Assembly: GCF_030718205.1 (NCBI RefSeq)
Contig: NZ_JAUZQF010000007.1
Location: 186,001-250,000 of the forward strand
Origin: Nonomuraea turcica
GTDB lineage: Bacteria; Actinomycetota; Actinomycetes; Streptosporangiales; Streptosporangiaceae
Reading direction: 5' to 3'
Length of the DNA stretch: 64,000 nt
In this document: piece by piece, positions 1 to 64,000 of the stretch
Numbering within the stretch: position 1 is the first letter of the stretch
How the letters are laid out: every line of letters begins with the position of its first letter
The notes under the pieces: model-generated
Database searches by the model: none
What the model was told of the DNA's origin: nothing
The model's input: the letters and a program-made list of their open reading frames with translations, nothing else
Made by a program: the position numbers and the translations under genes

Positions 1-33
1 CGACAGTCGCACCTTGGGACCGGTGTAGCGCAC
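1..33 (-). CDS. rpsD: Ribosomal protein S4-like protein, N-terminal 11 codons only
   Basis: Reading leftward, a GTG at 33-31 opens a frame beginning M-RYTGPKVRLS that runs off the window. This matches the start of the S4 proteins of many actinomycetes. A GAGG Shine-Dalgarno motif sits 5 nt upstream (top-strand 39-42). S4 binds 16S rRNA and nucleates the 30S subunit. Only 11 residues are visible, so the call rests on a short match and on the good ribosome binding site. An alternative GTG at 39 is too close to the same motif. Confidence 0.55.
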   Translation of the reverse strand, partial: MRYTGPKVRLS

Positions 34-64
34 GTTCACCTCAATGTGATTAGGTAGTCCTTAC

Positions 65-82
65 TTAGGTAAGGCTAACCTA
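65..82. promoter_or_regulatory. Iron box (IdeR/DmdR1 operator)
   Basis: TTAGGTAAGGCTAACCTA is nearly the consensus 19-bp DtxR/IdeR iron box. It lies 20 nt upstream of the DUF2470 gene start and between that gene and the divergent S4-like gene. The expected behaviour is Fe2+-dependent repression of the gene at 102. Confidence 0.85.
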
Positions 83-101
83 CCAGAATGTTGGAGTCGT
101 C

Positions 102-803
102 ATGCTGCCCATCCCCGAGCGGGTCCGCACCCTCGCCGCGACCGCGAGCGTCGCGAAGCTCTCCGTCGACGGCGCCCCCTCCCCCGCTCGCGGCGGCGTG
201 GATGAGCGCGGCCGCCCCATCCTGCTGGTGCTGGCCGGCGAGGCGCTGCACGGCGTGCGCGAGGACGCCGTGGCGGCGGTGAACCTCACGGCGATGCGGC
301 AATTGGGCGAGGTCACCCACCCGCGCGGGCTGATCGAGGTGCAGGGCTGGGCGGAGGCGGTGCCGGAGCGTGAGGCGCGGGCCGCGGCCGTGGCGGTGGC
401 CGCACACAGCGCGGATGTGAGCCTGTTCGAGGCGCTGGAGCGGTTCGGTGAGCCGGACGCGCCCCGGCTGCTGCGGGTGGACGTGGGCCAGGTGGTCTAC
501 CTGACCGGGCAGGAATCGGGGCCGCTGGACGCCGATGACTACCTGGGCGCCGCGCCCGACCCGCTGGCCGAGACGGCCGAGCGGGTGCTCGCCCACGTCA
601 ACTCCGCGCACCGACCCCAGCTGGCCGCGGGCGTCTCGCGGCAACTCGGGGAGCAGCCCGGCGAGGTGTGGCTGTGGGAGCTGGACCGGTTCGGCGCGAC
701 GGTACGGGTGGACGAGGCGCTGGTGCGCTTCCAGTGGCCGAGCCCGGCGAACACCGGCCTCTGCCTGGAAACGGCCCTGCGCGGCCTCCTTTGCAGCTGT
801 TGA
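102..803 (+). CDS. DUF2470-domain protein, iron-regulated (haem/iron utilisation type)
   Basis: This 233-residue cytosolic protein has a C-terminal region (about residues 155-230) with the HVNSAH motif and following beta-rich segment typical of the DUF2470 domain. That domain occurs at the end of HugZ-type haem-utilisation proteins and in actinobacterial stand-alone proteins. The ATG at 102 is preceded by GGAG with 5-nt spacing. A near-consensus iron box just upstream predicts derepression in iron starvation, which fits a role in iron or haem handling. No catalytic residues are recognised and the substrate is unknown. Confidence 0.75.
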   Translation: MLPIPERVRTLAATASVAKLSVDGAPSPARGGVDERGRPILLVLAGEALHGVREDAVAAVNLTAMRQLGEVTHPRGLIEVQGWAEAVPEREARAAAVAVAAHSADVSLFEALERFGEPDAPRLLRVDVGQVVYLTGQESGPLDADDYLGAAPDPLAETAERVLAHVNSAHRPQLAAGVSRQLGEQPGEVWLWELDRFGATVRVDEALVRFQWPSPANTGLCLETALRGLLCSC

Positions 804-881
804 TCACGGTTCGATGTGCATTAAGCGGACATACCTCTACATAGGTCACGGGAGTGTCCCCACGTCTCTAGCATTTGCTGC

Positions 882-1412
882 GTGAGTGGAAGGCATGCGA
901 CATCGAGCACGGCCGGGTTCGCCGACCAGAACGGCCGGCGCAGGCGGGCATTCGTGATCGCGGCGGTGCTGCTCGGCACGCTGATGCTGGCCGCGGCCGC
1001 GATTCTGATCGGCGGCGCGTTCAGCACGACCAGGCTGGACGCGGTCGAGTGGCCGGAGCCCGGGAACAGCGCGCCCGAGAAGTCCGGGCCGGCCGCGACC
1101 GGGTCGAGCCCGACGCCGGAGGCGACGTTGGAGCGTGCCAGGTCGATCGCGCCCACGGTCTCGGCTTCACCGGCTCCCCGGCGCACGGCGACCCCGGCAC
1201 CCACGCGGTCCCGGACCGCGGGCGTGCGGCAGAGCCCGAGCCGGTCCGCCGCGCCGACGACCTCCCAGGCGGCGACGCCGTCGCGATCCGCCACCGCACC
1301 GACGCAGTCCGCCACGGCACCGACGCCGACCGAGGCCGAGCCGACCCCACCCGGCAAGACGCGGCAGCCTCCGGGGCGGGACCCGGACAGGACGCCCGGC
1401 GGCAAGAAGTAA
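882..1412 (+). CDS. Single-pass membrane protein with Ser/Thr/Pro-rich tail, unknown function
   Basis: The product is 176 residues. It has a basic N-terminus (NGRRRR), one hydrophobic helix at about residues 22-46, and an outside tail almost entirely of Ala, Thr, Ser and Pro with many SAPT-type repeats. This is the usual look of an actinobacterial cell-surface anchor protein. The start is a GTG without a convincing ribosome binding site (GGAG lies about 28 nt upstream), so a leaderless or weakly translated message is possible. No family is recognised. Codon usage fits the neighbouring genes. Confidence 0.6.
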   Translation: MSGRHATSSTAGFADQNGRRRRAFVIAAVLLGTLMLAAAAILIGGAFSTTRLDAVEWPEPGNSAPEKSGPAATGSSPTPEATLERARSIAPTVSASPAPRRTATPAPTRSRTAGVRQSPSRSAAPTTSQAATPSRSATAPTQSATAPTPTEAEPTPPGKTRQPPGRDPDRTPGGKK

Positions 1413-1457
1413 CCCTTCCGGACACCCGCATGGTCTGATTTCTCGGCTCCCAGCTAT

Positions 1458-1506
1458 GGAATGAAGCATTCCGTTCTGCTAGTATTGGAACAGAACAAGC
1501 CGTTCC
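1458..1506. promoter_or_regulatory. Overlapping dyads in MFS gene promoter (probable TetR-type operator)
   Basis: GGAATG-AAG-CATTCC (1458-1472) is a perfect inverted repeat. It is followed by GTTCTG-N12-CAGAAC (1473-1496) and GGAAC-N10-GTTCC (1487-1506). All lie within 65 nt of the exporter start codon and so overlap the promoter region. Confidence 0.55.
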
Positions 1507-1522
1507 GACACAGGAGGCAGAG

Positions 1523-2926
1523 ATGACCGCCCTCGACATCCGGCCAGTGCAGGCGCCCGTCGAGCCGACGCCCTACAGGTGGCGCTGGCCCGCGCTCGCG
1601 GTGGTCCTCGCCGGCTCGGTCATGGAGCTGCTCGACGCCACCGTCACCAACATCGCGGGCCCCACGATGCGCGCCGAGCTCGGCGGCGGGGCCTCGCTCA
1701 TCCAGTGGCTCGGGGCGGCGTACACGCTGGCCATGACCGCGGGGCTGCTGACCGGCGGACGGCTGGGCGACATCGTCGGCCGCAAGCGGATGTTCCTCAT
1801 CGGGGTCGCCGGATTCACGGCCGGGTCGCTGATGTGCGCGCTCGCCTTCTCGCCCGAGACCATCATCGCGGCCAGGATCGTGCAAGGACTGTTCGGGGCG
1901 GCCATGATCCCGCAGGGCATGGGGCTGATGAAGGAGATGTTCCCGCCCAAGGAACTGGCGGCGGCGATGGGGCTGTTCGGGCCGGTCATGGGACTGTCCG
2001 CGGTGGGCGGGCCGATCCTGGCGGGCGCGCTCACCAGCGTCGACTGGCGGCTCATCTTCGTGATCAACCTGCCGATCGGCGCGGTGACCGCGCTGGCCGC
2101 CCTGCGTTTCCTGCCCGGCTCGCGGCCCGCCGGGGGTGTCCGGCTGGACCTTCCGGGGGCGCTGCTGGCCTCGGCGGGGACTGTGCTGATCGTGTTTCCG
2201 CTGGTGCAGGGTGGCGAGCAGGGGTGGCCGGCGTGGTCGTTCGCCATGATTGCGGTCTCAGGCGCGGTGTTCGGGATCTTCGCCTGGTACGAGCGGCGCA
2301 GGGCCGCGCGCGGCGGTGACCCGCTGGTGGCGCCGAGCCTGTTCCGCAAGCGTGCGTTCGTATCCGGCATGGCGACCGGGACCATCTACTTCGCCGCATT
2401 CGCCGGGGTCTTCCTGGTGATCGGGCTCTACACGCAGCTCGGCCTGGGATACTCCCCGCTCAAGGCGGCGCTGACCGGCGTTCCCTCCTCGCTCGGCATG
2501 ATCGCGGGCATGGGTGTAGCGCAGGCCCTCCAGCGGCACGGGCGCCGGGTCCTGCTGGGCGGCGCGGTGGTCATGGCGCTCGGTGTGGCCGGCCTGATCG
2601 CCGTCGCCGCGCCCGGCGTCTCCCCGTGGCAGCTGGCGCCCATGCTCGCGGTGACCGGCCTGGGCAGCGGGCTCATCATGACGCCGTACTTCGGCATCGT
2701 CATGGCCGCGGTCGAGCCCGGCGAGACCGGCTCGGCGTCCGGCACCCTGACCGCGCTGCAGCAGGTCGGCGGGGCGCTGGGGCTGGCGCTGCTGGGGACG
2801 GTGTACTTCGGCACGGGCAGTGTGCAGGCCACGCTGGGCGTCGCGGCCGCGATGATCGCCGCCACCTTCGCGGTCGGGCTGCTGCTGCCCAAGCAGGCCA
2901 GGGAGGGCGCGGACTTCGCGCACTGA
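1523..2926 (+). CDS. MFS drug-exporter, DHA2 (14-TM, EmrB/QacA type)
   Basis: This 467-residue integral membrane protein is a probable proton-coupled drug or metabolite exporter. Visible family motifs are LLDATVTNIAGPTM near residue 36 (motif D1), GGRLGDIVGRKRM near 78 (motif A) and the glycine-rich GPVMGLSAVGGPILAG near 153 (motif C, typical of exporters). About fourteen hydrophobic segments can be counted. The start ATG has AGGAGG 5 nt upstream. Inverted repeats upstream suggest TetR control, and a TetR gene lies immediately downstream in convergent orientation. The substrate cannot be read from sequence. Confidence 0.9.
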   Translation: MTALDIRPVQAPVEPTPYRWRWPALAVVLAGSVMELLDATVTNIAGPTMRAELGGGASLIQWLGAAYTLAMTAGLLTGGRLGDIVGRKRMFLIGVAGFTAGSLMCALAFSPETIIAARIVQGLFGAAMIPQGMGLMKEMFPPKELAAAMGLFGPVMGLSAVGGPILAGALTSVDWRLIFVINLPIGAVTALAALRFLPGSRPAGGVRLDLPGALLASAGTVLIVFPLVQGGEQGWPAWSFAMIAVSGAVFGIFAWYERRRAARGGDPLVAPSLFRKRAFVSGMATGTIYFAAFAGVFLVIGLYTQLGLGYSPLKAALTGVPSSLGMIAGMGVAQALQRHGRRVLLGGAVVMALGVAGLIAVAAPGVSPWQLAPMLAVTGLGSGLIMTPYFGIVMAAVEPGETGSASGTLTALQQVGGALGLALLGTVYFGTGSVQATLGVAAAMIAATFAVGLLLPKQAREGADFAH

Positions 2927-2940
2927 GCACCGCGACACCT

Positions 2941-2982
2941 GGACACCGGTCGGCTCACTCGAGCCGGCCGGTGTCCCTTTTT
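2941..2982 (+). terminator. Rho-independent terminator of the MFS gene
   Basis: GGACACCGG (2941-2949) pairs with CCGGTGTCC (2968-2976). An inner stem GGCTC/GAGCC closes the loop, and a run of five T follows. The hairpin contains the stop codon of the convergent TetR gene. Confidence 0.85.
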
Positions 2983-3605
2983 CCCGCCTGTTCCATGCCG
3001 GCAAGCAGGTAACCCAGGCCCTCGTCGAACGTGGCGTCCCAGTCGAGGTCGAGCCCATGCTCGGCGAGCGCCGGGTAGCGGTCTGCGCGTTCGCGCAGGA
3101 ACGCGCCGGTGTCCTCGGCGTCGCGGTCCTGCCAGGTGACCTGCATGACGACCGAGCCCATGACGTAGTTGGACAAACTGTAGGCGGCGGCCGTGGGCGC
3201 GCCGAAGCCCGCGCCGATCAGGGTCCGGTAGAGAAAATCGGTGCGTTCCAGCGCGTTCGGGCCCATGAGCGGGCGGTCGAGGATGGTGGCCGACCATGGG
3301 TGGCGCAGCAGGGCGGCGCGCCAGCCGCCGATCAGCTCGCGCACGGCCGCCTGCCAGCCGCCGGCCGGGCCCGGCAGCCGCACCTCGCCGAAGACGGCGT
3401 CCAGGGCTAGGTCCAGGACGTCGTCCTTGGTCTTGACGTGCCAGTAGAGGGTGGTCGAGCCGGTGTCCAGCCGCTCGGCCAGGCGGCGCATGGTGAGCCG
3501 GTCCGCGCCCTCCTCATCGAGCAACGCGACCGCCTCCGCCACGATCCGCTCCAGCGTCAGCGTCTGCCTCGGCGCCTTTCGGGGGCGCGACCACACGTTC
3601 TCCAC
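2955..3605 (-). CDS. TetR-family repressor with TetR_C-like ligand domain
   Basis: This 216-residue DNA-binding regulator has a helix-turn-helix at about residues 18-60, including LTMRRLAERL and the recognition helix STTLYWHVKTKDD that is typical of the tetracycline-repressor subgroup. A long alpha-helical ligand-binding domain follows. The GTG at 3605 was chosen because the HTH begins about 14 residues later. Reading the frame back to 3692 adds a low-complexity stretch that overlaps the divergent ABC-F start. It converges on the MFS exporter and is the obvious candidate for its control, although it may regulate the ABC-F gene instead. Confidence 0.85.
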   Translation of the reverse strand: MENVWSRPRKAPRQTLTLERIVAEAVALLDEEGADRLTMRRLAERLDTGSTTLYWHVKTKDDVLDLALDAVFGEVRLPGPAGGWQAAVRELIGGWRAALLRHPWSATILDRPLMGPNALERTDFLYRTLIGAGFGAPTAAAYSLSNYVMGSVVMQVTWQDRDAEDTGAFLRERADRYPALAEHGLDLDWDATFDEGLGYLLAGMEQAGKRDTGRLE

Positions 3606-3620
3606 GGGCCCGATAATACG

Positions 3621-3650
3621 TTGGACGAGTGACCGGATCGATGGTCTAGT
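3621..3650 (+). promoter_or_regulatory. Possible promoter for ABC-F gene
   Basis: TTGGAC (3621-3626) and TCTAGT (3645-3650) are separated by 18 nt, about 30 nt upstream of the ABC-F start codon. It also lies just upstream of the divergent TetR gene start. Motif resemblance only. Confidence 0.3.
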
Positions 3651-3681
3651 TGTAGAACGGGGATCGAGGGGAGGGACCGCC

Positions 3682-5256
3682 GTGGGGCACATCGAGGTGA
3701 GCGGGCTGACCTACCTGCTGCCTGACGGGCGGCCACTGCTGCTGGAGGCGTCGTTCAAGGTGGGCGACGGGGCCAAGGCCGCGCTCGTCGGGCCGAACGG
3801 CGCGGGCAAGACCACGCTGCTGCGGCTGATCGCGGGCGAGGTGCCACCCGCCGACGGCCGGATCGCGAGCAGTGGGGGCATCGGCGTGATGCGGCAGTTC
3901 CTCGGCGAGGGCACCGTGCACGACCTGCTGCTGAACGTGGCCCCCCAGCGGGTCCGGGACGCCACGGCAACGCTCGCGGCGGCCGAGGCGGCGCTCGCTG
4001 CGCACGACGATGAACCCGCCCAGCTGGCCTATGCCCAGGCCATCGCCGACTACGCCGACGTGGGCGGCTACGAGCTGGAGGTCGTGTGGGACGTGTGCGC
4101 GACCGAGGCGCTCGGCCTGCCGTATGAGGCGATCAAGGACAGGAGTCTGGCCACGCTGTCGGGCGGCGAGCAGAAGCGGCTCATGCTGGAGGCGCTGCTG
4201 CGCGGCCCCGACGAGGTGCTGCTGCTCGACGAGCCGGACAACTACCTGGACGTGCGGGCCAAGCAGTGGCTGGAGCGGGCGATCAGGGGCTCGGCCAAGA
4301 CCGTGCTGCTCGTCTCGCACGACCGGCAGCTGCTGGCCGAGGCGGCTGACCGGATCGTCACCGTGGAGGGCCGCACAGTGTGGGTGCACGGCGGCGGGTT
4401 CGCGAGCTACGCCGAGGCGCGCAGGCGGCGCAGGGAGCGGCTGGAAGAACTGCGGCAGCGCTGGGAGGACGAGCGGGCCAGGTTGCGCCGGCTGGTGCAC
4501 CTCCTGCGGCAGCGTTCGGCCAACAACGACGCGCTGGCGGGGGCCTACCAGTCGGCGGTGACGCGGCTGGAGCGGTTCGAGCGGGAGGGGCGGCCGCAGC
4601 GGGCGCCGAAGGAGCAGAACGTCCGCATGCGGCTGCGTGGCGGGCGCACCGGCAAGCGGGCGGTGCTCTGCGAGGAGCTGGAGCTGACGTGGCTGCTGCG
4701 GCCGTTCTCCACCGAGATCTGGTACGGCGAGCGGGTCGGCGTGCTCGGCCTGAACGGCACCGGCAAATCGCACTTCCTGCGACTGCTGGCAGGCGAGCCG
4801 ATCGCGCACACCGGCTCCGCCCGCCTGGGCGCCAGGGTCTCGCCCGGCCACTTCGCGCAGATCCACCTGCGGCCCGACCTCAAGGGCCGGGCGGCCGCCG
4901 ATGTCGTGATGGCCGAGCACGCCATGACCCGCAACGAGGCCATGGCCGCGCTGGCCCGCTACGAGCTGGCGCCGGCCGGCGGGCAGCCGTTCGAGACGTT
5001 GTCGGGCGGGCAGCAGGCCCGGCTGCAGATCCTGCTCCTGGAGCTGTCGGGGGCCACGTTGCTGCTGCTCGACGAGCCGACGGACAACCTGGACCTGGCC
5101 AGTGCCGAGGCGTTGCAGCGCGGGCTCGAGGGATTCGAGGGGACAGTGCTGGCGGTGACCCACGACCGGTGGTTCGCGGCCGACATGGACCGGTATCTGA
5201 TCTTCGGCGCGGACGGTCTCGTCCGGGAGAGCGACGAGCCCCGGTGGGGCCTCTAG
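3682..5256 (+). CDS. ABC-F family ATPase (ribosome-protection or translation-factor type)
   Basis: The product has 524 residues with two ABC cassettes and no membrane segments. Walker A motifs are GPNGAGKT (37-44) and GLNGTGKS (356-363). Signatures are LSGGEQ and LSGGQQ, and Walker B segments are VLLLDEPDNYLD and LLLLDEPTDNLD. A charged, arginine-rich linker of about 80 residues joins the halves, as in ABC-F proteins that act on the ribosomal E site (EttA, or antibiotic-resistance ARE members). The GTG start has GGGGAGGG 7 nt upstream. The neighbouring TetR gene and drug exporter favour a resistance role, but this is inference. Confidence 0.88.
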   Translation: MGHIEVSGLTYLLPDGRPLLLEASFKVGDGAKAALVGPNGAGKTTLLRLIAGEVPPADGRIASSGGIGVMRQFLGEGTVHDLLLNVAPQRVRDATATLAAAEAALAAHDDEPAQLAYAQAIADYADVGGYELEVVWDVCATEALGLPYEAIKDRSLATLSGGEQKRLMLEALLRGPDEVLLLDEPDNYLDVRAKQWLERAIRGSAKTVLLVSHDRQLLAEAADRIVTVEGRTVWVHGGGFASYAEARRRRRERLEELRQRWEDERARLRRLVHLLRQRSANNDALAGAYQSAVTRLERFEREGRPQRAPKEQNVRMRLRGGRTGKRAVLCEELELTWLLRPFSTEIWYGERVGVLGLNGTGKSHFLRLLAGEPIAHTGSARLGARVSPGHFAQIHLRPDLKGRAAADVVMAEHAMTRNEAMAALARYELAPAGGQPFETLSGGQQARLQILLLELSGATLLLLDEPTDNLDLASAEALQRGLEGFEGTVLAVTHDRWFAADMDRYLIFGADGLVRESDEPRWGL

Positions 5257-5353
5257 ACGAGCGAGTCCTATTTCGCCTGGAATTCCTGTTCAAGACCGCC
5301 CCCGCCAAGCTCGCTCCGGCAAGGAGAAACGATCGCTTCCGAGAATCGGCGTG

Positions 5354-6349
5354 TCATTCATGGTGCGCACCGTCAGGTTCGGGGCGGGTGGTGGCGAAGG
5401 CCGCGCCGGCCGCGTGATCCTGCGCAAGTCTGTCCTGCTCGGCCGTCCACCCGGTCGCCGCACGCAGGCTGTCGAACTCCTGGCACAGGGTGGTCGCCGA
5501 GGTGGTGCGCGTGTCCGTGTTGATGGTGACAGCAAGCCCTTCGGACAGGAGCCGGGCCGCGGGATGTGCCCGGAGGCCGGAGACTGCGCCGGTTTGCACA
5601 TTGCTCGTCGGGCACATCTCCAGGGTGATACCGTCGCGTCGCAGCCGTTCGAGGAGCGCGTGCTCGCCGACGCACCTGATGCCGTGGCCGATCCGGCGCG
5701 CGCCGAGCACATCGATCGCCTCCCACATGCTGTCGGCGCCTGCCGCCTCGCCGGCGTGAACCGTACACGGGAGTCCCGCCCCGTGGGCGAGGTCGAAGGC
5801 GGCCCGGTGCGGGGTGGCGGTGTGGAGCCGCTCGTCGCCCGCGAGATCAAGTCCGGCCACCTTGTCGCGGTGCCGCAGCGCCGTTTCGGCGACGGCGAGA
5901 CTCTCCTCGGGTGTCTGGTGCCGCAGGCAGCACAGCAGCAGCCCAGTGCGTACGCCGGTGGCCTGCCGTCCTGCCGCCAGACCCTCGGACACGGCCTGGA
6001 CCGCCTCGTCCTGAGTCATGCCGCGACGGCCGTGCAACTGCGGGGCGAAGCGCACCTCGCCGTAGACCACGCCGTCGGCGCTCCAGTCTTCGACCAGCTC
6101 GCGGGCGGCCCTGCGGAGAGCGCCAGCGGTCTGCAGCACCCGCAGCGGCACGTCGATGTAGGTGAGGAACCGGGTCAGGCTGCCACAGGAGGCGGGCGCC
6201 GTGACCAGTCGCTCGACGGGGGCGTTCAAGACAATGCCCTGGCGGCGTGCCAGGTCGGCGACCGTGCCGGGGCGTACCGATCCGTCGAGATGGCAGTGCA
6301 GCTCGTGACGCGGCACGGAAGCGGTGTCGGTGGCGGTGTCCAAGCTCAT
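5354..6349 (-). CDS. add: Adenosine deaminase
   Basis: This 331-residue cytosolic zinc enzyme is predicted to deaminate adenosine or deoxyadenosine to inosine. The sequence shows the N-terminal metal motif HCHLDGS, the HAGEAAG motif with the catalytic Glu, IGHGIRC, and NTDTRTTS in place of the NTDD of the classical enzyme. Actinobacterial paralogues are also variable there (NTDNR). The ATG at 6349 was chosen because the motif HCHLDGS follows about 16 residues later and AGGA lies 7 nt upstream. The IS110 element begins 7-9 nt upstream of this start codon and separates the gene from its former operon partner, the nucleoside hydrolase. Confidence 0.9.
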   Translation of the reverse strand: MSLDTATDTASVPRHELHCHLDGSVRPGTVADLARRQGIVLNAPVERLVTAPASCGSLTRFLTYIDVPLRVLQTAGALRRAARELVEDWSADGVVYGEVRFAPQLHGRRGMTQDEAVQAVSEGLAAGRQATGVRTGLLLCCLRHQTPEESLAVAETALRHRDKVAGLDLAGDERLHTATPHRAAFDLAHGAGLPCTVHAGEAAGADSMWEAIDVLGARRIGHGIRCVGEHALLERLRRDGITLEMCPTSNVQTGAVSGLRAHPAARLLSEGLAVTINTDTRTTSATTLCQEFDSLRAATGWTAEQDRLAQDHAAGAAFATTRPEPDGAHHE

Positions 6350-6404
6350 CGGCGTCCTAATCAGTGTTAGCGAGTCGCCTTGCGGCAGACTCGGTGGTTG
6401 GTAG

Positions 6405-6575
6405 CCGCCCGACAGGTGAGCACTTGTGCGTCCTGGACTTCGAGTCCTGCTGAAAGACAGTGCCCCTGCCGGTTGGCCGGGAGAGTTGATCGCTTCTGGG
6501 ATGTCGTTGCCCACTGACGGTGTCGGTGTGAGCACTGCTTGATTAGGTCGCTGATGGTCCTCCCGCCGGCTGCTG
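6405..6575 (+). ncRNA. IS110 bridge RNA with target- and donor-binding loops
   Basis: The first stem-loop is closed by GCACT (6420-6424) with AGTGC (6459-6463). It exposes GCGTCCT (6428-6434), identical to the left flank plus core at 6352-6358, then a hairpin GGACT-TCG-AGTCC (6435-6447), then CTGAAAG (6450-6456), the reverse complement of core plus right flank at 7857-7863. The second loop exposes CTGGGATGTC (6496-6505), identical to the element right end at 7848-7857. A hairpin follows (6512-6518 with 6522-6528), then TGATTAG (6540-6546), the reverse complement of core plus left end at 6357-6363. Order and geometry match the IS621-type bridge RNA. Outer limits are approximate. Confidence 0.85.
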
Positions 6576-6606
6576 CTGGTGATCGTTTCCTGCGTAGGGA
6601 GAGCTG

Positions 6607-7836
6607 GTGCGACTGTTTGTTGGTGATGACTGGGCCGAGGCGCATCACGATGTGGAGGTGATGGACGGCTCCGGCCGCCGGTTGGCCAAGGCCCGGCTGC
6701 CCGAGGGCGTGGCGGGGATGGCCCGGCTGCACGCGATGATCGCCGAGCAGACCGGCGACATCCCCGATGAGGACGTGGAGGTGCTGGTCGGGATCGAGAC
6801 CGACCGGGGTCCGTGGGTGCTGGCGCTGGTCGCGGCCGGATACACGGTGTTCGCGGTCAACCCGTTGCAGGCCGCCCGCTACCGCGAGCGGCTGGGAACG
6901 TCGGGCGCCAAGAGCGACGCGGCCGACGCGCACATGCTGGCCGACATGGTCCGTACCGACTCTCACCAGTTGCGGCCGATCGCCGGCGACAGTCCGCAGG
7001 CCGAGGCGATCAAGGTCGTCGCCCGCACCCACAAGACCCTGATCTGGGAACGGACCCGGGCCGGGCAGCGGCTGCGGCACGCGCTGCGGGAGTACTTCCC
7101 CGCCGCCCTGACCGCGTTCGAGGATCTGGACGCCGCCGAAGCCTTGGACCTGCTGGCCAAGGCCCCCACTCCGGAGCAGGCCGCGAGGCTGAGCGTCAGC
7201 CAGATCAGCGCAGCGCTCAAACGCGCCCGCCGCCGTGGCGACCTGGCCGCCCGCGCCACCGACATCCAGACGGCGCTGCGCACCGAGCACCTGGGTCAGC
7301 CCGAGGTGGTCACCACGGCCTACGCGATGTCGGTCCAGGCAATGGTCGCGATCCTGGCCGTGCTCGGCGAGCAGATCAAGACCCTGCAGGGGCAGGTGGA
7401 GGAGTGTTTTGGCCAGCACCCGGCCGCTGAGATCATCGTCTCCCAGCCCGGACTGGGAGCGATCCTCGGCGCCCGGGTGCTCGCAGAGTTCGGCGACGAC
7501 CGCCGCCGCTACGCCAGCGCCAAGGCCCGCAAGAACTACGCCGGGACCAGCCCCATCACCCGCGCCTCGGGCAAGAAGAAGAGCGTCCTGGCCCGGTACG
7601 TGCACAACGACCGGCTCATCGACGCTCTGATGACCCAGGCCTCGGTGGCGCTGCGAGTCTCGCCCGGTGCCCGCGCCTACTACGACAAGCAACGCGCCCG
7701 CGGAGCCGGCTACAACACCGCGCTGCGCCAACTCGCCAACCGGCTCGTCGGCATCCTGCACGGCTGCCTCAAAACCGGCACGCTCTACGACGAAGTGACC
7801 GCTTGGTCGCATCACGTCCAGAGTGCTACGGCTTGA
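6607..7836 (+). CDS. IS110-family DEDD transposase/recombinase
   Basis: This 409-residue protein has an N-terminal RuvC-like DEDD domain: D in VGDDWAEAHHDV near residue 8, E in IETDRGPW near 64, and D residues in GAKSDAADAHMLADM near 104. A coiled central part follows, then the C-terminal Transposase_20 domain with SQPGLGAILGARVLAEFGDD and the PITRASGKK segment near 320. In IS110 enzymes the second domain supplies a conserved Ser. It acts with the bridge RNA encoded just upstream to join the CT cores of donor and target. Start GTG at 6607 has GGGAGAG upstream. The gene is full length, so the element may be active. Confidence 0.95.
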   Translation: MRLFVGDDWAEAHHDVEVMDGSGRRLAKARLPEGVAGMARLHAMIAEQTGDIPDEDVEVLVGIETDRGPWVLALVAAGYTVFAVNPLQAARYRERLGTSGAKSDAADAHMLADMVRTDSHQLRPIAGDSPQAEAIKVVARTHKTLIWERTRAGQRLRHALREYFPAALTAFEDLDAAEALDLLAKAPTPEQAARLSVSQISAALKRARRRGDLAARATDIQTALRTEHLGQPEVVTTAYAMSVQAMVAILAVLGEQIKTLQGQVEECFGQHPAAEIIVSQPGLGAILGARVLAEFGDDRRRYASAKARKNYAGTSPITRASGKKKSVLARYVHNDRLIDALMTQASVALRVSPGARAYYDKQRARGAGYNTALRQLANRLVGILHGCLKTGTLYDEVTAWSHHVQSATA

Positions 7837-7839
7837 CAT

Positions 7840-8823
7840 TCAAACTCCTGGGATGTCTTTCAGATCACGTCCGCTCTGGCCGATTCCGGCACACGTGGTG
7901 AACAACAGATCCTTGAAGCCGGCTTCGCTGACCCGGCGGACCAGCGTCAGATTGGGCGGAGGGGCAGAGCGGCGACGGTCGATGATCAGCTGGCCGCGGG
8001 TCTCGTCGCCGAGGGCGATGTCCACATGAGCCTCCTCCCGCTCGATGATCAGTTTTGGCCGCAGCGCCACCGCCATGGCGACGGGGTCCGGGAGGTCATA
8101 GCCGGCCAGGCCGGTGACGTCGCGAGCCCAGTCGGCGACAGTACGGTTCACGCGATGGGCGAAGGCGGCCATCGGGGTGCCGAGCCGCTCCAGCCGGGAC
8201 TGGTCCTCAGCCGTCATGACGGCGTCCCGGCGGGAGACGTCCCAGCCGATCCAGGTCACCTTGTCGGGCCTGGCGGCCTGCAGCACCACCCGGGCCGCCT
8301 CGGGGTCGGCCCAGGCGTTGAACTCGGCGGTGGCCGTGATGTTGCCGCTCAGGTCGGCGGCGCCGGCCATGCAATACACATGCCGATACCGGGTGAGTAG
8401 ATCGCGGTCGCGGACCAGCGCGGCCGCGATGTTGGTGAGCGGGCCGAGCGTGACCAGCGTCAGCTCACCGGGGTGCCTGCGCGGGTACGACAGCAAGACC
8501 TCGACGGCGTGCTGCGGCTCTGCGGACCGCATCGGGTCGGGCAGTAAGCCGGTGTCTCCCATCCCGTCCTGGCCGTGCACGTGCTGGGCGGTGGACAGCG
8601 TACGTGTCATCGGGCGTTCGCATCCCGGGTGGACGGGGACGTCGACGCGCCCGGCCACTTGCAGGGAAACGAGCGCGTTGCGGGTCCCCGCCGACAGGGG
8701 CACGTTGCCCGCCACCGTGGTCACGACGCGGACGTCTCCCAAACCGCTGGCGGCGGCCAGCAGCAACGCCACCGCGTCGTCGGACCCGGTGTCGGTATCG
8801 ATGATCAAGGGAAGAGCCGGCAC
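7840..8823 (-). CDS. Inosine/uridine-preferring nucleoside hydrolase, C-terminus altered by IS110
   Basis: This 327-residue enzyme is predicted to split ribonucleosides into base and ribose. It has the Ca2+-binding DTDTGSDDA signature at residues 9-17, the NVPL loop near 40, and the EFNAWADPEAA active-site segment near 167. The GTG start at 8823 has AAAGGTGAG upstream. The last five codons (DIPGV) and the stop come from the inserted element. Without it the frame would end KGRR-stop, with the TGA overlapping the adenosine deaminase ATG. Two LacI operators lie in its promoter, shared with the divergent regulator at 8895. Confidence 0.92.
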   Translation of the reverse strand: MPALPLIIDTDTGSDDAVALLLAAASGLGDVRVVTTVAGNVPLSAGTRNALVSLQVAGRVDVPVHPGCERPMTRTLSTAQHVHGQDGMGDTGLLPDPMRSAEPQHAVEVLLSYPRRHPGELTLVTLGPLTNIAAALVRDRDLLTRYRHVYCMAGAADLSGNITATAEFNAWADPEAARVVLQAARPDKVTWIGWDVSRRDAVMTAEDQSRLERLGTPMAAFAHRVNRTVADWARDVTGLAGYDLPDPVAMAVALRPKLIIEREEAHVDIALGDETRGQLIIDRRRSAPPPNLTLVRRVSEAGFKDLLFTTCAGIGQSGRDLKDIPGV

Positions 8824-8837
8824 GGCTCACCTTTCTG

Positions 8838-8876
8838 TCTAATCGTTTAGAGCAACCGCTATCTAATCGATTAGAT
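8838..8876. promoter_or_regulatory. Two LacI-type operators
   Basis: ATCTAATCGATTAGAT (8861-8876) is a perfect 16-bp palindrome with the central CG typical of LacI-family sites. TCTAATCGTTTAGA (8838-8851) is a near-copy whose centre is 24 bp away. Both sit between the divergent nucleoside hydrolase and LacI genes. Confidence 0.85.
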
Positions 8877-8894
8877 GGCAAGATGTAAACTGTT

Positions 8895-9893
8895 ATGACG
8901 AAACGCGCAGACAAGCCGATCACGCTGGCTGATGTGGCCCGCCGAGCAGGGACCTCGACCGCGGTGGTCAGCTATGTGATCAACAACGGTCCTCGTCCCG
9001 TCGCCGCCGCGACGCGGGAACGCGTCCTGGCGGCCGCGGCCGAGCTGCACTACCGGCCCAACCGCATCGCGCGGGCACTGCGCTCGCGCACCACGGGCGT
9101 GGTCGGCCTGGTGCTGGCCGACGCGTCCAATCCCTACTTCGGCGCCTTGGCCAGACACATCGAGCAAGCGCTCGAGAAGCGCGACCGGCTCACGCTGGTC
9201 GGCAACGCCGGATACTCCCCGGACCGCCAGCGGCATCTCACCGAGCGCTTCCTGGCCGCCCAAGTCGACGGGCTGATGATCGTCTCTGCGGACGGGGGTG
9301 GCGATGTGGCGGCCCAGGCTGAAGCGGCAGGCGTGCCGGCCGTGTACGTCCATCACGGCCACATCAGCGGGCAGGCACGGGTGGTGGCGGCCGACAACCA
9401 GGCCGCCGTGCACGAGGCGGTCGCGCACCTGCGTCGGCACGGGCACCGGCGCATCGCCTTCCTGACCGGCCCCTCCGACCAAGGGCCCGTGGGACTGCGG
9501 CGCAAGGCATGGGCTGCGGCTGTGACGGGCGATCCCGACGCCGTACTCCTGCGCTGCGACTACTCACGCGGCGCGGCGGACGCCTTGACTCGCCACCTCG
9601 TCGCTGAAGGGGCCATGCCACCGGCCTTGATCGCCTCCACGGACGAGCACGCCATCGGGGTCCTGTCCGGGGCGTGGGCCTCCGGGCTTCCCGTTCCCGA
9701 TCGGCTGGCGCTGATCAGCCTCGACGGAACGCCAGAGAGCGCCCACACCGCTCCGGCGCTGACGGTTACCCAACAGCCGCTGCAGGCCATGGCGGAGCAG
9801 GCCGTCGAGCTGCTGTTCGGCGACATTTCCCGGGCGCTTGTCGCACGTGCCCCTTTGATCATCAGGCGCAGCTGCGGTTGTGAGGCTCAATGA
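8895..9893 (+). CDS. LacI-family regulator of the nucleoside locus
   Basis: This 332-residue repressor has an N-terminal HTH (ITLADVARRAGTSTAVVSYVINN, written here only to name the helix pair, at about residues 9-31), the hinge helix RPNRIARAL near 55, and a periplasmic-binding-protein-like effector domain from about residue 65. The effector is probably a nucleoside or ribose, judged from the divergent nucleoside hydrolase. Two matching palindromic operators in the 71-bp intergenic region predict control of the divergent genes and autoregulation. The HAD phosphatase downstream may be cotranscribed. It ends in SCGCEAQ. Confidence 0.9.
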   Translation: MTKRADKPITLADVARRAGTSTAVVSYVINNGPRPVAAATRERVLAAAAELHYRPNRIARALRSRTTGVVGLVLADASNPYFGALARHIEQALEKRDRLTLVGNAGYSPDRQRHLTERFLAAQVDGLMIVSADGGGDVAAQAEAAGVPAVYVHHGHISGQARVVAADNQAAVHEAVAHLRRHGHRRIAFLTGPSDQGPVGLRRKAWAAAVTGDPDAVLLRCDYSRGAADALTRHLVAEGAMPPALIASTDEHAIGVLSGAWASGLPVPDRLALISLDGTPESAHTAPALTVTQQPLQAMAEQAVELLFGDISRALVARAPLIIRRSCGCEAQ

Positions 9894-10087
9894 TCTCTTT
9901 CGTGCTGGAGGATCTCCTGACCCGCCGCGACCTCTTCGGTGACGGAGAGCGTATGCGCGATACACCGATGCCGGAGCGTGGGCAGATCCGCAGGCGGAGG
10001 ATGATGCGCCCGCTGAGAGCTGTCCCGCAACTGGATGCCCGCCGCCCTCGCCGCGTGACCAGAGAATCCGTCGGGGCAGCCGCATGA
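9890..10087 (+). CDS. Possible small protein linking LacI and HAD genes
   Basis: A 65-codon frame starts with an ATGA overlap on the LacI stop and ends with an ATGA overlap on the HAD start, so it fills the 190-nt gap between two genes exactly. Third-position GC is about 74 percent, lower than in neighbours. The product is basic and arginine-rich (GQIRRRRMMRPLR) and matches no family I recognise. It may be a real coupled small gene or a decayed remnant whose frame simply survives. Confidence 0.35.
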   Translation: MISFVLEDLLTRRDLFGDGERMRDTPMPERGQIRRRRMMRPLRAVPQLDARRPRRVTRESVGAAA

Positions 10088-10722
10088 AGTACGTGCTGTT
10101 CGACGTGGATGGCACGTTGATCGACGCGGTGAGTAACCAGCGCGAGGTCTGGCGAGCGTGGGCGGAGCGGTACGCGCTGGACCCGGACGACGTCTACCGC
10201 GTGGCCCTGCGGACGCGGCCGATTGAGACGTTCGAGCAGGTTGCCGCGGACCGCGATCCGCAAGAGTGTCTGGCCACGCTGCACGAGTTGGAGGACGAGG
10301 ACGTCCGGTGCGGCGTCTATGCGCCTTTCGACGGCGCGTCGGAGCTGCTTCATGGCCTGCCCTCGGGGACTTGGGCGCTGGTGACCTCGAACTACGAGCA
10401 CCGAGTGCGCGGGCGTTTCCAGCGCACCGGCTTGCCTAGGCCGGGTCTGATCGTGGACGCGGCCACTGTCGGGGAAGGCAAGCCCTCTCCCGTCCCGTAC
10501 CTGCGGGCCGCCGCCCTGCTGGGTGCCAAGCCGGGAGACTGCCTGGTCATCGAGGACGCCCCGTCCGGAGTGCAGTCTGGGCTGCGTGCCGGGATGACCG
10601 TGTGGGGGGTGAACGCCGCTGCTGCGGTGGAGGGGGTACACCGCCACTTCCTCAGCCTGCGTGAGGCGGTCCCGCACATCCTTGCTTTCGCGTCCGGATC
10701 TCATGGGGACGCCGCAGTTTGA
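10084..10722 (+). CDS. HAD-superfamily phosphatase (subfamily IA)
   Basis: This 212-residue cytosolic hydrolase has all HAD motifs: DVDGTLID (motif I, nucleophile D7), VTSN (motif II), GKPSP with the conserved Lys (motif III), and VIEDAPSG (motif IV). The alpha-helical cap between motifs I and II places it with phosphoglycolate phosphatase and sugar-phosphate phosphatases. The start overlaps the preceding small frame by ATGA. Its position after the LacI gene of a nucleoside salvage locus suggests a nucleotide or pentose phosphate as substrate, but this is not shown by sequence. Confidence 0.87.
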   Translation: MKYVLFDVDGTLIDAVSNQREVWRAWAERYALDPDDVYRVALRTRPIETFEQVAADRDPQECLATLHELEDEDVRCGVYAPFDGASELLHGLPSGTWALVTSNYEHRVRGRFQRTGLPRPGLIVDAATVGEGKPSPVPYLRAAALLGAKPGDCLVIEDAPSGVQSGLRAGMTVWGVNAAAAVEGVHRHFLSLREAVPHILAFASGSHGDAAV

Positions 10723-10797
10723 GCCGGTTCGGCGGCACCGGGCCCGCGCCACACACCGCACGATCGATACATCCAGGATTCTGGCTCAAGAACAACC

Positions 10798-11235
10798 TCA
10801 GGCAAGGCGCATGTCGATCCAGGGAATGGTGTCTCCTGGCAGCAGGTAGCGCTCGGTCTCGACGAACCCGTGCTTCTGGGCGAACCGCAGGCCGTCCTCG
10901 TTGCTGGACAGGACGACGGTCTCGATTACCTCGGCACCGAGCTCGCGTGCTCGTTCGAGCCCGCGCGCGTAGAGTTTCTCGCCGAGCCCCTGCCGGCGGC
11001 AGGCGGGCAGCACACGGACGATGACCGTGCCCGCCGTGCCATCCACCGGCGGGCGCACGGTGCTGCAGCCGACGAGAACCTCGCCGAGATAAGCGACCTC
11101 CAGGTGGTGGCGCCGGGCGCGCTCCCTCACCTCGTCCAGTGACAGGACGTGCGTGGGGATGATGACGTTGTGGACGTGCTGCCAGTCGCGGTATGCGGCG
11201 TCACCGTCCGGCTGACTGATCTGGAGATCGGGCAT
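10798..11235 (-). CDS. GNAT-family N-acetyltransferase
   Basis: This 145-residue protein contains the acetyl-CoA-binding motif A in VIVRVLPACRRQGLGEKLY (about residues 70-88), followed by a helix and the motif B-like LRFAQKHGFVETERYL. It transfers an acetyl group to an unknown small molecule or protein. No strong ribosome binding site is visible (GGGCGG overlaps the start). Two tandem 13-bp repeats lie just upstream of its start codon. It is transcribed alone, away from the HAD gene that converges on it. Confidence 0.85.
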   Translation of the reverse strand: MPDLQISQPDGDAAYRDWQHVHNVIIPTHVLSLDEVRERARRHHLEVAYLGEVLVGCSTVRPPVDGTAGTVIVRVLPACRRQGLGEKLYARGLERARELGAEVIETVVLSSNEDGLRFAQKHGFVETERYLLPGDTIPWIDMRLA

Positions 11236-11250
11236 CCGCCCAAGATAGAC

Positions 11251-11279
11251 CCGATGCGATAGCGTACCGATGCGATAGC
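11251..11279. repeat. Two tandem 13-bp repeats upstream of GNAT gene
   Basis: CCGATGCGATAGC occurs at 11251-11263 and again at 11267-11279 (16-bp period), 16 nt upstream of the GNAT start. The spacing of about 1.5 helical turns suggests a regulator site or promoter duplication. Confidence 0.7.
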
Positions 11280-11364
11280 ACGGCCGCGGTCCCTGACGAC
11301 ATGACCTCCCACGTCAGTGTCTGACGCGCCGGGCGGAACGCGAGGCCGCAAGCTGGAGGCGCTG

Positions 11365-12561
11365 CTAGCTGGAGACCCTGCGCAGGGTCGAGACCGTCAT
11401 GGTCTCGTCGACGGCCTCCGGCGACAGCACATGGTCGAGCACCATGACCGCGCACCCGCTGATGCCCGCCGCCGCGCCGAGCCTGCTCGGCTCGATGCGC
11501 AGCCGCCGGGTGGCCAAGGCCGTGGAGCGGCGGTAGACGACCTCGCGGATGCTCGACACCAGCGGCCCGAACGCCTCCGCCACATCGCCGCCCAGCACCA
11601 CCACCGACGGGTTGAGGATGTTGACCGCCCCGGCCAGCACCTCGCCGATCCTGCGCCCGGCGGTGCGCACCATGGCCATCGTCTGGGCGTCACCGGCTCG
11701 CACTAACGCCGTCACGTCCGCGATCGTCTTGACGTCCTTGCCGGCCGCGCGCAGGTCGCGCAGCAGGGCGGTGCCGCTGGCCACGGAGTCGACGCAGTCG
11801 GTGTTGCCGCAGCGGCACAACACGCCGCCGCCGTCCAGCACGGGGATGTGGCCGATCTCGCCCGCCGCGCCCAGCGCGCCGCGCAGGATGCCGCCGCCGG
11901 CGATCACGCCCGCGCCGATGCGGGTGGAGACCTTCACGAACATCAGGTCGTCCAGATCGGGGTAGGCGCCGCGGTGCTCGCCGATGGCCAGCACGTTCAC
12001 GTCGTTGTCCACGAGCACGGGGACGGGGAAACGCTCGGCGACGATCGGCGGGATCACCACGCCGGTCCAGGAGGCCATCACGCGGGCGCTCTCCGTACGG
12101 CCCTGCGCGAACTCGACGGTGGCCGGCATGCCCATCCCGACGCCCCTGATCATCGAGCGCGGCCGGTCGCCGAGCAGCTCGTCCCAGGTGTCCATGAGCA
12201 CCGGCAGCACGACGTCGGGACCCTGCTCCACGTCCATCGCGAACTCGCGCCCGGCCAGCTCCTGCCCGGCAAGGTCGCAGATCGCGACCCGGGTGCGGCT
12301 GGCGCCGAGCGCCGCCACCAGCACCACGCCGCCCGCGGCGTTGAACTCCAGCCGGACCGGCGGCCGCCCGCCCGTGGACGGGGCGTCGGTGCGCTCCACG
12401 ACGAGACCGCGTTCCAGCAGCTCACCGACGCGCAGCTGCACCGCGGGGCGCGACAGGCCGGTCACCCGGCCGAGGTCGGCCCGCGTCACGGCCTCGCCTG
12501 AGCGGATGAGGCGAAGCATCTCGCCGCTGGTGGCGAGGGTCGCGGCGGTACGTCGTGGCAT
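11365..12561 (-). CDS. ROK-family transcriptional regulator
   Basis: This 398-residue protein has an N-terminal winged HTH (TRADLGRVTGLSRPAVQLRV, about residues 26-45) followed by a sugar-kinase-like ROK domain. ROK signatures are the GEIGHIPV loop and the zinc-binding CRCGNTDCVDSVASG. It is divergent from zwf and probably controls the Entner-Doudoroff operon in response to a sugar. A perfect AAAAGT/ACTTTT dyad lies in the shared 143-bp intergenic region. The domain also resembles glucokinases, but the HTH marks this one as a regulator. Confidence 0.9.
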   Translation of the reverse strand: MPRRTAATLATSGEMLRLIRSGEAVTRADLGRVTGLSRPAVQLRVGELLERGLVVERTDAPSTGGRPPVRLEFNAAGGVVLVAALGASRTRVAICDLAGQELAGREFAMDVEQGPDVVLPVLMDTWDELLGDRPRSMIRGVGMGMPATVEFAQGRTESARVMASWTGVVIPPIVAERFPVPVLVDNDVNVLAIGEHRGAYPDLDDLMFVKVSTRIGAGVIAGGGILRGALGAAGEIGHIPVLDGGGVLCRCGNTDCVDSVASGTALLRDLRAAGKDVKTIADVTALVRAGDAQTMAMVRTAGRRIGEVLAGAVNILNPSVVVLGGDVAEAFGPLVSSIREVVYRRSTALATRRLRIEPSRLGAAAGISGCAVMVLDHVLSPEAVDETMTVSTLRRVSS

Positions 12562-12593
12562 CGGCTAAGTGAACCACACGGGGTTAGGTAATG

Positions 12594-12609
12594 AAAAGTC
12601 AGAACTTTT
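12594..12609. promoter_or_regulatory. Dyad in ROK-zwf intergenic region
   Basis: AAAAGT-CAGA-ACTTTT is a perfect 6-bp inverted repeat, AT-rich in an otherwise GC-rich window. It lies 33 nt from the ROK start and 95 nt from the zwf start. It is a candidate ROK operator. Confidence 0.5.
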
Positions 12610-12704
12610 TTATCTCAAATGCCAAAACTCCGCTTGTCTACGACCCAAACTCTCGTTAGTGTCCGTTCTGTCCCTGCTTTGGTAGATCATCGGAGCCCCA
12701 CACC

Positions 12705-14207
12705 GTGTCCACCCACCCGACAGCCACCCCCGCCCACACCGCCGACCTCGTCGTCTTCGGCGGGACCGGCGACCTGTCCATGCGCAAACTGCTCCCGGCG
12801 CTGTATCACAGCGACAGGGAGGGACGGCTCTCTCCGGAGACCCGCGTGATCGCGATGTCCAGGGGCGGCCTGACCGACGCCGACTTCCGTGGCAAGGTGG
12901 ACGCCGAGGTACGCGGCGACTCTGAATGTCGCCGAGGCCGCGACCAGGTCCCGGTCGACGACCCGGCCGTGTGGGAGCGGTTCCTGGCCCGCCTGCACCA
13001 CGTGTCGGTCGACGTCGGAGGGGCTGACACGTCCGGCTGGGACGCGTTGTCCGGCATGCTGGCCGGTTTCGAGTCGCGTGACCGGGTGTTCTACCTGGCC
13101 AGCCCGCCCCGCACGTTCGGCCCCTTCTGCCGGGAGCTGGCCGAGGCCGGGCTGGTGACGCCGCGCTCGCGCGTGGTGCTGGAGAAGCCCCTGGGCCACG
13201 ACCTGCCGAGCGCGCAGGCGATCAACGACGAGGTCGGCGCGATCTTCGAGGAGCGCCAGATCTTCCGCATCGACCACTACCTGGGCAAGGAGACCGTCCA
13301 GAACCTGCTGGTCCTGCGCTTCGCCAACGCCTTCCTCGAGCCGATCTGGAACTCGCTCTGGATCGACCACGTCCAGATCACCGCCGCCGAGACCGTCGGC
13401 ACGCCGGGCCGGCGCGGCTACTACGACCACGCGGGCGCGCTGCGCGACATGGTGCAGAACCACCTGCTGCAGCTCCTCACGCTCACCGCGATGGAGCCGC
13501 CGGCCCGCAACGACCGCGAGGCCATCCGCGACGAGAAGGTCAAGGTCCTGCAGGCGCTGCGGCCGATCGCGGGCACCGAGGTGGACCGCTTCACCGTGCG
13601 CGGCCAGTACGTCGGAGCCGGCGACATGCCGGGCTACCTCGACGAGCCCGGCTCGACGCCGCCGACCGAGGCCTCCGCGCGGGTGGAGACGTTCACCGCG
13701 ATCCGGGCCGAGATCAAGAACTGGCGATGGGCCGGGGTGCCGTTCTACCTGCGGACCGGCAAGCGCCTGCCGTACCGGCGCTCGGAGATCGTGGTGCAGT
13801 TCAAGGACGTGCCGCACTCCATCTTCCCCGGCGGCACGCCGAACCGCCTGGTCCTGCGGCTACAGCCGGAGGAGGGCATCGAGCTGCACATCATGGCCAA
13901 GGAGCCGGGCGCGGGCGAGGTGACGCTGAAGCCGGTGCCGCTGTCGCTGTCGTTCGGCAAGACCTTCACGACGCGGGTGCCCGAGGCGTACGAGCGGCTG
14001 CTGAGCGACGTCCTGGCCGGTAACCCGACGTTGTTCATGCGCCGCGACGAGGTGGAGGCGGCCTGGCGGTGGATCGACCCGATCCTGGACGCCTGGAAGG
14101 CCGACCCCGCCCTGCCTGAGCCCTACCCGGCCGGAACCACCGGCCCCGCCGGAGCCCACGATCTGCTCGGCCGCAGCGGTCGCGCGTGGCACGAGGAGGA
14201 CATGTGA
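12705..14207 (+). CDS. zwf: Glucose-6-phosphate 1-dehydrogenase
   Basis: This 500-residue enzyme oxidises glucose 6-phosphate to 6-phosphogluconolactone with NAD(P)+. Motifs are the Rossmann [18 protein letters not shown] near residue 16, EKPLGHD, and the active-site RIDHYLGKE near 188. The GTG start has CGGAG 9 nt upstream. Between EVR and [10 protein letters not shown] (about residues 70-85) the gene carries a copy of a 29-nt palindromic repeat found twice more in this window. It adds residues such as DSECRRGRD in a surface loop region. First gene of zwf-edd-glk-eda; its stop overlaps edd. Confidence 0.95.
12916..12944. repeat. 29-nt palindromic repeat, copy A (inside zwf)
   Basis: GCGAC-TCTGAAT-GTCGC-CGAGGCC-GCGAC: three alternating 5-nt arms with 7-nt spacers. 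Copies B (19780-19808) and C (20279-20307) differ at only a few positions. Confidence 0.8.
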
Positions 14208-16147
14208 ACACGGTCATTCAGGACGTTACCGATCGGATCATCGAGCGAAGCGCTGCCAGCCGTGCCGTCTACCTGGCGCGGATCCGGCGCGAGGGCGAGG
14301 CCGCCAAGTCCAAGGGCCCGGCCCGCGCCCACCTCGGCTGCGCGAACCTGGCGCACGGCTTCGCTTCGGCGAACGCCGAGGACAAGCCGGCTCTGCGCGC
14401 TACGGCCAAGCCGGGCGTGGCGATCGTGACGAGCTACAACGACATGCTCTCCGCCCACGCGCCGTACGAGACGTACCCGCCGGAGCTGAAGGCCGCCGTG
14501 CGCCGGGCCGGCGGCGTGGCGCAGGTGGCGGGCGGCGTGCCGGCGATGTGCGACGGCATCACCCAGGGGCGGGCCGGCATGGAGCTGTCGCTCTACAGCC
14601 GTGACGTGATCGCCATGGCCACCGCCATCGCGCTGTCACACGACATGTTCGACGTGTCGCTGCTGCTGGGCGTGTGCGACAAGATCGTGCCGGGGCTGTT
14701 CATCGGGGCGCTGCACTTCGGGCACCTGCCCGCGATCTTCGTGCCCGCCGGGCCGATGGCCTCCGGGCTGCCGAACAAGGTCAAGGCCCGCACCCGCCAG
14801 CTGTTCGCCGAGGGCAAGGTCGGGCGGGAGGAGCTGCTCGACGCCGAGGCCAAGTCGTACCACTCCCCTGGCACCTGCACCTTCTACGGCACCGCGAACT
14901 CCAACCAGGCGCTCATGGAGGTCATGGGCCTGCACCTGCCCGGCTCGACGTTCGTCAACCCCCACACCGAGCTGCGCCACGCGCTCACCGAGGCCGCCGG
15001 TCGCCGCGCGGTGGAGATCACCGCGCACGGGGCGGAGTACACGCCGATCGGCGAGCTCGTGGACGAGAAGGCGATCGTGAACGCCTGCGTCGCGCTGCTG
15101 GCCACCGGCGGCTCCACGAACCACACGCTGCACCTCGTGGCCATGGCGGCGGCCGCGGGCATCGTGCTGACCTGGGATGACTTCGCCCGCCTGTCGGGGG
15201 TCGTGCCGTCCCTGACCAAGATCTACCCGAACGGCCAGGCGGACGTGAACCACTTCCGCGACGCCGGCGGCATGCAGGTGCTCATCGGCGACCTGCTCGA
15301 CGAGGGGCTGCTGCACGGCGACGTCATGACCGTGGCCGGCCCGGGCCTCGACCGCTACCGCGAGGCGCCGTCGCTGGTGGACGGCGAGCTGGTGTGGGCG
15401 CCGGTGACCGGCGGCAGCAAGGACCTGGACGTGCTGCGGCCGGTGGCGGAGCCGTTCTCGGCCGACGGCGGGATCCACATGGTCGAGGGCAACCTGGGTT
15501 GCGCGGTCAGCAAGGTGTCGGCGGTCAAGCCCGAGCACCTGGTGATCGAGGCGCCGGCCAAGGTCTTCGACGACCAGCTCGATCTGCTGAAGGCGTTCGA
15601 GATGGGCGAGCTGGACGGGCAGGACTTCGTGGCGGTCATCCGCTACCAGGGGCCGAGCGCGAACGGCATGCCCGAGCTCCACAAGCTCACACCGCCGCTG
15701 GCGGTGCTGCTCGACCGGGGTCAGCGGGTGGCCATCGTCACCGACGGGCGGATGTCGGGCGCTTCCGGGAAGGTGCCCGCGGCCATCCACCTGTCGCCCG
15801 AGGCGGCCGACGGCGGGCCGATCGCGCTGGTCCGCGACGGCGACGTGATCAGGCTCGACTCGGCGGCGGGCACGCTGGAGCTGCTGGTGCCGGCCGAGGA
15901 GCTGGCCCTTCGGGCGCCCGAGGGACGGCCGCTGAGCGACGCGCAGTGGGTCGGCACCGGACGCGAGCTGTTCGCGGCGTTCCGCCGGATGGCGGGGCAC
16001 GCGGAGCAGGGGGCCGGGATCTTCGGGGTGAGCGGCGCCGAGTCGCCGCACCACGGCCCGGGGCTCGGCTTCCCGGCCGAGGCCGGCGCCTCCCACCTGG
16101 AGACGGGCACCCCGGTGGGCGCCAGCCCCGCCGGACTCGCCCGGTGA
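14204..16147 (+). CDS. edd: 6-phosphogluconate dehydratase
   Basis: This 647-residue [4Fe-4S] dehydratase of the IlvD/Edd family converts 6-phosphogluconate to 2-keto-3-deoxy-6-phosphogluconate. Cluster cysteines are seen in [21 protein letters not shown] and [23 protein letters not shown] and [22 protein letters not shown] are family signatures. The GTG start forms a GTGA overlap with the zwf stop and has GAGGAGGA upstream. The last roughly 35 residues (after [10 protein letters not shown]) are a Gly/Pro-rich extension with no evident role. Confidence 0.95.
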
Positions 16148-16247
16148 CCGTGGTTCACACCCCCTCCTGGGGTGGGGTGAGCGGCCGTGGCATCCTTCGG
16201 TGTATGGCGAGCGATCTTGACGCCGCCCTGAGTGCCGGAGGTGTGTG

Positions 16248-17213
16248 ATGAGTGCCTTTGACCTTCCGTGGCTCGTCGCCGACATCGGGGGGACCAACGC
16301 CAGGTTCGGCCTGGTCACCTCGCTGGGCGCGCGGCCCTCGCACGTCGCGGTCCTGGCGGGGGCCGACTACCCCACGCTCCCCGAAGCCGTGGCCGCCTAC
16401 CTCGCGGAACACGCGGGCGGGGTGCGACCGGGGGCGGCCTGCCTGGCCGTGGCCGGGCCGATCGACGGCGACAGTTACCGGCTCACGAACTCCGCGTGGG
16501 CGGGGTCCGTACGCGATCTCGACGTGCCGTATGCGCGGCTGCTCAACGACTTCGAGGCGCTGGCCGTCTCGCTGCCGCACCTGGACGGCGACGACGTGGT
16601 GTCCCTGGGCGGGCCCGAGCTCGGCCACGGCGTCAAGGCCGTGCTGGGTCCCGGCACCGGGCTCGGCGTGGGCGGGCTGGTGCCGACCGAGCACGGCTGG
16701 ACGCCGATCCCCGGCGAGGGCGGTCACGTCACGGTGCCGGTGGTGGACCGGCGGGAGCTGGAGATCGTCCGCGTGCTGCAGGCACAGGGCCTGCAGCACG
16801 TGGTGGCCGAGCACGTGTTGTCCGGTCCCGGCCTGGTCCGGCTGCACCGGGCGCTGGCCCAGGTGAACGGTGTCGGCGCGCCCGAGCTGACCGCCTCCGA
16901 CATCGTGGCCAGGCTCGACGACTCGCTGTGCGCGGAGACGATCGAGGTGTTCTGCGGGATGCTGGGCAGCTTCGCGGGCAACGTGGCACTGACCCTCGGC
17001 GCGCGGGGTGGGGTGTACCTGGGCGGCGGAGTCCTGCCACGTATCGTGGAACGCGTGAGCACCAGCAGCTTCCGCACGCGGTTCGCCGCCAATCCCGACA
17101 TGGCCGCATATCTGGCGGCGATCGGGACCGCTCTGATCGTGGCGTCCCAACCGGCGCTGACGGGCGCGGCCGCCTGGCTGAGCCAGCGTGCCCGCAGGGA
17201 GCTGGTGGGCTGA
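16248..17213 (+). CDS. glk: Glucokinase (Glk type, not ROK)
   Basis: This 321-residue cytosolic enzyme is predicted to phosphorylate glucose with ATP. It has the phosphate-binding [11 protein letters not shown] near residue 13, LNDFEAL with the catalytic Asp, [11 protein letters not shown], and GEGGHVTVP. These are the marks of the E. coli Glk family, which is uncommon among actinomycetes, where ROK glucokinases dominate. The ATG at 16248 was preferred to the adjacent GTG because GGAGG lies 6 nt upstream. It sits inside the Entner-Doudoroff operon, 100 nt after edd. Confidence 0.92.
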
Positions 17214-17286
17214 CAACGACACCGGCCCCGCGCGGCCGGTGTTCGGTACTAGACGGCCTGTGAGGGCCGATGAGGAGACAGAACCC

Positions 17287-17898
17287 ATGAGCTTGCTCGA
17301 TCTCGCCCCCGTGATCCCGGTCGTTGTGATCGAGGACGTCGAGACCGCCGTGCCGATGGCCCGGGCGCTGGTCGCCGGAGGGCTGCCGGTCATCGAGGTG
17401 ACGTTGCGCACGCCGGTGGCGCGCGAGGCCATCGCCAGGATCGCCGACGAGGTGCCCGAGGCGATGGTGGGTGCGGGGACGATCCGCACCCACGACGACA
17501 TCGCGGCGTCGGTGTCCGCGGGGGCGAGGTTCCTGGTCTCGCCGGGCACGACCCTGTCGCTGGTCGAGGCGATGGACTCGAGCGGGGTGGCATACCTGCC
17601 GGGGGCCGCGACCGTGTCGGAGGTGATGGCGCTGGTGGAGCGGGGGATCAAGGAGCTGAAGTTCTTCCCCGCGGAGGCCGCGGGCGGCGTGCCGTATCTG
17701 AAGGCGCTGGCGGGCCCCCTGCCGGACGTGCGGTTCTGCCCGACGGGCGGCATCCGGGTGAACACCGCGCCCGACTACCTGGCGCTGCCGAACGTGGGCT
17801 GCGTCGGCGGAACCTGGCTGACCCCGGCGGACGTGCTGGCCGCGGGCGACTGGGGGCGTGTGGAGAAGCTCGCCTCGGAGGCCGCCGCCCTGCGCTGA
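17287..17898 (+). CDS. eda: KDPG/KHG aldolase (first copy)
   Basis: This 203-residue class I aldolase splits 2-keto-3-deoxy-6-phosphogluconate into pyruvate and glyceraldehyde 3-phosphate. It shows VIEVTLRTP with the catalytic Glu, GAGTI, FLVSPG, the Schiff-base lysine in [12 protein letters not shown], and the phosphate loop FCPTGGI. The ATG has GAGGAG 9 nt upstream. It completes the operon zwf-edd-glk-eda. A second, divergent aldolase is encoded at 27859-28494. Confidence 0.95.
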
Positions 17899-17942
17899 CC
17901 TCACCTGTTACGGCGCTGCCCCAACGCCGGCGGGCCGCGGCG

Positions 17943-18851
17943 TCAGCTCCAGATGGAGACGTGGATCGGGGGACGGAAGCGGTTGCGGGGAACACCGTCC
18001 TCCGGGGCGCGCATCACCTGGGTGGCCGCCGGGGTCGTGAGGAAGTCCAGGAACGTGCCCGCCGCCAGGGACCTGTTGGCGGGTTCCAGCGTCGTCGCGT
18101 ACCAGTAGGCCGCGAACGGGGTGGCCGGGGTGTCGATGGCGACCAGCTCCCCCCGGCGCACCTGTGAGGACACCAGGTGGGCGGTGGCGGGCGCGACCCC
18201 GGCGCCCTCGGCGGCCGCCTTCCAGGCCGCCGTCTGGTTCGCGAAGACCCGTACCTGCGACTCCGGCACCCGCAGCACCCGCAGGAGCCGGCCGGTGTCG
18301 CTGGCCGGGTCGGCGCCCGACGGGCCGACGAGCCAGTGGTCCCTTCGCCCACGCGGCGCGCCGACGACGATGAGCCGGCAGCGCAGCACGGGCCGGCTCA
18401 CCAGTCCCGCCCCGCTCACCTGGGCGCCGAGCGCGACGTCGGCCAGGCGGCTGGACAGCAGCAACGGCACTTCGGCCGTGCCCGCCACGCCGGTGGAGGC
18501 GTCCACCGACTTGCGCTGCGTGAACAGGCAGATCAGCGGACCGGCGACATATTCGGCCAGCCCGGCGTCCATGACCACGTGCAGCCCGGCGGGACGGCCG
18601 GGCTGGACCGCCGCGACCGCCTCCGCGCCCAGTGCGACGATCTGGGCGGCGATCCCCAGCAGCCGCCGCCCGCCCTCGGTCAGCACCATCCGGTCGCCTG
18701 ACCGGATCAGCAGCGGGTCCCCGAGGTGCTTGCGCAGCTGGGCCAGCGACTGGGAGACCGCCGGCTCGCTCACGCCCAGCGCTCGGGCCGCCGCCTTGAC
18801 GGATCCCAGCCGGGCGACGAAAACAAAAGCGCCGAGCTGGCTAAGTGTCAC
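17943..18851 (-). CDS. LysR-family regulator of the CO dehydrogenase genes
   Basis: This 302-residue protein has an N-terminal winged HTH (AFVFVARLGSVKAAARALG and SEPAVSQSLAQLRKHLGDPL, about residues 8-50) and a periplasmic-binding-like effector domain. The GTG at 18851 is preceded by AAGGGGG. It is divergent from the cox genes with 85 bp between, where two palindromes fit LysR-type sites. A LysR gene next to cox subunits is a common arrangement in aerobic CO oxidisers. The effector is unknown. Confidence 0.9.
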   Translation of the reverse strand: MTLSQLGAFVFVARLGSVKAAARALGVSEPAVSQSLAQLRKHLGDPLLIRSGDRMVLTEGGRRLLGIAAQIVALGAEAVAAVQPGRPAGLHVVMDAGLAEYVAGPLICLFTQRKSVDASTGVAGTAEVPLLLSSRLADVALGAQVSGAGLVSRPVLRCRLIVVGAPRGRRDHWLVGPSGADPASDTGRLLRVLRVPESQVRVFANQTAAWKAAAEGAGVAPATAHLVSSQVRRGELVAIDTPATPFAAYWYATTLEPANRSLAAGTFLDFLTTPAATQVMRAPEDGVPRNRFRPPIHVSIWS

Positions 18852-18879
18852 GCCCCCTTCATAGTTGGCCGAAGCGCAT

Positions 18880-18913
18880 TAAGGAATCCCTTATTTATGG
18901 ATTGTCGCGACAA
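18880..18913. promoter_or_regulatory. Two palindromes in LysR-cox intergenic region
   Basis: TAAGG-AATC-CCTTA (18880-18893) and TTGTCGCGACAA (18902-18913, perfect) lie between the divergent starts. The first resembles the T-N11-A core of LysR boxes. Confidence 0.55.
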
Positions 18914-18936
18914 ATCGGTAACAGCACTGTGCTCTC

Positions 18937-19827
18937 ATGCAGGTTCCGGCGAAGTTCGAATACGAGAGAGCCGACAGCGTGCCGCACGCGATCGAGCTCC
19001 TGGCGCGGTACGGCCCCGAGGCCAGGGTCGTGGCGGGCGGGCACAGCCTCATCCCCATGATGAAGCTCCGCCTGGCCCAGCCCGAGGCCCTGATCGACAT
19101 CAACGGGCTGGCCGAGCTGGGGCGGATCGCCGTGGAGGGCGACGAGCTGACCATCGGCGCACTGGTACGGCACGCAGAGCTGCTCGACAGCACTATCGCA
19201 ACCGACCTTTTCCCGATATTTCGGGACGCGGAGCGAGTTATTGCCGACCCGATAGTAAGAAATCGGGGGACCGTAGGGGGCTCATTGTGCCAGGGCGATC
19301 CTTCTGAGGATTTGTCGGCCGTCTTCTCGGCCTTAAGGGCGTCAGCGGTCATCCAGGGGCCGGGCGGCACGCGTACGGTGCCGATCCGCGCGTTCCACCG
19401 CGGCCCGTACGAGACCGCCGTCGGGGACGGCGAGCTGCTGATCCAGCTGCGCGTGCCGATCACACCCGGCACCGGCAGCGCGTACGCGAAGGTCGAGCGG
19501 CGCGTCGGCGACTGGCCGGTGGCGGCGGCCGGGGCGGTGATCACCGTGCGGGACGGCGTGATCGCGCAGGCGGGCATCGGGCTGACCGCAGTCGGCGCCG
19601 AGCACTTCTGCGCCCCTGAGGCCGAAGCGTTCCTCCAGGGCGAGGCGCCGGGCGAGGAGGCGTTCGCCGAGGCGGCCAGGATCGCGGCCGAGCACTGCGA
19701 GCCGCACGCCGACCAGCGCGGCCCCGCCGACTACAAGCGCCACCTGGCCGCCGAGCTGACCAAGCGGGCACTGTCCACGGCGCATCTGAATGTCGCCGGG
19801 TCCGCGACAGAAGGGAGGAGGATCTGA
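18937..19827 (+). CDS. coxM: CO dehydrogenase medium (FAD-binding) subunit
   Basis: This 296-residue subunit passes electrons from the Fe-S clusters to FAD. It has the two FAD-binding segments AGGHSLIPMMKLRLAQP (about residues 33-49) and NRGTVGGSLCQGDPSEDL (about 108-125), followed by the C-terminal CODH-FAD domain. It is the first gene of a coxM-S-L order. Codons in the 19200-19330 stretch are noticeably less GC-rich than elsewhere. Copy B of the 29-nt repeat forms its last codons, giving the C-terminal HLNVAGSATEG. Confidence 0.93.
   Translation: MQVPAKFEYERADSVPHAIELLARYGPEARVVAGGHSLIPMMKLRLAQPEALIDINGLAELGRIAVEGDELTIGALVRHAELLDSTIATDLFPIFRDAERVIADPIVRNRGTVGGSLCQGDPSEDLSAVFSALRASAVIQGPGGTRTVPIRAFHRGPYETAVGDGELLIQLRVPITPGTGSAYAKVERRVGDWPVAAAGAVITVRDGVIAQAGIGLTAVGAEHFCAPEAEAFLQGEAPGEEAFAEAARIAAEHCEPHADQRGPADYKRHLAAELTKRALSTAHLNVAGSATEGRRI
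19780..19808. repeat. 29-nt palindromic repeat, copy B (3' end of coxM)
   Basis: The 24-nt core TCTGAATGTCGCC...GCGAC matches copies A and C with one or two changes. The first 5-nt arm is degenerate (GCGCA). Confidence 0.75.
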
Positions 19828-19828
19828 G

Positions 19829-20326
19829 ATGCGGATCACGGTGACGGTGAACGGGCAGCCGCACACGAGAGAGGTCGAGCCGAGGCTGCTGCTCGTGCAC
19901 TTCCTGCGCGACGAGCTGAGCCTGACCGGCACCCACTGGGGCTGCGACACCTCCAACTGCGGTGTCTGCACGGTCCAGCTGGACGGCGTGCCGGTCAAGT
20001 CGTGCACGGTGCTGGCGGTCATGGCCGACGGCCACGAGGTGACCACGGTGGAGGGGCTGGAGCGGGACGGCGAGCTGGACGCGGTACAGAAGGGGTTCGT
20101 GGAGTGCCACGGGCTGCAGTGCGGGTTCTGCACACCGGGCATGCTGCTGACCGCGCGCTGGCTGCTCGACCGCGTGCCCGACCCCGACGAGGGCCAGATC
20201 CGCGAGGCCATCTCGGGACAGCTGTGCCGGTGCACCGGCTACGAGAACATCGTCCGTTCGATCAGGTGGGCGGCTGAAGCGACTCTGAATGTCGCCGAGT
20301 CCGCGACGGAGGCGAAGCAGCAGTGA
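19829..20326 (+). CDS. coxS: CO dehydrogenase small ([2Fe-2S]) subunit
   Basis: This 165-residue subunit has a plant-type [2Fe-2S] site, CDTSNCGVC plus a later Cys (SC), and a helical-domain cluster, CGFCTPGM and CRCTGYENI. It carries electrons from the Mo-Cu centre to FAD. The ATG has GGGAGGAGG upstream, and the gene follows coxM after 1 nt. Copy C of the 29-nt repeat supplies the C-terminal residues TLNVAESATEA. The stop overlaps the coxL GTG. Confidence 0.95.
   Translation: MRITVTVNGQPHTREVEPRLLLVHFLRDELSLTGTHWGCDTSNCGVCTVQLDGVPVKSCTVLAVMADGHEVTTVEGLERDGELDAVQKGFVECHGLQCGFCTPGMLLTARWLLDRVPDPDEGQIREAISGQLCRCTGYENIVRSIRWAAEATLNVAESATEAKQQ
20279..20307. repeat. 29-nt palindromic repeat, copy C (3' end of coxS)
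   Basis: GCGAC-TCTGAAT-GTCGC-CGAGTCC-GCGAC. It is identical to copy A except for one base in the second spacer. Confidence 0.8.
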
Positions 20327-22671
20327 GCTACGGACCCATGCACCGCAAAGAGGACGCCCGCTTCATCCGGGGGCGCGGCAACTACACCGACGACGTACGG
20401 CTGCCGGGCATGTTGTACGGCGCCGTGCTGCGCAGCCCGCACGCCCACGCGAAGATCGTCTCCATCGACACCAGCGCCGCCGAGGCACACCCGAAGGTCA
20501 AGGCCGTCATCACCGGCCAGACCCTCGCCGGGCTCGGCCTGGCCTGGATGCCCACGCTGTCGCAGGACACGCAGGCGGTGCTGGCCACGGACAAGGTGCG
20601 CTTCCAGGGGCAGGAGGTCGCGTTCGTGGTGGCCGAGGACGCCTACGCGGCACGCGACGCGCTGGAGCTGATCGACGTCGAGTACGACCCCCTCGACGCG
20701 GTCATCGACGCCAGGAAGGCCCTCGACCAGGACGCCCCGGTGATCAGGGACGACCTCGAGGGCCGGACGGACAACCACATCTTCGACTGGGAGGCCGGCG
20801 ACCGGGCCCGCACCGACGCGCTCTTCGAGCAGGCTGAGGTGACGGTCGCGCAGGACATGCTCTACCCGCGCGTGCACCCCGCGCCGCTGGAGACCTGCGG
20901 CGCGGTCGCCGACTTCGACAAGGTCACCGGCAAGCTCACCGTCTGGTGCCCGACGCAGGCGCCGCACGCGCACCGCACGTTGTACGCGATGGTGGCCGGG
21001 CTGCCGGAACACAAGATCCGGGTGATCTCGCCGGACATCGGCGGCGGCTTCGGCGGAAAAGTCGGGATCTATCCCGGGTATGTCTGTGCGATCGTCGGCT
21101 CCATCGTCACCGGCCGCCCGGTCAAGTGGATGGAGGACCGCTCCGAGAACCTCATGAGCACCGCCTTCGCCCGCGACTACCACATGCACGGCGAGATCGC
21201 CGCGACCCGCGACGGCAGGATCCAGGCGATCCGGGTGAAGGTGCTGGCCGACCATGGCGCGTTCAACGGCACCGCGCAGCCGACCAAGTTCCCCGCCGGG
21301 TTCTTCCACGTCTTCTCCGGCTCGTACGACATCGAGGCCGCCCACTGCGAAGTCACCGGCGTCTACACCAACAAGGCCCCCGGCGGCGTGGCCTACGCCT
21401 GCTCCTTCCGCGTCACCGAGGCCGTCTACCTGGTCGAGCGCATGGTCGACGTCCTGGCCGACGAGCTGAGCATGGACCCGGCCGACCTGCGGATGCGCAA
21501 CCTGCTCAGGCCCGAGCAGTTCCCGTACCACTCCCCCACCGGCTGGGAGTACGACTCCGGCGACTACCCCAAGGCGCTGCGCCTGGCCATGGACATGATC
21601 GGTTACGACAAGCTCCGCGCCGAGCAGGCCGACAAGCGGGCCCGGGGCGAGCTGATGGGCATCGGCGTCAGCTTCTTCACCGAGGCCGTGGGCGCGGGCC
21701 CGCGCAAGCACATGGACATCCTGGGCCTCGGCATGGCCGACGGGGCCGAGCTGCGCGTGCACCCGACGGGCAAGGCCGTGCTGCGGGTGTCGTGCCAGTC
21801 GCAGGGCCAGGGCCATGAGACGACGTTCGCGCAGATCGTCGGGCAGGAGCTGGGCATCCCGGCCGACGACGTGGAGGTCGTGCACGGCGACACCGACCAG
21901 ACGCCGTTCGGCCTCGGCACGTACGGCTCCCGCTCCACCCCGGTCTCCGGCGCGGCGACCGCGATCGTGGCCAGGAAAGTGCGCGACCGGGCCAAGATCG
22001 TGGCGGCGGCCATGCTGGAGGCCGCGCCGGACGACCTGGAGTGGGCCGACGGCAAGTGGTCGGTCGTCGGCGACCCGGCCTCCGGCAAGTCGTTGGCCGA
22101 GATCGCGCTGGCCGCGCACTCGAACCTGGAGCTGCCCGAGGGGGTGGAGGGCCATCTGGACGCGGTGACCGTCTACAACCCGCCGAATCTGACGTATCCG
22201 TTCGGGGCGTACATCTGCGTCGTGGACGTCGACCCCGGGACGGGGCAGGTGAAGGTGCGCAGGTTCGTGGCGGTGGACGACTGCGGGGTGCGGATCAACC
22301 CCATGATCGTCGAAGGGCAGATCCACGGGGGGCTGGCGGACGGGGTCGGGATGGCGCTCATGCAGGTGATGGCGTTCGACGAGGACGGCAACCACCTGGG
22401 GGCGTCGTTCATGGACTACCTGCTGCCGACCTCGATGGAGTGCCCGTCGTGGGAGCTGGGCGAGACCGTGACGCCGTCGCCGACGCACCCGATCGGGGCC
22501 AAGGGCGTGGGCGAGTCGGCCACGGTGGGCTCCCCCGCGGCCGTGGTCAACGCCGTGGTGGACGCGCTGGAGCCGTACGGGGTGCGGCACGCGGACATGC
22601 CGCTCACTCCGGCGAACGTGTGGCGCGTCATCAACGGCGACCCGTTTCGCACGGACCTGGCGATCCCATGA
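20323..22671 (+). CDS. coxL: Form I CO dehydrogenase large (Mo-Cu) subunit
   Basis: This 782-residue subunit binds molybdopterin cytosine dinucleotide and oxidises CO to CO2. The active-site loop AYACSFR (residues 357-363, copper-binding Cys360) is the signature AYXCSFR of form I, true aerobic CODH, rather than the AYRGAGR of form II homologues. GGGFGGK, the QGQGHETTFAQI segment and the terminal GAKGVGESATVGSPAAVVNAV (catalytic Glu) are also present. The GTG start overlaps the coxS stop (GTGA). Confidence 0.95.
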   Translation: MSYGPMHRKEDARFIRGRGNYTDDVRLPGMLYGAVLRSPHAHAKIVSIDTSAAEAHPKVKAVITGQTLAGLGLAWMPTLSQDTQAVLATDKVRFQGQEVAFVVAEDAYAARDALELIDVEYDPLDAVIDARKALDQDAPVIRDDLEGRTDNHIFDWEAGDRARTDALFEQAEVTVAQDMLYPRVHPAPLETCGAVADFDKVTGKLTVWCPTQAPHAHRTLYAMVAGLPEHKIRVISPDIGGGFGGKVGIYPGYVCAIVGSIVTGRPVKWMEDRSENLMSTAFARDYHMHGEIAATRDGRIQAIRVKVLADHGAFNGTAQPTKFPAGFFHVFSGSYDIEAAHCEVTGVYTNKAPGGVAYACSFRVTEAVYLVERMVDVLADELSMDPADLRMRNLLRPEQFPYHSPTGWEYDSGDYPKALRLAMDMIGYDKLRAEQADKRARGELMGIGVSFFTEAVGAGPRKHMDILGLGMADGAELRVHPTGKAVLRVSCQSQGQGHETTFAQIVGQELGIPADDVEVVHGDTDQTPFGLGTYGSRSTPVSGAATAIVARKVRDRAKIVAAAMLEAAPDDLEWADGKWSVVGDPASGKSLAEIALAAHSNLELPEGVEGHLDAVTVYNPPNLTYPFGAYICVVDVDPGTGQVKVRRFVAVDDCGVRINPMIVEGQIHGGLADGVGMALMQVMAFDEDGNHLGASFMDYLLPTSMECPSWELGETVTPSPTHPIGAKGVGESATVGSPAAVVNAVVDALEPYGVRHADMPLTPANVWRVINGDPFRTDLAIP

Positions 22672-23414
22672 GTGAGTTCCTCGGCATGCCGGCGCCTCGC
22701 AAGCGGGCGCCGGCCGCCCTGGACGTCCAGGCGAGGGTGGCGGAGCTGCGGTCGGGGCGGGAGCCGTACGTGCTGGCCACCGTCGTGCGCGCGCAGCGGC
22801 CGACCAGCGCGAAGGCGGGCGACTGCGCGCTGGTGCTGCCCGACGGCACGATCGAGGGGTTCGTGGGCGGCGTCTGCGCCGCTGACACGGTGCGGGCGCA
22901 GGGCCTGCGGCTGCTCGAGCTCCGCCGGCCGCCGGGACGGACCACGCTGCTGCGGATCACCCCGGAAGCCGGCGAGCCGCACGAGGAGGAGGGCCTGGTG
23001 GCGGTGGGCCAGCCCTGCCTGTCCGGCGGCACGCTGGAGATCTTCCTCGAGGCGGTGCTCCCGCCCGTCCTGGTCCACGTGTACGGCGACAGCCCCATCG
23101 CCCGGGCCTTCGCCGCCGTGGGCAGGGCGATGGGCTACCAGGTGGAGGCGGACGCGGGTGCGGCGATCGCCGACGACACCGCGGCCGTGCTCGTCGCCTC
23201 GCACGGCGTGGGCGAGGAGCCGGTGCTGCGTGCCGCGCTGGCCAAGGACGTGCCGTACGTGGCGCTGATCGCCAGCCGCAGGCGCGGCGCGGCGGTGCTG
23301 GCGGGTGTGGAGGGAGGTGAGCGGGTGCACGTTCCGGCGGGTCTGGACATAGGAGCCAGAACGCCTGGTGAGGTGGCGGTGTCGGTGTATGCGGAGCTGA
23401 TCAGTACGCGTTGA
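22668..23414 (+). CDS. XdhC/CoxI-family molybdoenzyme maturation factor
   Basis: The product has 248 residues. Its N-terminal XdhC/CoxI domain contains VLATVVRAQRPTSAKAGDCA and the FVGGVCAADTVR segment. A Rossmann-like C-terminal domain follows (VHVYGDSPIARAFAAVG) with the late ASRRRGAAVL. Such proteins help insert or sulfurate the molybdenum cofactor of xanthine or CO dehydrogenases. The ATG overlaps the coxL stop (ATGA), so it is translationally coupled to coxL. No CoxD-like AAA ATPase, CoxE or CoxG gene follows here. Confidence 0.87.
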   Translation: MSEFLGMPAPRKRAPAALDVQARVAELRSGREPYVLATVVRAQRPTSAKAGDCALVLPDGTIEGFVGGVCAADTVRAQGLRLLELRRPPGRTTLLRITPEAGEPHEEEGLVAVGQPCLSGGTLEIFLEAVLPPVLVHVYGDSPIARAFAAVGRAMGYQVEADAGAAIADDTAAVLVASHGVGEEPVLRAALAKDVPYVALIASRRRGAAVLAGVEGGERVHVPAGLDIGARTPGEVAVSVYAELISTR

Positions 23415-23513
23415 TCAGGGGTATTCGGAAGCGCGGCGGCCGGGTAGGGCAAGAGATGTAAAAGCCACAGCCTCGGGGACCCCCTCCTGCTCCCGGAGAG
23501 CGAAGGGACATTG

Positions 23514-24305
23514 ATGCTCACGCAAACGGCCAGCCAACCACCGCAGCTCATCGACGATCGCCCGGTGTCGCAGCCGGGGAGCCTCGAGAGGGGGATCGAC
23601 ATCCTCCTCGCGCTGAGCGCGGCCTCGAGACCGGTCAGCCTGGCGCAGCTGTGCCGCAGCACGGGCCTGCCCAAGTCGACCGCGCACCGGATCCTGGGCG
23701 TGCTGTGCTCGCGCGAGCTGGCCACCCGCGTGGGAAACGGCTACCTGCCCGGCGCGTTGCTGGAGACGATGGCAGGCCTCGCCCGCGCCCGGGTGCCCGG
23801 TACCCGCCGGGTCGTGCTGCCATACCTGCAATACCTGTACGAGACCACCCGGCAGACGGTGAACCTGGCCGTGCCCTCCGGCCTGGAGGCCCGTTACGTC
23901 GAACGGCTCTACGGCCACAACCGGGTCTGCTCCCCCTCCGACGGCCTGGACCGGGCGCCGCTGCACTGCACGGCGACCGGCAAGGCGTTGCTCGCGTTCG
24001 ACCCGAGGCTGCGTGAGGAGGTGCTGGCGCGCGGCTCGTTCGAGCGCATGACGCGCCGGACGATCATCAGCCTGGCGGGGCTGGAACGCGAGCTGGCCCA
24101 GGTGCGCCGGCACGGCCTGGCGTACGCACAGGAAGAGTTCGTGGAGGGCGTGGTCTGCGTGGCGGCCCCAGTGTTCGGTCCTGGCGGCCGCATCTGCATG
24201 TCCCTAGGGGTGGCCGCGCGCGCCCACGCGGTGCCGCTGGGCAAGCTGGGCATCGCCGTGCGCGGGGCCGCCCAGGCCATCTCCGCCGCGCTTCTCGGCG
24301 TGTAG
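23514..24305 (+). CDS. IclR-family regulator
   Basis: This 263-residue regulator has an N-terminal winged HTH (LERGIDILLALSAA, VSLAQLCRSTGLPKSTAHRI, about residues 22-62) and a C-terminal GAF-like effector domain with PLHCTATGKALLAF and the late VCVAAPVFGPGG. The ATG at 23514 has GAAGGGA 5 nt upstream; a TTG lies directly before it. It stands alone, 99 nt after the cox genes. Two imperfect 17-bp palindromes immediately downstream could be its sites. Confidence 0.9.
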   Translation: MLTQTASQPPQLIDDRPVSQPGSLERGIDILLALSAASRPVSLAQLCRSTGLPKSTAHRILGVLCSRELATRVGNGYLPGALLETMAGLARARVPGTRRVVLPYLQYLYETTRQTVNLAVPSGLEARYVERLYGHNRVCSPSDGLDRAPLHCTATGKALLAFDPRLREEVLARGSFERMTRRTIISLAGLERELAQVRRHGLAYAQEEFVEGVVCVAAPVFGPGGRICMSLGVAARAHAVPLGKLGIAVRGAAQAISAALLGV

Positions 24306-24307
24306 AC

Positions 24308-24366
24308 GTTCCGGTCACTGGAACGCTCCATCGCTCCGCGACCGCAAGCGTTCCAGTGACCGAAAC
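24308..24366. terminator. Large inverted repeat: terminator or paired operators
   Basis: A perfect 16-bp stem (24312-24327 with 24347-24362) around a 19-nt loop follows the IclR gene, but there is no T-run. Each arm is itself an imperfect palindrome (GTTCCGGTCACTGGAAC and GTTCCAGTGACCGAAAC) with centres 42 bp apart. Confidence 0.55.
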
Positions 24367-24412
24367 CCGTGATTGCGGGCGCCCCGCCGCAGCGATCACA
24401 TCAGGGGCATGA

Positions 24413-25636
24413 ATGTCCTTCCCGCCACGGCCATCCAGGAGGCGTCACCGGCCCGCCCCGCCGCAGGCGCCCAGGCGCAGGTCGAGCGGCGGGTCGCGGG
24501 TGCCTAGGGGCCTGCCCAGGGCGACCGCGCTGGAGAGCCTGCGCCTCGCGGCCGCCCTCGTGCCCCCGGGCGCGCCACACGTGGCAGCCGGGCGCGACCT
24601 GCTGCGCGGCAGGCCCCTGCTGGCCGACCTCGAATCCCGGTACGGCGGCCGCCCCGTGCTGGTCCGCGGACGGAGAGGCCCGGCGCTGCTGGTGTTGTCC
24701 CGACGCGACGCGCTGCGTGTGCTGGAGGACGAGCGGGGCGCCTACGCGCCGGCCCGTGACGAGCGCCGGCTGAGCCTGCCGACGGACGTCCTGCGCCCGG
24801 CGTTCATCGAGATCGCCCGCGAGGAGGCCGCGGAGCTGGCCGACGGCGTGGTGGGCTACGAGCGGCTCGACGCCCGCTGGCAGCGCGTGGCCAGGCGCTG
24901 CGTGTACGGCGACGGCGCAGCCGGCGACCAGGAACTCACCACCCTGCTGGCGCGGCTGGGCAGGCACCAGGCGGGGCGCCGCCAGGAGATCCTCTCCGGC
25001 CGCTACGACGCGCGGATCCTCGACCACCTGCGCCGAGCCGAGCCGGGCAGCGTGGCCGGCCTGATCGCCGAGACCTCCGGCGAGGCGGAGTCGCGCCGGC
25101 TCATGCAGGCCGCATTCTGGCTGATGGGGCTCGGCGTCGCCGCGACCGGCCTCATGCAGACGCTGGCGTTGCTCGCCATCCACCCGAGTCATCGCAAGGC
25201 GGCCCGCGCCGACTCCCAGCATCTGCGGGCCTGCCTGCGCGAGGCACTGCGCCTGTGGCCGCCGGTCCCCGCACTGTCCCGGGTCACCACTGTGAGCACC
25301 GAGTGGTGCGGCACCACCGTGCCCGCGGGCACCACCGTGCTGGTGCCGCTCGCCGCGCACCAGCGCAGCGCACGCCTGCCGTACGCGAACACGTTCGCGC
25401 CCGAGATCTGGCTCGACGGCACCGCGGCGGGCGAATGGTGGGCCCGGCCGGGCTGCGACGGCGTGCAGCTGACGCTCGCGGTCGGCACGGCCTTCCTGGG
25501 CGGCATGCTGCGGGCCGCCCGCCCCAAGCCGGTCGGGCGGCTGCTCTCGCCGCACCGGCCGCTCCCGTACACGCTCAACGTCTCGCGGCTGCGGGTGAGG
25601 ATGCGCCCGGCCCGCCGCGGACCCGCTCAGCCCTGA
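24413..25636 (+). CDS. Degenerate cytochrome P450-like protein
   Basis: This 407-residue protein has a P450 fold. The K-helix ExxR is present (REALRLWPPVPA), followed by the SRVTT segment and the meander. The I-helix lacks the usual AGxET, showing GLGVAATGLMQ instead. The heme-loop consensus FGxGxHxC is reduced to WARPGCDGVQLTLAVGTAFL, keeping one plausible Cys ligand followed by the normal L-helix. It may be a non-monooxygenase P450 such as an isomerase or dehydratase, or one losing function. The ATG at 24413 has AGGGG upstream. A GTG at 24500 would drop an Arg/Pro-rich 29-residue leader. Confidence 0.7.
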   Translation: MSFPPRPSRRRHRPAPPQAPRRRSSGGSRVPRGLPRATALESLRLAAALVPPGAPHVAAGRDLLRGRPLLADLESRYGGRPVLVRGRRGPALLVLSRRDALRVLEDERGAYAPARDERRLSLPTDVLRPAFIEIAREEAAELADGVVGYERLDARWQRVARRCVYGDGAAGDQELTTLLARLGRHQAGRRQEILSGRYDARILDHLRRAEPGSVAGLIAETSGEAESRRLMQAAFWLMGLGVAATGLMQTLALLAIHPSHRKAARADSQHLRACLREALRLWPPVPALSRVTTVSTEWCGTTVPAGTTVLVPLAAHQRSARLPYANTFAPEIWLDGTAAGEWWARPGCDGVQLTLAVGTAFLGGMLRAARPKPVGRLLSPHRPLPYTLNVSRLRVRMRPARRGPAQP

Positions 25637-25760
25637 GGGGTGCCTGGTCAAGGCCAGTGGCCGACGTAGAGGCCCGTCCTCCGTTAGAGTCTGGGGTACA
25701 AACGGGATGCCGGGCGGCGGACGGTTCGGGGTTAGGGGCCGGGGGGAGGAACGGTTCGCG

Positions 25761-27875
25761 TTGAGACGCGATGACGACGGCGAGAGGACGGCGACATTGG
25801 GGCGCTCCGCAGGCACTCCGCTGGAGCCGGAAGACCCGCCGGCGATCGGCCCCTATGAGCTGGTCAGCCGTCTCGGCTCCGGCGGCATGGGGGTGGTCTA
25901 CCTCGCCAAGTCCGCCGATGGGCCGCGGGTGGCGCTCAAAGCGATCCGCAGAGACTTCACCGCCGACCCGGTCTACCGTGCGCGTTTCCATGAAGAGGTG
26001 TCCAACGCGCGCAAGGTGGCCTCGTTCTGCACGGCGCGGGTGCTCGACCACGGCGAGGACCGGGGCGTGCTCTACCTCGTCACCGAATACATCGACGGCA
26101 TCTCGCTGGAAGATCACCTGATCGAGCACGGGGCGCTGTCGCCGTCCGTGCTGCACGCGGCCGCCGTCGGCGTGGCGGCCGCGCTGACCGCCATCCACGC
26201 GGCGGGGCTGGTGCACCGCGATCTCAAACCGGCCAACGTCATGCTGACGCTGGCCGGGCCGCGGGTGATCGACTTCGGGCTGGCCCGGTCGACGCATGTC
26301 GACTCCCGGCACACGAACGCCGGCATGGTCATGGGCACACCCGGATGGATCGCTCCCGAGCAGGTCTTCGAGGGGCGGACCAGCCCGGCGGGAGACGTGT
26401 TCGCGTGGGGGTCGCTGATCGCGTACGCGGGGCTGGGCGGGCACCCGTTCGGCGAGGGGGACGCCTACGTGATGGCGGCCCGGGCCCGTACGGCGCCGCC
26501 CGATCTGCGGGGGTTGCCCACGCCGCTGGACCGGTTGGTGGCGGCGGCCATCCACCCCGACCCGGCGCGCCGGCCTACGGCGCGGCAGCTGCTGCTGGAG
26601 CTGGTGGAGGCGGCCGACGAGCCGGCGGCGCAGCTGGCCGCGACCAAGCATCTGACGAACGCGTGGAATCCGTCGGAGTTCGCGCCGCACCCGGACGCCC
26701 GCCCGCCGCACCCGGACGCCCGCGCGCCACGCCCCGACGCTGCCGGACCGCACCCGGACGCCCGCGTGCCCCACCCGGACTCTGCCGGCCCGCGCCCGGA
26801 CGGCGCCGGTCGTGGTCCGCAGCCGCCGCTTCACCCGGACGCCCGTTCCGTGCAGGCGCCACCGCATCACGACAGCCGCGCCCCGCAGGCCGCACCGCAT
26901 CCTGAAGCGCGCAACCCTCAGGGGCCTCCGGCCGAGCGCACCGGTCCCACGCCGGTGACCTCCCGCGGGCCGCAACCGTCGCCGGCCGAGCGCACGGGGC
27001 CGACGCCGGGCACCGGCCGGGGACCGCAGCCGCCGCACGCCGACCGGACCGGGCCCGTACCGGGCGCAGTGCCCCAGCCGCCGCACGCCGAGCGCACCGG
27101 ACCCGTACCGGGCGCAATGCCCCAGCCGCCGCACGCCGAGCGCACCGGACCCGTACCAGGCGCAATGCCCCAACCGCCACACGCCGAGCGGACCGGGCCC
27201 GTGCCGGGCGTAGGACCCCAGCCGCCACACGCCGAGCGCACTGGGCCACTCCCCGGAACCGGGCGGGGACCGCAGACGCACGGGCGGGGTGGGCAGGCCC
27301 GGCATCCCGAGCGGAGCATGCCGCGGCCGGGCGGGCGAGGGCCGCTCCCCCACCACGCCACGACGGGCCAGGGGCCGTTGCCCGGCTACCGGCCCGCCCG
27401 CCCGAAGCGAGGCGTGTTCGCGGGCTGCCTCACCGCCCTGGTCATCGCGGCCGTGCTGCTGGTGCTGCTGCTAGCCGCGCTGGCCTGGTTATTCCGCGAA
27501 ACTCCGGCCGGCGCGGACGGCCCGGTGGAGGATGGCAAGCTGAGGTTCGCGGTGACGAGCACGAAGTGCCCCAAGCCCGCCAAGGCCGCGACGACGCGTA
27601 CCTGCCAGATCGGGGTGAAGGTCAACAACATCGGCCACGAGGCCAGGGTGCTCTACCCGGGCCAGCAGAAGCTGATCGACGAGGACGACATGCCGCACGG
27701 CGGCACCAAGCTGCTCGACAAGAGCGGCAAGGAGATCACGCCGATCCGCATCGAGGCAGGCGGCGCGTTCACCGGCACGCTGGTGTTCGAGTTGCCGAAG
27801 AACCTGCAGCCCACGGGCCTGGAGGTGCACGACTCCGGGCTGAGCGCGGGGGCCAGGGTCAACCTGGATTCCTGA
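25761..27875 (+). CDS. Receptor-type Ser/Thr protein kinase (PknB-like) with proline-rich linker
   Basis: The product has about 704 residues. The kinase domain shows LGSGGMGVVYLAK, VALK (Lys60), HRDLKPAN (152-159), DFGLA (from 171) and APEQ. A long Pro/Ala-rich juxtamembrane linker contains PHPDAR-type repeats and 16-residue PQPPHAERTGPVPGAM-like repeats. One transmembrane helix follows (about 551-579), then an outside DUF4352-like beta domain. The TTG at 25761 was chosen for its strong GGGGGGAGGAA; an ATG at 25707 is a weaker alternative. It overlaps the convergent aldolase by 17 nt. Probable role: sensing and signalling at the envelope. Confidence 0.88.
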   Translation: MRRDDDGERTATLGRSAGTPLEPEDPPAIGPYELVSRLGSGGMGVVYLAKSADGPRVALKAIRRDFTADPVYRARFHEEVSNARKVASFCTARVLDHGEDRGVLYLVTEYIDGISLEDHLIEHGALSPSVLHAAAVGVAAALTAIHAAGLVHRDLKPANVMLTLAGPRVIDFGLARSTHVDSRHTNAGMVMGTPGWIAPEQVFEGRTSPAGDVFAWGSLIAYAGLGGHPFGEGDAYVMAARARTAPPDLRGLPTPLDRLVAAAIHPDPARRPTARQLLLELVEAADEPAAQLAATKHLTNAWNPSEFAPHPDARPPHPDARAPRPDAAGPHPDARVPHPDSAGPRPDGAGRGPQPPLHPDARSVQAPPHHDSRAPQAAPHPEARNPQGPPAERTGPTPVTSRGPQPSPAERTGPTPGTGRGPQPPHADRTGPVPGAVPQPPHAERTGPVPGAMPQPPHAERTGPVPGAMPQPPHAERTGPVPGVGPQPPHAERTGPLPGTGRGPQTHGRGGQARHPERSMPRPGGRGPLPHHATTGQGPLPGYRPARPKRGVFAGCLTALVIAAVLLVLLLAALAWLFRETPAGADGPVEDGKLRFAVTSTKCPKPAKAATTRTCQIGVKVNNIGHEARVLYPGQQKLIDEDDMPHGGTKLLDKSGKEITPIRIEAGGAFTGTLVFELPKNLQPTGLEVHDSGLSAGARVNLDS
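27020..27260 (+). repeat. 48-bp tandem repeats in kinase linker
   Basis: About five near-identical 48-bp units, each encoding PQPPHAERTGPVPGA plus one residue, lie within the kinase linker. The middle copies differ by only a few silent changes, pointing to recent slippage or unequal exchange. Confidence 0.8.
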
Positions 27876-28494
27876 CCCCCGCCTGGGCGAGCCTGGCCAG
27901 CAGGGCAGTGACGCGCCGGCCGGCGGCTTCGGCGCCGCCGGAGGTGAGCGCGGAGCCCATGCCGCAGGCCACGGCGCCGGCCGCGATCCACTCCGGCGCG
28001 TTGTCGAGGGTGACGCCGCCCGTGGGGATGGCGGGAACCTGGGGCAGCGCGGCCCGTACGTCGCGCAGCCAGGACGGTGACACCGCGGACGCCGGGAAGA
28101 TCTTCACCGCGTCCGCGCCTTCCTCCAGAGCACGGACGATCTCGGTCGGGGTGGCCACGCCGGGGAAGACCGGCACACCGTAGCGGTGGCCGGCGCGGAT
28201 CACCTCGGGATGCAGGTTGGGCGAGACCAGGAAGCGCGCGCCGGATTCCACGGCGGCGCGGGCCGCGGCGGCGTCGAGCACGGTGCCCGCGCCGACGAGC
28301 GCCTCGGGCCGCTGCTCGGTGAGCCGGGCGACGGCGGTGAGGGCGCGCGGCGTGGTGAGCGCCACCTCCACGGCCCGCAGCCCGGCGTCCAGCACGGCCT
28401 CGGCGGCGGCCACCGCCTCCCCGGGCCCAGCGGCCCTGACGATCCCGAACACCCGCTGCTCGGTGACGGCCTGGACGATCTCCCAGCGGAACAT
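27859..28494 (-). CDS. KDPG/KHG-type aldolase (second copy)
   Basis: This 211-residue class I aldolase carries VEVALTTP (catalytic Glu), GAGTVLDAA, FLVSPN, the Schiff-base Lys in DAVKIFPAS, and the phosphate loop PTGGV. The ATG at 28494 has AAGGGA 6 nt upstream and is preferred over an ATG 15 nt earlier. It lies downstream of a KDG-kinase-like gene on the same strand, so the pair probably catabolises 2-keto-3-deoxygluconate from sugar acids, separately from the glucose-specific eda at 17287. It converges on and overlaps the Ser/Thr kinase gene by 17 nt. Confidence 0.9.
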   Translation of the reverse strand: MFRWEIVQAVTEQRVFGIVRAAGPGEAVAAAEAVLDAGLRAVEVALTTPRALTAVARLTEQRPEALVGAGTVLDAAAARAAVESGARFLVSPNLHPEVIRAGHRYGVPVFPGVATPTEIVRALEEGADAVKIFPASAVSPSWLRDVRAALPQVPAIPTGGVTLDNAPEWIAAGAVACGMGSALTSGGAEAAGRRVTALLARLAQAGVRNPG

Positions 28495-28536
28495 GATTTC
28501 CCTTCTCATGGTCTACGGTCCGGCGCCGGCGGCGAG

Positions 28537-28680
28537 CGCTCTTCCCACCTCGGCGAACCCGCGCCAACGGTGCACGGTCTCTCCCGCCGTGGTGAACGCG
28601 TCCTAACGGTGCACGGTCTCTCCCGCCGTGGTGAACGCGTCCTAACGGTGCACGGTCTCTCCCGCCGTGGTGAACGCGGC
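28537..28680. repeat. 39-bp tandem repeats at 3' end of sugar kinase gene
   Basis: Units begin at 28568, 28607 and 28646 and are almost identical over 39 bp. A fourth, degenerate unit spans 28537-28567. The unit at 28646 contains the kinase stop codon; the others repeat its last ten codons and stop into the downstream spacer. Confidence 0.9.
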
Positions 28681-29556
28681 CAGCGCACGGTCCAGGCCCG
28701 TCCGGTCGGGCAGCCCGTCGGTGTCGTTGGCGCACTGCACCACGAGCGCCGCCACGGCCGCCCCCTCGCGCAGGCAGGTCTCGTACGGCATTCCGCGCAG
28801 CATCCCCGACAGGAACCCGGCGGCGAACGCGTCCCCCGCCCCCACGGGGTCGGTCACGGGCACCGGGAACGCCTCCTGACGCAGGCCGGCGCAGCCGGCC
28901 GACTTGTCGCGGTGCTTGACCACGGCGAGCCCGGGCAGCCCCGCCGGGTCTACCTGGAGCAGCTCCAGCTCGTCCTCACCGGCGAACACGACGTCGGCGC
29001 GGCCCATGAGCGGCGCGACCCGCTCCCGCCACCGCTCGGGCGGGCCGAGCTTGAGCCGGACGTTCGGGTCGAAGGAGATCGTGGCGCCCGCGTCCCTGGC
29101 CAGGTCGAGCAGCCTGAGCGTGGCGAGGTGCGCCGAGTCCGACAACATCGGCGTGATGCCGGTGACGTGGACGAGCCGGGCGCCGACCACCATCTCGGGC
29201 GCCAGCTCGCCGGGCGCCAGCCGGGAGGCGGCCGAGCCGGCGCGGTAGTACTGGACGTCGATCGCCCTGGACGGGTGGCTGTCGCGCAGCAGCAGCCCGG
29301 TGGGGGCGTGCGGGTCCACGACGGCGTGGCGCGTGTCGATGCCGTCGGCGCGGAGCATGGCCAGCACCGACGCGCCCGCCGGGTCCGCGCCCACCCGCCC
29401 GAGCCAGCGCACCTGGTGGCCCAGCCTGGCCAGGCCGGCGGCCACGTTCGACTCGGCGCCCGCGATCGAGCGGCGGAAGGCGGTGGCCCGCTCGAGCGGA
29501 ATGCCCGGCTCGGCCAGCATCAGCAGCATCGCCTCACCGCACACCACAACGCTCAC
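28642..29556 (-). CDS. PfkB-family sugar kinase, probable 2-keto-3-deoxygluconate kinase
   Basis: This 304-residue ribokinase-family enzyme has the N-terminal GEAMLLMLAEPG, GRVGADPAG, the substrate-side SFDPNVRLKL and the catalytic DPVGAGDAFAAGFLSG. Residues and length fit KDG kinases, and the downstream KDPG aldolase supports that use. The GTG start has GAGGAG 8 nt upstream. Its last codons (TTAGETVHR-stop) are copied two to three times into the downstream spacer by 39-bp tandem repeats, as described in the repeat entry. Confidence 0.85.
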   Translation of the reverse strand: MSVVVCGEAMLLMLAEPGIPLERATAFRRSIAGAESNVAAGLARLGHQVRWLGRVGADPAGASVLAMLRADGIDTRHAVVDPHAPTGLLLRDSHPSRAIDVQYYRAGSAASRLAPGELAPEMVVGARLVHVTGITPMLSDSAHLATLRLLDLARDAGATISFDPNVRLKLGPPERWRERVAPLMGRADVVFAGEDELELLQVDPAGLPGLAVVKHRDKSAGCAGLRQEAFPVPVTDPVGAGDAFAAGFLSGMLRGMPYETCLREGAAVAALVVQCANDTDGLPDRTGLDRALAAFTTAGETVHR

Positions 29557-29709
29557 GAACGGACTCCTCGGAAATTCAATGGATCATGCGTCCCAATAGT
29601 TGTATCAAATCACGTTTGTCCTGCGGCGAGAGACTCCCTTGACCGCATGGCGCCCGTGGGGAACGCTGAAGCGGAAACCGTGGGCCGGGGGGCGCCGGGG
29701 GGATCGAGC

Positions 29710-30954
29710 GTGAGGCGTCCATTCATCACCTTGCTGGCCGCCAACGCACTCTCCGTCACCGGGACCATGCTCTCCCTGCTGGCCGTGCCGTGGTTCGTGC
29801 TGGAGAGCACGGGGAGCGCCGCGCTCACGGGGCTGGCGGCGTTCTCGACCACGTTCCCCATCGTCATCTCGGCCGCGTTCGGCGGGACCCTGGTGGACCG
29901 GCTGGGACTGCGCGGCGCGAGCGTGTCGTCCGACCTGGCGAGCGGGCTCGTCGTCCTGGCCATGCCGGTGCTGTCGTGGACGACGGGGCTGTCGTATCCG
30001 GCGCTGCTGGGGTTGCTCTTCGTACGCTGGCTGCTGGCCACGCCCGGGGAGACGGCACGCAAGGCCATGGTTCCCGACCTGGCGGCGCTCGGGCCTGTGC
30101 GCATCGAACGGGCGGTGGCGGCGTACGACGGCGTCTACCGGGGCGCGGCGATGGTGGGCGCGCCGCTCGCCGGCGTGCTGATCGTCTGGCTCGGGGCCAG
30201 TGCGTTGCTGGTCGTCGACGGGGTCACGTTCCTGCTGTCCGCGGCTCTGATCGGCGGCGGGGTCCCGCGATCGGAAGGCGGCGCGGGACAGGGCGGCTAT
30301 CTGAGCGATCTGCGCGACGGGGTGGCGTTCCTGTGGCGGGACCGGCTGCAGATGAGCGCGACCACGATGGTCGTGGTCGTCAACATGCTCGACACGGGCG
30401 TGACGCAGGTCCTGCTGGCGCTGTACGCCCGGGACGTGGCCCACGATCCCCGCGCGTTCGGCCTGCTCGCGGGCGCGGTCGGCGCGGGCGCGCTGGCCGG
30501 GACCGTCGTGTACGGCGCCGCCGGCGAGCGATTACCCCAGAGGCTGACCTTCGGGGCGTGCTTCCTGATCGCCGGAGTGCCTCGGGTGCTGATCCTGGCC
30601 CTTGGCGCCCCGCTGCCCGTCGCCCTCGGCGTCACCGCGCTGTCCGGCCTCGCCGCGGGCGCGATCAATCCCATTCTCGGCGTGCTGCAGTATGACCGGA
30701 TCCCGGCCCGCCTGCGGGCGCGGGTGCTCGGCACCATGACGGCCGCCGCCTACGCGGGCATGCCGTTCGGCGGGCTTCTGGCGGGCTCGCTCACGGAGCT
30801 GACCGGTCTGACGGCCACCCTGTACGCGTTCACCGCGGTCTACGTGCTGGCGTCCATCCCGCCGTTCGCCGGCCGAGCCTGGCGGGAGCTGGACCACGAC
30901 GGGCCGGCCGGCGTCAAGCGGCGGCGGACCGGCTCAGGAGGAGGGACTCCGTGA
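29710..30954 (+). CDS. MFS transporter, enterobactin-exporter-like (MFS_3 type)
   Basis: The product has 414 residues with about twelve hydrophobic segments. Segments such as FGGTLVDRLGLRG (motif A-like), FVRWLLATPGETARKAMVPDL and DGVTFLLSAAL are typical of MFS_3 proteins, whose members export small molecules. The GTG at 29710 is chosen because GGGGGGAT lies upstream and the protein then begins close to the first helix. An in-frame ATG at 29647 lacks a ribosome binding site. Its 3' end overlaps the convergent PfkB gene by 41 nt. Substrate unknown. Confidence 0.85.
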   Translation: MRRPFITLLAANALSVTGTMLSLLAVPWFVLESTGSAALTGLAAFSTTFPIVISAAFGGTLVDRLGLRGASVSSDLASGLVVLAMPVLSWTTGLSYPALLGLLFVRWLLATPGETARKAMVPDLAALGPVRIERAVAAYDGVYRGAAMVGAPLAGVLIVWLGASALLVVDGVTFLLSAALIGGGVPRSEGGAGQGGYLSDLRDGVAFLWRDRLQMSATTMVVVVNMLDTGVTQVLLALYARDVAHDPRAFGLLAGAVGAGALAGTVVYGAAGERLPQRLTFGACFLIAGVPRVLILALGAPLPVALGVTALSGLAAGAINPILGVLQYDRIPARLRARVLGTMTAAAYAGMPFGGLLAGSLTELTGLTATLYAFTAVYVLASIPPFAGRAWRELDHDGPAGVKRRRTGSGGGTP

Positions 30955-31789
30955 TCGGGGACTCGTGGGTGCCGGCGGCCGTGCACGCGTGTGCCCCGGC
31001 GATCGAGCCCAGCCTGACGCACTCCTCCAGCGGCCTGCCGCGCAGCGTGCCGTACAGGAAGCCGGAGACGAACGCGTCGCCCGCGCCGTTGCTGTCGGCC
31101 ACCGGCCCGGGAAGCGGGGCGGCGGGGAAGGCCCGCAGTCCGGCCTCGCGGGTCAGCACCAGGCAGCCGTCCGCGCCGAGCGTGCACACGACCGTGCGGG
31201 CGCGGCCGCGGGCGAGCACGTCGCCCATCACGACGGCCGGGTCCTTGAGCGCGGCTGCCGACAGGAACACCAGGTCGGAACGGTAGGCGAAGTCCTTGTG
31301 GTAGGTGTTGACGCCGTCCCAGTCGTGCAGGTCCGTGGAGATCGGCACGCCGTCCAGGTCGGGGTAGACGTGGCGGCAGAAGTCCATGATCGACACGTGG
31401 ACGTGCCTGGCCCGGACGTCCGCGTACAGCTGCCTGGGCAGGCGCTCGCCGGGCGTGACCTTGGCGTCGTAGAAGGAGGTGCGGCGGCCGTCGGGACCTA
31501 CGAGCAGCACGCTCCTGCGCGTGCCCGCCTCGGCCGGTCCCCAGGAGCAGTAGAGGTCGCGCAGCGCGTGGCGGATCAGCGCGCCCTGCGGGTCATCGCC
31601 GATCAGGTCGGCGAACGCGACGTCCAGCCCGAGCGCGTGGCAGCCGAGCGCCACCCCGGCGCCGGTGTTGCCGATCCTGTCGACGACCGGCGGCACCTGG
31701 TAGGTGTCCTTGTACGGCAGCGGCAGCTCGGGCACGTAGACGGTCGTGTCGACCCCGGCACCGCCGAGGACCAGGATGTCCGTGTTCAT
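30914..31789 (-). CDS. PfkB-family carbohydrate kinase
   Basis: This 291-residue ribokinase-superfamily kinase shows VLGGAGVDTTVYVPELP at the N-terminus, GNTGAGVALG, ADLIGDDPQG and the catalytic DSNGAGDAFVSGFLYG. The ATG at 31789 has GTGAGG upstream; a frame extension to 31822 would remove that site. It lies 40 nt after the LacI gene on the same strand, so it is the third gene of an alpha-glucosidase-LacI-kinase unit. Substrate is probably a hexose or related sugar. Confidence 0.87.
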   Translation of the reverse strand: MNTDILVLGGAGVDTTVYVPELPLPYKDTYQVPPVVDRIGNTGAGVALGCHALGLDVAFADLIGDDPQGALIRHALRDLYCSWGPAEAGTRRSVLLVGPDGRRTSFYDAKVTPGERLPRQLYADVRARHVHVSIMDFCRHVYPDLDGVPISTDLHDWDGVNTYHKDFAYRSDLVFLSAAALKDPAVVMGDVLARGRARTVVCTLGADGCLVLTREAGLRAFPAAPLPGPVADSNGAGDAFVSGFLYGTLRGRPLEECVRLGSIAGAHACTAAGTHESPITESLLLSRSAAA

Positions 31790-31829
31790 TGCCTCACCCC
31801 GTGAGGCGGGCTCGGTCGCCATACGCCGG

Positions 31830-32855
31830 TCACCGGTTGACCAGCGGACCGGAGCCGGTGGAGCCGCGGACCACCAGCTCCGGCTGGAAGATCAGCTCGA
31901 CGTGCTTGGCGGGCGCGCCGTTGACCTCCTCGAGCAGCGTCTGCACGGCCGCCGAGGCCATGGCGCCGATCGGCTTGCGCACGGTGGTCAGCGGCGGGTC
32001 GGTGAACGCGATCAGCGGCGAGTCGTCGAACCCGACCACGGACACCTCCCCCGGCACCGACAGCCCCTTCTCCCTGCAGGCCCGGATCGCGCCGAGCGCC
32101 ATCAGGTCGCTGGCGCACACGATGCCGGTGCAGCCGCGGGTGAGCAGCTGGGCGGCGGCCGCCTGCCCTCCCTCGACCGAGAACAGCGAGTGCGCGATCA
32201 GGTCGTCCACGTCGGCCGTGCCGAGCAGGTGCGCCATGACCTGCTTGAAGCCCTCGATCTTCCTGATCACCGGCACGAACCTGCGCGGCCCCAGCGCCAG
32301 CCCGATGCGCTCGTGACCGAGGTCGACGAGGTGCTGCACGGACAGCCGCACGGCCATGCGGTCGTCGGGCGAGATGAAGGGCGCGTCGATGTGCTCGCTG
32401 TAGCCGTCGACCAGCACGATCGGCAGCCCGCGGTCGACCAGGCGGGTGTAGCGGTCCATCCGCGCGGTCGTGTCGGCGTGCAGGCCCGACATGAAGACGA
32501 TGCCGCTCACCCCGCGATCCACGAGCAGCTCGGTGAACTCGTCCTCGGGCGCGCCGCCGGGCAGCTGCGTGCACAACACGGGCGTGTAGCCGTGCTGGGT
32601 CAGCGCCTTCTCGATGGCCTGCGCGAACGCCGGGAAGATCGGATTGTCCAGCTCGGGCGTCACCAGGCCGACCAGTCCGTTGCTGCGCTGCCGCAGCCGG
32701 GGCGGGCGCTCGTAGCCCATGAGGTCGAGCGCGGTCATCACCGCCTGGCGGGTGCCCGCGGAGACCCCGGGTTTGCCGTTGAGCACCCGGCTGACCGTGG
32801 CCTCACTCACCCCGGCCTGGGCAGCGATGTCGGCAAGGCGAGCGTGACCATTCAT
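31830..32855 (-). CDS. LacI-family regulator of the maltose regulon (MalR/AglR-like)
   Basis: This 341-residue repressor has an HTH (ARLADIAAQAGVSEATVSRV, about residues 5-24), the hinge RPPRLRQRSN and a sugar-binding domain ending in LVVRGSTG. The ATG at 32855 forms an ATGA overlap with the alpha-glucosidase stop, so the two are coupled. A gene order of alpha-glucosidase then regulator implies autoregulation. Its likely sites are the GTTGCGNAAA repeats upstream of the glucosidase and the related motif between malE and the second glucosidase. Confidence 0.9.
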   Translation of the reverse strand: MNGHARLADIAAQAGVSEATVSRVLNGKPGVSAGTRQAVMTALDLMGYERPPRLRQRSNGLVGLVTPELDNPIFPAFAQAIEKALTQHGYTPVLCTQLPGGAPEDEFTELLVDRGVSGIVFMSGLHADTTARMDRYTRLVDRGLPIVLVDGYSEHIDAPFISPDDRMAVRLSVQHLVDLGHERIGLALGPRRFVPVIRKIEGFKQVMAHLLGTADVDDLIAHSLFSVEGGQAAAAQLLTRGCTGIVCASDLMALGAIRACREKGLSVPGEVSVVGFDDSPLIAFTDPPLTTVRKPIGAMASAAVQTLLEEVNGAPAKHVELIFQPELVVRGSTGSGPLVNR

Positions 32856-34330
32856 AGGCCACACTTTACTTTCAACCAGACCGCCGAATCCGCTGCTCCA
32901 GGCTCATTCGAGGCCAGCAGCACCTCGCCGTCGAGACCGAAGTCCACGGGTGTCCCCGTGAGGTTGACGGCGCACACCAGATCGCCCCGGGAGAAGACCA
33001 GCGTGCCCTCGGGAGAGTCGTGCCAGGTCAGGTCCCCGTCGAAGGAACGCCGCAGCCGCAGCGCGGCCCGATAGAGCTCGAGCGTCGAGCCGGGGGCGCC
33101 CTCCTGGGCCTCCACGCTCAGCTCGGCCCACTCCGCCGGAATCGGCAGCCACGGGTTCGCCCACCCGGCCTCCGGGTCTCGGCGCGTCCAGGGCAGCGGC
33201 ACCCGGCAGCCGTCGCGGCCGCTGTCGGGGTCGCGCAGCCGCTGCGGGTCGAGGCACACCTCGGGCGGCAGGTCGAGCACCTCGGGCAGGCCCAGCTCGT
33301 CGCCCTGGTAGACGTAGGCCGAGCCGGGCAGTGCGAGGGTCAGCAACGCGGCCGCGCGGGCCCTGTCCAGGCCGCCGTAGCGGGTGACGTGCCGCTTGAC
33401 GTCGTGGTTGGACAACACCCAGGTGGTCGGCGCGCCCACGGACGCGGCGGTGGCCAGCGAGGAGTCGATCACCTCGCGCAGCTCGGCGGCGTCCCACGGC
33501 GCGAACAGGTAGTGGAAGTTGAACGCCTGGTGCAGCTCGTCCGGGCGGACGTACATGGCCAGCCGCTCGGGCGTGGGCGCCCACGCCTCGGCCACGCCGA
33601 TCCGCTCGCCGGGATAGGAGTCGAGCACGCGGCGCCAGGCGCGGTGGATCTCGTGCACGCCGTCGTTATCGAAGAACGGCACGGGCTCCCTGCCGACCAT
33701 CCTGGCCTGGTTTCCCTTGCCGATGTCGGGCAGGCCGGCCGGCTTGACCATGCCGTGCGCCACGTCAACCCGGAAGCCGTCCACGCCCAGGTCGAGCCAG
33801 AAACGCAGGATCGACTCGAACTCGCCGCGCACCTCGTGGTCGTCCCAGTTGAGGTCCGGCTGGGCGGGGTCGAACAGGTGGAGATACCACTGCCCGTCCT
33901 CCACCTGGGTCCAGGCCGGGCCGCCGAAGATCGACTCCCAGTCGTTCGGCCGGTCGCGGAAGATGTAGCGATCCCGCCGCTCGCCGCGCAACGCCTGCTG
34001 GAACCAGGGATGCGCGGCGGAGGTGTGGTTGGGGACGATGTCCACGATCACCCGCAGCCCCTGCTGGTGCGCCTCGTCGATGAGCGCCTTGGCGTCGGCC
34101 AGGGTGCCGAACAGGGGGTCGACGTCGCGGTAGTCGGACACGTCGTAGCCGAAGTCGGCCATCGGCGAGCGGTAGAAGGGCGTCAGCCAGACGGCGTCCA
34201 CGCCCAGCCCGGCCAGGTACGGCAGGCGATCGCGAATGCCGATCAGGTCACCGACGCCGTCGCCGTCTCCGTCGGCGAAGCTACGCACGTAGACCTGGTA
34301 GATCACGGCGTTCCGCCACCACGCTGTCAT
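32852..34330 (-). CDS. Alpha-glucosidase, GH13
   Basis: This 492-residue cytosolic glycoside hydrolase releases glucose from maltose or short alpha-glucosides. GH13 motifs are DIVPNHTS (region I), GFRVDVAHG (nucleophile Asp, region II), VAEAW (acid/base Glu, region III) and LSNHDVKRH (region IV). The ATG at 34330 has GGGGGTGA upstream and precedes AWWRNAVIYQVYVRSF. It is a close paralogue of the glucosidase at 54517. It heads the alpha-glucosidase-LacI-PfkB unit. Confidence 0.93.
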   Translation of the reverse strand: MTAWWRNAVIYQVYVRSFADGDGDGVGDLIGIRDRLPYLAGLGVDAVWLTPFYRSPMADFGYDVSDYRDVDPLFGTLADAKALIDEAHQQGLRVIVDIVPNHTSAAHPWFQQALRGERRDRYIFRDRPNDWESIFGGPAWTQVEDGQWYLHLFDPAQPDLNWDDHEVRGEFESILRFWLDLGVDGFRVDVAHGMVKPAGLPDIGKGNQARMVGREPVPFFDNDGVHEIHRAWRRVLDSYPGERIGVAEAWAPTPERLAMYVRPDELHQAFNFHYLFAPWDAAELREVIDSSLATAASVGAPTTWVLSNHDVKRHVTRYGGLDRARAAALLTLALPGSAYVYQGDELGLPEVLDLPPEVCLDPQRLRDPDSGRDGCRVPLPWTRRDPEAGWANPWLPIPAEWAELSVEAQEGAPGSTLELYRAALRLRRSFDGDLTWHDSPEGTLVFSRGDLVCAVNLTGTPVDFGLDGEVLLASNEPGAADSAVWLKVKCGL

Positions 34331-34355
34331 GGTCACCCCCGAATGTTTCACCCAT

Positions 34356-34383
34356 GAAAGCGGTTTCCGCAACTTTACGCAAC
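34356..34383. promoter_or_regulatory. Maltose-regulator operator region
   Basis: GAAAGCGGTTTC (34356-34367) is a near-palindrome with a central CG. It overlaps two direct repeats, TTTCCGCAAC and TTTACGCAAC (34364-34383), which read GTTGCGGAAA and GTTGCGTAAA on the glucosidase strand. Confidence 0.6.
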
Positions 34384-34467
34384 TCCTTCCATCCACCCCC
34401 AATACGGAAATTTCGGTCTATGGACGGCCAAAACCCCTGTCCAATAAGCCCTAGAAGGAGATTCTTT

Positions 34468-34494
34468 ATGTCAAGGGTGGACATGCGGCGTTAA
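34468..34494 (+). CDS. Short upstream ORF (8 codons) before the ABC ATPase gene
   Basis: MSRVDMRR-stop is preceded by AGAAGGAGA with the ideal 7-nt spacing, a stronger ribosome binding site than that of the ATPase gene starting 65 nt later. It could be a leader peptide or an artefact of chance. No known leader family is recognised. Confidence 0.4.
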   Translation: MSRVDMRR

Positions 34495-34559
34495 GGCGCG
34501 ATGTACTACCTCTTCAATCAGCCCCGTCACAGGTGACACGTGCGCAAGGTGTGGGCCCC

Positions 34560-35843
34560 ATGAGCTCGGTCGTTCTCGACAAAGTGACCAAGGTGTACCC
34601 GGGCGACTACCTCGCAGTCGACCGGCTCAGCCTGCGTGCCGAGGATGGCGAGTTCCTCGTCCTCCTGGGCCCTTCAGGATGCGGCAAGTCCACGTTGCTC
34701 AGGATGATCGCGGGCTTGGAGGAGATCACCCAAGGCGAGCTCTGGCTGGACGGCCAGATGGCCAACCACCTGGCGCCACGCGACCGCGACGTCGCCATGG
34801 TGTTCCAGAACGGCGCCCTGTACCCGCACCGGACCGTGCGCGGGAACATCGCATTCCCCTTGGAGATCGCCAAGTCGGACCCGGCGATGGTGCGTGAGCG
34901 GGTCAAGGAACTGTCGAAGGCGTTGCACATCGACGAGACGCTGGACCGCCGCCCGGGCACACTCTCCGGCGGCCAGCGCCAGCGGGTCGCGATGGGCCGG
35001 GCGATCGTGCGCCAGCCCAAGCTGTTCCTCATGGACGAGCCGCTGTCGAACCTCGACGCCGGCATGCGCACCGAGTTGCGCATGGAGATCTCCGCGCTGG
35101 TCAGGTCGCTCGGCGTCACCACCATCTACGTGACGCACGACCAGGTGGAGGCGCTCACGCTGGCCGACAGGATCGCCATTTTGAATCGCGGCGTCTTGCA
35201 GGACGTGGGCACTCCGGCCCAAATTTACAACGATCCAGCCACGGCATTCGTGGCGGCGTTCCTCAACTCGCAGCAGTTGAACCTGTTAGCGGCCGCGGTC
35301 AGGACGCCGCAGAACCAGTACGTCCTGCTCGACTTCGGCCCACACCGGCTGACGATCCCGTGGAGCGATCCGCGGGCGTACGCCATCTCGCAGCACACGG
35401 GCGGCCACGTGCTGGTGGGGCTGCGGCCCGACGGGCTGGCGCCGGTGCCGGAGACGTACGAGGGGCCGGCGTTCTTCGGGCGGGTGCGGGCACTGGAGTA
35501 CCACGGGCACGAGTGGCTGGCGTATCTGGAGTGCGGCATGCCCGCCGTCCCGGTGCCCGAGCCGCCGGATCCGAGAGTGCGGGTCAACGGCGTCAAGAAC
35601 GGCTCGGGCAAGCTATCGGGGCTGATGCGGCGGATGTTCTCGCCTCCGAAGGAGGAGCCTCAGGAGCAGGAGCGGGTGGGCCAGAACCCGAACAGCGGCA
35701 TCCACCGCCGCTCTGACCTGATCGTCCGCCTGGGCAACCGGCCGGTCTGGCGGGCCGGCGACGCCTCCAAGGTCGCCGTCGACCTCTCTCGCATCATGAT
35801 CTTCACGCCGGACGGCGCCCGCATCGACCCACCACGCCGCTAA
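34560..35843 (+). CDS. Sugar ABC transporter ATP-binding protein (MsiK/MalK/UgpC type)
   Basis: This 427-residue ATPase has Walker A GPSGCGKST, the Q-loop in VFQNGALYPHRTVR, signature LSGGQRQRVAMGRA, Walker B LFLMDEPLSNLD, H-loop VTHDQ and a C-terminal OB/TOBE regulatory region. A linker of about 70 residues interrupts the C-terminal region (KNGSGKLSGLMRRMF to HRRSD), which is unusual for MalK. The ATG at 34560 has AAGGTG 9 nt upstream. No permease gene adjoins it. Because the MalEFG locus at 50-54 kb lacks an ATPase, this protein is the likely partner, as MsiK serves several importers in Streptomyces. Confidence 0.9.
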   Translation: MSSVVLDKVTKVYPGDYLAVDRLSLRAEDGEFLVLLGPSGCGKSTLLRMIAGLEEITQGELWLDGQMANHLAPRDRDVAMVFQNGALYPHRTVRGNIAFPLEIAKSDPAMVRERVKELSKALHIDETLDRRPGTLSGGQRQRVAMGRAIVRQPKLFLMDEPLSNLDAGMRTELRMEISALVRSLGVTTIYVTHDQVEALTLADRIAILNRGVLQDVGTPAQIYNDPATAFVAAFLNSQQLNLLAAAVRTPQNQYVLLDFGPHRLTIPWSDPRAYAISQHTGGHVLVGLRPDGLAPVPETYEGPAFFGRVRALEYHGHEWLAYLECGMPAVPVPEPPDPRVRVNGVKNGSGKLSGLMRRMFSPPKEEPQEQERVGQNPNSGIHRRSDLIVRLGNRPVWRAGDASKVAVDLSRIMIFTPDGARIDPPRR

Positions 35844-35854
35844 CGCCGCCGGGG

Positions 35855-36235
35855 CGGGCGAGCCAGGCCGGGTCGAAGGAGACGGGGATGCCTGCTGCAG
35901 CGTATTTGGGCGGCTTGATCACGTAATCGTGGTGTCGGTTGAGCTTACAACCCGTCTTCTCCGACGATGAGGTTGCCTTTCTCGATCACCTCGAAATCAA
36001 CCCGTGCCGCGTCCAGGATGCGCACCAACCGCCCAGCGCAGAGCGCGTGATCGCATGCGGGCATGGGACTCAGGACGATACTCCCGTCGATCAACTCCAT
36101 CCGCTCCCCGTCTCGGGCAGCTTGAGCCGGTCATCGACGGTGGAGCTTGTCATCGGCGGACAGCACGGCGAAATGCCTGACAGGCCGTGGTGGCGGATGG
36201 GCAACCAACCACCCACTGTCCGGCAAAGCGGTCAT
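35855..36235 (-). pseudogene. Decayed Uma2-family (DUF820) endonuclease
   Basis: Reading leftward, an ATG at 36235 with a perfect GGAGGAGG site starts MTALPDSGW, but the frame stops. Another frame resumes with DDRLKLPETGSGW. A further shift gives MELIDGSIVLSPMPACDH and EVIEKGNLIVGEDGL-stop. The conserved C-terminal piece HDYVIKPPKYAAAGIPV follows after the stop. ELIDG and KPxxYAAAGIP are hallmarks of Uma2 restriction-like proteins. Much of the catalytic middle is deleted, so this is a non-functional remnant with at least two frameshifts. Confidence 0.75.
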
Positions 36236-36787
36236 CCGACCTCCTCCACGGGTACTTCAGCCTAGTCCGGACACGAAACGCCCCGCCTAGCGGGACGGGC
36301 ACGGGTCCAGCGGCGTGCCCGCAGGCGAGGACGAAGATGCGGGGTGCGGTCTCACGACCGGTTTCTCCGCTTGCGCGGGTGACGCCCGCCCCGCCAGGTG
36401 AGGAGTGATGGGTCTCCCCTCGACCATGTTGGGCACTCCGCTGCCCGAAGCCTCCGCGCCCCGTTTCGTCCCTGCTACGGGGGTTGTCTGCTGGCACGGA
36501 TTCCAGGGTCCGCCGAAAGAGAGACAGAACCGATCACTGGACGGACTCCGCGGACACTCAAGTTGAGGACGAACGCGTCATTCAGGATGAGGGAGTGATT
36601 GAGAAGCTCCCGGCAGCATGAGGCTGACGGGATCTTGGTGTGCGGGTTGGCGGCTTGATACGCGGCTTGGCGAAGGATGAGGTGATGGTGTGTGATGATG
36701 ACCGCGAGTGTCACCTGGCCGCCGGTTGGGTTGCGGTCGTTGCGGCGGGTGCGACGCTGATCATTCCGCACGTATTTCGTGAGGCTG
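36236..36787. other. Gene-poor stretch with no recognisable coding sequence
   Basis: Frames exist on both strands but show no family resemblance, and base composition is less GC-skewed at third positions. It holds small hairpins (CCCGC-CTA-GCGGG near 36283) and a sequence resembling a single type I-E CRISPR repeat at about 36358-36384. Debris flanks both sides, so it is probably decayed DNA. Confidence 0.5.
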
Positions 36788-37177
36788 TCACCGACATATC
36801 AAGTGGCCGACAACGGGTTTCGAGCCTCCATTCGGCATTTTCATCCAGAGGTAACCTGCTTCAACTCGAACACTGGAACCTCCACGTTGAAGGCAGTCGG
36901 GTGATGGGCTTTCAATCGTCTTCCCGTCTTGCCGCGTCCACGTGGTTTGAGGAAGCAAGAGAGCCATTGTTCCATCATCGGCTTGAAAGCCCCCAGTTCC
37001 ATCTTCTAGGAGCGTGGCCGTGCCGTACGAGTAGGTCAGGGGCTTGCTTCCCACGGGCAGCTGGTAGGCCACGTAGCCGCCGAGGAGCGCGGCCAGGACA
37101 ACGATCAGCAAGAGAGCCAAGGGATGAAGTCTGACGCTTCGCCTTGAAGCGTGGAATTCAGGGCCGGATGATGACAT
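36788..37177 (-). CDS. Small membrane-anchored protein, unknown function
   Basis: This 129-residue protein has a basic N-terminus, one transmembrane helix (LHPLALLLIVVLAALLGGY, about residues 17-36) and an exported domain of about 90 residues with three aromatic-rich beta segments (TWTRQDGKTIE, GYLWMKMPNGG). The ATG at 37177 has AAGG 9 nt upstream. GC content is lower than the window average. No family is recognised; it is the only intact-looking gene in a 1.9-kb zone of remnants. Confidence 0.6.
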   Translation of the reverse strand: MSSSGPEFHASRRSVRLHPLALLLIVVLAALLGGYVAYQLPVGSKPLTYSYGTATLLEDGTGGFQADDGTMALLLPQTTWTRQDGKTIESPSPDCLQRGGSSVRVEAGYLWMKMPNGGSKPVVGHLICR

Positions 37178-37230
37178 GTCCGGACCTTACAACACAGATC
37201 ATTACCCGTTAGCACACCTTCTGAGATCTC

Positions 37231-37425
37231 TCATTCCGTTGCGATGACCTCGTTGACGGCGGTGCGGGTGGCGGATTCGCCGACGATGGTCTTGTCGGCG
37301 GCGAAGGTGGCCAGCAGGGAGTGGAGCGCGAGGTTATTGACGGCGGGGTGACAGCCGCGGCTGGTGGTGTGGATCAGTGAGGCGGCGTTCCCGATGACGG
37401 GCCTGTCGCGGCCTACTCGGTGGTC
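37231..37425 (-). pseudogene. 3' fragment of an ExeA-type AAA+ ATPase (transposition helper)
   Basis: The leftward frame reads VGRDRPVIGNAASLIHTTSRG, then HPAVNNLALHSLLATFAADK and SATRTAVNEVIATE-stop. This matches the C-terminal end of the ExeA/TniB-like ATPases that accompany actinobacterial transposases (usual form IHTTSRGxPRAVNNLALxALxA). Walker motifs and all upstream sequence are missing, so only the last 60 or so codons of a former mobile-element gene remain. Confidence 0.7.
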
Positions 37426-37430
37426 ACGGA

Positions 37431-37610
37431 GTGACAGTGGTCGTGTCGTTCGCCGTCTACGGCCGGCTGTGGACGCAGGACGCCACCAACCCGGGCATCG
37501 TCCAGCGGATCCTCATCGTGATCGGCTGAATCTTCCTCACCCTCCTCACCGTTCACCTCCTGCGGCGGCAAGGACCTTCCCCCGACGGTGTCGATCCGGG
37601 GCCCGCCTGA
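37431..37610 (+). pseudogene. C-terminal remnant of a DUF998-like membrane protein
   Basis: The frame VTVVVSFAVYGRLW, then GIVQRILIVIG, a TGA at 37527, then IFLTLLTVHLLRRQ and a final stop at 37608 looks like the last two helices of a DUF998-like integral membrane protein. The expected Trp codon appears to have become TGA. No upstream portion remains; the debris abuts the ExeA fragment directly. Confidence 0.6.
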
Positions 37611-37653
37611 TCGACGCCCTGGTGACAGGCCACGACAGGAGGGCGTGGATCGC

Positions 37654-37764
37654 GTGCTGACGGACTACTGCCTGGCGGAGGGCGAAAGCGGCCGCTGGGG
37701 CGCGTTCGTCTTCTTCAACGAGCTCGACGGCACCGCGTGGATCGTGTGGTGGCCGGGTGACTAA
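37654..37764 (+). CDS. Short ORF, possible remnant
   Basis: A 36-codon GTG frame (LTDYCLAEGESGRWGAF, ending TAWIVWWPGD) has high third-position GC and AGGAGGG 11 nt upstream. It ends on the last bases of the convergent TetR gene. It may be a small protein or the tail of a lost gene; no family is recognised. Confidence 0.3.
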   Translation: MLTDYCLAEGESGRWGAFVFFNELDGTAWIVWWPGD

Positions 37765-38321
37765 TCGGGTCTTGCCAGGCCGCGCACGATCACGTTGATG
37801 GCCGTGTCGAAGGTGCGGTCGATCTCCTCGGGATCGTCGGCCATGTGCCCGTGGGTCTCGAAGATCACGAAGCCGGAGACGAACGCGTGCAGCACGTCCC
37901 CCGTCCTGATCAGCTCCTCTTCCGGGACCCCGGCCAGCCGCAGGATCCGGTAGAGCACCTCCCACAGCGCGATCCGCCGGTCAGAGACGACCTCCGGATG
38001 GTTGTGGACGTAGGTCCACAGGGCGGGATGCTCCAGCGCGTGCCGGTGATAGGCGAGGGCCAGCGCCCTGAGCTGATGCTGCCAAGACGCGCCGTCGTCC
38101 GGCGGCAGGTGCATGCGCTGCGCGGCCCCCTGGCAGACCAGCCCGAGCAGCGCCTCCTTGCTCTCGACGTGGTGATAGAGCGACATCGGGTTGACGTCCA
38201 GCTCCGCCGCCAGCTTGCGCATGGACAGACCCTCCACGCCCCCCTCGTCCATCAGACGCAGAGCCGTGGAGCTGATCTCTTGAAGCGTCAGGGGCTCACC
38301 CCTGCGCGCACTCACTGCCAT
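37761..38321 (-). CDS. TetR-family repressor of the CYP102 gene
   Basis: This 186-residue protein has an N-terminal HTH (ISSTALRLMDEGGVEGLSMR, KLAAELDVNPMSLYHHVESK, about residues 15-55) and a helical ligand domain of the TetR_C type. The ATG at 38321 lies inside one of two mirror-image operators and has no Shine-Dalgarno motif, suggesting a leaderless message. It is divergent from the P450-reductase fusion, an arrangement like BM3R1 and P450BM3 in Priestia megaterium, where fatty acids or barbiturates lift repression. Confidence 0.88.
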   Translation of the reverse strand: MAVSARRGEPLTLQEISSTALRLMDEGGVEGLSMRKLAAELDVNPMSLYHHVESKEALLGLVCQGAAQRMHLPPDDGASWQHQLRALALAYHRHALEHPALWTYVHNHPEVVSDRRIALWEVLYRILRLAGVPEEELIRTGDVLHAFVSGFVIFETHGHMADDPEEIDRTFDTAINVIVRGLARPD

Positions 38322-38356
38322 ACACCGTATGGTAGCGTCAGCCATACGGTGTATGG
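38318..38356. promoter_or_regulatory. Mirror-image pair of TetR operators
   Basis: CCATACACCGTATGG (38318-38332) and its exact reverse complement CCATACGGTGTATGG (38342-38356), centres 24 bp apart, lie between the TetR and CYP102 genes. The first covers the TetR start codon; the second lies 20 nt before the P450 start. Confidence 0.85.
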
Positions 38357-38375
38357 CTACTCCAAGGGAGCACTC

Positions 38376-41300
38376 ATGTCGCGCATCCCCGCCCCACAGG
38401 GCCTGCCCATCCTGGGCAACACGCTGCAGATTCCCTCACACGCGCCGATCGAGCACTTCGTCCAGGTGGCCTCCCGATACCAGGAGGAGGGCATCTTCCG
38501 GCTCGAGGTCGCCGGGCGCACGATCGTGCTCGTCTTCGACCCCGACCTGGTCGCGGAGGCGTGCGACGAGAGCCGGTTCGTCAAGCGCATCAAGCCGCCG
38601 CTGTCGATCGTGCGCGACTTCGGCGGCGACGGGCTCTTCACGGCCGACCATGACGAGCCTGTGTGGGGGCACGCGCACCGCATCCTGATGCCCGCCTTCA
38701 GCCAGCGCTCGATGAAGGCGTACTATCCCCAGTTCCTGGAGGTCGCCGAGCAGCTTGTCGCGTCGTGGGCAGGTCGCCAGGGGGAGGACCTGCCGGTCGC
38801 CGACGACATGACCAGGCTCACGCTCGACACGATCTCGCTGACCGGGTTCGGCTACCGGTTCAACTCCTTCGACTCACCCGAGCTGCACCCGTTCCTGCAG
38901 GCCATGGGCGGTGCGCTGACCGCGGCCATGCTGCGCAACCAGCAGCTGCCGTTCGTCACCAAGCTCAAGCGCAAGCAGGAGGAGAGCTACCGGCGCGACA
39001 TCGCCACCATGCAGGAGCTCGTCGACGAGGTGATCAAGCAACGGCGCGCCGAGGGCGCCACCGGCTCCAAGGACCTCCCGGGCCTGATGCTGGAGGCCTC
39101 CGACCCGCAGAGCGGCGCGCGGTTGTCCGACGAGAACATCCGCAACCAGGTCCTCACCTTCCTCATCGCCGGGCACGAGACCACCAGCGGCCTGCTGTCC
39201 TTCGCCCTGTACAACCTGCTGCGCGAGCCCCACACGCTGGCCCGCGCCTATGAGGAGGTGGACAGGCTGCTGCCGGGCGACGAGCCGCCTTCGTACGAGA
39301 CCGTGATGAAGCTCGACGTCATCGCGCGCATCCTGGAGGAGACGCTGCGGGTCTGGTCGCCGATCCCGGCGTTCAACGTCAGCGCGGTCGAGGACACCAC
39401 GCTCGGCGGCTACCCCATCCCCAAGGACCAGGGGGTCGTCGTGCTGCTGCCGGTGCTGCACCGCCACCCCAGGGTGTGGGAGCGGCCCGGCGAGTTCGAC
39501 ATCGACCGCTGGCTGCCGGAGAACAAGCAGCACCACCACCCGGCCGCGTACAAGCCGTTCGGCAACGGCGAGCGGGCCTGCATCGGCCGCCAGTTCGCGC
39601 TCACCGAGGCCAGGCTGGCGCTGGCGATGATCCTGCGCCGCTTCGCGCTGTCCGACCCGGACGCCTACCGCATGAAGATCAAGCAGACGCTCACGCTCAA
39701 GCCGGACGGATTCACGCTCAGGGTGCGCGAGCGCCGCGCCCACGAGCGGGCCGCCGTCGTCCAGGAGGCCACGCAGGAGGCCCAGGAGCAGGAGATCGCC
39801 GTCACCGGCGTGCCGCTCACCGTCGCGTACGGCTCCAACCTCGGCACCAGCGCCGACATCTCCGAGCGGCTGGCCGAGCGGGCCGGGCGGGCCGGGTTCG
39901 CCACCACGCTGACCACGCTCGACGAGCTGGTCCCGCCGGACGAGGGCCTGCTGGTGGTGGTGGCCTCCTCCTACAACGGCAAGGCCCCCGACAACGCCCA
40001 GCGCTTCGACGCCCTGGACGCGCTGCCCGACCTGTCCGGCGTCCGGCTCGCGATGCTGGGCTGCGGGAACACGCAGTGGCCCACGTATCAGGCGTTCCCG
40101 CGGCGCGCGTACGAGAAGCTGACGGCCGCCGGGGCGCAGCCGCTGATCGAGCGGGGCGAGGCCGACGCCGACGGCGACTTCGACGGCGACGTGTCGGCGT
40201 GGACGGCCAGGCTGTGGGCGGCGCTGGCCGAGGAGTACAGCGCCGGCGCCGAGTCGGCGGGGCCGCGCTACGCGATGGAGGTGCTCACCGAGGCCGAGGT
40301 CCGGCCGGCCGTCGTCTCCGAGCGGGCCTTCCCGCTGACCGTCGTCTCGAACGAGGAGCTGACCGGCGACCCGGCCGGCCTCTGGGACTTCTCGCTCGAG
40401 GCGCCGCGGCCCGGGGTGCGCTCCCTCGTGGCCAGGCTGCCCGAGGGTGTCACGTACGCGGCCGGCGACCACGTGGCCGTCTTCGCCAAGAACGACCCCG
40501 AGCTGGTCGAATGGGCGCTGCGTTGCCTGCGGGTCCCCAGGGAGCAGGTCGTGCGGCTGCGTGCCGCCGGAGCCACGCACCTGCCGGTGGACACGCCGGT
40601 GACGGCCGGACTGCTGCTGACCGAGTTCGCCGAGCTGCAGGAGGTGGCCACGCGGGGCGACCTGGAGGCGCTGGCCGCGCACACCGCCTGCCCGTGGACG
40701 CGCGGTCAGCTGGCCGAGCTGACCGCGACCTACGCCGATGAGATCCTCGCCAAGCGGGTCTCCCCGCTGGCGCTGCTGGAGCGTTTCCCCGCGATCGAGC
40801 TGCCGCTGCCGGTGTTCCTGGAGATGGCCGGGCCGATCAAGCCGCGCTACTACTCCGTTTCGTCGTCGCCGCTGGCCGACCCGTCGCTGGTGCGGCTCAC
40901 GGTCGGGCTCGTCGAGGGTCCCGCCTGGTCCGGCGCCGGCACGTACCAGGGCATGTGCTCGGCCTACCTCGCCGGCCTGAAGGAAGGCGAGGTCTTCTAC
41001 GGCTACGTCCGCGTGCCTGCCCCGCCGTTCCGGCTTCCCGGCGACCCCGCCACGCCCGTGATCCTCGTCGGCCCCGGCACGGGGTTCGCGCCGCTGCGCG
41101 GCTTCCTTGAAGAACGCGCGCTGGCGGGTGCCACCGGGCGGGCGGAGGTGTTCGCCGGGTGCCGTCACCCCGAGCATGACCTGCTGTATGGGGACGAGCT
41201 CTCGGCCTGGGCGGAGCGGGACGAGGTGCGGGTGCACACCGCGTTCTCGGCCGTTCCTGGGCATCAGTATCGGTTCGTCCAGGACGCTGTCGCCGCGCAT

Positions 41301-41489
41301 GCCGATGAGCTGTGGGAGCTGCTGGAGCAGGGCGCTCACGTGTACGTCTGCGGCGACGGCCTGCGCATGGCGCCCGCCGTGCGGCAGGCCCTGCTGGACA
41401 TCTACGGGGCGCGGATGGGGGAGGACGGCGCGGCGTGGCTGGCCGGCCTGGAAGCGGCCGGCCGCTATCAGCAGGACGTGTTCGCCTGA
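38376..41489 (+). CDS. Self-sufficient cytochrome P450:NADPH reductase fusion (CYP102 type)
   Basis: The product has 1037 residues. The P450 domain (about 1-460) has the I-helix AGHETTSG, ExxR in EETLRVW and the heme loop FGNGERACIGR with Cys402. A linker follows, then an FMN-flavodoxin domain (VAYGSNLGTS near 485), an FAD domain (RYYSVSSSP) and an NADPH domain (VGPGTGFAPLRGF). Domain order and length match P450BM3, a subterminal fatty-acid hydroxylase. The ATG at 38376 has AAGGGAG upstream. TetR operators in the promoter predict induction by substrate-like compounds. Confidence 0.96.
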   Translation: MSRIPAPQGLPILGNTLQIPSHAPIEHFVQVASRYQEEGIFRLEVAGRTIVLVFDPDLVAEACDESRFVKRIKPPLSIVRDFGGDGLFTADHDEPVWGHAHRILMPAFSQRSMKAYYPQFLEVAEQLVASWAGRQGEDLPVADDMTRLTLDTISLTGFGYRFNSFDSPELHPFLQAMGGALTAAMLRNQQLPFVTKLKRKQEESYRRDIATMQELVDEVIKQRRAEGATGSKDLPGLMLEASDPQSGARLSDENIRNQVLTFLIAGHETTSGLLSFALYNLLREPHTLARAYEEVDRLLPGDEPPSYETVMKLDVIARILEETLRVWSPIPAFNVSAVEDTTLGGYPIPKDQGVVVLLPVLHRHPRVWERPGEFDIDRWLPENKQHHHPAAYKPFGNGERACIGRQFALTEARLALAMILRRFALSDPDAYRMKIKQTLTLKPDGFTLRVRERRAHERAAVVQEATQEAQEQEIAVTGVPLTVAYGSNLGTSADISERLAERAGRAGFATTLTTLDELVPPDEGLLVVVASSYNGKAPDNAQRFDALDALPDLSGVRLAMLGCGNTQWPTYQAFPRRAYEKLTAAGAQPLIERGEADADGDFDGDVSAWTARLWAALAEEYSAGAESAGPRYAMEVLTEAEVRPAVVSERAFPLTVVSNEELTGDPAGLWDFSLEAPRPGVRSLVARLPEGVTYAAGDHVAVFAKNDPELVEWALRCLRVPREQVVRLRAAGATHLPVDTPVTAGLLLTEFAELQEVATRGDLEALAAHTACPWTRGQLAELTATYADEILAKRVSPLALLERFPAIELPLPVFLEMAGPIKPRYYSVSSSPLADPSLVRLTVGLVEGPAWSGAGTYQGMCSAYLAGLKEGEVFYGYVRVPAPPFRLPGDPATPVILVGPGTGFAPLRGFLEERALAGATGRAEVFAGCRHPEHDLLYGDELSAWAERDEVRVHTAFSAVPGHQYRFVQDAVAAHADELWELLEQGAHVYVCGDGLRMAPAVRQALLDIYGARMGEDGAAWLAGLEAAGRYQQDVFA

Positions 41490-41493
41490 CCCC

Positions 41494-41528
41494 GGTATGG
41501 TTGCCCGCCGGTGCCGGGCGATCCTACC
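41494..41528 (+). terminator. Hairpin after the CYP102 gene
   Basis: GGTA-N5-GCCCG pairs with CGGGC-N5-TACC, with partial pairing between, starting 5 nt after the stop codon. There is no T-run, as is common for actinobacterial terminators. Confidence 0.5.
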
Positions 41529-41545
41529 GTGACCTGGGGAAAGTC

Positions 41546-41567
41546 GTGGCGCTCAGTTGGTAGAGCA
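41546..41567 (+). other. Isolated tRNA 5'-half-like sequence (D-arm)
   Basis: GTGGCGCTCAGTTGGTAGAG plus CA has the D-stem GCTC/GAGC and the D-loop AGTTGGTA of actinobacterial tRNAs, but no anticodon or T arm follows. It is a fragment, not a tRNA gene. Confidence 0.55.
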
Positions 41568-41689
41568 TTCTCGACAATCCGGACTTAACCCTTCATCCTG
41601 GGATATAACCGCAGCATGCGCGACATATCCGTGGAACAAACTCGAAACCTTTCCACGGCACTGTGAGAGCCTCTGGAAAGGGGGCGGCA

Positions 41690-42298
41690 ATGCTGCTGCG
41701 ACTGAGGGTGTCGCTGCCGGATCGGCCAGGCGGGCTGGGGCAGGTGGCCAAGGCGCTGGGCACACTCGGTGCCGACATCCTGCAGGTCACTGTGCTGGAA
41801 CGCGAGGCGGGACGTGCCGTGGATGACTTCACCGTCTCCTGGCCCGGTCCGGTGACCGCGTCGGAGGCGCGCGAGCGGCTGTCGGCCGTGCCCGGCGTAC
41901 GGGTTGAGGGGGTCTGGGCGACCAAGGAGGTGCCGGGCTCGGCGTTGGACTACGACCTGCTCATGCATGTCGTGGCCGAGCCGGGCCGGGGCTTCGCCAC
42001 GCTGGTGGACGCGCTGCCGGGGCTGTGCGGGGCGGAGTGGTCGCTCGCGGTGGCCGACGGCGCCGTACAGCATGCCTCGCTGGCGGCTCCCGCCGAGTTC
42101 GACCTGCCGGAGCCGCCGCCGCGGGCCGTCTCGCTGGCCGCCCGCGAGCTGCGGCTGATGCTGCTGCCGGTGGTGGCGCATGGCATGCACGTGGTCGTGG
42201 CCCGCGCCGAGGGCCCGGTGTTCCATCGCGCGGAGTTGGAACGTGCCGCCCGCATCGTGGACGTGGTCGCCAAGCTGGCCGCCCGCGCGACGGCTTAA
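41690..42298 (+). CDS. ACT-domain protein
   Basis: The product has 202 residues. The N-terminal ACT domain (LRLRVSLPDRPGGLGQVAKA, about residues 3-22, and DILQVTVLERE) is the small-ligand, often amino-acid-binding fold. The C-terminal half (LLMHVVAEPGRGF to AARIVDVVAKLA) resembles a sensor or GAF-like segment seen in actinobacterial ACT proteins. The ATG at 41690 has GGAAAGGGGG upstream. It overlaps the convergent ArsR gene by 4 nt. Role probably regulatory, unproven. Confidence 0.85.
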   Translation: MLLRLRVSLPDRPGGLGQVAKALGTLGADILQVTVLEREAGRAVDDFTVSWPGPVTASEARERLSAVPGVRVEGVWATKEVPGSALDYDLLMHVVAEPGRGFATLVDALPGLCGAEWSLAVADGAVQHASLAAPAEFDLPEPPPRAVSLAARELRLMLLPVVAHGMHVVVARAEGPVFHRAELERAARIVDVVAKLAARATA

Positions 42299-42657
42299 TC
42301 ATGGCGGGGGAGTCCCGAGACCTCGTGGTCGGCGTGGAACAGGGCCTCCGCGATGAGGGCTCGCACGTGGGAGTCCCGGGCCCGGTAGAGCACCCGGCGG
42401 CCGTCTCGCCGGGTGTCCACCAGGCCGGCCAGTCGGAGCTTGGCCAGGTGCTGGGACACCGATGGGCGGGGCGCGCCGATGGATTGGGCAAGTGAGTTCA
42501 CATCCTGCTCGCCGGATGACAACAGCCACATCAGCCTGAGCCGTGTCGCGTCGCTGAGCATGCGGAAGGCGTCAACGGCCGCGTTCACCTGGGCGAGGGT
42601 GGGTTGTTCTTGCTCCTGCGACTGGTTGGCACCTGAGGTGTTGTCGCGTGCGTACAT
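42295..42657 (-). CDS. ArsR/SmtB-family zinc (cobalt)-sensing repressor
   Basis: This 120-residue winged-helix repressor has VNSLAQSIGAPRPSVSQHLAK as its HTH region. The last helix reads DSHVRALIAEALFHADH. Its Asp, His, His, His spacing (D-x-H-x10-H-x2-H) is exactly the alpha5 metal site of SmtB/CzrA zinc sensors. It is divergent from a cation diffusion facilitator, the expected target. There is no alpha3 Cys box, so arsenic or cadmium sensing is unlikely. Confidence 0.9.
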   Translation of the reverse strand: MYARDNTSGANQSQEQEQPTLAQVNAAVDAFRMLSDATRLRLMWLLSSGEQDVNSLAQSIGAPRPSVSQHLAKLRLAGLVDTRRDGRRVLYRARDSHVRALIAEALFHADHEVSGLPRHD

Positions 42658-42706
42658 GACTACATATCCTGGTCAAAAGGGATGAAGTGCGCAAGTGAGG
42701 GATGCC

Positions 42707-43906
42707 ATGGCTGATCAGCGGGATTCCGGCTCGACACCGCAGGACGCTCATCCGGACGGGCAGGCGCATGGCCATGGACACGGCCATGGACACGGGCATG
42801 GCCATGAGCATGGGCATGGGCACGGTGGTGGGCAGGCTCAAGCGCACGGGCACGGGGATGGGCGCGAAGGCGGCCATGGGCACGGGCACGCGAGCGGGGA
42901 GACGTTCGGGCGGCGTGGGCCGAAGGCGGCGCTGAGCTGGATGGCGCACGCCATCGCGCCGCACAGCCATGACAGCGCCGACAAGACGGACGCCGCGCTG
43001 GAGTCCAGCAGCCGCGGCATGCGCGTGCTCGCCATCTCGTTCGCGGTGTTGATGGCCACCGCCGCCGTCCAAGCCGTGATCGTCCTGGCGTCCGGCTCGG
43101 TCGCGCTCCTCGGCGACACCCTGCACAATTTCGCCGACGCGCTCACGGCCGTGCCGCTGGCCATCGCGTTCTCGGTGGGCCGCCGCGCGGCCACCCGCCG
43201 CTTCACCTACGGGTACGGCCGCGCGGAGGATCTCGCGGGCATCGTCATCGTCATGCTCATCGCCGCCTCGGCGGGCTTGGCCGGGTACGAGGCGATCAAG
43301 CGGCTGCTCGATCCCCAGGACATCCAGGCGCTCTGGTGGGTGGCCGGCGCGGGCGTGGTGGGGTTCCTCGGCAACGAGTGGGTGGCCAGATACCGCATCA
43401 AGGTGGGGCGGGAGATCGGCTCGGCCGCGCTGGTCGCCGACGGTCTGCACGCCAGGACCGACGGCTTCACCTCGCTCGCGGTCCTCCTGGGGGCGGGCGG
43501 CGCCGGGCTCGGGTTCCCCATCGCCGACCCGATCGTGGGCCTGCTGATCACCGGCGCCATCTGCTTCGTCCTGCGCGACGCCGCCCGCGAGATCTACCAC
43601 CGGCTCATGGACGCCGTGGACCCCGCGCTCGTGGACGCCGCCGAACGCATCATCGCCGGGGTGAAGGGCGTCCAGCGGGTCGGCTCGATCAGGCTGCGCT
43701 GGATCGGGCACGCGCTCCACGCCGAGGTGGAGATCCTCGTGGATCACGACATGTCGGTTGTAGACGCCCACGCGGTGGCGGTCGAGGCCGAGCACCACCT
43801 GATCCACGAGCTGCCCCGCCTGCGAGCCGCCACCGTCCACACCGACCCCTACGGCCCGGCCGGCACCGACCACCACGCCACCCTCTCCACCCACCGCACC
43901 ACCTGA
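42707..43906 (+). CDS. Cation diffusion facilitator (Zn2+/Co2+ exporter)
   Basis: This 399-residue CDF exporter has a histidine-rich N-terminus (alternating His-Gly from about residue 21), six transmembrane helices and a C-terminal cytoplasmic domain. The metal sites are seen as LLGDTLHNFADAL (HxxxD) and LVADGLHARTDGFTSLAVL (DxxxHxxxD). The ATG at 42707 has GAGGGA upstream; a GTG 12 nt earlier is the alternative. Divergence from the SmtB-like ArsR gene, 49 bp away, points to zinc-induced expression. Confidence 0.93.
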   Translation: MADQRDSGSTPQDAHPDGQAHGHGHGHGHGHGHEHGHGHGGGQAQAHGHGDGREGGHGHGHASGETFGRRGPKAALSWMAHAIAPHSHDSADKTDAALESSSRGMRVLAISFAVLMATAAVQAVIVLASGSVALLGDTLHNFADALTAVPLAIAFSVGRRAATRRFTYGYGRAEDLAGIVIVMLIAASAGLAGYEAIKRLLDPQDIQALWWVAGAGVVGFLGNEWVARYRIKVGREIGSAALVADGLHARTDGFTSLAVLLGAGGAGLGFPIADPIVGLLITGAICFVLRDAAREIYHRLMDAVDPALVDAAERIIAGVKGVQRVGSIRLRWIGHALHAEVEILVDHDMSVVDAHAVAVEAEHHLIHELPRLRAATVHTDPYGPAGTDHHATLSTHRTT

Positions 43907-44005
43907 TCCCGGCGTGGTGCCGACGTGGGCGGCGACGTGCGGCGCCCAGATGCGCAGACGACATGGTTGTCGCCGGAGCGCAGCATCACCGGGGTCGGTG
44001 CCGGT

Positions 44006-45325
44006 ATGTTGAGGCGGGTGTCCGCCACCCCCGCCCAGCGCTCCTCATCGTCGTCCAGCACCAGGCTGGCCTGGCTTGACGCCTTGCGTGGCATCGGCGC
44101 GCTCGCCGTCGTGGCCGAGCATCTGCTCCCGTGGTTCCTCCCGGCCCTCAGGCCGTACTGGTTCAACCTGGGCGTTTACGGCATCCTGGTGTTCTTCCTG
44201 GTCAGCGGCTACATCATCCCCACATCGCTGGAGCGGCACGGCGACGTACGCGCCTTCTGGATCAGCCGGATCTTCCGCCTCTACCCGCTCTATCTGAGCG
44301 TGATCGCGCTGGTGCTGGCCCTGGCCTGGTGGGTGCCGGTGCGCGGGGAGGTGCCGCGCGACGGGAGCGCGGTGGCGGCGCACGCGACCATGCTGCTCGA
44401 CGTCGTGAGCGTGGGCGGCGTGGCCGACACGATGTGGACGCTCTCATACGAGATGGTGTTCTATCTGCTGGTCACCGCGCTGTTCCTGGCGGGCGCGCAT
44501 CACCGCAGCGGGCAGCTGTCCATGGCGTTCGCGGCCGGGGCCGTGGTCGTGGGGTTGGTGGCGTCGGGTGCGGTGCTCGTGGGCGGCTGGCCCGCGTACG
44601 TGTCGGCAGGGGTGTTCGCGGCCGGGCTGGCCTGTGTGATGTGGGGCCGGGCGCGTACGGTCGCCGCCTGCGTGCTGGGCCTGATGGCGCTGGCGGCGCT
44701 GCTGCTGAGCAGCCGGGTGCCGTGGCTGGGGACGGCGGTGCTGGCGGTCATGTTCGCGGGCACGGCCATCCACCGCTGGGAACGCGGCACGGGCGGGCTG
44801 TGGCCGGTGGCGGTCACGACGGCGCTGGTGGCGATCGCGCCCTTGTGGGCCATCGAGAGCGGCTGGTGGTGGGTCCAGGCGGACGTGTGGCTCACCACGA
44901 TCGCGCTGGCCGGGGCAACGTTCGCGGGCATGATGGCGCTGCGCGGGCGGCGGCCGCCCAGGATGCTCGTCTGGCTCGGCCTGGTCAGCTACTCGCTCTA
45001 CCTGGTGCACCATCCGCTGCTGAAGTACTTCGTGGAGATCACCGGCGACCTGCGGCAGGCGGATCCGCCGTACCAGCTGAGCATGGCGGCGCTGGCCCTG
45101 GCGGTGGTGCTGGGCGTGAGCGCGCTGGCCTACCGCTTCGTCGAGCGGCCAGGGCAGGCGCTGGGCCGGCGCCTGTCAGGCCGGGACGCCCGCGGGCTCG
45201 AGCGCCGCGCCGATCTCGGGGTGGCGGGACAGGACCCGGGCCACGACGGGGTCCTCGGCCATGAGGAAGGCGAGGTGCCTGACGGCGTGCGCGACCACAT
45301 TGGCCAGGGCGACGTGGTGAGGTGA
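44006..45325 (+). CDS. Acyltransferase family 3 (OafA-type) membrane protein
   Basis: This integral membrane O-acyltransferase of about 439 residues has LAWLDALRGIGALAVVAEH (catalytic His), FFLVSGYIIPTSLERHGD, and FWISRIFRLYPLYLS, followed by some ten helices and the end LVHHPLLKYFVE. It probably acylates cell-surface sugars. The usual C-terminus would be near FVERPGQALGRRLSG. Here the frame runs on about 47 hydrophilic residues, antisense to the gene at 45176, which suggests loss of the original stop. The start is uncertain: ATG 44006 or GTG 44018, with no clear ribosome binding site. Confidence 0.82.
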   Translation: MLRRVSATPAQRSSSSSSTRLAWLDALRGIGALAVVAEHLLPWFLPALRPYWFNLGVYGILVFFLVSGYIIPTSLERHGDVRAFWISRIFRLYPLYLSVIALVLALAWWVPVRGEVPRDGSAVAAHATMLLDVVSVGGVADTMWTLSYEMVFYLLVTALFLAGAHHRSGQLSMAFAAGAVVVGLVASGAVLVGGWPAYVSAGVFAAGLACVMWGRARTVAACVLGLMALAALLLSSRVPWLGTAVLAVMFAGTAIHRWERGTGGLWPVAVTTALVAIAPLWAIESGWWWVQADVWLTTIALAGATFAGMMALRGRRPPRMLVWLGLVSYSLYLVHHPLLKYFVEITGDLRQADPPYQLSMAALALAVVLGVSALAYRFVERPGQALGRRLSGRDARGLERRADLGVAGQDPGHDGVLGHEEGEVPDGVRDHIGQGDVVR

Positions 45326-45616
45326 CGGCGTGGCGGGCGCCTGGCCGCGGGCGATCTCCAGCACGGGCACCTCGATCGCGGGCAACCAGGGCGACGGATC
45401 GGGGCAGACGGCGTAGGTGAGCACGATCTGGCCGCCCGGCTCGTACCGCCAGCTGGTGGAATGCAGCACGATGCCCGGATCGGCGGCCGTCACGCCGCTG
45501 AGCCGCCGCGCAGCCTCGTCCGGGCTCTCGCCGCGTCCTGGTCTGGTCATGGCACGCCGGTACGACCAGCGATTGTCGGTGCCCGCCCGTAGCATGAGCG
45601 TCTCAACCGAGACCAC
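45176..45616 (-). CDS. Conserved actinobacterial hypothetical protein
   Basis: This 146-residue cytosolic protein contains TMLRAGTDNRWSYRRAMTRP-like N-terminal residues, IVLHSTSWRYEPGGQIVLTY and PHHVALANVVAHAVRHLAFL. These segments look like a compact alpha/beta domain known only as uncharacterised in actinomycetes. The GTG at 45616 has GGGGAG upstream. Its 3' 150 nt are antisense to the acyltransferase gene extension. Function unknown. Confidence 0.6.
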   Translation of the reverse strand: MVSVETLMLRAGTDNRWSYRRAMTRPGRGESPDEAARRLSGVTAADPGIVLHSTSWRYEPGGQIVLTYAVCPDPSPWLPAIEVPVLEIARGQAPATPSPHHVALANVVAHAVRHLAFLMAEDPVVARVLSRHPEIGAALEPAGVPA

Positions 45617-45750
45617 GTGTCTCCCCGTCACTGCCAACAACTTACTGCAATGCCTATGCAACTGCGTCTGTAACGCATGTGTCTCCTGGTCTTGAACAGC
45701 GCGGAGAGCCCCGCTGTAGTCGATGGCGTGCGAGAGAGAGGCCGACAGTC

Positions 45751-46941
45751 ATGCCGGGTCTGCTGGTGCTGATGGGGTCGGGCGAGACGAGCCCGACCAT
45801 GGTCGAGATCCACCGCGCCGCGGCGCGGACCCTGCGCGCCGGAGCGCGGGCCGTGCTGCTCGACACTCCTTACGCCTTCCAGGAAAACCGTGCCGACATC
45901 TCCGCCCGCGCCTGCCGATACTTCGCCCGCAGCGTCGGCCTGGAGGTCGAGGTGGCCTCCGGGATCACCGGCGCCGACTGGGTGTTCTCCGGCCCGGGCA
46001 GCCCCACCTACGCGCTGGACCGGTGGGCCGACTCCGGGGTCGCCGGCGACCTGCGGGCCCGCGTGCGCGCACGTCAGGGCGTGACCGTGCTGGCCTCGGC
46101 GGCGGCGTGCACGGCGGGGCTGGCCACCGTGCCGGTCTACGAGATCTACAAGGTGGGGGCGGAGCCTCATTGGCGCGAGGGTATCGGCCTGCTGGAGCCG
46201 CTGGGGCTGCAGGCCGTGCTGATCCCCCACTTCGACAACGCCGAGGGCGGCACTCATGACACCCGCTACTGCTACCTGGGCGAGCGCCGGCTGTCCCGCC
46301 TGGAGCGCGAGTTGCCGGCCGGCACCGCGGTCCTGGGGCTCGACGAGCACACGGCGGTCGTCATCGACCTGGACGGCGAGACGGTCCAGGTGGCCGGCCG
46401 CGGCGGGCTGACCGTCCGGCGGCCGGGCTCGGTGGTGGTGTTGCCGGCGGGGACCCGTACCGACCTCGCCGAGATCCGCCGCCTGGCCGAGGGGGGCGCG
46501 GGGACGGCCTCCGCGCCGCCGCCGGTTGACGAGGAGGTCACACCTGCCGAGATCACGCTGGAGGAGACGATCCGGTCCTGCGAGGAGCGGTTCAAGGCGG
46601 CCGCGGCCGAGCCGGACATGGTCGCGGCCGCGCAGACCGTGCTCGATCTCGAGGCCGAGCTCGTCAAGTGGGCGGCCGACACCGAAGAGGACGCGGGCGG
46701 GGTGGATCAGGCCAGAGAGCTGATGCGGCTGCTCATCGGCCGGCTCGGCGAGCTCGCCTCGAGGACCGATCAGCGTGCGGCGGGTCTCCGGTCCCTGGTG
46801 GAGCCGCTGGTCTCACTGCGCGCGGAGTTGCGGGAGGCGGGACGCTACGACGTGGCGGACGCGCTGAGGGCGGCGATGCACGCGGGCGGCGTCGTCGTGG
46901 AGGACACCCCGGACGGCCCCCGATGGACTACTGCGCTGTGA
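45751..46941 (+). CDS. Peptidase S51/cyanophycinase-like protein fused to CysRS-like C-terminal domain
   Basis: The product has 396 residues. The N-terminal two thirds resemble peptidase S51/type 1 glutamine-amidotransferase-like proteins (LVLMGSGETSP, FSGPGSPTYALDRW, LASAAACTAGL as the nucleophile region, IPHFDNAEGGTHDTRY). From about residue 265 the sequence becomes a helical region ending RYDVADALRAAMHAGGVVVE followed by DTPDGPRW. That matches the DALR_2 and C-terminal end of actinobacterial cysteinyl-tRNA synthetase. The ATG has GAGAGAGG upstream. The substrate and the purpose of the tRNA-synthetase-like tail are unknown. Confidence 0.8.
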   Translation: MPGLLVLMGSGETSPTMVEIHRAAARTLRAGARAVLLDTPYAFQENRADISARACRYFARSVGLEVEVASGITGADWVFSGPGSPTYALDRWADSGVAGDLRARVRARQGVTVLASAAACTAGLATVPVYEIYKVGAEPHWREGIGLLEPLGLQAVLIPHFDNAEGGTHDTRYCYLGERRLSRLERELPAGTAVLGLDEHTAVVIDLDGETVQVAGRGGLTVRRPGSVVVLPAGTRTDLAEIRRLAEGGAGTASAPPPVDEEVTPAEITLEETIRSCEERFKAAAAEPDMVAAAQTVLDLEAELVKWAADTEEDAGGVDQARELMRLLIGRLGELASRTDQRAAGLRSLVEPLVSLRAELREAGRYDVADALRAAMHAGGVVVEDTPDGPRWTTAL

Positions 46942-47159
46942 GGCGCTGCCCATCCGGAGCGGCGGAAGGGATTGGTCAGGCGCGGATCATGGAACCCGCT
47001 GACGGCTCCGGCGAAAGCACGGTAACGTGGCGCCATCGCTTGCTGTGCTCGTGGCGCTGCACCAAGTCACGAGGAAGGCGATGAGGCGGTCCGTGTCACA
47101 GGTGGACGAAGAAGCCGGGCACCGCGCCGAACGCGCGCGCTAGGACGGCCCGCCGCCGC

Positions 47160-47459
47160 TCAGGCCGACGCCTCCCAGACGGCTTCGAAGGAGGACTCGG
47201 GGATCTCCGTCAGCTCCCAGATCTCCAGCGGCTGATCCGTGAGAAACCCCCGCTCGTCCTGCAGATGGCCCCACCAGTAGCGGCGGGCGAGGCGATCGGC
47301 GCCGACCTCGACCTGCCGGACCGCCCAGTGTTCGCCGTCGCCCTCGACGCTTTCGAAGAGCCAGGCGCGGCCGTCCTCGTCGGCCATGTGCCAGTAGTGG
47401 CGGGGGGTGTCGGACTCGGCGAGCTGCCTGACCAGTGGTTGCCGGAGATCGTGGTGCAT
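47160..47459 (-). CDS. Small conserved protein, possibly DUF6881-like
   Basis: The 99-residue product is acidic and rich in aromatic residues (YWHMADEDGRAWLFESV, VRQVEVGADRLARRYWWGH, FEAVWEAS). The pattern of a short beta-sheet domain ending in a helix with FEAVW recalls DUF6881-type proteins of actinomycetes, often near toxin or immunity genes. That resemblance is weak. It stands alone, 32 nt after the beta-helix gene on the same strand. Confidence 0.6.
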   Translation of the reverse strand: MHHDLRQPLVRQLAESDTPRHYWHMADEDGRAWLFESVEGDGEHWAVRQVEVGADRLARRYWWGHLQDERGFLTDQPLEIWELTEIPESSFEAVWEASA

Positions 47460-47490
47460 GGGCCCACTTTAGAGATCGGCGCCGTCAAAA

Positions 47491-48741
47491 CTAGCGCTGG
47501 TACGCCCCGGCGTCCGGTGAGCCGGCCACGGGCTTGCCCGCCGCGTCCTTGGCGACGGCCTTGCCCCCGTACCACTTGGCGGTGAGCGCGAGGCCTCGGT
47601 CGAGCGCCGGGGAGCCGGGCCGCAGGCGCAGGTCCGTGCGGGAGACGAACTGCGGGTTCGCCATCACCGACTTGGGGCCGAGCTTGAACTTGGCCGTGCG
47701 GCCCTGGTAAACGCTGCCGGCCTCGTCCGCGCCCCGGCCGTCCTCCCAGCCGGCTTCCCCGCCCACGACGACGACGTTGTTGCGGAGCTTGAGTATCGAC
47801 GGGGAGCAGCCGTCGTGGCAGGACCAGCCGATAGTGTCCTTGGCCGGCAGGTAGACCGAGTTGTGCACGGCGAGCGTGCCCTTGACGGGTCCGACGATGT
47901 GGCGGGCGCCGCGGGTGATGAGGAAGGAGCCACGGCTGCGCGAGGAGGTCACGACATTGAAGGCGTAGACGTTGCCGGTGGCGGTCTTGCCCTTCTGGGC
48001 TCCCAGCTCGGTGAAGGTCTCGTTGTCCCTGGCGATGTTGTGGGTGACGCGGTTGCGGTCGCCGTTGAAGATCTCGACGGCGGCCCCGTCGGTGCCGTAG
48101 TCCTGGCTCTTGGCGAAGCTGCCGGTGATGGTGTTGCCGGTGACGACGTTGTCGTCACCGTTGAGCAGCACGCCGAAGGCGCCGGAGTCGTTGTCGCCGC
48201 CCTCGTCGTTGACGCTCATCCGGTTGTTGTCGGTCAGCACGCTGTCGCGGATGGTGTTGCGCGAGCCGGCGGCCGTGACGAACACGCCGGCGATGTTGCG
48301 GTCGGCCTGCACACCGGTCAGCTCGTTGTGGTCGCCGTCGATCTGGAAGCCGGCCCAGCGGCAGCCGGAGGCCCGCAAGCCGCTGACCCGCCAGTGATCT
48401 CCCGAGATCACGACGCAGTCCGCCTCATCGCCGCTGATCTTGGCGAGCGTGCCCTTGCCGTACGGCTTGATGGAGATCGGCCGGGCCGCGGTGCCCTTGG
48501 CCGCCAGGGTGAGCGTGCCCGTGAAGGCGCTGCCGCGCTTGACGGCTACGGTGTCGCCGGGCTTGAGGTCGGCCGCGTTGACCTTGTCCAGCGACTTCCA
48601 CGGCGCGGTCGCGCTGGTGCCCGCGGCGGCGTCGTCACCCGCCCTGGAGTCCACGTAGTACGTCGTGCCCGCCTGGGCTGACGCCGTGACCGGTACGGCA
48701 GACAGGAGCGAAGCCATGACGGCTACGGACAACACCCTCAT
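47491..48741 (-). CDS. Secreted right-handed parallel beta-helix protein (pectate-lyase-like)
   Basis: This 416-residue exported protein has a Sec signal peptide at residues 1-23 (hydrophobic VAVMASLLSAVPVTASAQA). The mature part starts TTYYVDSRAGDDAAAGTSAT, the usual opening of PL9-like and DUF1565 beta-helix proteins. Rungs with repeated NTI, NVV and NNVV turns follow (GDDNVVTGNTITGS, NGDRNRVTHNIARDN). The fold binds or cleaves polysaccharides, but no catalytic residues can be assigned. Neighbours are starch- and maltose-related. Confidence 0.85.
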   Translation of the reverse strand: MRVLSVAVMASLLSAVPVTASAQAGTTYYVDSRAGDDAAAGTSATAPWKSLDKVNAADLKPGDTVAVKRGSAFTGTLTLAAKGTAARPISIKPYGKGTLAKISGDEADCVVISGDHWRVSGLRASGCRWAGFQIDGDHNELTGVQADRNIAGVFVTAAGSRNTIRDSVLTDNNRMSVNDEGGDNDSGAFGVLLNGDDNVVTGNTITGSFAKSQDYGTDGAAVEIFNGDRNRVTHNIARDNETFTELGAQKGKTATGNVYAFNVVTSSRSRGSFLITRGARHIVGPVKGTLAVHNSVYLPAKDTIGWSCHDGCSPSILKLRNNVVVVGGEAGWEDGRGADEAGSVYQGRTAKFKLGPKSVMANPQFVSRTDLRLRPGSPALDRGLALTAKWYGGKAVAKDAAGKPVAGSPDAGAYQR

Positions 48742-48798
48742 ACGTGCACACCACTATCTAGTTAAAGCGCGGAATAGGCAGAGGACACCGTAGCGTGA

Positions 48799-50571
48799 TC
48801 AATGCGTGAGGCGCCAGACACGCAGCGAAGGTCCGTCACCCGGGATGACGTCGCCGTCGTCGGCGTCGTACACGCCTTCCGCGCGCATCCCGATGTGCAG
48901 CGGTTCGCCGGGGGCGCGGCGCGCGCAGATAAGCAGCGTCTCCTGGTACGTCTCGCGTGCGAACACCAGGCAGTCGGGGTCGGCGTGCAGCCAGCGTAGG
49001 CCGCCGTGGCGCAGCGCGGGCTCGGCGCGGCGCAGCCCGAGCAGGTCCTGGTATCCGGCGAGGGTCCGGCGGTCCTGGTCGGCGGGCCGGTTCCAGGGCA
49101 TGGGGGTGCGGGAGTGCTCGCCGTTCACGCCGGTCAGGCCGAACTCGCTGCCGGCGAACACCATCGGCGTGCCGGGCAGCGTGGCCTGTAGGCCGAGGGC
49201 AAGCAGGTGCCGCTCGCGTGAGCCCGTGACGGTGCGGATGCGCGGCGAGTCGTGCGAGTCCAGCAGTTGCCAGGAGTGCCGGTACGACCGCCAGGACATG
49301 TGCGAGGCGAACGAGCGGAACGTGGCCAGCGTGGCCTGCCCGTCCCGTGCGGGCACACCGCCCGGCACCCCCAGGAAATGCTCCAGGTCCAGCTCGGGGC
49401 CGCGCAGCCAGGTCCAGACGGGGCGGGTGAAGCCGCCGTAGTTCATGGTGCCGTGCCAGCCGTCGCGGTCCAGGTCAGGCGTGGCGTCGTGGTTGTGCTC
49501 GGCGATGAAGGCGGCCTGCGGGCCGAGCGTGCGCCGCAGCATGCGCGCGACCTCGTGGTTGTGGTCGGCGGCGCCGAGCCTGCCGGTCATGTTGGCCACG
49601 TCCACGCGCCAGCCGTCCAGCGGTCCAAGCCACTTCGTGAGCACGTCCCGCATGGCGGCGCGCACCCGCTCGCTGGCCCAGTTGAGCTTGGGCAGCGACT
49701 TGACGCCCCACCAGCTCTCGTAGTCGCCGGTCTCGGGGTCGAAGAAGAACATGTCCCGCTCGGGGGCGTTCACGTCGGAGACGGCGGCGGTGAACCATTC
49801 GTGGGTGTCGCCGCAGTGGTTGGTGGTGATGTCGCCGAGCAGCCGCATCCCGCGCGCGTGCAGCGCGTCGGACAGGCGGTGCAGCGCCGCGTCGCCGCCG
49901 AGGAGCGGGTCGACGGCGTCGAAGCTCGCGGCGTCGTAGCGGTGGTTGGAGCGGGCGGGCCAGATCGGCGTCAGGTAGACGGTGTCGGCGCCGAGGCTCT
50001 CGATGTGGTCGAGCCGCTGGGCGATGCCGTCGAGGTCGCCGCCGTAGAACTGCTCGGCGGTGCCGGGGCCGCTGGGGATGACCGGGTCGCGGTCCCAGTC
50101 GCGCGGCAGCGCCCAGTCCGGCAGCTTACCCAGGGGCCGGGAGCGCTCGAAGCGGTCGGGGAAGATCTGGTAGACGATCGCGTCCGCCATCCACCCCGGC
50201 GGCGGCTGGTGGCACACCAGGCGGAAGTCGCTCGCGTCGGTCAGGTCGTGCGTGACGAGCCCGGCCGCGGTCAGCCACGCCTGGCCGCGGCCGGTGGTGA
50301 GCAGGAACCGGTAGGGGGTGACGGGGTTGACCGCGGTGACCTCGGCCCGCCACCAGACGTCGGTCCCGCCGAATCCCCGGATGTCACGCGACGTGCGCGC
50401 CGCCGCGACATACCGCGGCTCGCCGTCATGAACCGTGCGTGCGTGAACGCCGGTGACGCCGGCCGCGAGCGGCGCCCGCAGCCAGAGCGTCACCCGCGAG
50501 CCGAGCTCGGGCGCCTGCTCGGAGACGTACAGAGCCGAGCCGTCGTGATGCGGCTCCCCGATGTAGCGCAA
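48799..50571 (-). CDS. GH13 neopullulanase/cyclomaltodextrinase-like enzyme
   Basis: This 590-residue protein has an N-terminal beta-sandwich of about 125 residues (MRYIGEPHHDGSALYV onward) and then a GH13 barrel: DAIVYQIFPDRF, GDITTNHCGD (region I), GWRVDVANMTG (nucleophile Asp), AFIAEHNHD (acid/base Glu) and LLDSHDSPR (region IV). This layout fits enzymes degrading maltodextrins, cyclodextrins or pullulan. There is no signal peptide, so it acts on imported sugars. The TTG start at 50571 lies 6 nt after the malG stop, with AGGTG overlapping, so it is the fourth gene of malEFG-GH13. Confidence 0.9.
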   Translation of the reverse strand: MRYIGEPHHDGSALYVSEQAPELGSRVTLWLRAPLAAGVTGVHARTVHDGEPRYVAAARTSRDIRGFGGTDVWWRAEVTAVNPVTPYRFLLTTGRGQAWLTAAGLVTHDLTDASDFRLVCHQPPPGWMADAIVYQIFPDRFERSRPLGKLPDWALPRDWDRDPVIPSGPGTAEQFYGGDLDGIAQRLDHIESLGADTVYLTPIWPARSNHRYDAASFDAVDPLLGGDAALHRLSDALHARGMRLLGDITTNHCGDTHEWFTAAVSDVNAPERDMFFFDPETGDYESWWGVKSLPKLNWASERVRAAMRDVLTKWLGPLDGWRVDVANMTGRLGAADHNHEVARMLRRTLGPQAAFIAEHNHDATPDLDRDGWHGTMNYGGFTRPVWTWLRGPELDLEHFLGVPGGVPARDGQATLATFRSFASHMSWRSYRHSWQLLDSHDSPRIRTVTGSRERHLLALGLQATLPGTPMVFAGSEFGLTGVNGEHSRTPMPWNRPADQDRRTLAGYQDLLGLRRAEPALRHGGLRWLHADPDCLVFARETYQETLLICARRAPGEPLHIGMRAEGVYDADDGDVIPGDGPSLRVWRLTH

Positions 50572-50576
50572 TGCAC

Positions 50577-51416
50577 CTATCCCTTGACAGCTCCGGCGGT
50601 CAGCCCGGAGACGATGTACTTCTGCAACCAGAGGAACACACCTACCGTGGGAACGGCGGTCAGCAGCGTCGCCGCGGCGAACATGCCGAAGTTCGCGTTG
50701 CGATGGTCCCCGGCGATCATGCCGTACATGCCGACGGCGAGGGTCTTGCTCTCGGGGTCGCGCAGGAACACGTTGGCCATGAGGAACTCGCTCATGGTGC
50801 CGATGAACGCCAGCAGCGCGGTGACCGCGAGGATCGGCGTCACCAGCGGCATGATGACGCGCCAGAAGATCTGCGCGTGGGTGGCGCCGTCCACGGTGGC
50901 GGCCTCGTCGAGCTCCTTGGGCACGGTGTCCAGGAAACCTTTCATCAGCCAGGTGTTCACGCCGAGCGCCCCGCCCAGGTAGAGCAGCATGAGCCCCCAG
51001 ACGGTGTTGAACCCGAACGCCGGGTACAGCTCCGTCACCCTGGTGAAGATCATGAAGATCGTGACGATGGCCAGGAACTGCGGGAACATCTGGATGAGCA
51101 GCAGCGCCAGCAGTCCGACCCGGCGGCCGGCGAAGCGCATGCGGCTGAAGGCGTAGGCGGCGAACATCGACAGCAGCAGGCTCGCGAACGACGCCACCAG
51201 CGCGATGAACACCGAGTTGAAGAACCACCGCGCGAACGGGTAGGTGTCGGAGGCGAGCAGATTGGCGAAGTTCGCCGGGCTCGCCCCGTTCGGCAGCAGG
51301 TCGGTGGAGGCCAGCGTGCCCAGCGGGTTGATCGCCGCGGAGACCACGAACAGGATCGGGAACACCGCGAACGCGCACACGACGAGCACGAACACGTGCC
51401 TGAGGGCGATTTTCAC
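50577..51416 (-). CDS. malG: Maltose/maltodextrin ABC permease MalG
   Basis: This 279-residue membrane protein has about six helices and the ABC-importer EAA loop DEAATVDGATHAQIFWRVIMP, given here to name the motif region (about residues 175-195). FPQFLAIVTIFMIF and the terminal QKYIVSGLTAGAVKG are typical MalG segments. The GTG start forms a GTGA overlap with the malF stop. With MalF it forms the channel; the ATPase is probably the solitary MsiK-like protein at 34560. Confidence 0.93.
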   Translation of the reverse strand: MKIALRHVFVLVVCAFAVFPILFVVSAAINPLGTLASTDLLPNGASPANFANLLASDTYPFARWFFNSVFIALVASFASLLLSMFAAYAFSRMRFAGRRVGLLALLLIQMFPQFLAIVTIFMIFTRVTELYPAFGFNTVWGLMLLYLGGALGVNTWLMKGFLDTVPKELDEAATVDGATHAQIFWRVIMPLVTPILAVTALLAFIGTMSEFLMANVFLRDPESKTLAVGMYGMIAGDHRNANFGMFAAATLLTAVPTVGVFLWLQKYIVSGLTAGAVKG

Positions 51417-52987
51417 GCGTAGACCTCCTCCTGCTTGCGCGTGCGCCGGAACGCCACGGCCGAGACGACCGCCACGATCGTGAAGATGAACACCGAGATC
51501 GCCGCCGCGAACCCGAACTGCGCCCCGCCCGCCCCGAACGCCAGCCGGAACGTGTAGGTGATCAGCAGGTCGGTGCCGCCCACCTGCGGGCTCTCGGCCG
51601 GGAACGGCCCGCCCTCGGTGGTGAGCGCGATCGCGTTGAAGTTGTTGAAGTTGTACGCGAACGACGAGATGAGCAGCGGCGTGAGCGCGACCAGCAGCAG
51701 CGGCAGCGTGACCCGGCGAAACGCCTTCCACGGCGTCGCCCCGTCGATGGAGGCCGCCTCGGTCAGCTCGCGCGGGATGGCCTGCAGCGCGCCGGTGGTG
51801 ACGAGGAACATGTAGGGGAAGCCGAGCCACAGGTTGACCAGGATCACCCCGAACCTGGCGGTCATCGGCTCGCCCAGCCAGTCCACGTTGGCCCCGAGCA
51901 GCTGGTTGATCAGCCCGAAGTCGCGGTTGAACAGGTCGCGCCACACCAGGAGCATGGCGAAGGAGGGCATCGCGTACGGCAGGATCAGCACGATCCGGTA
52001 GACGCGGGTGCCGCGCATCCGCGGGTGGTGCAGCGCCAGCGCCACCGACATGCCCAGCGCGAACGTCCCGAGCACGGAGCCCAGGGCGAAGACGACGTTC
52101 CAGCCGAGCACTCCCACGAAATATCCAGAAATAGTGGGATCGGTCAGCACGCGGGCGAAGTTGTCGAACCCGACACCGACCTGCCAGCCCTGCGCCAGGT
52201 GCTCGCCCTTGGCGTTGACGAAGTAGCCCTGGTCCTCGTCGGCCGTCCAGGTGTCGCCGTTGCCGCGCACGCAGTCGCAGGCGGCGTCGTACACCAGCGC
52301 CGCCCGGCCTTCGACGGCCCTGCTCAGCCCGTTGGCCTTGATCACGCCACCGGCGGTCGGCACGGCCAGCGCGGAGATCTGCTGGGCGCGGGCGGCCGCC
52401 TCGGGCGCCTTGAGCACGGTCAGGCCCGGCGCACTCAGCACCTTGCCGGTGACGCCGACCTCGGCGCCCGGCAGCGGCGTCAGCCCCTTGGGGGTGCCGA
52501 GGGAGACCTGCTTGGTCGACGGGTCCACCAGCAGGAACACCAGCTCCTCGCCGCGCAGCGCGACCGTCAGGCCGTACTCGGGCGAGCCCGGGGCCTGCCG
52601 CACAGAGCCGGTCTCGATGGCGGTGATGGCGGCGGCCTTGTCGCCACGGTGCCCGTCGCCGAAGTTCGTGAACGCGGTGGTGACCGTGTAGACGACGGGG
52701 AACACCTGGAACGCGACGAGGAAGACGGTGCCCGGGATGAGGTATTTGGCCGGAATGAAGCGGCGGGTCAGGTAGAGGGAGGCGATGCCCGCGGTGGCCG
52801 CGCACAGCAGCCCGAGCGACACCCACGACTCGGCCGCGATCAGCGGCGGCACGGCGTAGACCAGGATCGCGGCGGCCACGGCCAGCACCGCGATCCTGGT
52901 CACCAGGAACGCCGTGGTGATCTCCCTGCGGGGCCGCTCGGGCGCGCTCACCCGGGCGGCCTCGCGTTCGTCCACAGACGATGACAT
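51413..52987 (-). CDS. malF: Maltose/maltodextrin ABC permease MalF
   Basis: This 524-residue membrane protein has two to three N-terminal helices, a large exported loop of about 160 residues (from NFGDGHRGDKAAA to AQGWQVGVGFDNF) as in enterobacterial MalF, then six helices. The EAA motif is TEAASIDGATPWKAFRRVTLP (named region, near residue 405). The exported P2-like loop contacts the binding protein. It starts 5 nt after malE and overlaps malG. Confidence 0.93.
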   Translation of the reverse strand: MSSSVDEREAARVSAPERPRREITTAFLVTRIAVLAVAAAILVYAVPPLIAAESWVSLGLLCAATAGIASLYLTRRFIPAKYLIPGTVFLVAFQVFPVVYTVTTAFTNFGDGHRGDKAAAITAIETGSVRQAPGSPEYGLTVALRGEELVFLLVDPSTKQVSLGTPKGLTPLPGAEVGVTGKVLSAPGLTVLKAPEAAARAQQISALAVPTAGGVIKANGLSRAVEGRAALVYDAACDCVRGNGDTWTADEDQGYFVNAKGEHLAQGWQVGVGFDNFARVLTDPTISGYFVGVLGWNVVFALGSVLGTFALGMSVALALHHPRMRGTRVYRIVLILPYAMPSFAMLLVWRDLFNRDFGLINQLLGANVDWLGEPMTARFGVILVNLWLGFPYMFLVTTGALQAIPRELTEAASIDGATPWKAFRRVTLPLLLVALTPLLISSFAYNFNNFNAIALTTEGGPFPAESPQVGGTDLLITYTFRLAFGAGGAQFGFAAAISVFIFTIVAVVSAVAFRRTRKQEEVYA

Positions 52988-52992
52988 GACCG

Positions 52993-54270
52993 TCAGTTCT
53001 TGAGCGCGCCGTCGATGGCCTTCTGCGCGGCCGCGGCCGCCTTGGCGGCATCGCCACCCTTGACGACGGCGTTCTCGGCGATGCCGAACGGCTCCCAGAT
53101 CGCCGCCATCTCGGGGATGGCGGGCATCGGCATGCCCTCCTTGCCGGCGTCCATGAACTTGACCGCGTCAGGGTCGGTGGCCTGGACCTCCTGCAGTGCG
53201 GCGGTCAGCGCCGGGGGCCGCGGGTCGGCCTCGTACAGGGCCTTGGCGACGTCCTTGTTGGTCACGTAGTTGGCGACGAACTCCTGCGCGAGGGCCTTGC
53301 TCTTGCCCTTGGACGCGACGAAGAAGGACTGGACGCCGACGAACGGCGTGGCGGGCTTGCCGTCCTTGAACGCCGGGACGGCCGTGATGTCGTACGTGAT
53401 GCCGCCCTTCTTGACCTCGCTGATGGCCCACGGGCCGGAGACGAGGTAGGCGCACTTGCCGGAGGCGAAGTTGACGATGTAGTTCTCGTTGGTGATCGAC
53501 GTGCGCAGCGCGCCGTCGCCCTTCTCGCCCAGGGCCTTGAGCTTGTCGAACGCCTTGACCGAGTCCGGCGCGCCGAGCAGCACCTTCTTGGGGTCGGGGT
53601 CGCCGGTGGAGGTCGTGCCGAACAGGGCGCCGCCACCGGAGGCGAAGATCGGGTAGACGTGGAAGGCGTCGCCCTTCTGGCCGACGGGGAGGCAGAGCAC
53701 TTCCTTCACCTTGCCGTCCGCCTTGAGCTTCTTGCCCTCATCGATCATGTCCTCGATCGTGACGGGCGCCTCGGGGGCGAGCTTGGTGTTGCGGATCAGC
53801 GCGATGTTCTCCACCGCGTACGGCGCGCCGTAGATCTGGCCGTTGAAGGTCACCGCCTGGATGGCCTTCTCGGAGAAGGCGGCCTTCTGCTCCTCGGTCA
53901 GCGTGACCGGGTCGATGGCGCCGTTCTGCACGAGGTTGCCGATCCAGTCGTGCGCGCCGATCATGATGTCCGGGCCGCTGCCCTGCTGGGAGGCGGTGAG
54001 GAAGGTCTGCTGGTTGTCCTTGCTGATCTCCTTCACCTCCACCGTCACACCGTTCTCGGTGCCGAACTGGTCGGCGAAGGGCTTGAGCGGCTTGACGCGG
54101 CTGGGGTCGGCCCAGATCACGAGCGTGCCGGAGCTCGCTCCGGTGGTGGCCGCCGGGGCGGAGGCGGACGCGCTGGGCGCCGCCGGAGAGGCCGACTGGG
54201 AGTTGCCGCACGCCGTCGCGGCGAACGCGAGGGTCGCGAGGGCGGCCGTGCCGAGAGCCCTCATGCGCAT
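52993..54270 (-). CDS. malE: Maltose/maltodextrin-binding lipoprotein MalE
   Basis: This 425-residue exported solute-binding protein has a lipoprotein signal ending AFAATAC with Cys21 as the lipidated residue. A Ser/Ala-rich spacer follows, then the MalE fold (TLVIWADPSRVKPLKPFADQ, GPDIMIGAHDWIGNLVQNG, YGAPYAVENIALIRNTKL). AGGAGG lies 4 nt upstream of the ATG at 54270; a second ATG is 6 nt further in. First gene of malEFG-GH13, divergent from an alpha-glucosidase with operator-like palindromes between. Confidence 0.94.
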   Translation of the reverse strand: MRMRALGTAALATLAFAATACGNSQSASPAAPSASASAPAATTGASSGTLVIWADPSRVKPLKPFADQFGTENGVTVEVKEISKDNQQTFLTASQQGSGPDIMIGAHDWIGNLVQNGAIDPVTLTEEQKAAFSEKAIQAVTFNGQIYGAPYAVENIALIRNTKLAPEAPVTIEDMIDEGKKLKADGKVKEVLCLPVGQKGDAFHVYPIFASGGGALFGTTSTGDPDPKKVLLGAPDSVKAFDKLKALGEKGDGALRTSITNENYIVNFASGKCAYLVSGPWAISEVKKGGITYDITAVPAFKDGKPATPFVGVQSFFVASKGKSKALAQEFVANYVTNKDVAKALYEADPRPPALTAALQEVQATDPDAVKFMDAGKEGMPMPAIPEMAAIWEPFGIAENAVVKGGDAAKAAAAAQKAIDGALKN

Positions 54271-54361
54271 GGGACCTCCTGAGGTCACGCAGGAACGGCG
54301 GCACGCAAGGACACGCACCGCCGCACGAAGGAAAGCCAGTTTTCCGGGACGTTACTGTCTC

Positions 54362-54390
54362 TTTGCAAGAATTGGAAGAACTTGCGAAAA
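54362..54390. promoter_or_regulatory. Maltose operator candidate 1 (malE/alpha-glucosidase)
   Basis: GCAAG (54365-54369) and CTTGC (54381-54385) form an inverted repeat. The right half reads CTTGCGAAAA, matching the GTTGCGNAAA repeats in front of the alpha-glucosidase at 34330. Confidence 0.55.
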
Positions 54391-54416
54391 GCGTTACAGA
54401 AGCTCCACGTGAGATC

Positions 54417-54437
54417 TGCAACTTTCCGAAAGTTGCA
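54417..54437. promoter_or_regulatory. Maltose operator candidate 2: 21-bp perfect palindrome
   Basis: TGCAACTTTC and GAAAGTTGCA flank a central C, a perfect 21-bp palindrome lying 80 nt before the alpha-glucosidase start. A LacI-family repressor site is likely. Confidence 0.75.
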
Positions 54438-54516
54438 CTTGACCGGGCGGAAGCGATCAGGACATTCTTCACCAGAACATCACCCGACATCTCGGGCATC
54501 CGGGGGAAGGACAGCC

Positions 54517-56019
54517 ATGCTCGGCAACGACGACTGGTGGCGGGACGCCGTCGTGTACCAGGTCTATCCACGCAGCTTCGCCGACGCCGACGGCGATGGC
54601 ATGGGAGACCTCGAAGGCGTGCGCGGCCGCCTGGACTATCTCGCCGGCCTGGGCGTGGACGCCATCTGGCTGAGCCCCTTCTACACCTCCCCCATGGCCG
54701 ACGGCGGCTACGACGTGGCCGACTACCGCGACGTGGACCCCATGTTCGGCACGCTGACCGACTTCGACGCGCTGGTCGCCGACGCCCACGCCAAGGGCAT
54801 CAGGGTCATCGTGGACCTGGTCCCGAACCACTCCTCCGACCAGCACCCGTGGTTCCAGGCGGACCTGCGCGACCGCTACATCTTCCGCGACCAGCCGAAC
54901 GACTGGGAGTCCATCTTCGGCGGCCTGGCCTGGACACAGGTCGAGGACGGGCAGTGGTATCTGCACCTGTTCGCGCCGGAGCAGCCGGACCTCAACTGGG
55001 ACAACCCTGACGTACGCGCCGAGTTCCGTGACATCCTGCGCTTCTGGCTGGACCGGGGCGTGGACGGTTTCCGCGTCGACGTGGCGCACGGCATGATCAA
55101 GGCCGACGGCCTGCCCGACGTGGGCCCGAAGGACGGCCCGCAGGCCCAGATGCTGGGCGACGAGCAGCTGCCGTACTTCGACCAGGACGGCGTGCACGAC
55201 ATCTACCGCGAGTGGCGGCCGATCCTCGACTCCTACCCCGGCGGGCGGATGGCCGTGGCCGAGGCGTGGGTGTCCTCGCCCGAGCGGCTGGCCCGCTACG
55301 TCGGCCCCGACGAGCTGCACCAGGCCTTCAACTTCGACTTCATGATGGCCGACTTCCACGCCAAGTCGTTCCGCACGGTCATCGAGAAGTCGCTCCAGGA
55401 GGCCGAGCTGGTGGGCGCGCCGACCACCTGGGTGTTGTCCAACCACGACAAGCCCCGCCACGTCACCCGCCACGGCGGACTGGACCGCGCCCGCGCGGCC
55501 ACGCTGCTCATGCTGGCCCTGCCCGGCTCGGCCTACCTCTACAACGGCGAGGAGCTGGGCCTGCCGGAGGTGCTCGACCTCCCCGACGAGCTGCGCCAGG
55601 ACCCGGCCTTCCTGCGCCGGGGCGAGAGCCGCGACGGCTGCCGGGTGCCGATCCCGTGGACCGCGGCCCCGGGCTGCGGCTGGCGGGACCCGTGGCTGCC
55701 GATCCCGGAGGAGTGGACCGCGCTGTCGGCCGAGGCCCAGGAGGACGACCCGGACTCCACGCTGAACCTCTACCGGGCCGCGCTGCGCCTGCGCAAGGAG
55801 CACCCGGCGCTCGGCGGCGCGAGCTCCGGCACGCTCACGTGGCTCGACTCCCCCAAGGACGTGCTGATCATCGAGCGCGACCCCGGCCTGGTCGTGGTGC
55901 TCAACACCGGCGAGGAGCCGGTGCGCCTCGACCTGGCGGGCAAGGTGCTGCTGTCCAGCGGCCCGCTGGCGGCCGACGGGTCGCTTCCGCCGGACACCGC
56001 GGTCTGGTTCCAACGCTGA
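54517..56019 (+). CDS. Alpha-glucosidase, GH13 (second copy)
   Basis: This 500-residue cytosolic enzyme is closely similar to the product of 32852-34330. Regions are DLVPNHSSD, GFRVDVAHG (nucleophile Asp), VAEAW (acid/base Glu) and LSNHDKPRH. The ATG at 54517 has GGGGGAAGGA upstream. It is divergent from malEFG, and two palindromes in the 246-bp gap imply joint control by the maltose regulator. Having two copies suggests different chain-length preference or regulation. Confidence 0.93.
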   Translation: MLGNDDWWRDAVVYQVYPRSFADADGDGMGDLEGVRGRLDYLAGLGVDAIWLSPFYTSPMADGGYDVADYRDVDPMFGTLTDFDALVADAHAKGIRVIVDLVPNHSSDQHPWFQADLRDRYIFRDQPNDWESIFGGLAWTQVEDGQWYLHLFAPEQPDLNWDNPDVRAEFRDILRFWLDRGVDGFRVDVAHGMIKADGLPDVGPKDGPQAQMLGDEQLPYFDQDGVHDIYREWRPILDSYPGGRMAVAEAWVSSPERLARYVGPDELHQAFNFDFMMADFHAKSFRTVIEKSLQEAELVGAPTTWVLSNHDKPRHVTRHGGLDRARAATLLMLALPGSAYLYNGEELGLPEVLDLPDELRQDPAFLRRGESRDGCRVPIPWTAAPGCGWRDPWLPIPEEWTALSAEAQEDDPDSTLNLYRAALRLRKEHPALGGASSGTLTWLDSPKDVLIIERDPGLVVVLNTGEEPVRLDLAGKVLLSSGPLAADGSLPPDTAVWFQR

Positions 56020-56084
56020 CCAGTTGGGGGAATCTTTCCCTAAAAGCGGCATTTGACGGAAATTACGCTCGGTAGTGTCGGTGG

Positions 56085-57425
56085 GTGTCTGCCCTGTGGG
56101 CGAAGTCCCTACGGGGACGCGTCACCCTCATCGCGACGGCCGTAGCCGCCCTCGTGCTCATCCCCGTGGGCGTCGCGACGGTCCTCGTCACACGGTCGCT
56201 GGTCGAGGCCAGCGTGTACGAGAGCACCCGCGACACCGCCGAGCGCATCGCGTACGAGATGCGCAGCGGCGCCCTGCCCCTGGGCGCCGCCATCCCCGTG
56301 TCCGACCCGGCGGTGGACCTGATCCAGATCGTCGGGGCGGACGGGCGGTTCCTGGCCACCAGCGACGCGGCCAGGAACCTGCCGCCGCTCAGCGACGTGC
56401 GCCCCTCGGACGAGGACCGGGCCATCAGCACCACCCACTGCCTGCCGACCGAGTGCGTACACCTGTCGGCGGTCCGGGTGAGCAAGTTCGCCGACTCCCC
56501 CGTCATCTACGCCGGGCGCAGCACCCCCGACCTGCTGGCCACCAACACCCTCGAGGCGATCGTGTTCACCGAGATCGCCGTGCTGGTCGGGCTGGCCGGG
56601 TGGGCCACCTGGCTGGTCACGGGCCGGGCGCTGCGGCCGGTGGCGACCATGCGCGCGGAACTGGACGCCGTGCACGCCGGCGACCTGAGCAGCCGCGTCA
56701 CCGAGCCGCACGGCGCGGACGAGGTGGTCGAGCTCGCCAAATCCGTCAACAGCACGCTGGCCCGGCTGGAACGCTCCGCCGAGCAGCAGCGCCAGTTCGC
56801 ATCCGACGCCTCGCACGAGCTGCGCACCCCCATCGCCGGGCTGCGCGCCCAGCTCGAGAGCGCCCAGCTCTACCCGGACGACACCGACATCGATCTGCTC
56901 GTGCGCAGCGCACTGCGTGACACCGACCGCCTGGAGGCCATCATCACGGACCTGCTCCTGCTGGCCAGGATCGGCTCCCGGGTGGACGCGGCCAAGGAGC
57001 GGGTGGACCTGGCCGAGCTGGTCCGCCAGGAGCTGTCCATCCGCAGCGACAAGATCCCCGTGCGCGCCCACCTGGCCGAAGGGGTGCGGGTGGACGGCGT
57101 ACGGCTCCAGCTCGCCAGGGTGCTGACGAACCTGCTGGACAACGCCCAGCGGCATGCCGAGCACTACGTCAAGGTCACCGTCTCCAGGGAGGACTGCATG
57201 GCCGTGCTGTCGGTCGAGAACGACGGCGTGGAGATCCCCCAGCAGGACCGTGAGCGCATCTTCGAGCGCTTCACCCGCCTGGACGCGGCCCGCAGCCGCG
57301 ACGCGGGCGGCACGGGGCTGGGCCTGGCCATCGCGCGGGACGTGGCGATGGCGCACCGCGGCCAGATCACCGTGGAGGACTGCAGGGGCGGCGCCAGGTT
57401 CGTCCTGCGCCTACCCGCTGTTTAG
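56085..57425 (+). CDS. Sensor histidine kinase, orphan (no adjacent regulator)
   Basis: This 446-residue membrane kinase has two helices (about residues 12-36 and 160-182) around an exported sensor region containing two Cys (THCLPTECVHL). HAMP (GRALRPVATMRAELDAVHAGD), HisKA with QFASDASHELRTPIAGLRAQ (phospho-His) and HATPase (NLLDNAQRHAEHYV, GGTGLGLAIARDV) follow. The GTG start at 56085 has no good ribosome binding site. No response regulator adjoins it, and a methyltransferase scrap follows. The signal is unknown. Confidence 0.88.
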   Translation: MSALWAKSLRGRVTLIATAVAALVLIPVGVATVLVTRSLVEASVYESTRDTAERIAYEMRSGALPLGAAIPVSDPAVDLIQIVGADGRFLATSDAARNLPPLSDVRPSDEDRAISTTHCLPTECVHLSAVRVSKFADSPVIYAGRSTPDLLATNTLEAIVFTEIAVLVGLAGWATWLVTGRALRPVATMRAELDAVHAGDLSSRVTEPHGADEVVELAKSVNSTLARLERSAEQQRQFASDASHELRTPIAGLRAQLESAQLYPDDTDIDLLVRSALRDTDRLEAIITDLLLLARIGSRVDAAKERVDLAELVRQELSIRSDKIPVRAHLAEGVRVDGVRLQLARVLTNLLDNAQRHAEHYVKVTVSREDCMAVLSVENDGVEIPQQDRERIFERFTRLDAARSRDAGGTGLGLAIARDVAMAHRGQITVEDCRGGARFVLRLPAV

Positions 57426-57445
57426 TCACTGTTTCACAGCTTTCG

Positions 57446-57523
57446 TTCACGCCGCGGCCCGGCAGGGAGATCGGCGCCTTCTTCGGCGACTTCGAGCTCA
57501 TCCCGCCGGGCCGCAAGCCCTAG
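57446..57523 (+). pseudogene. C-terminal scrap of a SAM-dependent methyltransferase (Methyltransf_19-like)
   Basis: The open stretch FTPRPGREIGAFFGDFELIP followed by PG, a few codons and a TAG matches the last residues of the actinobacterial S-adenosyl methyltransferase family. No upstream part exists. A perfect 10-bp inverted repeat (GCGGCCCGGC at 57454, GCCGGGCCGC at 57505) lies within it and might act as a terminator between the convergent genes. Confidence 0.5.
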
Positions 57524-58851
57524 ACCTTCGTCAGCTCCTTCTCGCCGGCCTCCGGCTCGGTCCGCTCCTCGTCATCGAGCAGCGTGGCCTCGTCGAACGG
57601 GGCGTGCCCGGTCAGCACCTGCTCGGCGCGCTCCCGGTCGAACTCGCCCGTCCAGGTGCCGACGAGCACGGTGGCGACGGCGTTGCCGGCGAAGTTCGTC
57701 AGCGCCCTGGCCTCCGACATGAACCGGTCGATGCCGACGATGAAGCCCACGCCCTCGACGAGCTCGGGCCGATGCGCCTGCAGGCCGCCGGCCAGCGTGG
57801 CCAGACCAGCGCCGGTCACGCCCGCCGCGCCCTTGGACGCGACCATCATGAACAGCAGCAGTGCCACCTGCTCGCCGAGCTCCAGCGGCGACCCGGTCGC
57901 CGTGGCGATGAACAGCGTGGCCATGGTCAGGTAGATCGCGGTGCCATCGAGGTTGAAGGAGTAGCCGGTCGGCACGGTGATGCCGGCCACGGTCCGGCTC
58001 ACGCCCAGGTGCTCCATCTTGGCGATGAGCCTGGGCAGCGCCGTCTCCGACGAGGAGGTGGACAGGATCAGCAGGAACTCGCGGCCGAGGTACCGCAAGA
58101 GCGACCACAGGTTGACGCGGGCGACCAGCCACAGCATCGGGCCGAGCACGACGCCGACGAACAGCAGGCAGGTGATGTAGAAGGCGGCCATGATGATCGC
58201 CAGACTCTTGAGCGCCTCGATGCCGGTGGCCCCCACGACGGCGGCGATCGCTCCGAAGGCGCCCACCGGCGTCGCCCACATGATCATGGCGAGGATGCGG
58301 AACACGAGCCGCTGCAGGTGCTCCACGCCGCGCAGGATCGGCGCGCCCTTGGCGCCCATGGCCTGCAGCGCGAACCCGGTCAGCAGGGCCACCAGCAGCG
58401 CCTGCAGCACCGATCCCGAGGTCAGCGACGACACCAGCGTGTCGGGGATGACGCCGAGCAGGAAGTCGACCGTGCTGCCGCTCTCGGCGCCCTTGGCCGC
58501 CTCCGCCTCGGCCGCCTGCCGGGCGGCGTCGGTGAGCTGGAGCCCCTCGCCCGGGTGGATGATATTGCCCACGACCAGGCCGATGAGCAGGGCGACCGTG
58601 GACATGACGATGAAGTAGCCGAGCGCCAGACCGCCGACCTTGCCGACCTTGGCCGCCTGCCGGACCGAGCCGACGCCGAGCACGATGGTGCAGAAGATGA
58701 TCGGCCCGATCACCATCTTGATGAGCGAGACGAAGCCGGTGCCGAGCGGCTTGAGCTCCTTGCCCACGTCCGGCCAGAGAAACCCGACCAGGATGCCGAG
58801 CAGGACCGCCACGATGACGGCCACGTAGAGGTAGCGAGTGCGATCACGCAT
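57520..58851 (-). CDS. dctA: C4-dicarboxylate:cation symporter
   Basis: This 443-residue membrane protein of the DAACS family probably imports succinate, fumarate or malate with H+ or Na+. It shows the serine-rich reentrant loop LSTSSSETALPRL, the NLDGTAIYLTMATLFIATAT segment, and GIDRFMSEARALTNFAGNAV, all typical of DctA and GltP. The ATG at 58851 has GGAG 9 nt upstream; the frame continues to 58908 without a better start. It is divergent from a CitA/DctS-type two-component system that likely controls it. Confidence 0.92.
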   Translation of the reverse strand: MRDRTRYLYVAVIVAVLLGILVGFLWPDVGKELKPLGTGFVSLIKMVIGPIIFCTIVLGVGSVRQAAKVGKVGGLALGYFIVMSTVALLIGLVVGNIIHPGEGLQLTDAARQAAEAEAAKGAESGSTVDFLLGVIPDTLVSSLTSGSVLQALLVALLTGFALQAMGAKGAPILRGVEHLQRLVFRILAMIMWATPVGAFGAIAAVVGATGIEALKSLAIIMAAFYITCLLFVGVVLGPMLWLVARVNLWSLLRYLGREFLLILSTSSSETALPRLIAKMEHLGVSRTVAGITVPTGYSFNLDGTAIYLTMATLFIATATGSPLELGEQVALLLFMMVASKGAAGVTGAGLATLAGGLQAHRPELVEGVGFIVGIDRFMSEARALTNFAGNAVATVLVGTWTGEFDRERAEQVLTGHAPFDEATLLDDEERTEPEAGEKELTKV

Positions 58852-58887
58852 AGGGCGGTTCTCCAGCCATTTGGGGGGAAGTTCCGG

Positions 58888-58924
58888 TTGTGCGACTATG
58901 CGCTGCACAAGTGACCCAGGTCAC
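58888..58924. promoter_or_regulatory. Dyads between dctA and dctS (RR site and CRP-like site)
   Basis: TTGTGC-N11-GCACAA (58888-58910) is an inverted repeat. Next to it GTGACC-CA-GGTCAC (58911-58924) is a perfect palindrome that fits the GTGA-N6-TCAC core of CRP-family sites. Confidence 0.6.
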
Positions 58925-58961
58925 GATTGCGTAAGTTACGTTCACGAAAGAAGTCGTTAAC

Positions 58962-60476
58962 ATGCGGCGCTGGAGCCTGGCGGGGCAGATGCTGGTCCTG
59001 CAGCTGCTGGTGGTCCTGGTCACGGCCACCGGCGGTGCCGTGCTGGCCTTGGTGCAGGCGCACGATCTGCTCACCCATGAAGCCCGGAGCACGGCCGAGG
59101 CGGTGGCGGTGGCCGTGGCCACGACGCCCGAGGTGCGGGAGGCCCTGGACGGCCCCGACCCGAGCGCGCGGCTGCAGCCGCTGGCGGAGGGCATACGCAA
59201 GAGCACCGGCGTCGACTTCATCACCATCATGAAGCCGGACGGCACCCGCTATACCCACCCCAACCCGGCCGAGATCGGCAGGAAATTCCGCGGCAACATC
59301 GGGCCGGCGCTGGCGGGCAGGACGTTCACCGAGACCTACACCGGCACGCTCGGCCCGTCCGAGCGGGCGGTCACCCCCGTCGTCTCGGACGGCCGGGTGG
59401 TCGCGCTGGTCAGCGCGGGCATCACGGTCGAAAGGATCAGCGGCTGGCTGCGTGACCGGCTGGCCTGGGGCGGGTTGATCGTGGCGCTCGCGCTCGGCCT
59501 GGGCGGCGCCGGCACGTGGCTGGTGACAGCGCGGCTGCGCCGCCAGACCCACGGGCTCGACCCCGTGGAGCTGGGCCGCATCCACGCCCACCACGACGCG
59601 ATCCTGCACGCCGTCAGAGAGGGGCTGCTGCTGATCGGCAAGGACGGCACGCTGACGCTGTGCAACGACGCCGCCCGGCACCTGCTCGGCCTGCCCGGCG
59701 ACGCCGAAGGGCGGCACGTGGCCGAGCTCGGGCTCGCGGACGTGCTGACCGGGGACGAGGAACGCGTTCACCTGGTGGGCGACCGCGTCCTGGCCGTCAA
59801 CAGCGCCGCCAGCCGGCTCGGCACGGTCGTGACCGTACGCGACCACACCGAGCTGCAGGCGCTGAGCGGCCAGCTCGACGCCGAGCGCGGCTTCGCCGAC
59901 ACGCTGCGCGCCGCCGCGCACGAGGCCGCCAACCGGCTGCACACCGTCATCACGCTGGTGGAGCTGGGCCGCACCGAGCAGGCCGTGGCACTCGGCACCG
60001 CCGAGCTGCGCGCCGCACAGGAGCTCACCGACCGGGTGGTGGGCTCGGTACGCGAGCCGGTGCTGGCGGCGCTGCTGCTGGGCAAGAGCGCCGAGGCCGC
60101 CGAGCGCGGCAGCGAGCTGGTCATCAGCCAGGACAGCGAGCTGGACGACCTGGGCCTGGACCCGCGGGAGCTGGTCACGATCGTGGGCAACCTCATCGAC
60201 AACGCCATCGACGCGGCCACCCGCGTGGAGGTGCACCTGAGCGCGGACGGCAAGGAGGTCCTCATCAGGGTCGCCGACAACGGGCCCGGGCCGCCCGACC
60301 CGGCGGCGTTCACCAAGGGCTGGACGACCAAGGGCGACGGCCGCGGGCTCGGCCTCGCCCTCGTGGGGCAGGCGGTGCGCCGGTTGGGTGGCACCATCGA
60401 CGTACGAGGCTCGGTGTTCACCATCAGGCTGCCCATCCCGGAGCGGCCGCGCCTGGACCGGGAGGGAGCACGATGA
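58962..60476 (+). CDS. Sensor histidine kinase, CitA/DcuS/DctS family
   Basis: This 504-residue membrane kinase has two helices (about 8-32 and 168-190) flanking an exported sCache domain with the ligand-region motif KPDGTRYTHPNPAEIGRKF. A PAS domain follows (EGLLLIGKDGTLTLCNDAA), then the H-box AAAHEAANRLHTVITLVELG and an HATPase with NLIDNAIDAA, GPGPPD and GRGLGLALV. The fold binds citrate or C4-dicarboxylates. The ATG at 58962 begins MRRWSLAGQ. Its stop overlaps the regulator gene (ATGA). Confidence 0.92.
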   Translation: MRRWSLAGQMLVLQLLVVLVTATGGAVLALVQAHDLLTHEARSTAEAVAVAVATTPEVREALDGPDPSARLQPLAEGIRKSTGVDFITIMKPDGTRYTHPNPAEIGRKFRGNIGPALAGRTFTETYTGTLGPSERAVTPVVSDGRVVALVSAGITVERISGWLRDRLAWGGLIVALALGLGGAGTWLVTARLRRQTHGLDPVELGRIHAHHDAILHAVREGLLLIGKDGTLTLCNDAARHLLGLPGDAEGRHVAELGLADVLTGDEERVHLVGDRVLAVNSAASRLGTVVTVRDHTELQALSGQLDAERGFADTLRAAAHEAANRLHTVITLVELGRTEQAVALGTAELRAAQELTDRVVGSVREPVLAALLLGKSAEAAERGSELVISQDSELDDLGLDPRELVTIVGNLIDNAIDAATRVEVHLSADGKEVLIRVADNGPGPPDPAAFTKGWTTKGDGRGLGLALVGQAVRRLGGTIDVRGSVFTIRLPIPERPRLDREGAR

Positions 60477-61138
60477 TCTCGGTGCTGGTGGTCGAGGACG
60501 AGGAGATCACCGCCGAGGCCAACCGCATCTACGTCGAGCGGGTGCCCGGCTTCGAGGTGGCCGGGGTGGCCCGCTCCGGCGGCGAGGCGCTGCGTTTCCT
60601 GCGCAAGAGGCCCGTGGACCTCATCCTGCTCGACCTGCACCTGCCGGACATGCACGGCCTGGAGGTGTGCCGGGCCGTGCGCGCGGGCGGCCTCATGTGC
60701 GACATCATCGCCGTCACCTCCGCCCGCGACCTGGCCGTGGTCCGCTCGGCGGTGTCGCTCGGCATCTCCCAATACCTTCTCAAGCCGTTCACGTTCGCGA
60801 CATTGCTCGAAAAGCTCACCCGTTACGCCCGGTTCAAGGACGAGGCCGGGGTCGCCGTCGGCCAGGGGGACGTGGACCGCGTGCTCGGCACCCTCAGAGG
60901 CAGCTCGGAGCTGCCGAAAGGCATGTCGAAGGACACCCTCGACGCCGTGGCCGCCAAGCTGCGCGAGCGGCCCGAGGGCATGCCGGCGCAAGCCGTGGCC
61001 GACGCGATAGGAGTGTCCCGTGTGACGGCCCGCCGCTACCTGGAACACCTGGTAGAGCTGGGTGTGGCGGCCCGCATGCCGCAGTACGGCGCAGTGGGCC
61101 GGCCAGAGCTTCTCTACCGGATCCCCATAGAAAGTTAA
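60473..61138 (+). CDS. Response regulator, CitB/DctR family
   Basis: This 221-residue protein has an N-terminal receiver domain (VVEDEEI, phospho-Asp in ILLDLHLPDMHG near residue 54, Thr in VTSARD, Lys in LLKPF) and a C-terminal HTH (AVADAIGVSRVTARRYLEHL, about residues 180-200). The kinase gene overlaps its start by ATGA. The pair is expected to activate the divergent dctA when dicarboxylate is present. Confidence 0.93.
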   Translation: MISVLVVEDEEITAEANRIYVERVPGFEVAGVARSGGEALRFLRKRPVDLILLDLHLPDMHGLEVCRAVRAGGLMCDIIAVTSARDLAVVRSAVSLGISQYLLKPFTFATLLEKLTRYARFKDEAGVAVGQGDVDRVLGTLRGSSELPKGMSKDTLDAVAAKLRERPEGMPAQAVADAIGVSRVTARRYLEHLVELGVAARMPQYGAVGRPELLYRIPIES

Positions 61139-61211
61139 TGACGGTGACGCTGGCCGTTCAATCCGGCCCTCTAGCTTCTGGGTGCAATCCGATGCTTTGA
61201 GGAGACACACC

Positions 61212-63248
61212 TTGCGAGTCTTGGCCGTTGTTCCCGCCCGCGGAGGTTCGGCGGGCGTACCCCTGAAGAACCTCGCCCTGGTCGGGGGCGTCCCGCTGGT
61301 CACCCGCGCGGTGCGGGCCTGCGTGCGCGCCGAGCTCGTGGACCAGGTCGTGGTCAGCACCGACCACGCCCAGATCGCCGAGACCGCCCGCGAGGCCGGC
61401 GCCCTCGTCGTCGAGCGTCCCGAGGAGCTCAGCGGCGCGACCGCCTCCAGCGAGTCCGCCGTGCTGCACGCGCTCGACGCTCTCGGCGAGGACCCCGAGG
61501 TGGTCGTGCTCGTACAGTGCACGAGCGCGTTCATCGACCCCGACGACCTGTCGGCCGCCGTGCGCAAGGTGCTCGACGGCGAGGCCGACTCGGTCGTGTC
61601 GGGCCTGCCGACGCACGAGTTCCTCTGGACCGCCACCGGCGGCGGCGTCAACCACGACCCCGCCGTCCGCCAGCGCCGGCAGGACCGCGACCCCGAGTTC
61701 CGCGAGAACGGCGCCTTCTACGTCATGCGCACCTCCGGGCTGCGCGAGCACGGCCACCGCTTCTTCGGCGCCATCGCCGTGCAGCCGGTGCCGCCGCAGC
61801 ACGCCATCGAGGTCGACAACCCCGAGGACCTGGAGCTGGTCCGCGCGCTCGCGCCGTTCGTCGACAAGCCCGAGCCCATCGACGTCGACGCCGTCATCAC
61901 CGACTTCGACGGCGTGCACACCGACGACCGCGCCTACGTCGACTCCGACGGCCGCGAGATGGTGCTCGTCAGCCGCTCGGACGGGATGGGCGTGTCGCTG
62001 CTGCGCCGCTCCGGCGTCAAGGTCCTCATCATGTCCACCGAGCACAACCCGGTCGTGGCCGCCCGCGCCCGCAAGCTCGGCGTCCCCGTGCTGCAGGGGC
62101 TGGCCGACAAGAGGACCGTGCTGCGCGACTGGCTGCGCATCGAGGGCCTCGACCCGGCCCGCGTGGCCTACGTCGGCAACGACGTCAACGACCTGGGCCC
62201 GATGGGCGAGGTCGGCTGGCCCGTCGCCACGCCCGACGCCCACCCGCGGGTGCGCGCCGCCGCCCGGGTGGTGCTGACCACGGCCGGCGGCTCCGGCGCG
62301 GTGCGCGAGCTGTGCGACCGCGTCGTGGCCGCCCGCCCCGAGGTGCCTGTGGTCGAGGTCAAGGAACGGCCTCAGCTCGGCCCGGTGGCGATCGGTGACG
62401 TGCTGGTCGGCGACGGGGAGCCCGTCTACGTCATCGGCGAGATCGGCATCAACCACAACGGCGACCTCGACATCGCCCGCCGGCTCATCGACGTGGCCGC
62501 CGATGCCGGCTGCCAGGCGGTCAAGTTCCAGAAGCGCACCCCCGCGATCTGCGTGCCCGAGGAGCAGAAGGGCCAGATCAGGCAAACGCCGTGGGGCGAG
62601 ATGACGTACCTGGAGTACAAGGAGCGGACCGAGTTCGGCCGCGACGAATACCGGCAGATCGCGAAATACTGCGACGAGCGTGGCGTGCACTGGTTCGCCT
62701 CGCCGTGGGACGTGCCGTCCATCGAGTTCCTGGAGGACATGGACGTCCTGACGCACAAGGTGGCCTCGGCCAGCGTGGCCGACCACGAGCTGCTGCGGGC
62801 CCTGGCGGCCACCGGCAAGCCGATCATCCTGTCAACCGGAATGTCCACGCTGTCGGAGATCGACGCGGCCGTGGAGATCCTCGGGACCGATAGGCTGATC
62901 ATGATGCACGCGACGTCCACCTACCCCCTGCCGCCGGAGGAAGCCAACCTGCGCACGATCACCACGCTCAAGGAGCGCTACGGCGTCCCCGTCGGCTACT
63001 CCGGTCACGAGCGCGGCCTGCAGATCTCGCTGGCCGCCGTCACGCTCGGCGCCGTGTGCGTGGAGCGGCACATCACGCTCGACCGGACGATGTGGGGCTC
63101 CGACCACGCGGCCTCGCTGGAGCCGTCCGGGCTCGAGCACCTCGTGCGTGACATCCGGATCATCGAGCAGGCCATGGGCGACGGCGTCAAGCGCGTCTTC
63201 CCCGGCGAGGAGGCCCCGAAGGCCCGCCTTCGCCGGGTGACCGTCTGA
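61212..63248 (+). CDS. Trifunctional nonulosonate protein: NeuA-HAD-NeuB fusion
   Basis: The product has 678 residues in three domains. Residues 1-220: CMP-acylneuraminate cytidylyltransferase (PARGGSAGVPLKNL, VQCTSAFIDPDD, ENGAFYVM). About 225-385: KdsC-like HAD phosphatase (ITDFDGVHTDD, MSTEHNP, GNDVNDLGPM). About 395-678: nonulosonate synthase (IGEIGINHNGDLDIARRLID, SPWDVPSIEFLED, LSTGMSTLSEID, HATSTYPLP). The SAF/antifreeze-like C-terminal domain of NeuB is missing. The TTG at 61212 has GAGGAGA upstream. Together the domains could condense a phosphorylated hexose with phosphoenolpyruvate, remove the phosphate and activate the product as its CMP ester. Confidence 0.9.
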   Translation: MRVLAVVPARGGSAGVPLKNLALVGGVPLVTRAVRACVRAELVDQVVVSTDHAQIAETAREAGALVVERPEELSGATASSESAVLHALDALGEDPEVVVLVQCTSAFIDPDDLSAAVRKVLDGEADSVVSGLPTHEFLWTATGGGVNHDPAVRQRRQDRDPEFRENGAFYVMRTSGLREHGHRFFGAIAVQPVPPQHAIEVDNPEDLELVRALAPFVDKPEPIDVDAVITDFDGVHTDDRAYVDSDGREMVLVSRSDGMGVSLLRRSGVKVLIMSTEHNPVVAARARKLGVPVLQGLADKRTVLRDWLRIEGLDPARVAYVGNDVNDLGPMGEVGWPVATPDAHPRVRAAARVVLTTAGGSGAVRELCDRVVAARPEVPVVEVKERPQLGPVAIGDVLVGDGEPVYVIGEIGINHNGDLDIARRLIDVAADAGCQAVKFQKRTPAICVPEEQKGQIRQTPWGEMTYLEYKERTEFGRDEYRQIAKYCDERGVHWFASPWDVPSIEFLEDMDVLTHKVASASVADHELLRALAATGKPIILSTGMSTLSEIDAAVEILGTDRLIMMHATSTYPLPPEEANLRTITTLKERYGVPVGYSGHERGLQISLAAVTLGAVCVERHITLDRTMWGSDHAASLEPSGLEHLVRDIRIIEQAMGDGVKRVFPGEEAPKARLRRVTV

Positions 63249-63274
63249 CCGTCACCACCAGGAAGAACAAACCA

Positions 63275-64000
63275 TTGATCACGCTCTCGGTCGTCGTGCC
63301 GATTCGAGACGGCGAGCGTTTCATCGCCGACGCGCTCACCTCGCTCTGCCGTAACGCTCGGCACGACTTCGAGTTCATCGTCGTCAACGACGGGTCCGTA
63401 GACGCCACCGGGGACATCATCGACGACTTCCGCGCCGATCTCCCCGGGCTGACCGTACTGCGCAATCCCGCGCCGGTAGGGCTCGCCGACGCCCGCAACA
63501 CGGGCCTGTCGGCGGCCTCCGGCCGGTACGTGACGTACATGGACGGCGACGACTGGCTCGCCCCCGGCTACCTCGCACGGCTCGTCGATGCCATCGACGG
63601 GCTCGGCTGCGACTTCGTGCGCGCCGACCACGTGCAGGTCGAGGGCCGAAAGCGGGTCGTGCACCGTGCCCCTCTGGCGCGGAGGGGCACGGTGCTCAAC
63701 CCTCGCGAGGCGATCCTGCCCGCGAATGTGCGGACGATGGTCGACTACCCCTACGCCTGGGCCGGGGTCTACCGGCGCTCGCTGGGTGACCTGCTGCACT
63801 TCCCCGGCTCCCTGCACACCGCCGAGGACCGGCCGTGGATCTGGCGGCTGCACCGGGAGGCCGCCTCGTTCGCCGTGGTGTCGCTGGCCGGGGTGTTCTA
63901 CCGGCGCATGGTGTCGGGGTCGCTGACCCAGGTCGGCGACGAGCGCCAACTGCATTTCTTCGACGCCTTCGAGCTGGTGTTCAAGGATCTGGAGCCGGAG
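63275..64000 (+). CDS. Family 2 glycosyltransferase (3' end outside window)
   Basis: At least 242 residues are encoded before the window ends. The GT-A fold shows LSVVVPIRDGERFIADALTS, VNDGSVDATGDII and the metal-binding YMDGDDWLAPGYL. TAEDRPWIWRLHREA is a typical later motif. The TTG at 63275 has AGGAAG 9 nt upstream, 26 nt after the fusion gene, so both are cotranscribed. It likely transfers an activated sugar, possibly the nonulosonic acid, to a wall or capsule polymer. Confidence 0.9.
   Translation, partial: MITLSVVVPIRDGERFIADALTSLCRNARHDFEFIVVNDGSVDATGDIIDDFRADLPGLTVLRNPAPVGLADARNTGLSAASGRYVTYMDGDDWLAPGYLARLVDAIDGLGCDFVRADHVQVEGRKRVVHRAPLARRGTVLNPREAILPANVRTMVDYPYAWAGVYRRSLGDLLHFPGSLHTAEDRPWIWRLHREAASFAVVSLAGVFYRRMVSGSLTQVGDERQLHFFDAFELVFKDLEPE

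Follow-up and report, generated by a model that had tools for sequence, protein, structure and literature searches.

An IS110-group element of Nonomuraea turcica whose target guides spell a Shine-Dalgarno sequence and whose antisense open frame may relay ribosomes to the host start codon

Elements of the IS1111 group carry the bridge RNA in their right end and those of the IS110 group in their left end, and in IS621 the target loop of this RNA comes before the donor loop. The hed frame of IS900 was reportedly described by Doran in 1997. In the accessible sections of PMC11208160, guidance by bridge RNA is described for IS110 as a whole, so guidance in a further element, taken alone, adds another member. 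RNA-guided target choice, a circle promoter, and flanks matching the RNA are features of the seekRNA elements ISEc21 and ISEc11 in the accessible part of PMC11187229; the element studied here shares them, and these two elements have other targets and are likened to it by description only. For IS900 of Mycobacterium avium subsp. paratuberculosis, the parts of PMC8141618 at hand give the target motif CATGNNNNNNTCTCCTT and a complementary-strand frame, hed, which spans the element and is reported to have neither a ribosome site nor a start codon of its own. On our own reading, the motif CATGNNNNNNTCTCCTT is a start codon plus a Shine-Dalgarno sequence on the minus strand. In the open-licence literature searched, no paper was found that connects the guides of a bridge RNA with Shine-Dalgarno targeting or with hed.

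The element and its bridge RNA

In a 64,000-nucleotide stretch of the Nonomuraea turcica genome (the window), an intact IS110-family element occupies positions 6357..7858 on the plus strand, including the CT cores at its left (6357..6358) and right (7857..7858) ends, which were seen in the sequence and in the alignment of copies. The ends were set by alignment with 107 copies that have unique flanks. The original prediction, made from the DNA letters, had claimed this extent, IS110 membership, and a CT core. All of this stands: CT is found at both ends, the recombinase frame of 409 amino acids (aa) is intact, and the membership and core are upheld by PF01548 and PF02371, the guides, and the aligned ends.

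The recombinase (6607..7836, plus strand) matches PF01548 (E=4e-35), PF02371 (E=2.1e-12), and IS621 8wt6 (E=1e-10). IS621 and ISCro4 are remote sequence relatives of the protein, which has 409 aa versus 328 aa in the IS621 PDB chain. The C-terminal domain PF02371 with its conserved serine is present, and the SG of IS621 aligns with an SG of the recombinase, the serine of which we take to be the catalytic serine. The long left end (250 nt) holds the guides, and the right end is short (22 nt). Judged by its domains, left-end RNA, guide covariation, and junction promoter sequence, the element is a member of the IS110 group. It resembles IS621 in having a DEDD and a C-terminal serine domain, a CT core, a left-end RNA, and a junction promoter, as these are given in the accessible sections of PMC11208160, where no antisense frame like that of the window element is found for IS621. 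The two also differ in target, which is REP elements for IS621 and a Shine-Dalgarno sequence for the window element.

The element may be active, as originally proposed; a search of the genome returned one full copy of it and one 178-bp left-end fragment (L002, 1501-1680, contig C40), which is 87% identical, retains target guides of its own, and has no recombinase. The left guide of this remnant matches its own left flank (TGTCCT), and its right end is missing. It adjoins AGGACATCAGCC-ATG (AGGA-N8-ATG) of what appears, from the sequence, to be an NAD(P)H dehydrogenase-like gene. Among the copies from elsewhere, one on a viral contig has the left end of L051.

The bridge RNA region extends over approximately 6395..6590 (plus strand) according to a consensus fold of 29 sequences. 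Its target loop carries the left target guide (LTG) GCGTCCT at 6428..6434, which equals the left flank plus core at 6352-6358, and the right target guide (RTG) CTGAAAG at 6450..6456, the reverse complement of CTTTCAG at 7857-7863. Between them lies the hairpin GGACT-TCG-AGTCC (6435..6447), recognized by eye and in the consensus fold. The donor loop carries the left donor guide (LDG) CTGGGATGTC at 6496..6505, equal to the right end at 7848-7857, and the right donor guide (RDG) TGATTAG at 6540..6546, the reverse complement of CTAATCA at 6357-6363, with the hairpin CACTGAC-GGT-GTCGGTG, which has one G-U pair, between them. All of these features are on the plus strand. A direct check of the sequence found the letters and coordinates of the four guide matches to be as originally predicted; the two hairpins predicted between the guide pairs are present by eye, the donor one at about 6513..6529, and the predicted order, target loop and then donor loop, agrees with the consensus fold.

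The consensus fold of the 29 aligned sequences has two stem-loops, in which 16 of the 45 predicted pairs have changed on both sides. A single-sequence fold of 6405-6580 was no better than those of shuffled sequences (z of -0.22; 76 of 200 shuffles equally good) and is therefore uninformative, so the predicted structure rests on comparison. With Rfam, no family of bridge RNAs was found in 5500-9000 at E values up to 1.

The right end also carries TTGACA (7833..7838, plus strand), the -35 half of a putative junction promoter. The -10 half, TCTAAT, arises only on joining 7856-7858 to 6359-6361, with a 17-nt spacer, and the TTGACA-17-TCTAAT pattern is absent from the window as it stands. Among 60 types, the junction TTGACA-17/18-TCTAAT scored 11/12 in 49, 10 in 9, and 9 in 2; the promoter score of the inserted left end was 5 to 7 in 54 of the 60 types and 8 to 10 in the other 6. 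Following the published IS110 cycle, the joined ends of the circle would create the promoter, and since it is absent from the inserted element, production of the RNA and the recombinase would depend mainly on the circle.

Guide matching and the Shine-Dalgarno target

We collected 197 loci, of which 133 had both ends and 107 had unique flanks. Seven of the latter, among them L158, which is the window again, were left out because of short flanks or guides. The 100 copies used, all with distinct flanks, represent 72 distinct guide pairs. Matches between each guide and its own flank or own end were counted by position and compared with those after reshuffling the flanks 2,000 times, each row being a separate guide pair; this shuffling keeps the shared ancestry of the elements.

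LTG positions -1 to -6 matched their own left flanks in 65, 64, 57, 51, 43, and 40 of the 72 pairs, and RTG positions +1 to +5 matched their own right flanks in 72, 70, 71, 66, and 49, each more often than in any of the 2,000 shuffles. The counts at LTG -7 and -8 (32 and 36 of 72) were equalled once in 2,000 shuffles, and that at RTG +6 (21 of 72) was not above chance in the same shuffles. T stands at the second core position of the LTG in only 54 of the 72 pairs. For the donor loop, the RDG matched its own left end at +4 and +5 in 71 and 67 pairs and the LDG matched its own right end at -4 in 69, again above all 2,000 shuffles; the remaining donor positions are mostly near-invariant and hence uninformative. 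Covariation thus shows that the LTG and RTG select the insertion site and that the LDG and RDG select the ends of the element itself.

The alignment of copies thereby confirms, over the 72 guide pairs and 2,000 shuffles, that the target-loop guides of this element family covary with the insertion site. The contrary case, the same guides at unrelated flanks, was not encountered: the 17 guide pairs present in at least two copies share the core, with mean matches of 1.00, 1.00, 0.97, and 0.99 at right +1 to +4 and 0.94, 0.92, and 0.89 at left -1 to -3, and positions farther out vary. We also considered adaptation of the guides to the flank after insertion, which is unsupported, as single-copy elements match their flanks about as well as multi-copy ones. 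Held-out loci were drawn from plasmids and a phylum search (28 fetched, 17 usable), and as none of them is guided to a Shine-Dalgarno (SD) sequence, they test only guide matching and the negative arm. Right +1 to +3 all match in 16 of the 17, the left flank of L224 fits its own guide poorly, and at least one antisense stop is present in each of the 15 loci with an intact recombinase frame. In Actinopolymorpha pittospori, several element types occur in one genome (L055/L058, L081/L082, and L106/L107), with right guides CTTTC, CTGTC, and CTGCT, each matching its own right flanks.

The window element lies between two genes on the minus strand. Upstream is a nucleoside hydrolase gene (7840..8823; PF01156, E=1e-82), for which the element supplies the last codons and the TGA (7842-7840), and downstream is an adenosine deaminase gene (5354..6349; PF00962, E=2.8e-84, translated from 6370). 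When the flanks are joined, they read CTGAAAGGACGCCGATG on the minus strand, the ribosome site of the deaminase gene; taken as CTGAAAGGACGCCGATGAGC, they comprise the Shine-Dalgarno sequence and the ATG, and the hydrolase stop TGA would overlap this ATG. The upstream half of the split Shine-Dalgarno sequence is GAAAG (7857..7861, minus strand). At the other end, the core and left flank rebuild AGGA (6355..6358, minus strand), and a 5-nt gap separates it from the ATG of the deaminase gene (6349-6347). Read letter by letter, the target guides of the window element spell this Shine-Dalgarno sequence, a point that goes beyond the original prediction. As read from the sequence, the GRR at the end of the hydrolase is replaced by DIPGV, and the element-borne stop adjoins the antisense ATG described below. 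L159 and L160, which come from two further species of the genus and have 77% and 74% identity, carry the hydrolase-deaminase junction uninterrupted by the element. Since their target letters differ, they document the order of the genes but not the precise site. For an empty site within the species, genome G046 gave no match for the locus.

We defined the SD class, before the antisense test described below, by an RTG complement starting with CTTTC, which gives 34 copies, and looked in the flanks for a minus-strand ATG at 7 to 14 nt that opens at least 50 codons. Such an ATG was found in the left flank of 15 of the 34 SD-guided copies and in the right flank of 1, versus 3 and 4, respectively, of the 66 copies with other guides. 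At control sites in the flanking DNA, it was found for 8 of 62 GAAAGG and 2 of 15 GAAAGGA sequences, and at 154 of 4,100 random positions. SD-guided insertions without a qualifying ATG number 19 of 34, or 16 of 34 once GTG is allowed, which raises the left flanks of copies with other guides to 10 of 66. Roughly half of the SD-guided insertions are therefore in recognizable ribosome sites, and the rest are not. A wider definition of the class by any purine-rich target was rejected, as Rhodococcus targets with A-runs and G-runs come without an open antisense frame. The Rhodococcus plasmid elements in question (L203, L204, L206, and L208) have CCCC/CTTTT guides, targets with an A-run and a G-run, and two to four antisense stops each.

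The antisense open frame

On its minus strand, the window element is spanned by a hed-like open frame of 490 codons (6367..7839), likewise absent from the original prediction, which runs from an ATG at 7839-7837 to a TAA at 6369-6367, after which comes TGATTAGGACGCCGATG of the host gene. AGGAG (7845..7849, minus strand) stands 5 nt before the ATG. We compared this frame across guide types, leaving out the 12 of 72 guide pairs without a full recombinase frame and retaining 24 SD types and 36 others. AGGAG is found in 21 of the 24 SD types versus 7 of the 36 others, and an antisense start in all 24 SD types (ATG in 21, GTG in 3).

In the recombinase region, the codon-aligned antisense frame is stop-free in 22 of 24 SD types versus 5 of 36 others. 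The codons that read as antisense stops (TCA, TTA, and CTA) make up 2 of 9,911 codons in SD types versus 71 of 14,912 in the others; the counts of other A-ending codons are 544 and 869, respectively. Host codon usage, taken from the flanking genes, predicts 1.39 stops per SD element, or about 33 in the 24, where 2 were seen. Stop avoidance inside the SD lineages rests on many codons. In 21 of 24 SD types versus 11 of 36 others, the frame runs open into the last 21 nt of the left end or past it. Its stop is often one of the two in the terminal TGATTAG (TGA or TAG), and the final AG of this motif begins the host AGGA.

A frame that spans the whole element is present in 19 of 24 SD types versus 1 of 36 others, the sole exception being L045, whose target is AAAAGGGG. 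Of the five SD types that miss the full frame, L005, L071, and L136 have one that ends some 210 nt short of the left end, and L056 and L060 have one antisense stop each. For the 13 SD types with a recognized host start, the frame stop lies 6 to 17 nt before the start in 10 and overlaps it by 4 in one, and the frame is broken in L005 and L060. Five changes on the tree suffice to explain the SD guides, and the four to five independent pairs are too few for a P value of 0.05; the association of the frame with guide type thus rests on few evolutionary switches. For the whole frame, 3.6 to 3.7 of these pairs go in the expected direction and 0 to 0.1 in the opposite one, and for stops in the recombinase region alone, 2.5 to 2.8 and 0 to 0.3.

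In the window, the Rfam family RF02464 (Ms_AS-4) has a match at 7443-7524 on the minus strand, antisense to the recombinase gene, and it has such a match in all seven relatives tested (L034, L049, L072, L081, L084, L099, and L131); as RF02464 overlaps conserved coding sequence, the matches may be coding homology only. It may be that the family is really part of an IS110 element. In the accessible part of PMC4974804, Ms_AS-4 is listed as one of the M. smegmatis sRNAs for which ribosomal reads were significant; its locus there would be such an element.

A possible ribosome relay and its alternatives

We think it probable that the target loop of this IS110-family element reads the Shine-Dalgarno sequence and that the spanning antisense frame relays ribosomes to the host start. 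As covariation shows, the target guides pick the site and the donor guides pick the element's own ends. The counts show that SD guides often place the element antisense to a gene, within its ribosome site, with the AG of the core rebuilding AGGA before the start, and that SD-guided elements keep the antisense frame stop-free from right end to left end. The host mRNA would run through the element, and ribosomes, entering at the element's AGGAG-ATG or coming from the upstream gene, would follow on the antisense frame. They would stop shortly before the host start or overlapping it, so that the downstream gene would be little disturbed, and by accompanying RNA polymerase through the element, they would avoid termination of untranslated RNA. 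It is from sequence features that we infer this relay, of which the ribosomal reads of Ms_AS-4 may be an independent hint. More tentatively, we suggest that it could mark a transposon clade that shields its host by combining an SD-aimed guide with a relay frame. Insertion between operon genes would then be nearly silent, and guide and frame would co-evolve and be lost together.

A different view takes the antisense frame for a genuine gene whose protein product is what is selected, as has been proposed for hed of IS900; we hold this view to be unlikely. It fits the start codon in 24 of 24 SD types and the AGGAG in 21, the strong avoidance of antisense stops, and the lower third-base entropy of the SD types at 78 shared fourfold columns (0.913 versus 1.134, the other set being more diverse). 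However, protein-level selection on the frame was not seen with Pfam, at fourfold sites, or in third-base C/G. The frame has no Pfam match (best E value, 0.27). Compared at matched protein identity, SD pairs agree slightly more often at fourfold sites than other pairs in the range of 65 to 75% (0.586 and 0.614 versus 0.532 and 0.566), about equally often at 75 to 80% (0.642 versus 0.631), and less often at 80 to 85% (0.635 versus 0.667). Third-base C versus G is without a shift to G-first minus codons (0.557 versus 0.570; P = 0.06). Because there is little conservation beyond openness, we prefer the relay to a functional protein.

Openness itself could be an unselected by-product of high GC content and shared descent, since in high-GC genes an antisense frame in register with the codons commonly stays open, and since most SD types fall within one part of the tree, with few independent contrasts. 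We regard this as quite unlikely. The non-SD relatives have a similar GC3 (0.865 versus 0.886 in SD types) but carry 1.97 stops per element versus 0.08, TCA, TTA, and CTA are avoided whereas other A-ending codons are not, and about 31 to 41% of fourfold sites differ in SD pairs of 60 to 90% protein identity. As for the target, ribosome sites are AG-rich and intergenic, so a preference of the protein, or one for DNA shape, might select them, with the guide match secondary. This seems very improbable, as the letters at right +4 and +5 and at left -3 to -6 differ from element to element in step with each element's guides, and elements with other guides are seldom at start codons.

By its published description, IS900 shares with the window element both insertion inside translation start signals and a spanning complementary-strand frame. 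The two frames differ in that hed reportedly relies on the ribosome site and start of the host, whereas the window frame begins from an AGGAG-5-ATG that the right end itself provides. A guide RNA of this kind offers a concrete explanation of the old report that IS900-type elements strike translation start signals, and the function of the puzzling antisense frame becomes testable. Many genes have GAAAGGA at their ribosome sites, which would make it a favorable target for a mobile element. If the relay is true, one strand of 1.5 kb would encode the guide RNA and the recombinase and the other would hold a frame that stays open to the benefit of the host; selective constraints of this sort are seldom considered for insertion sequences.
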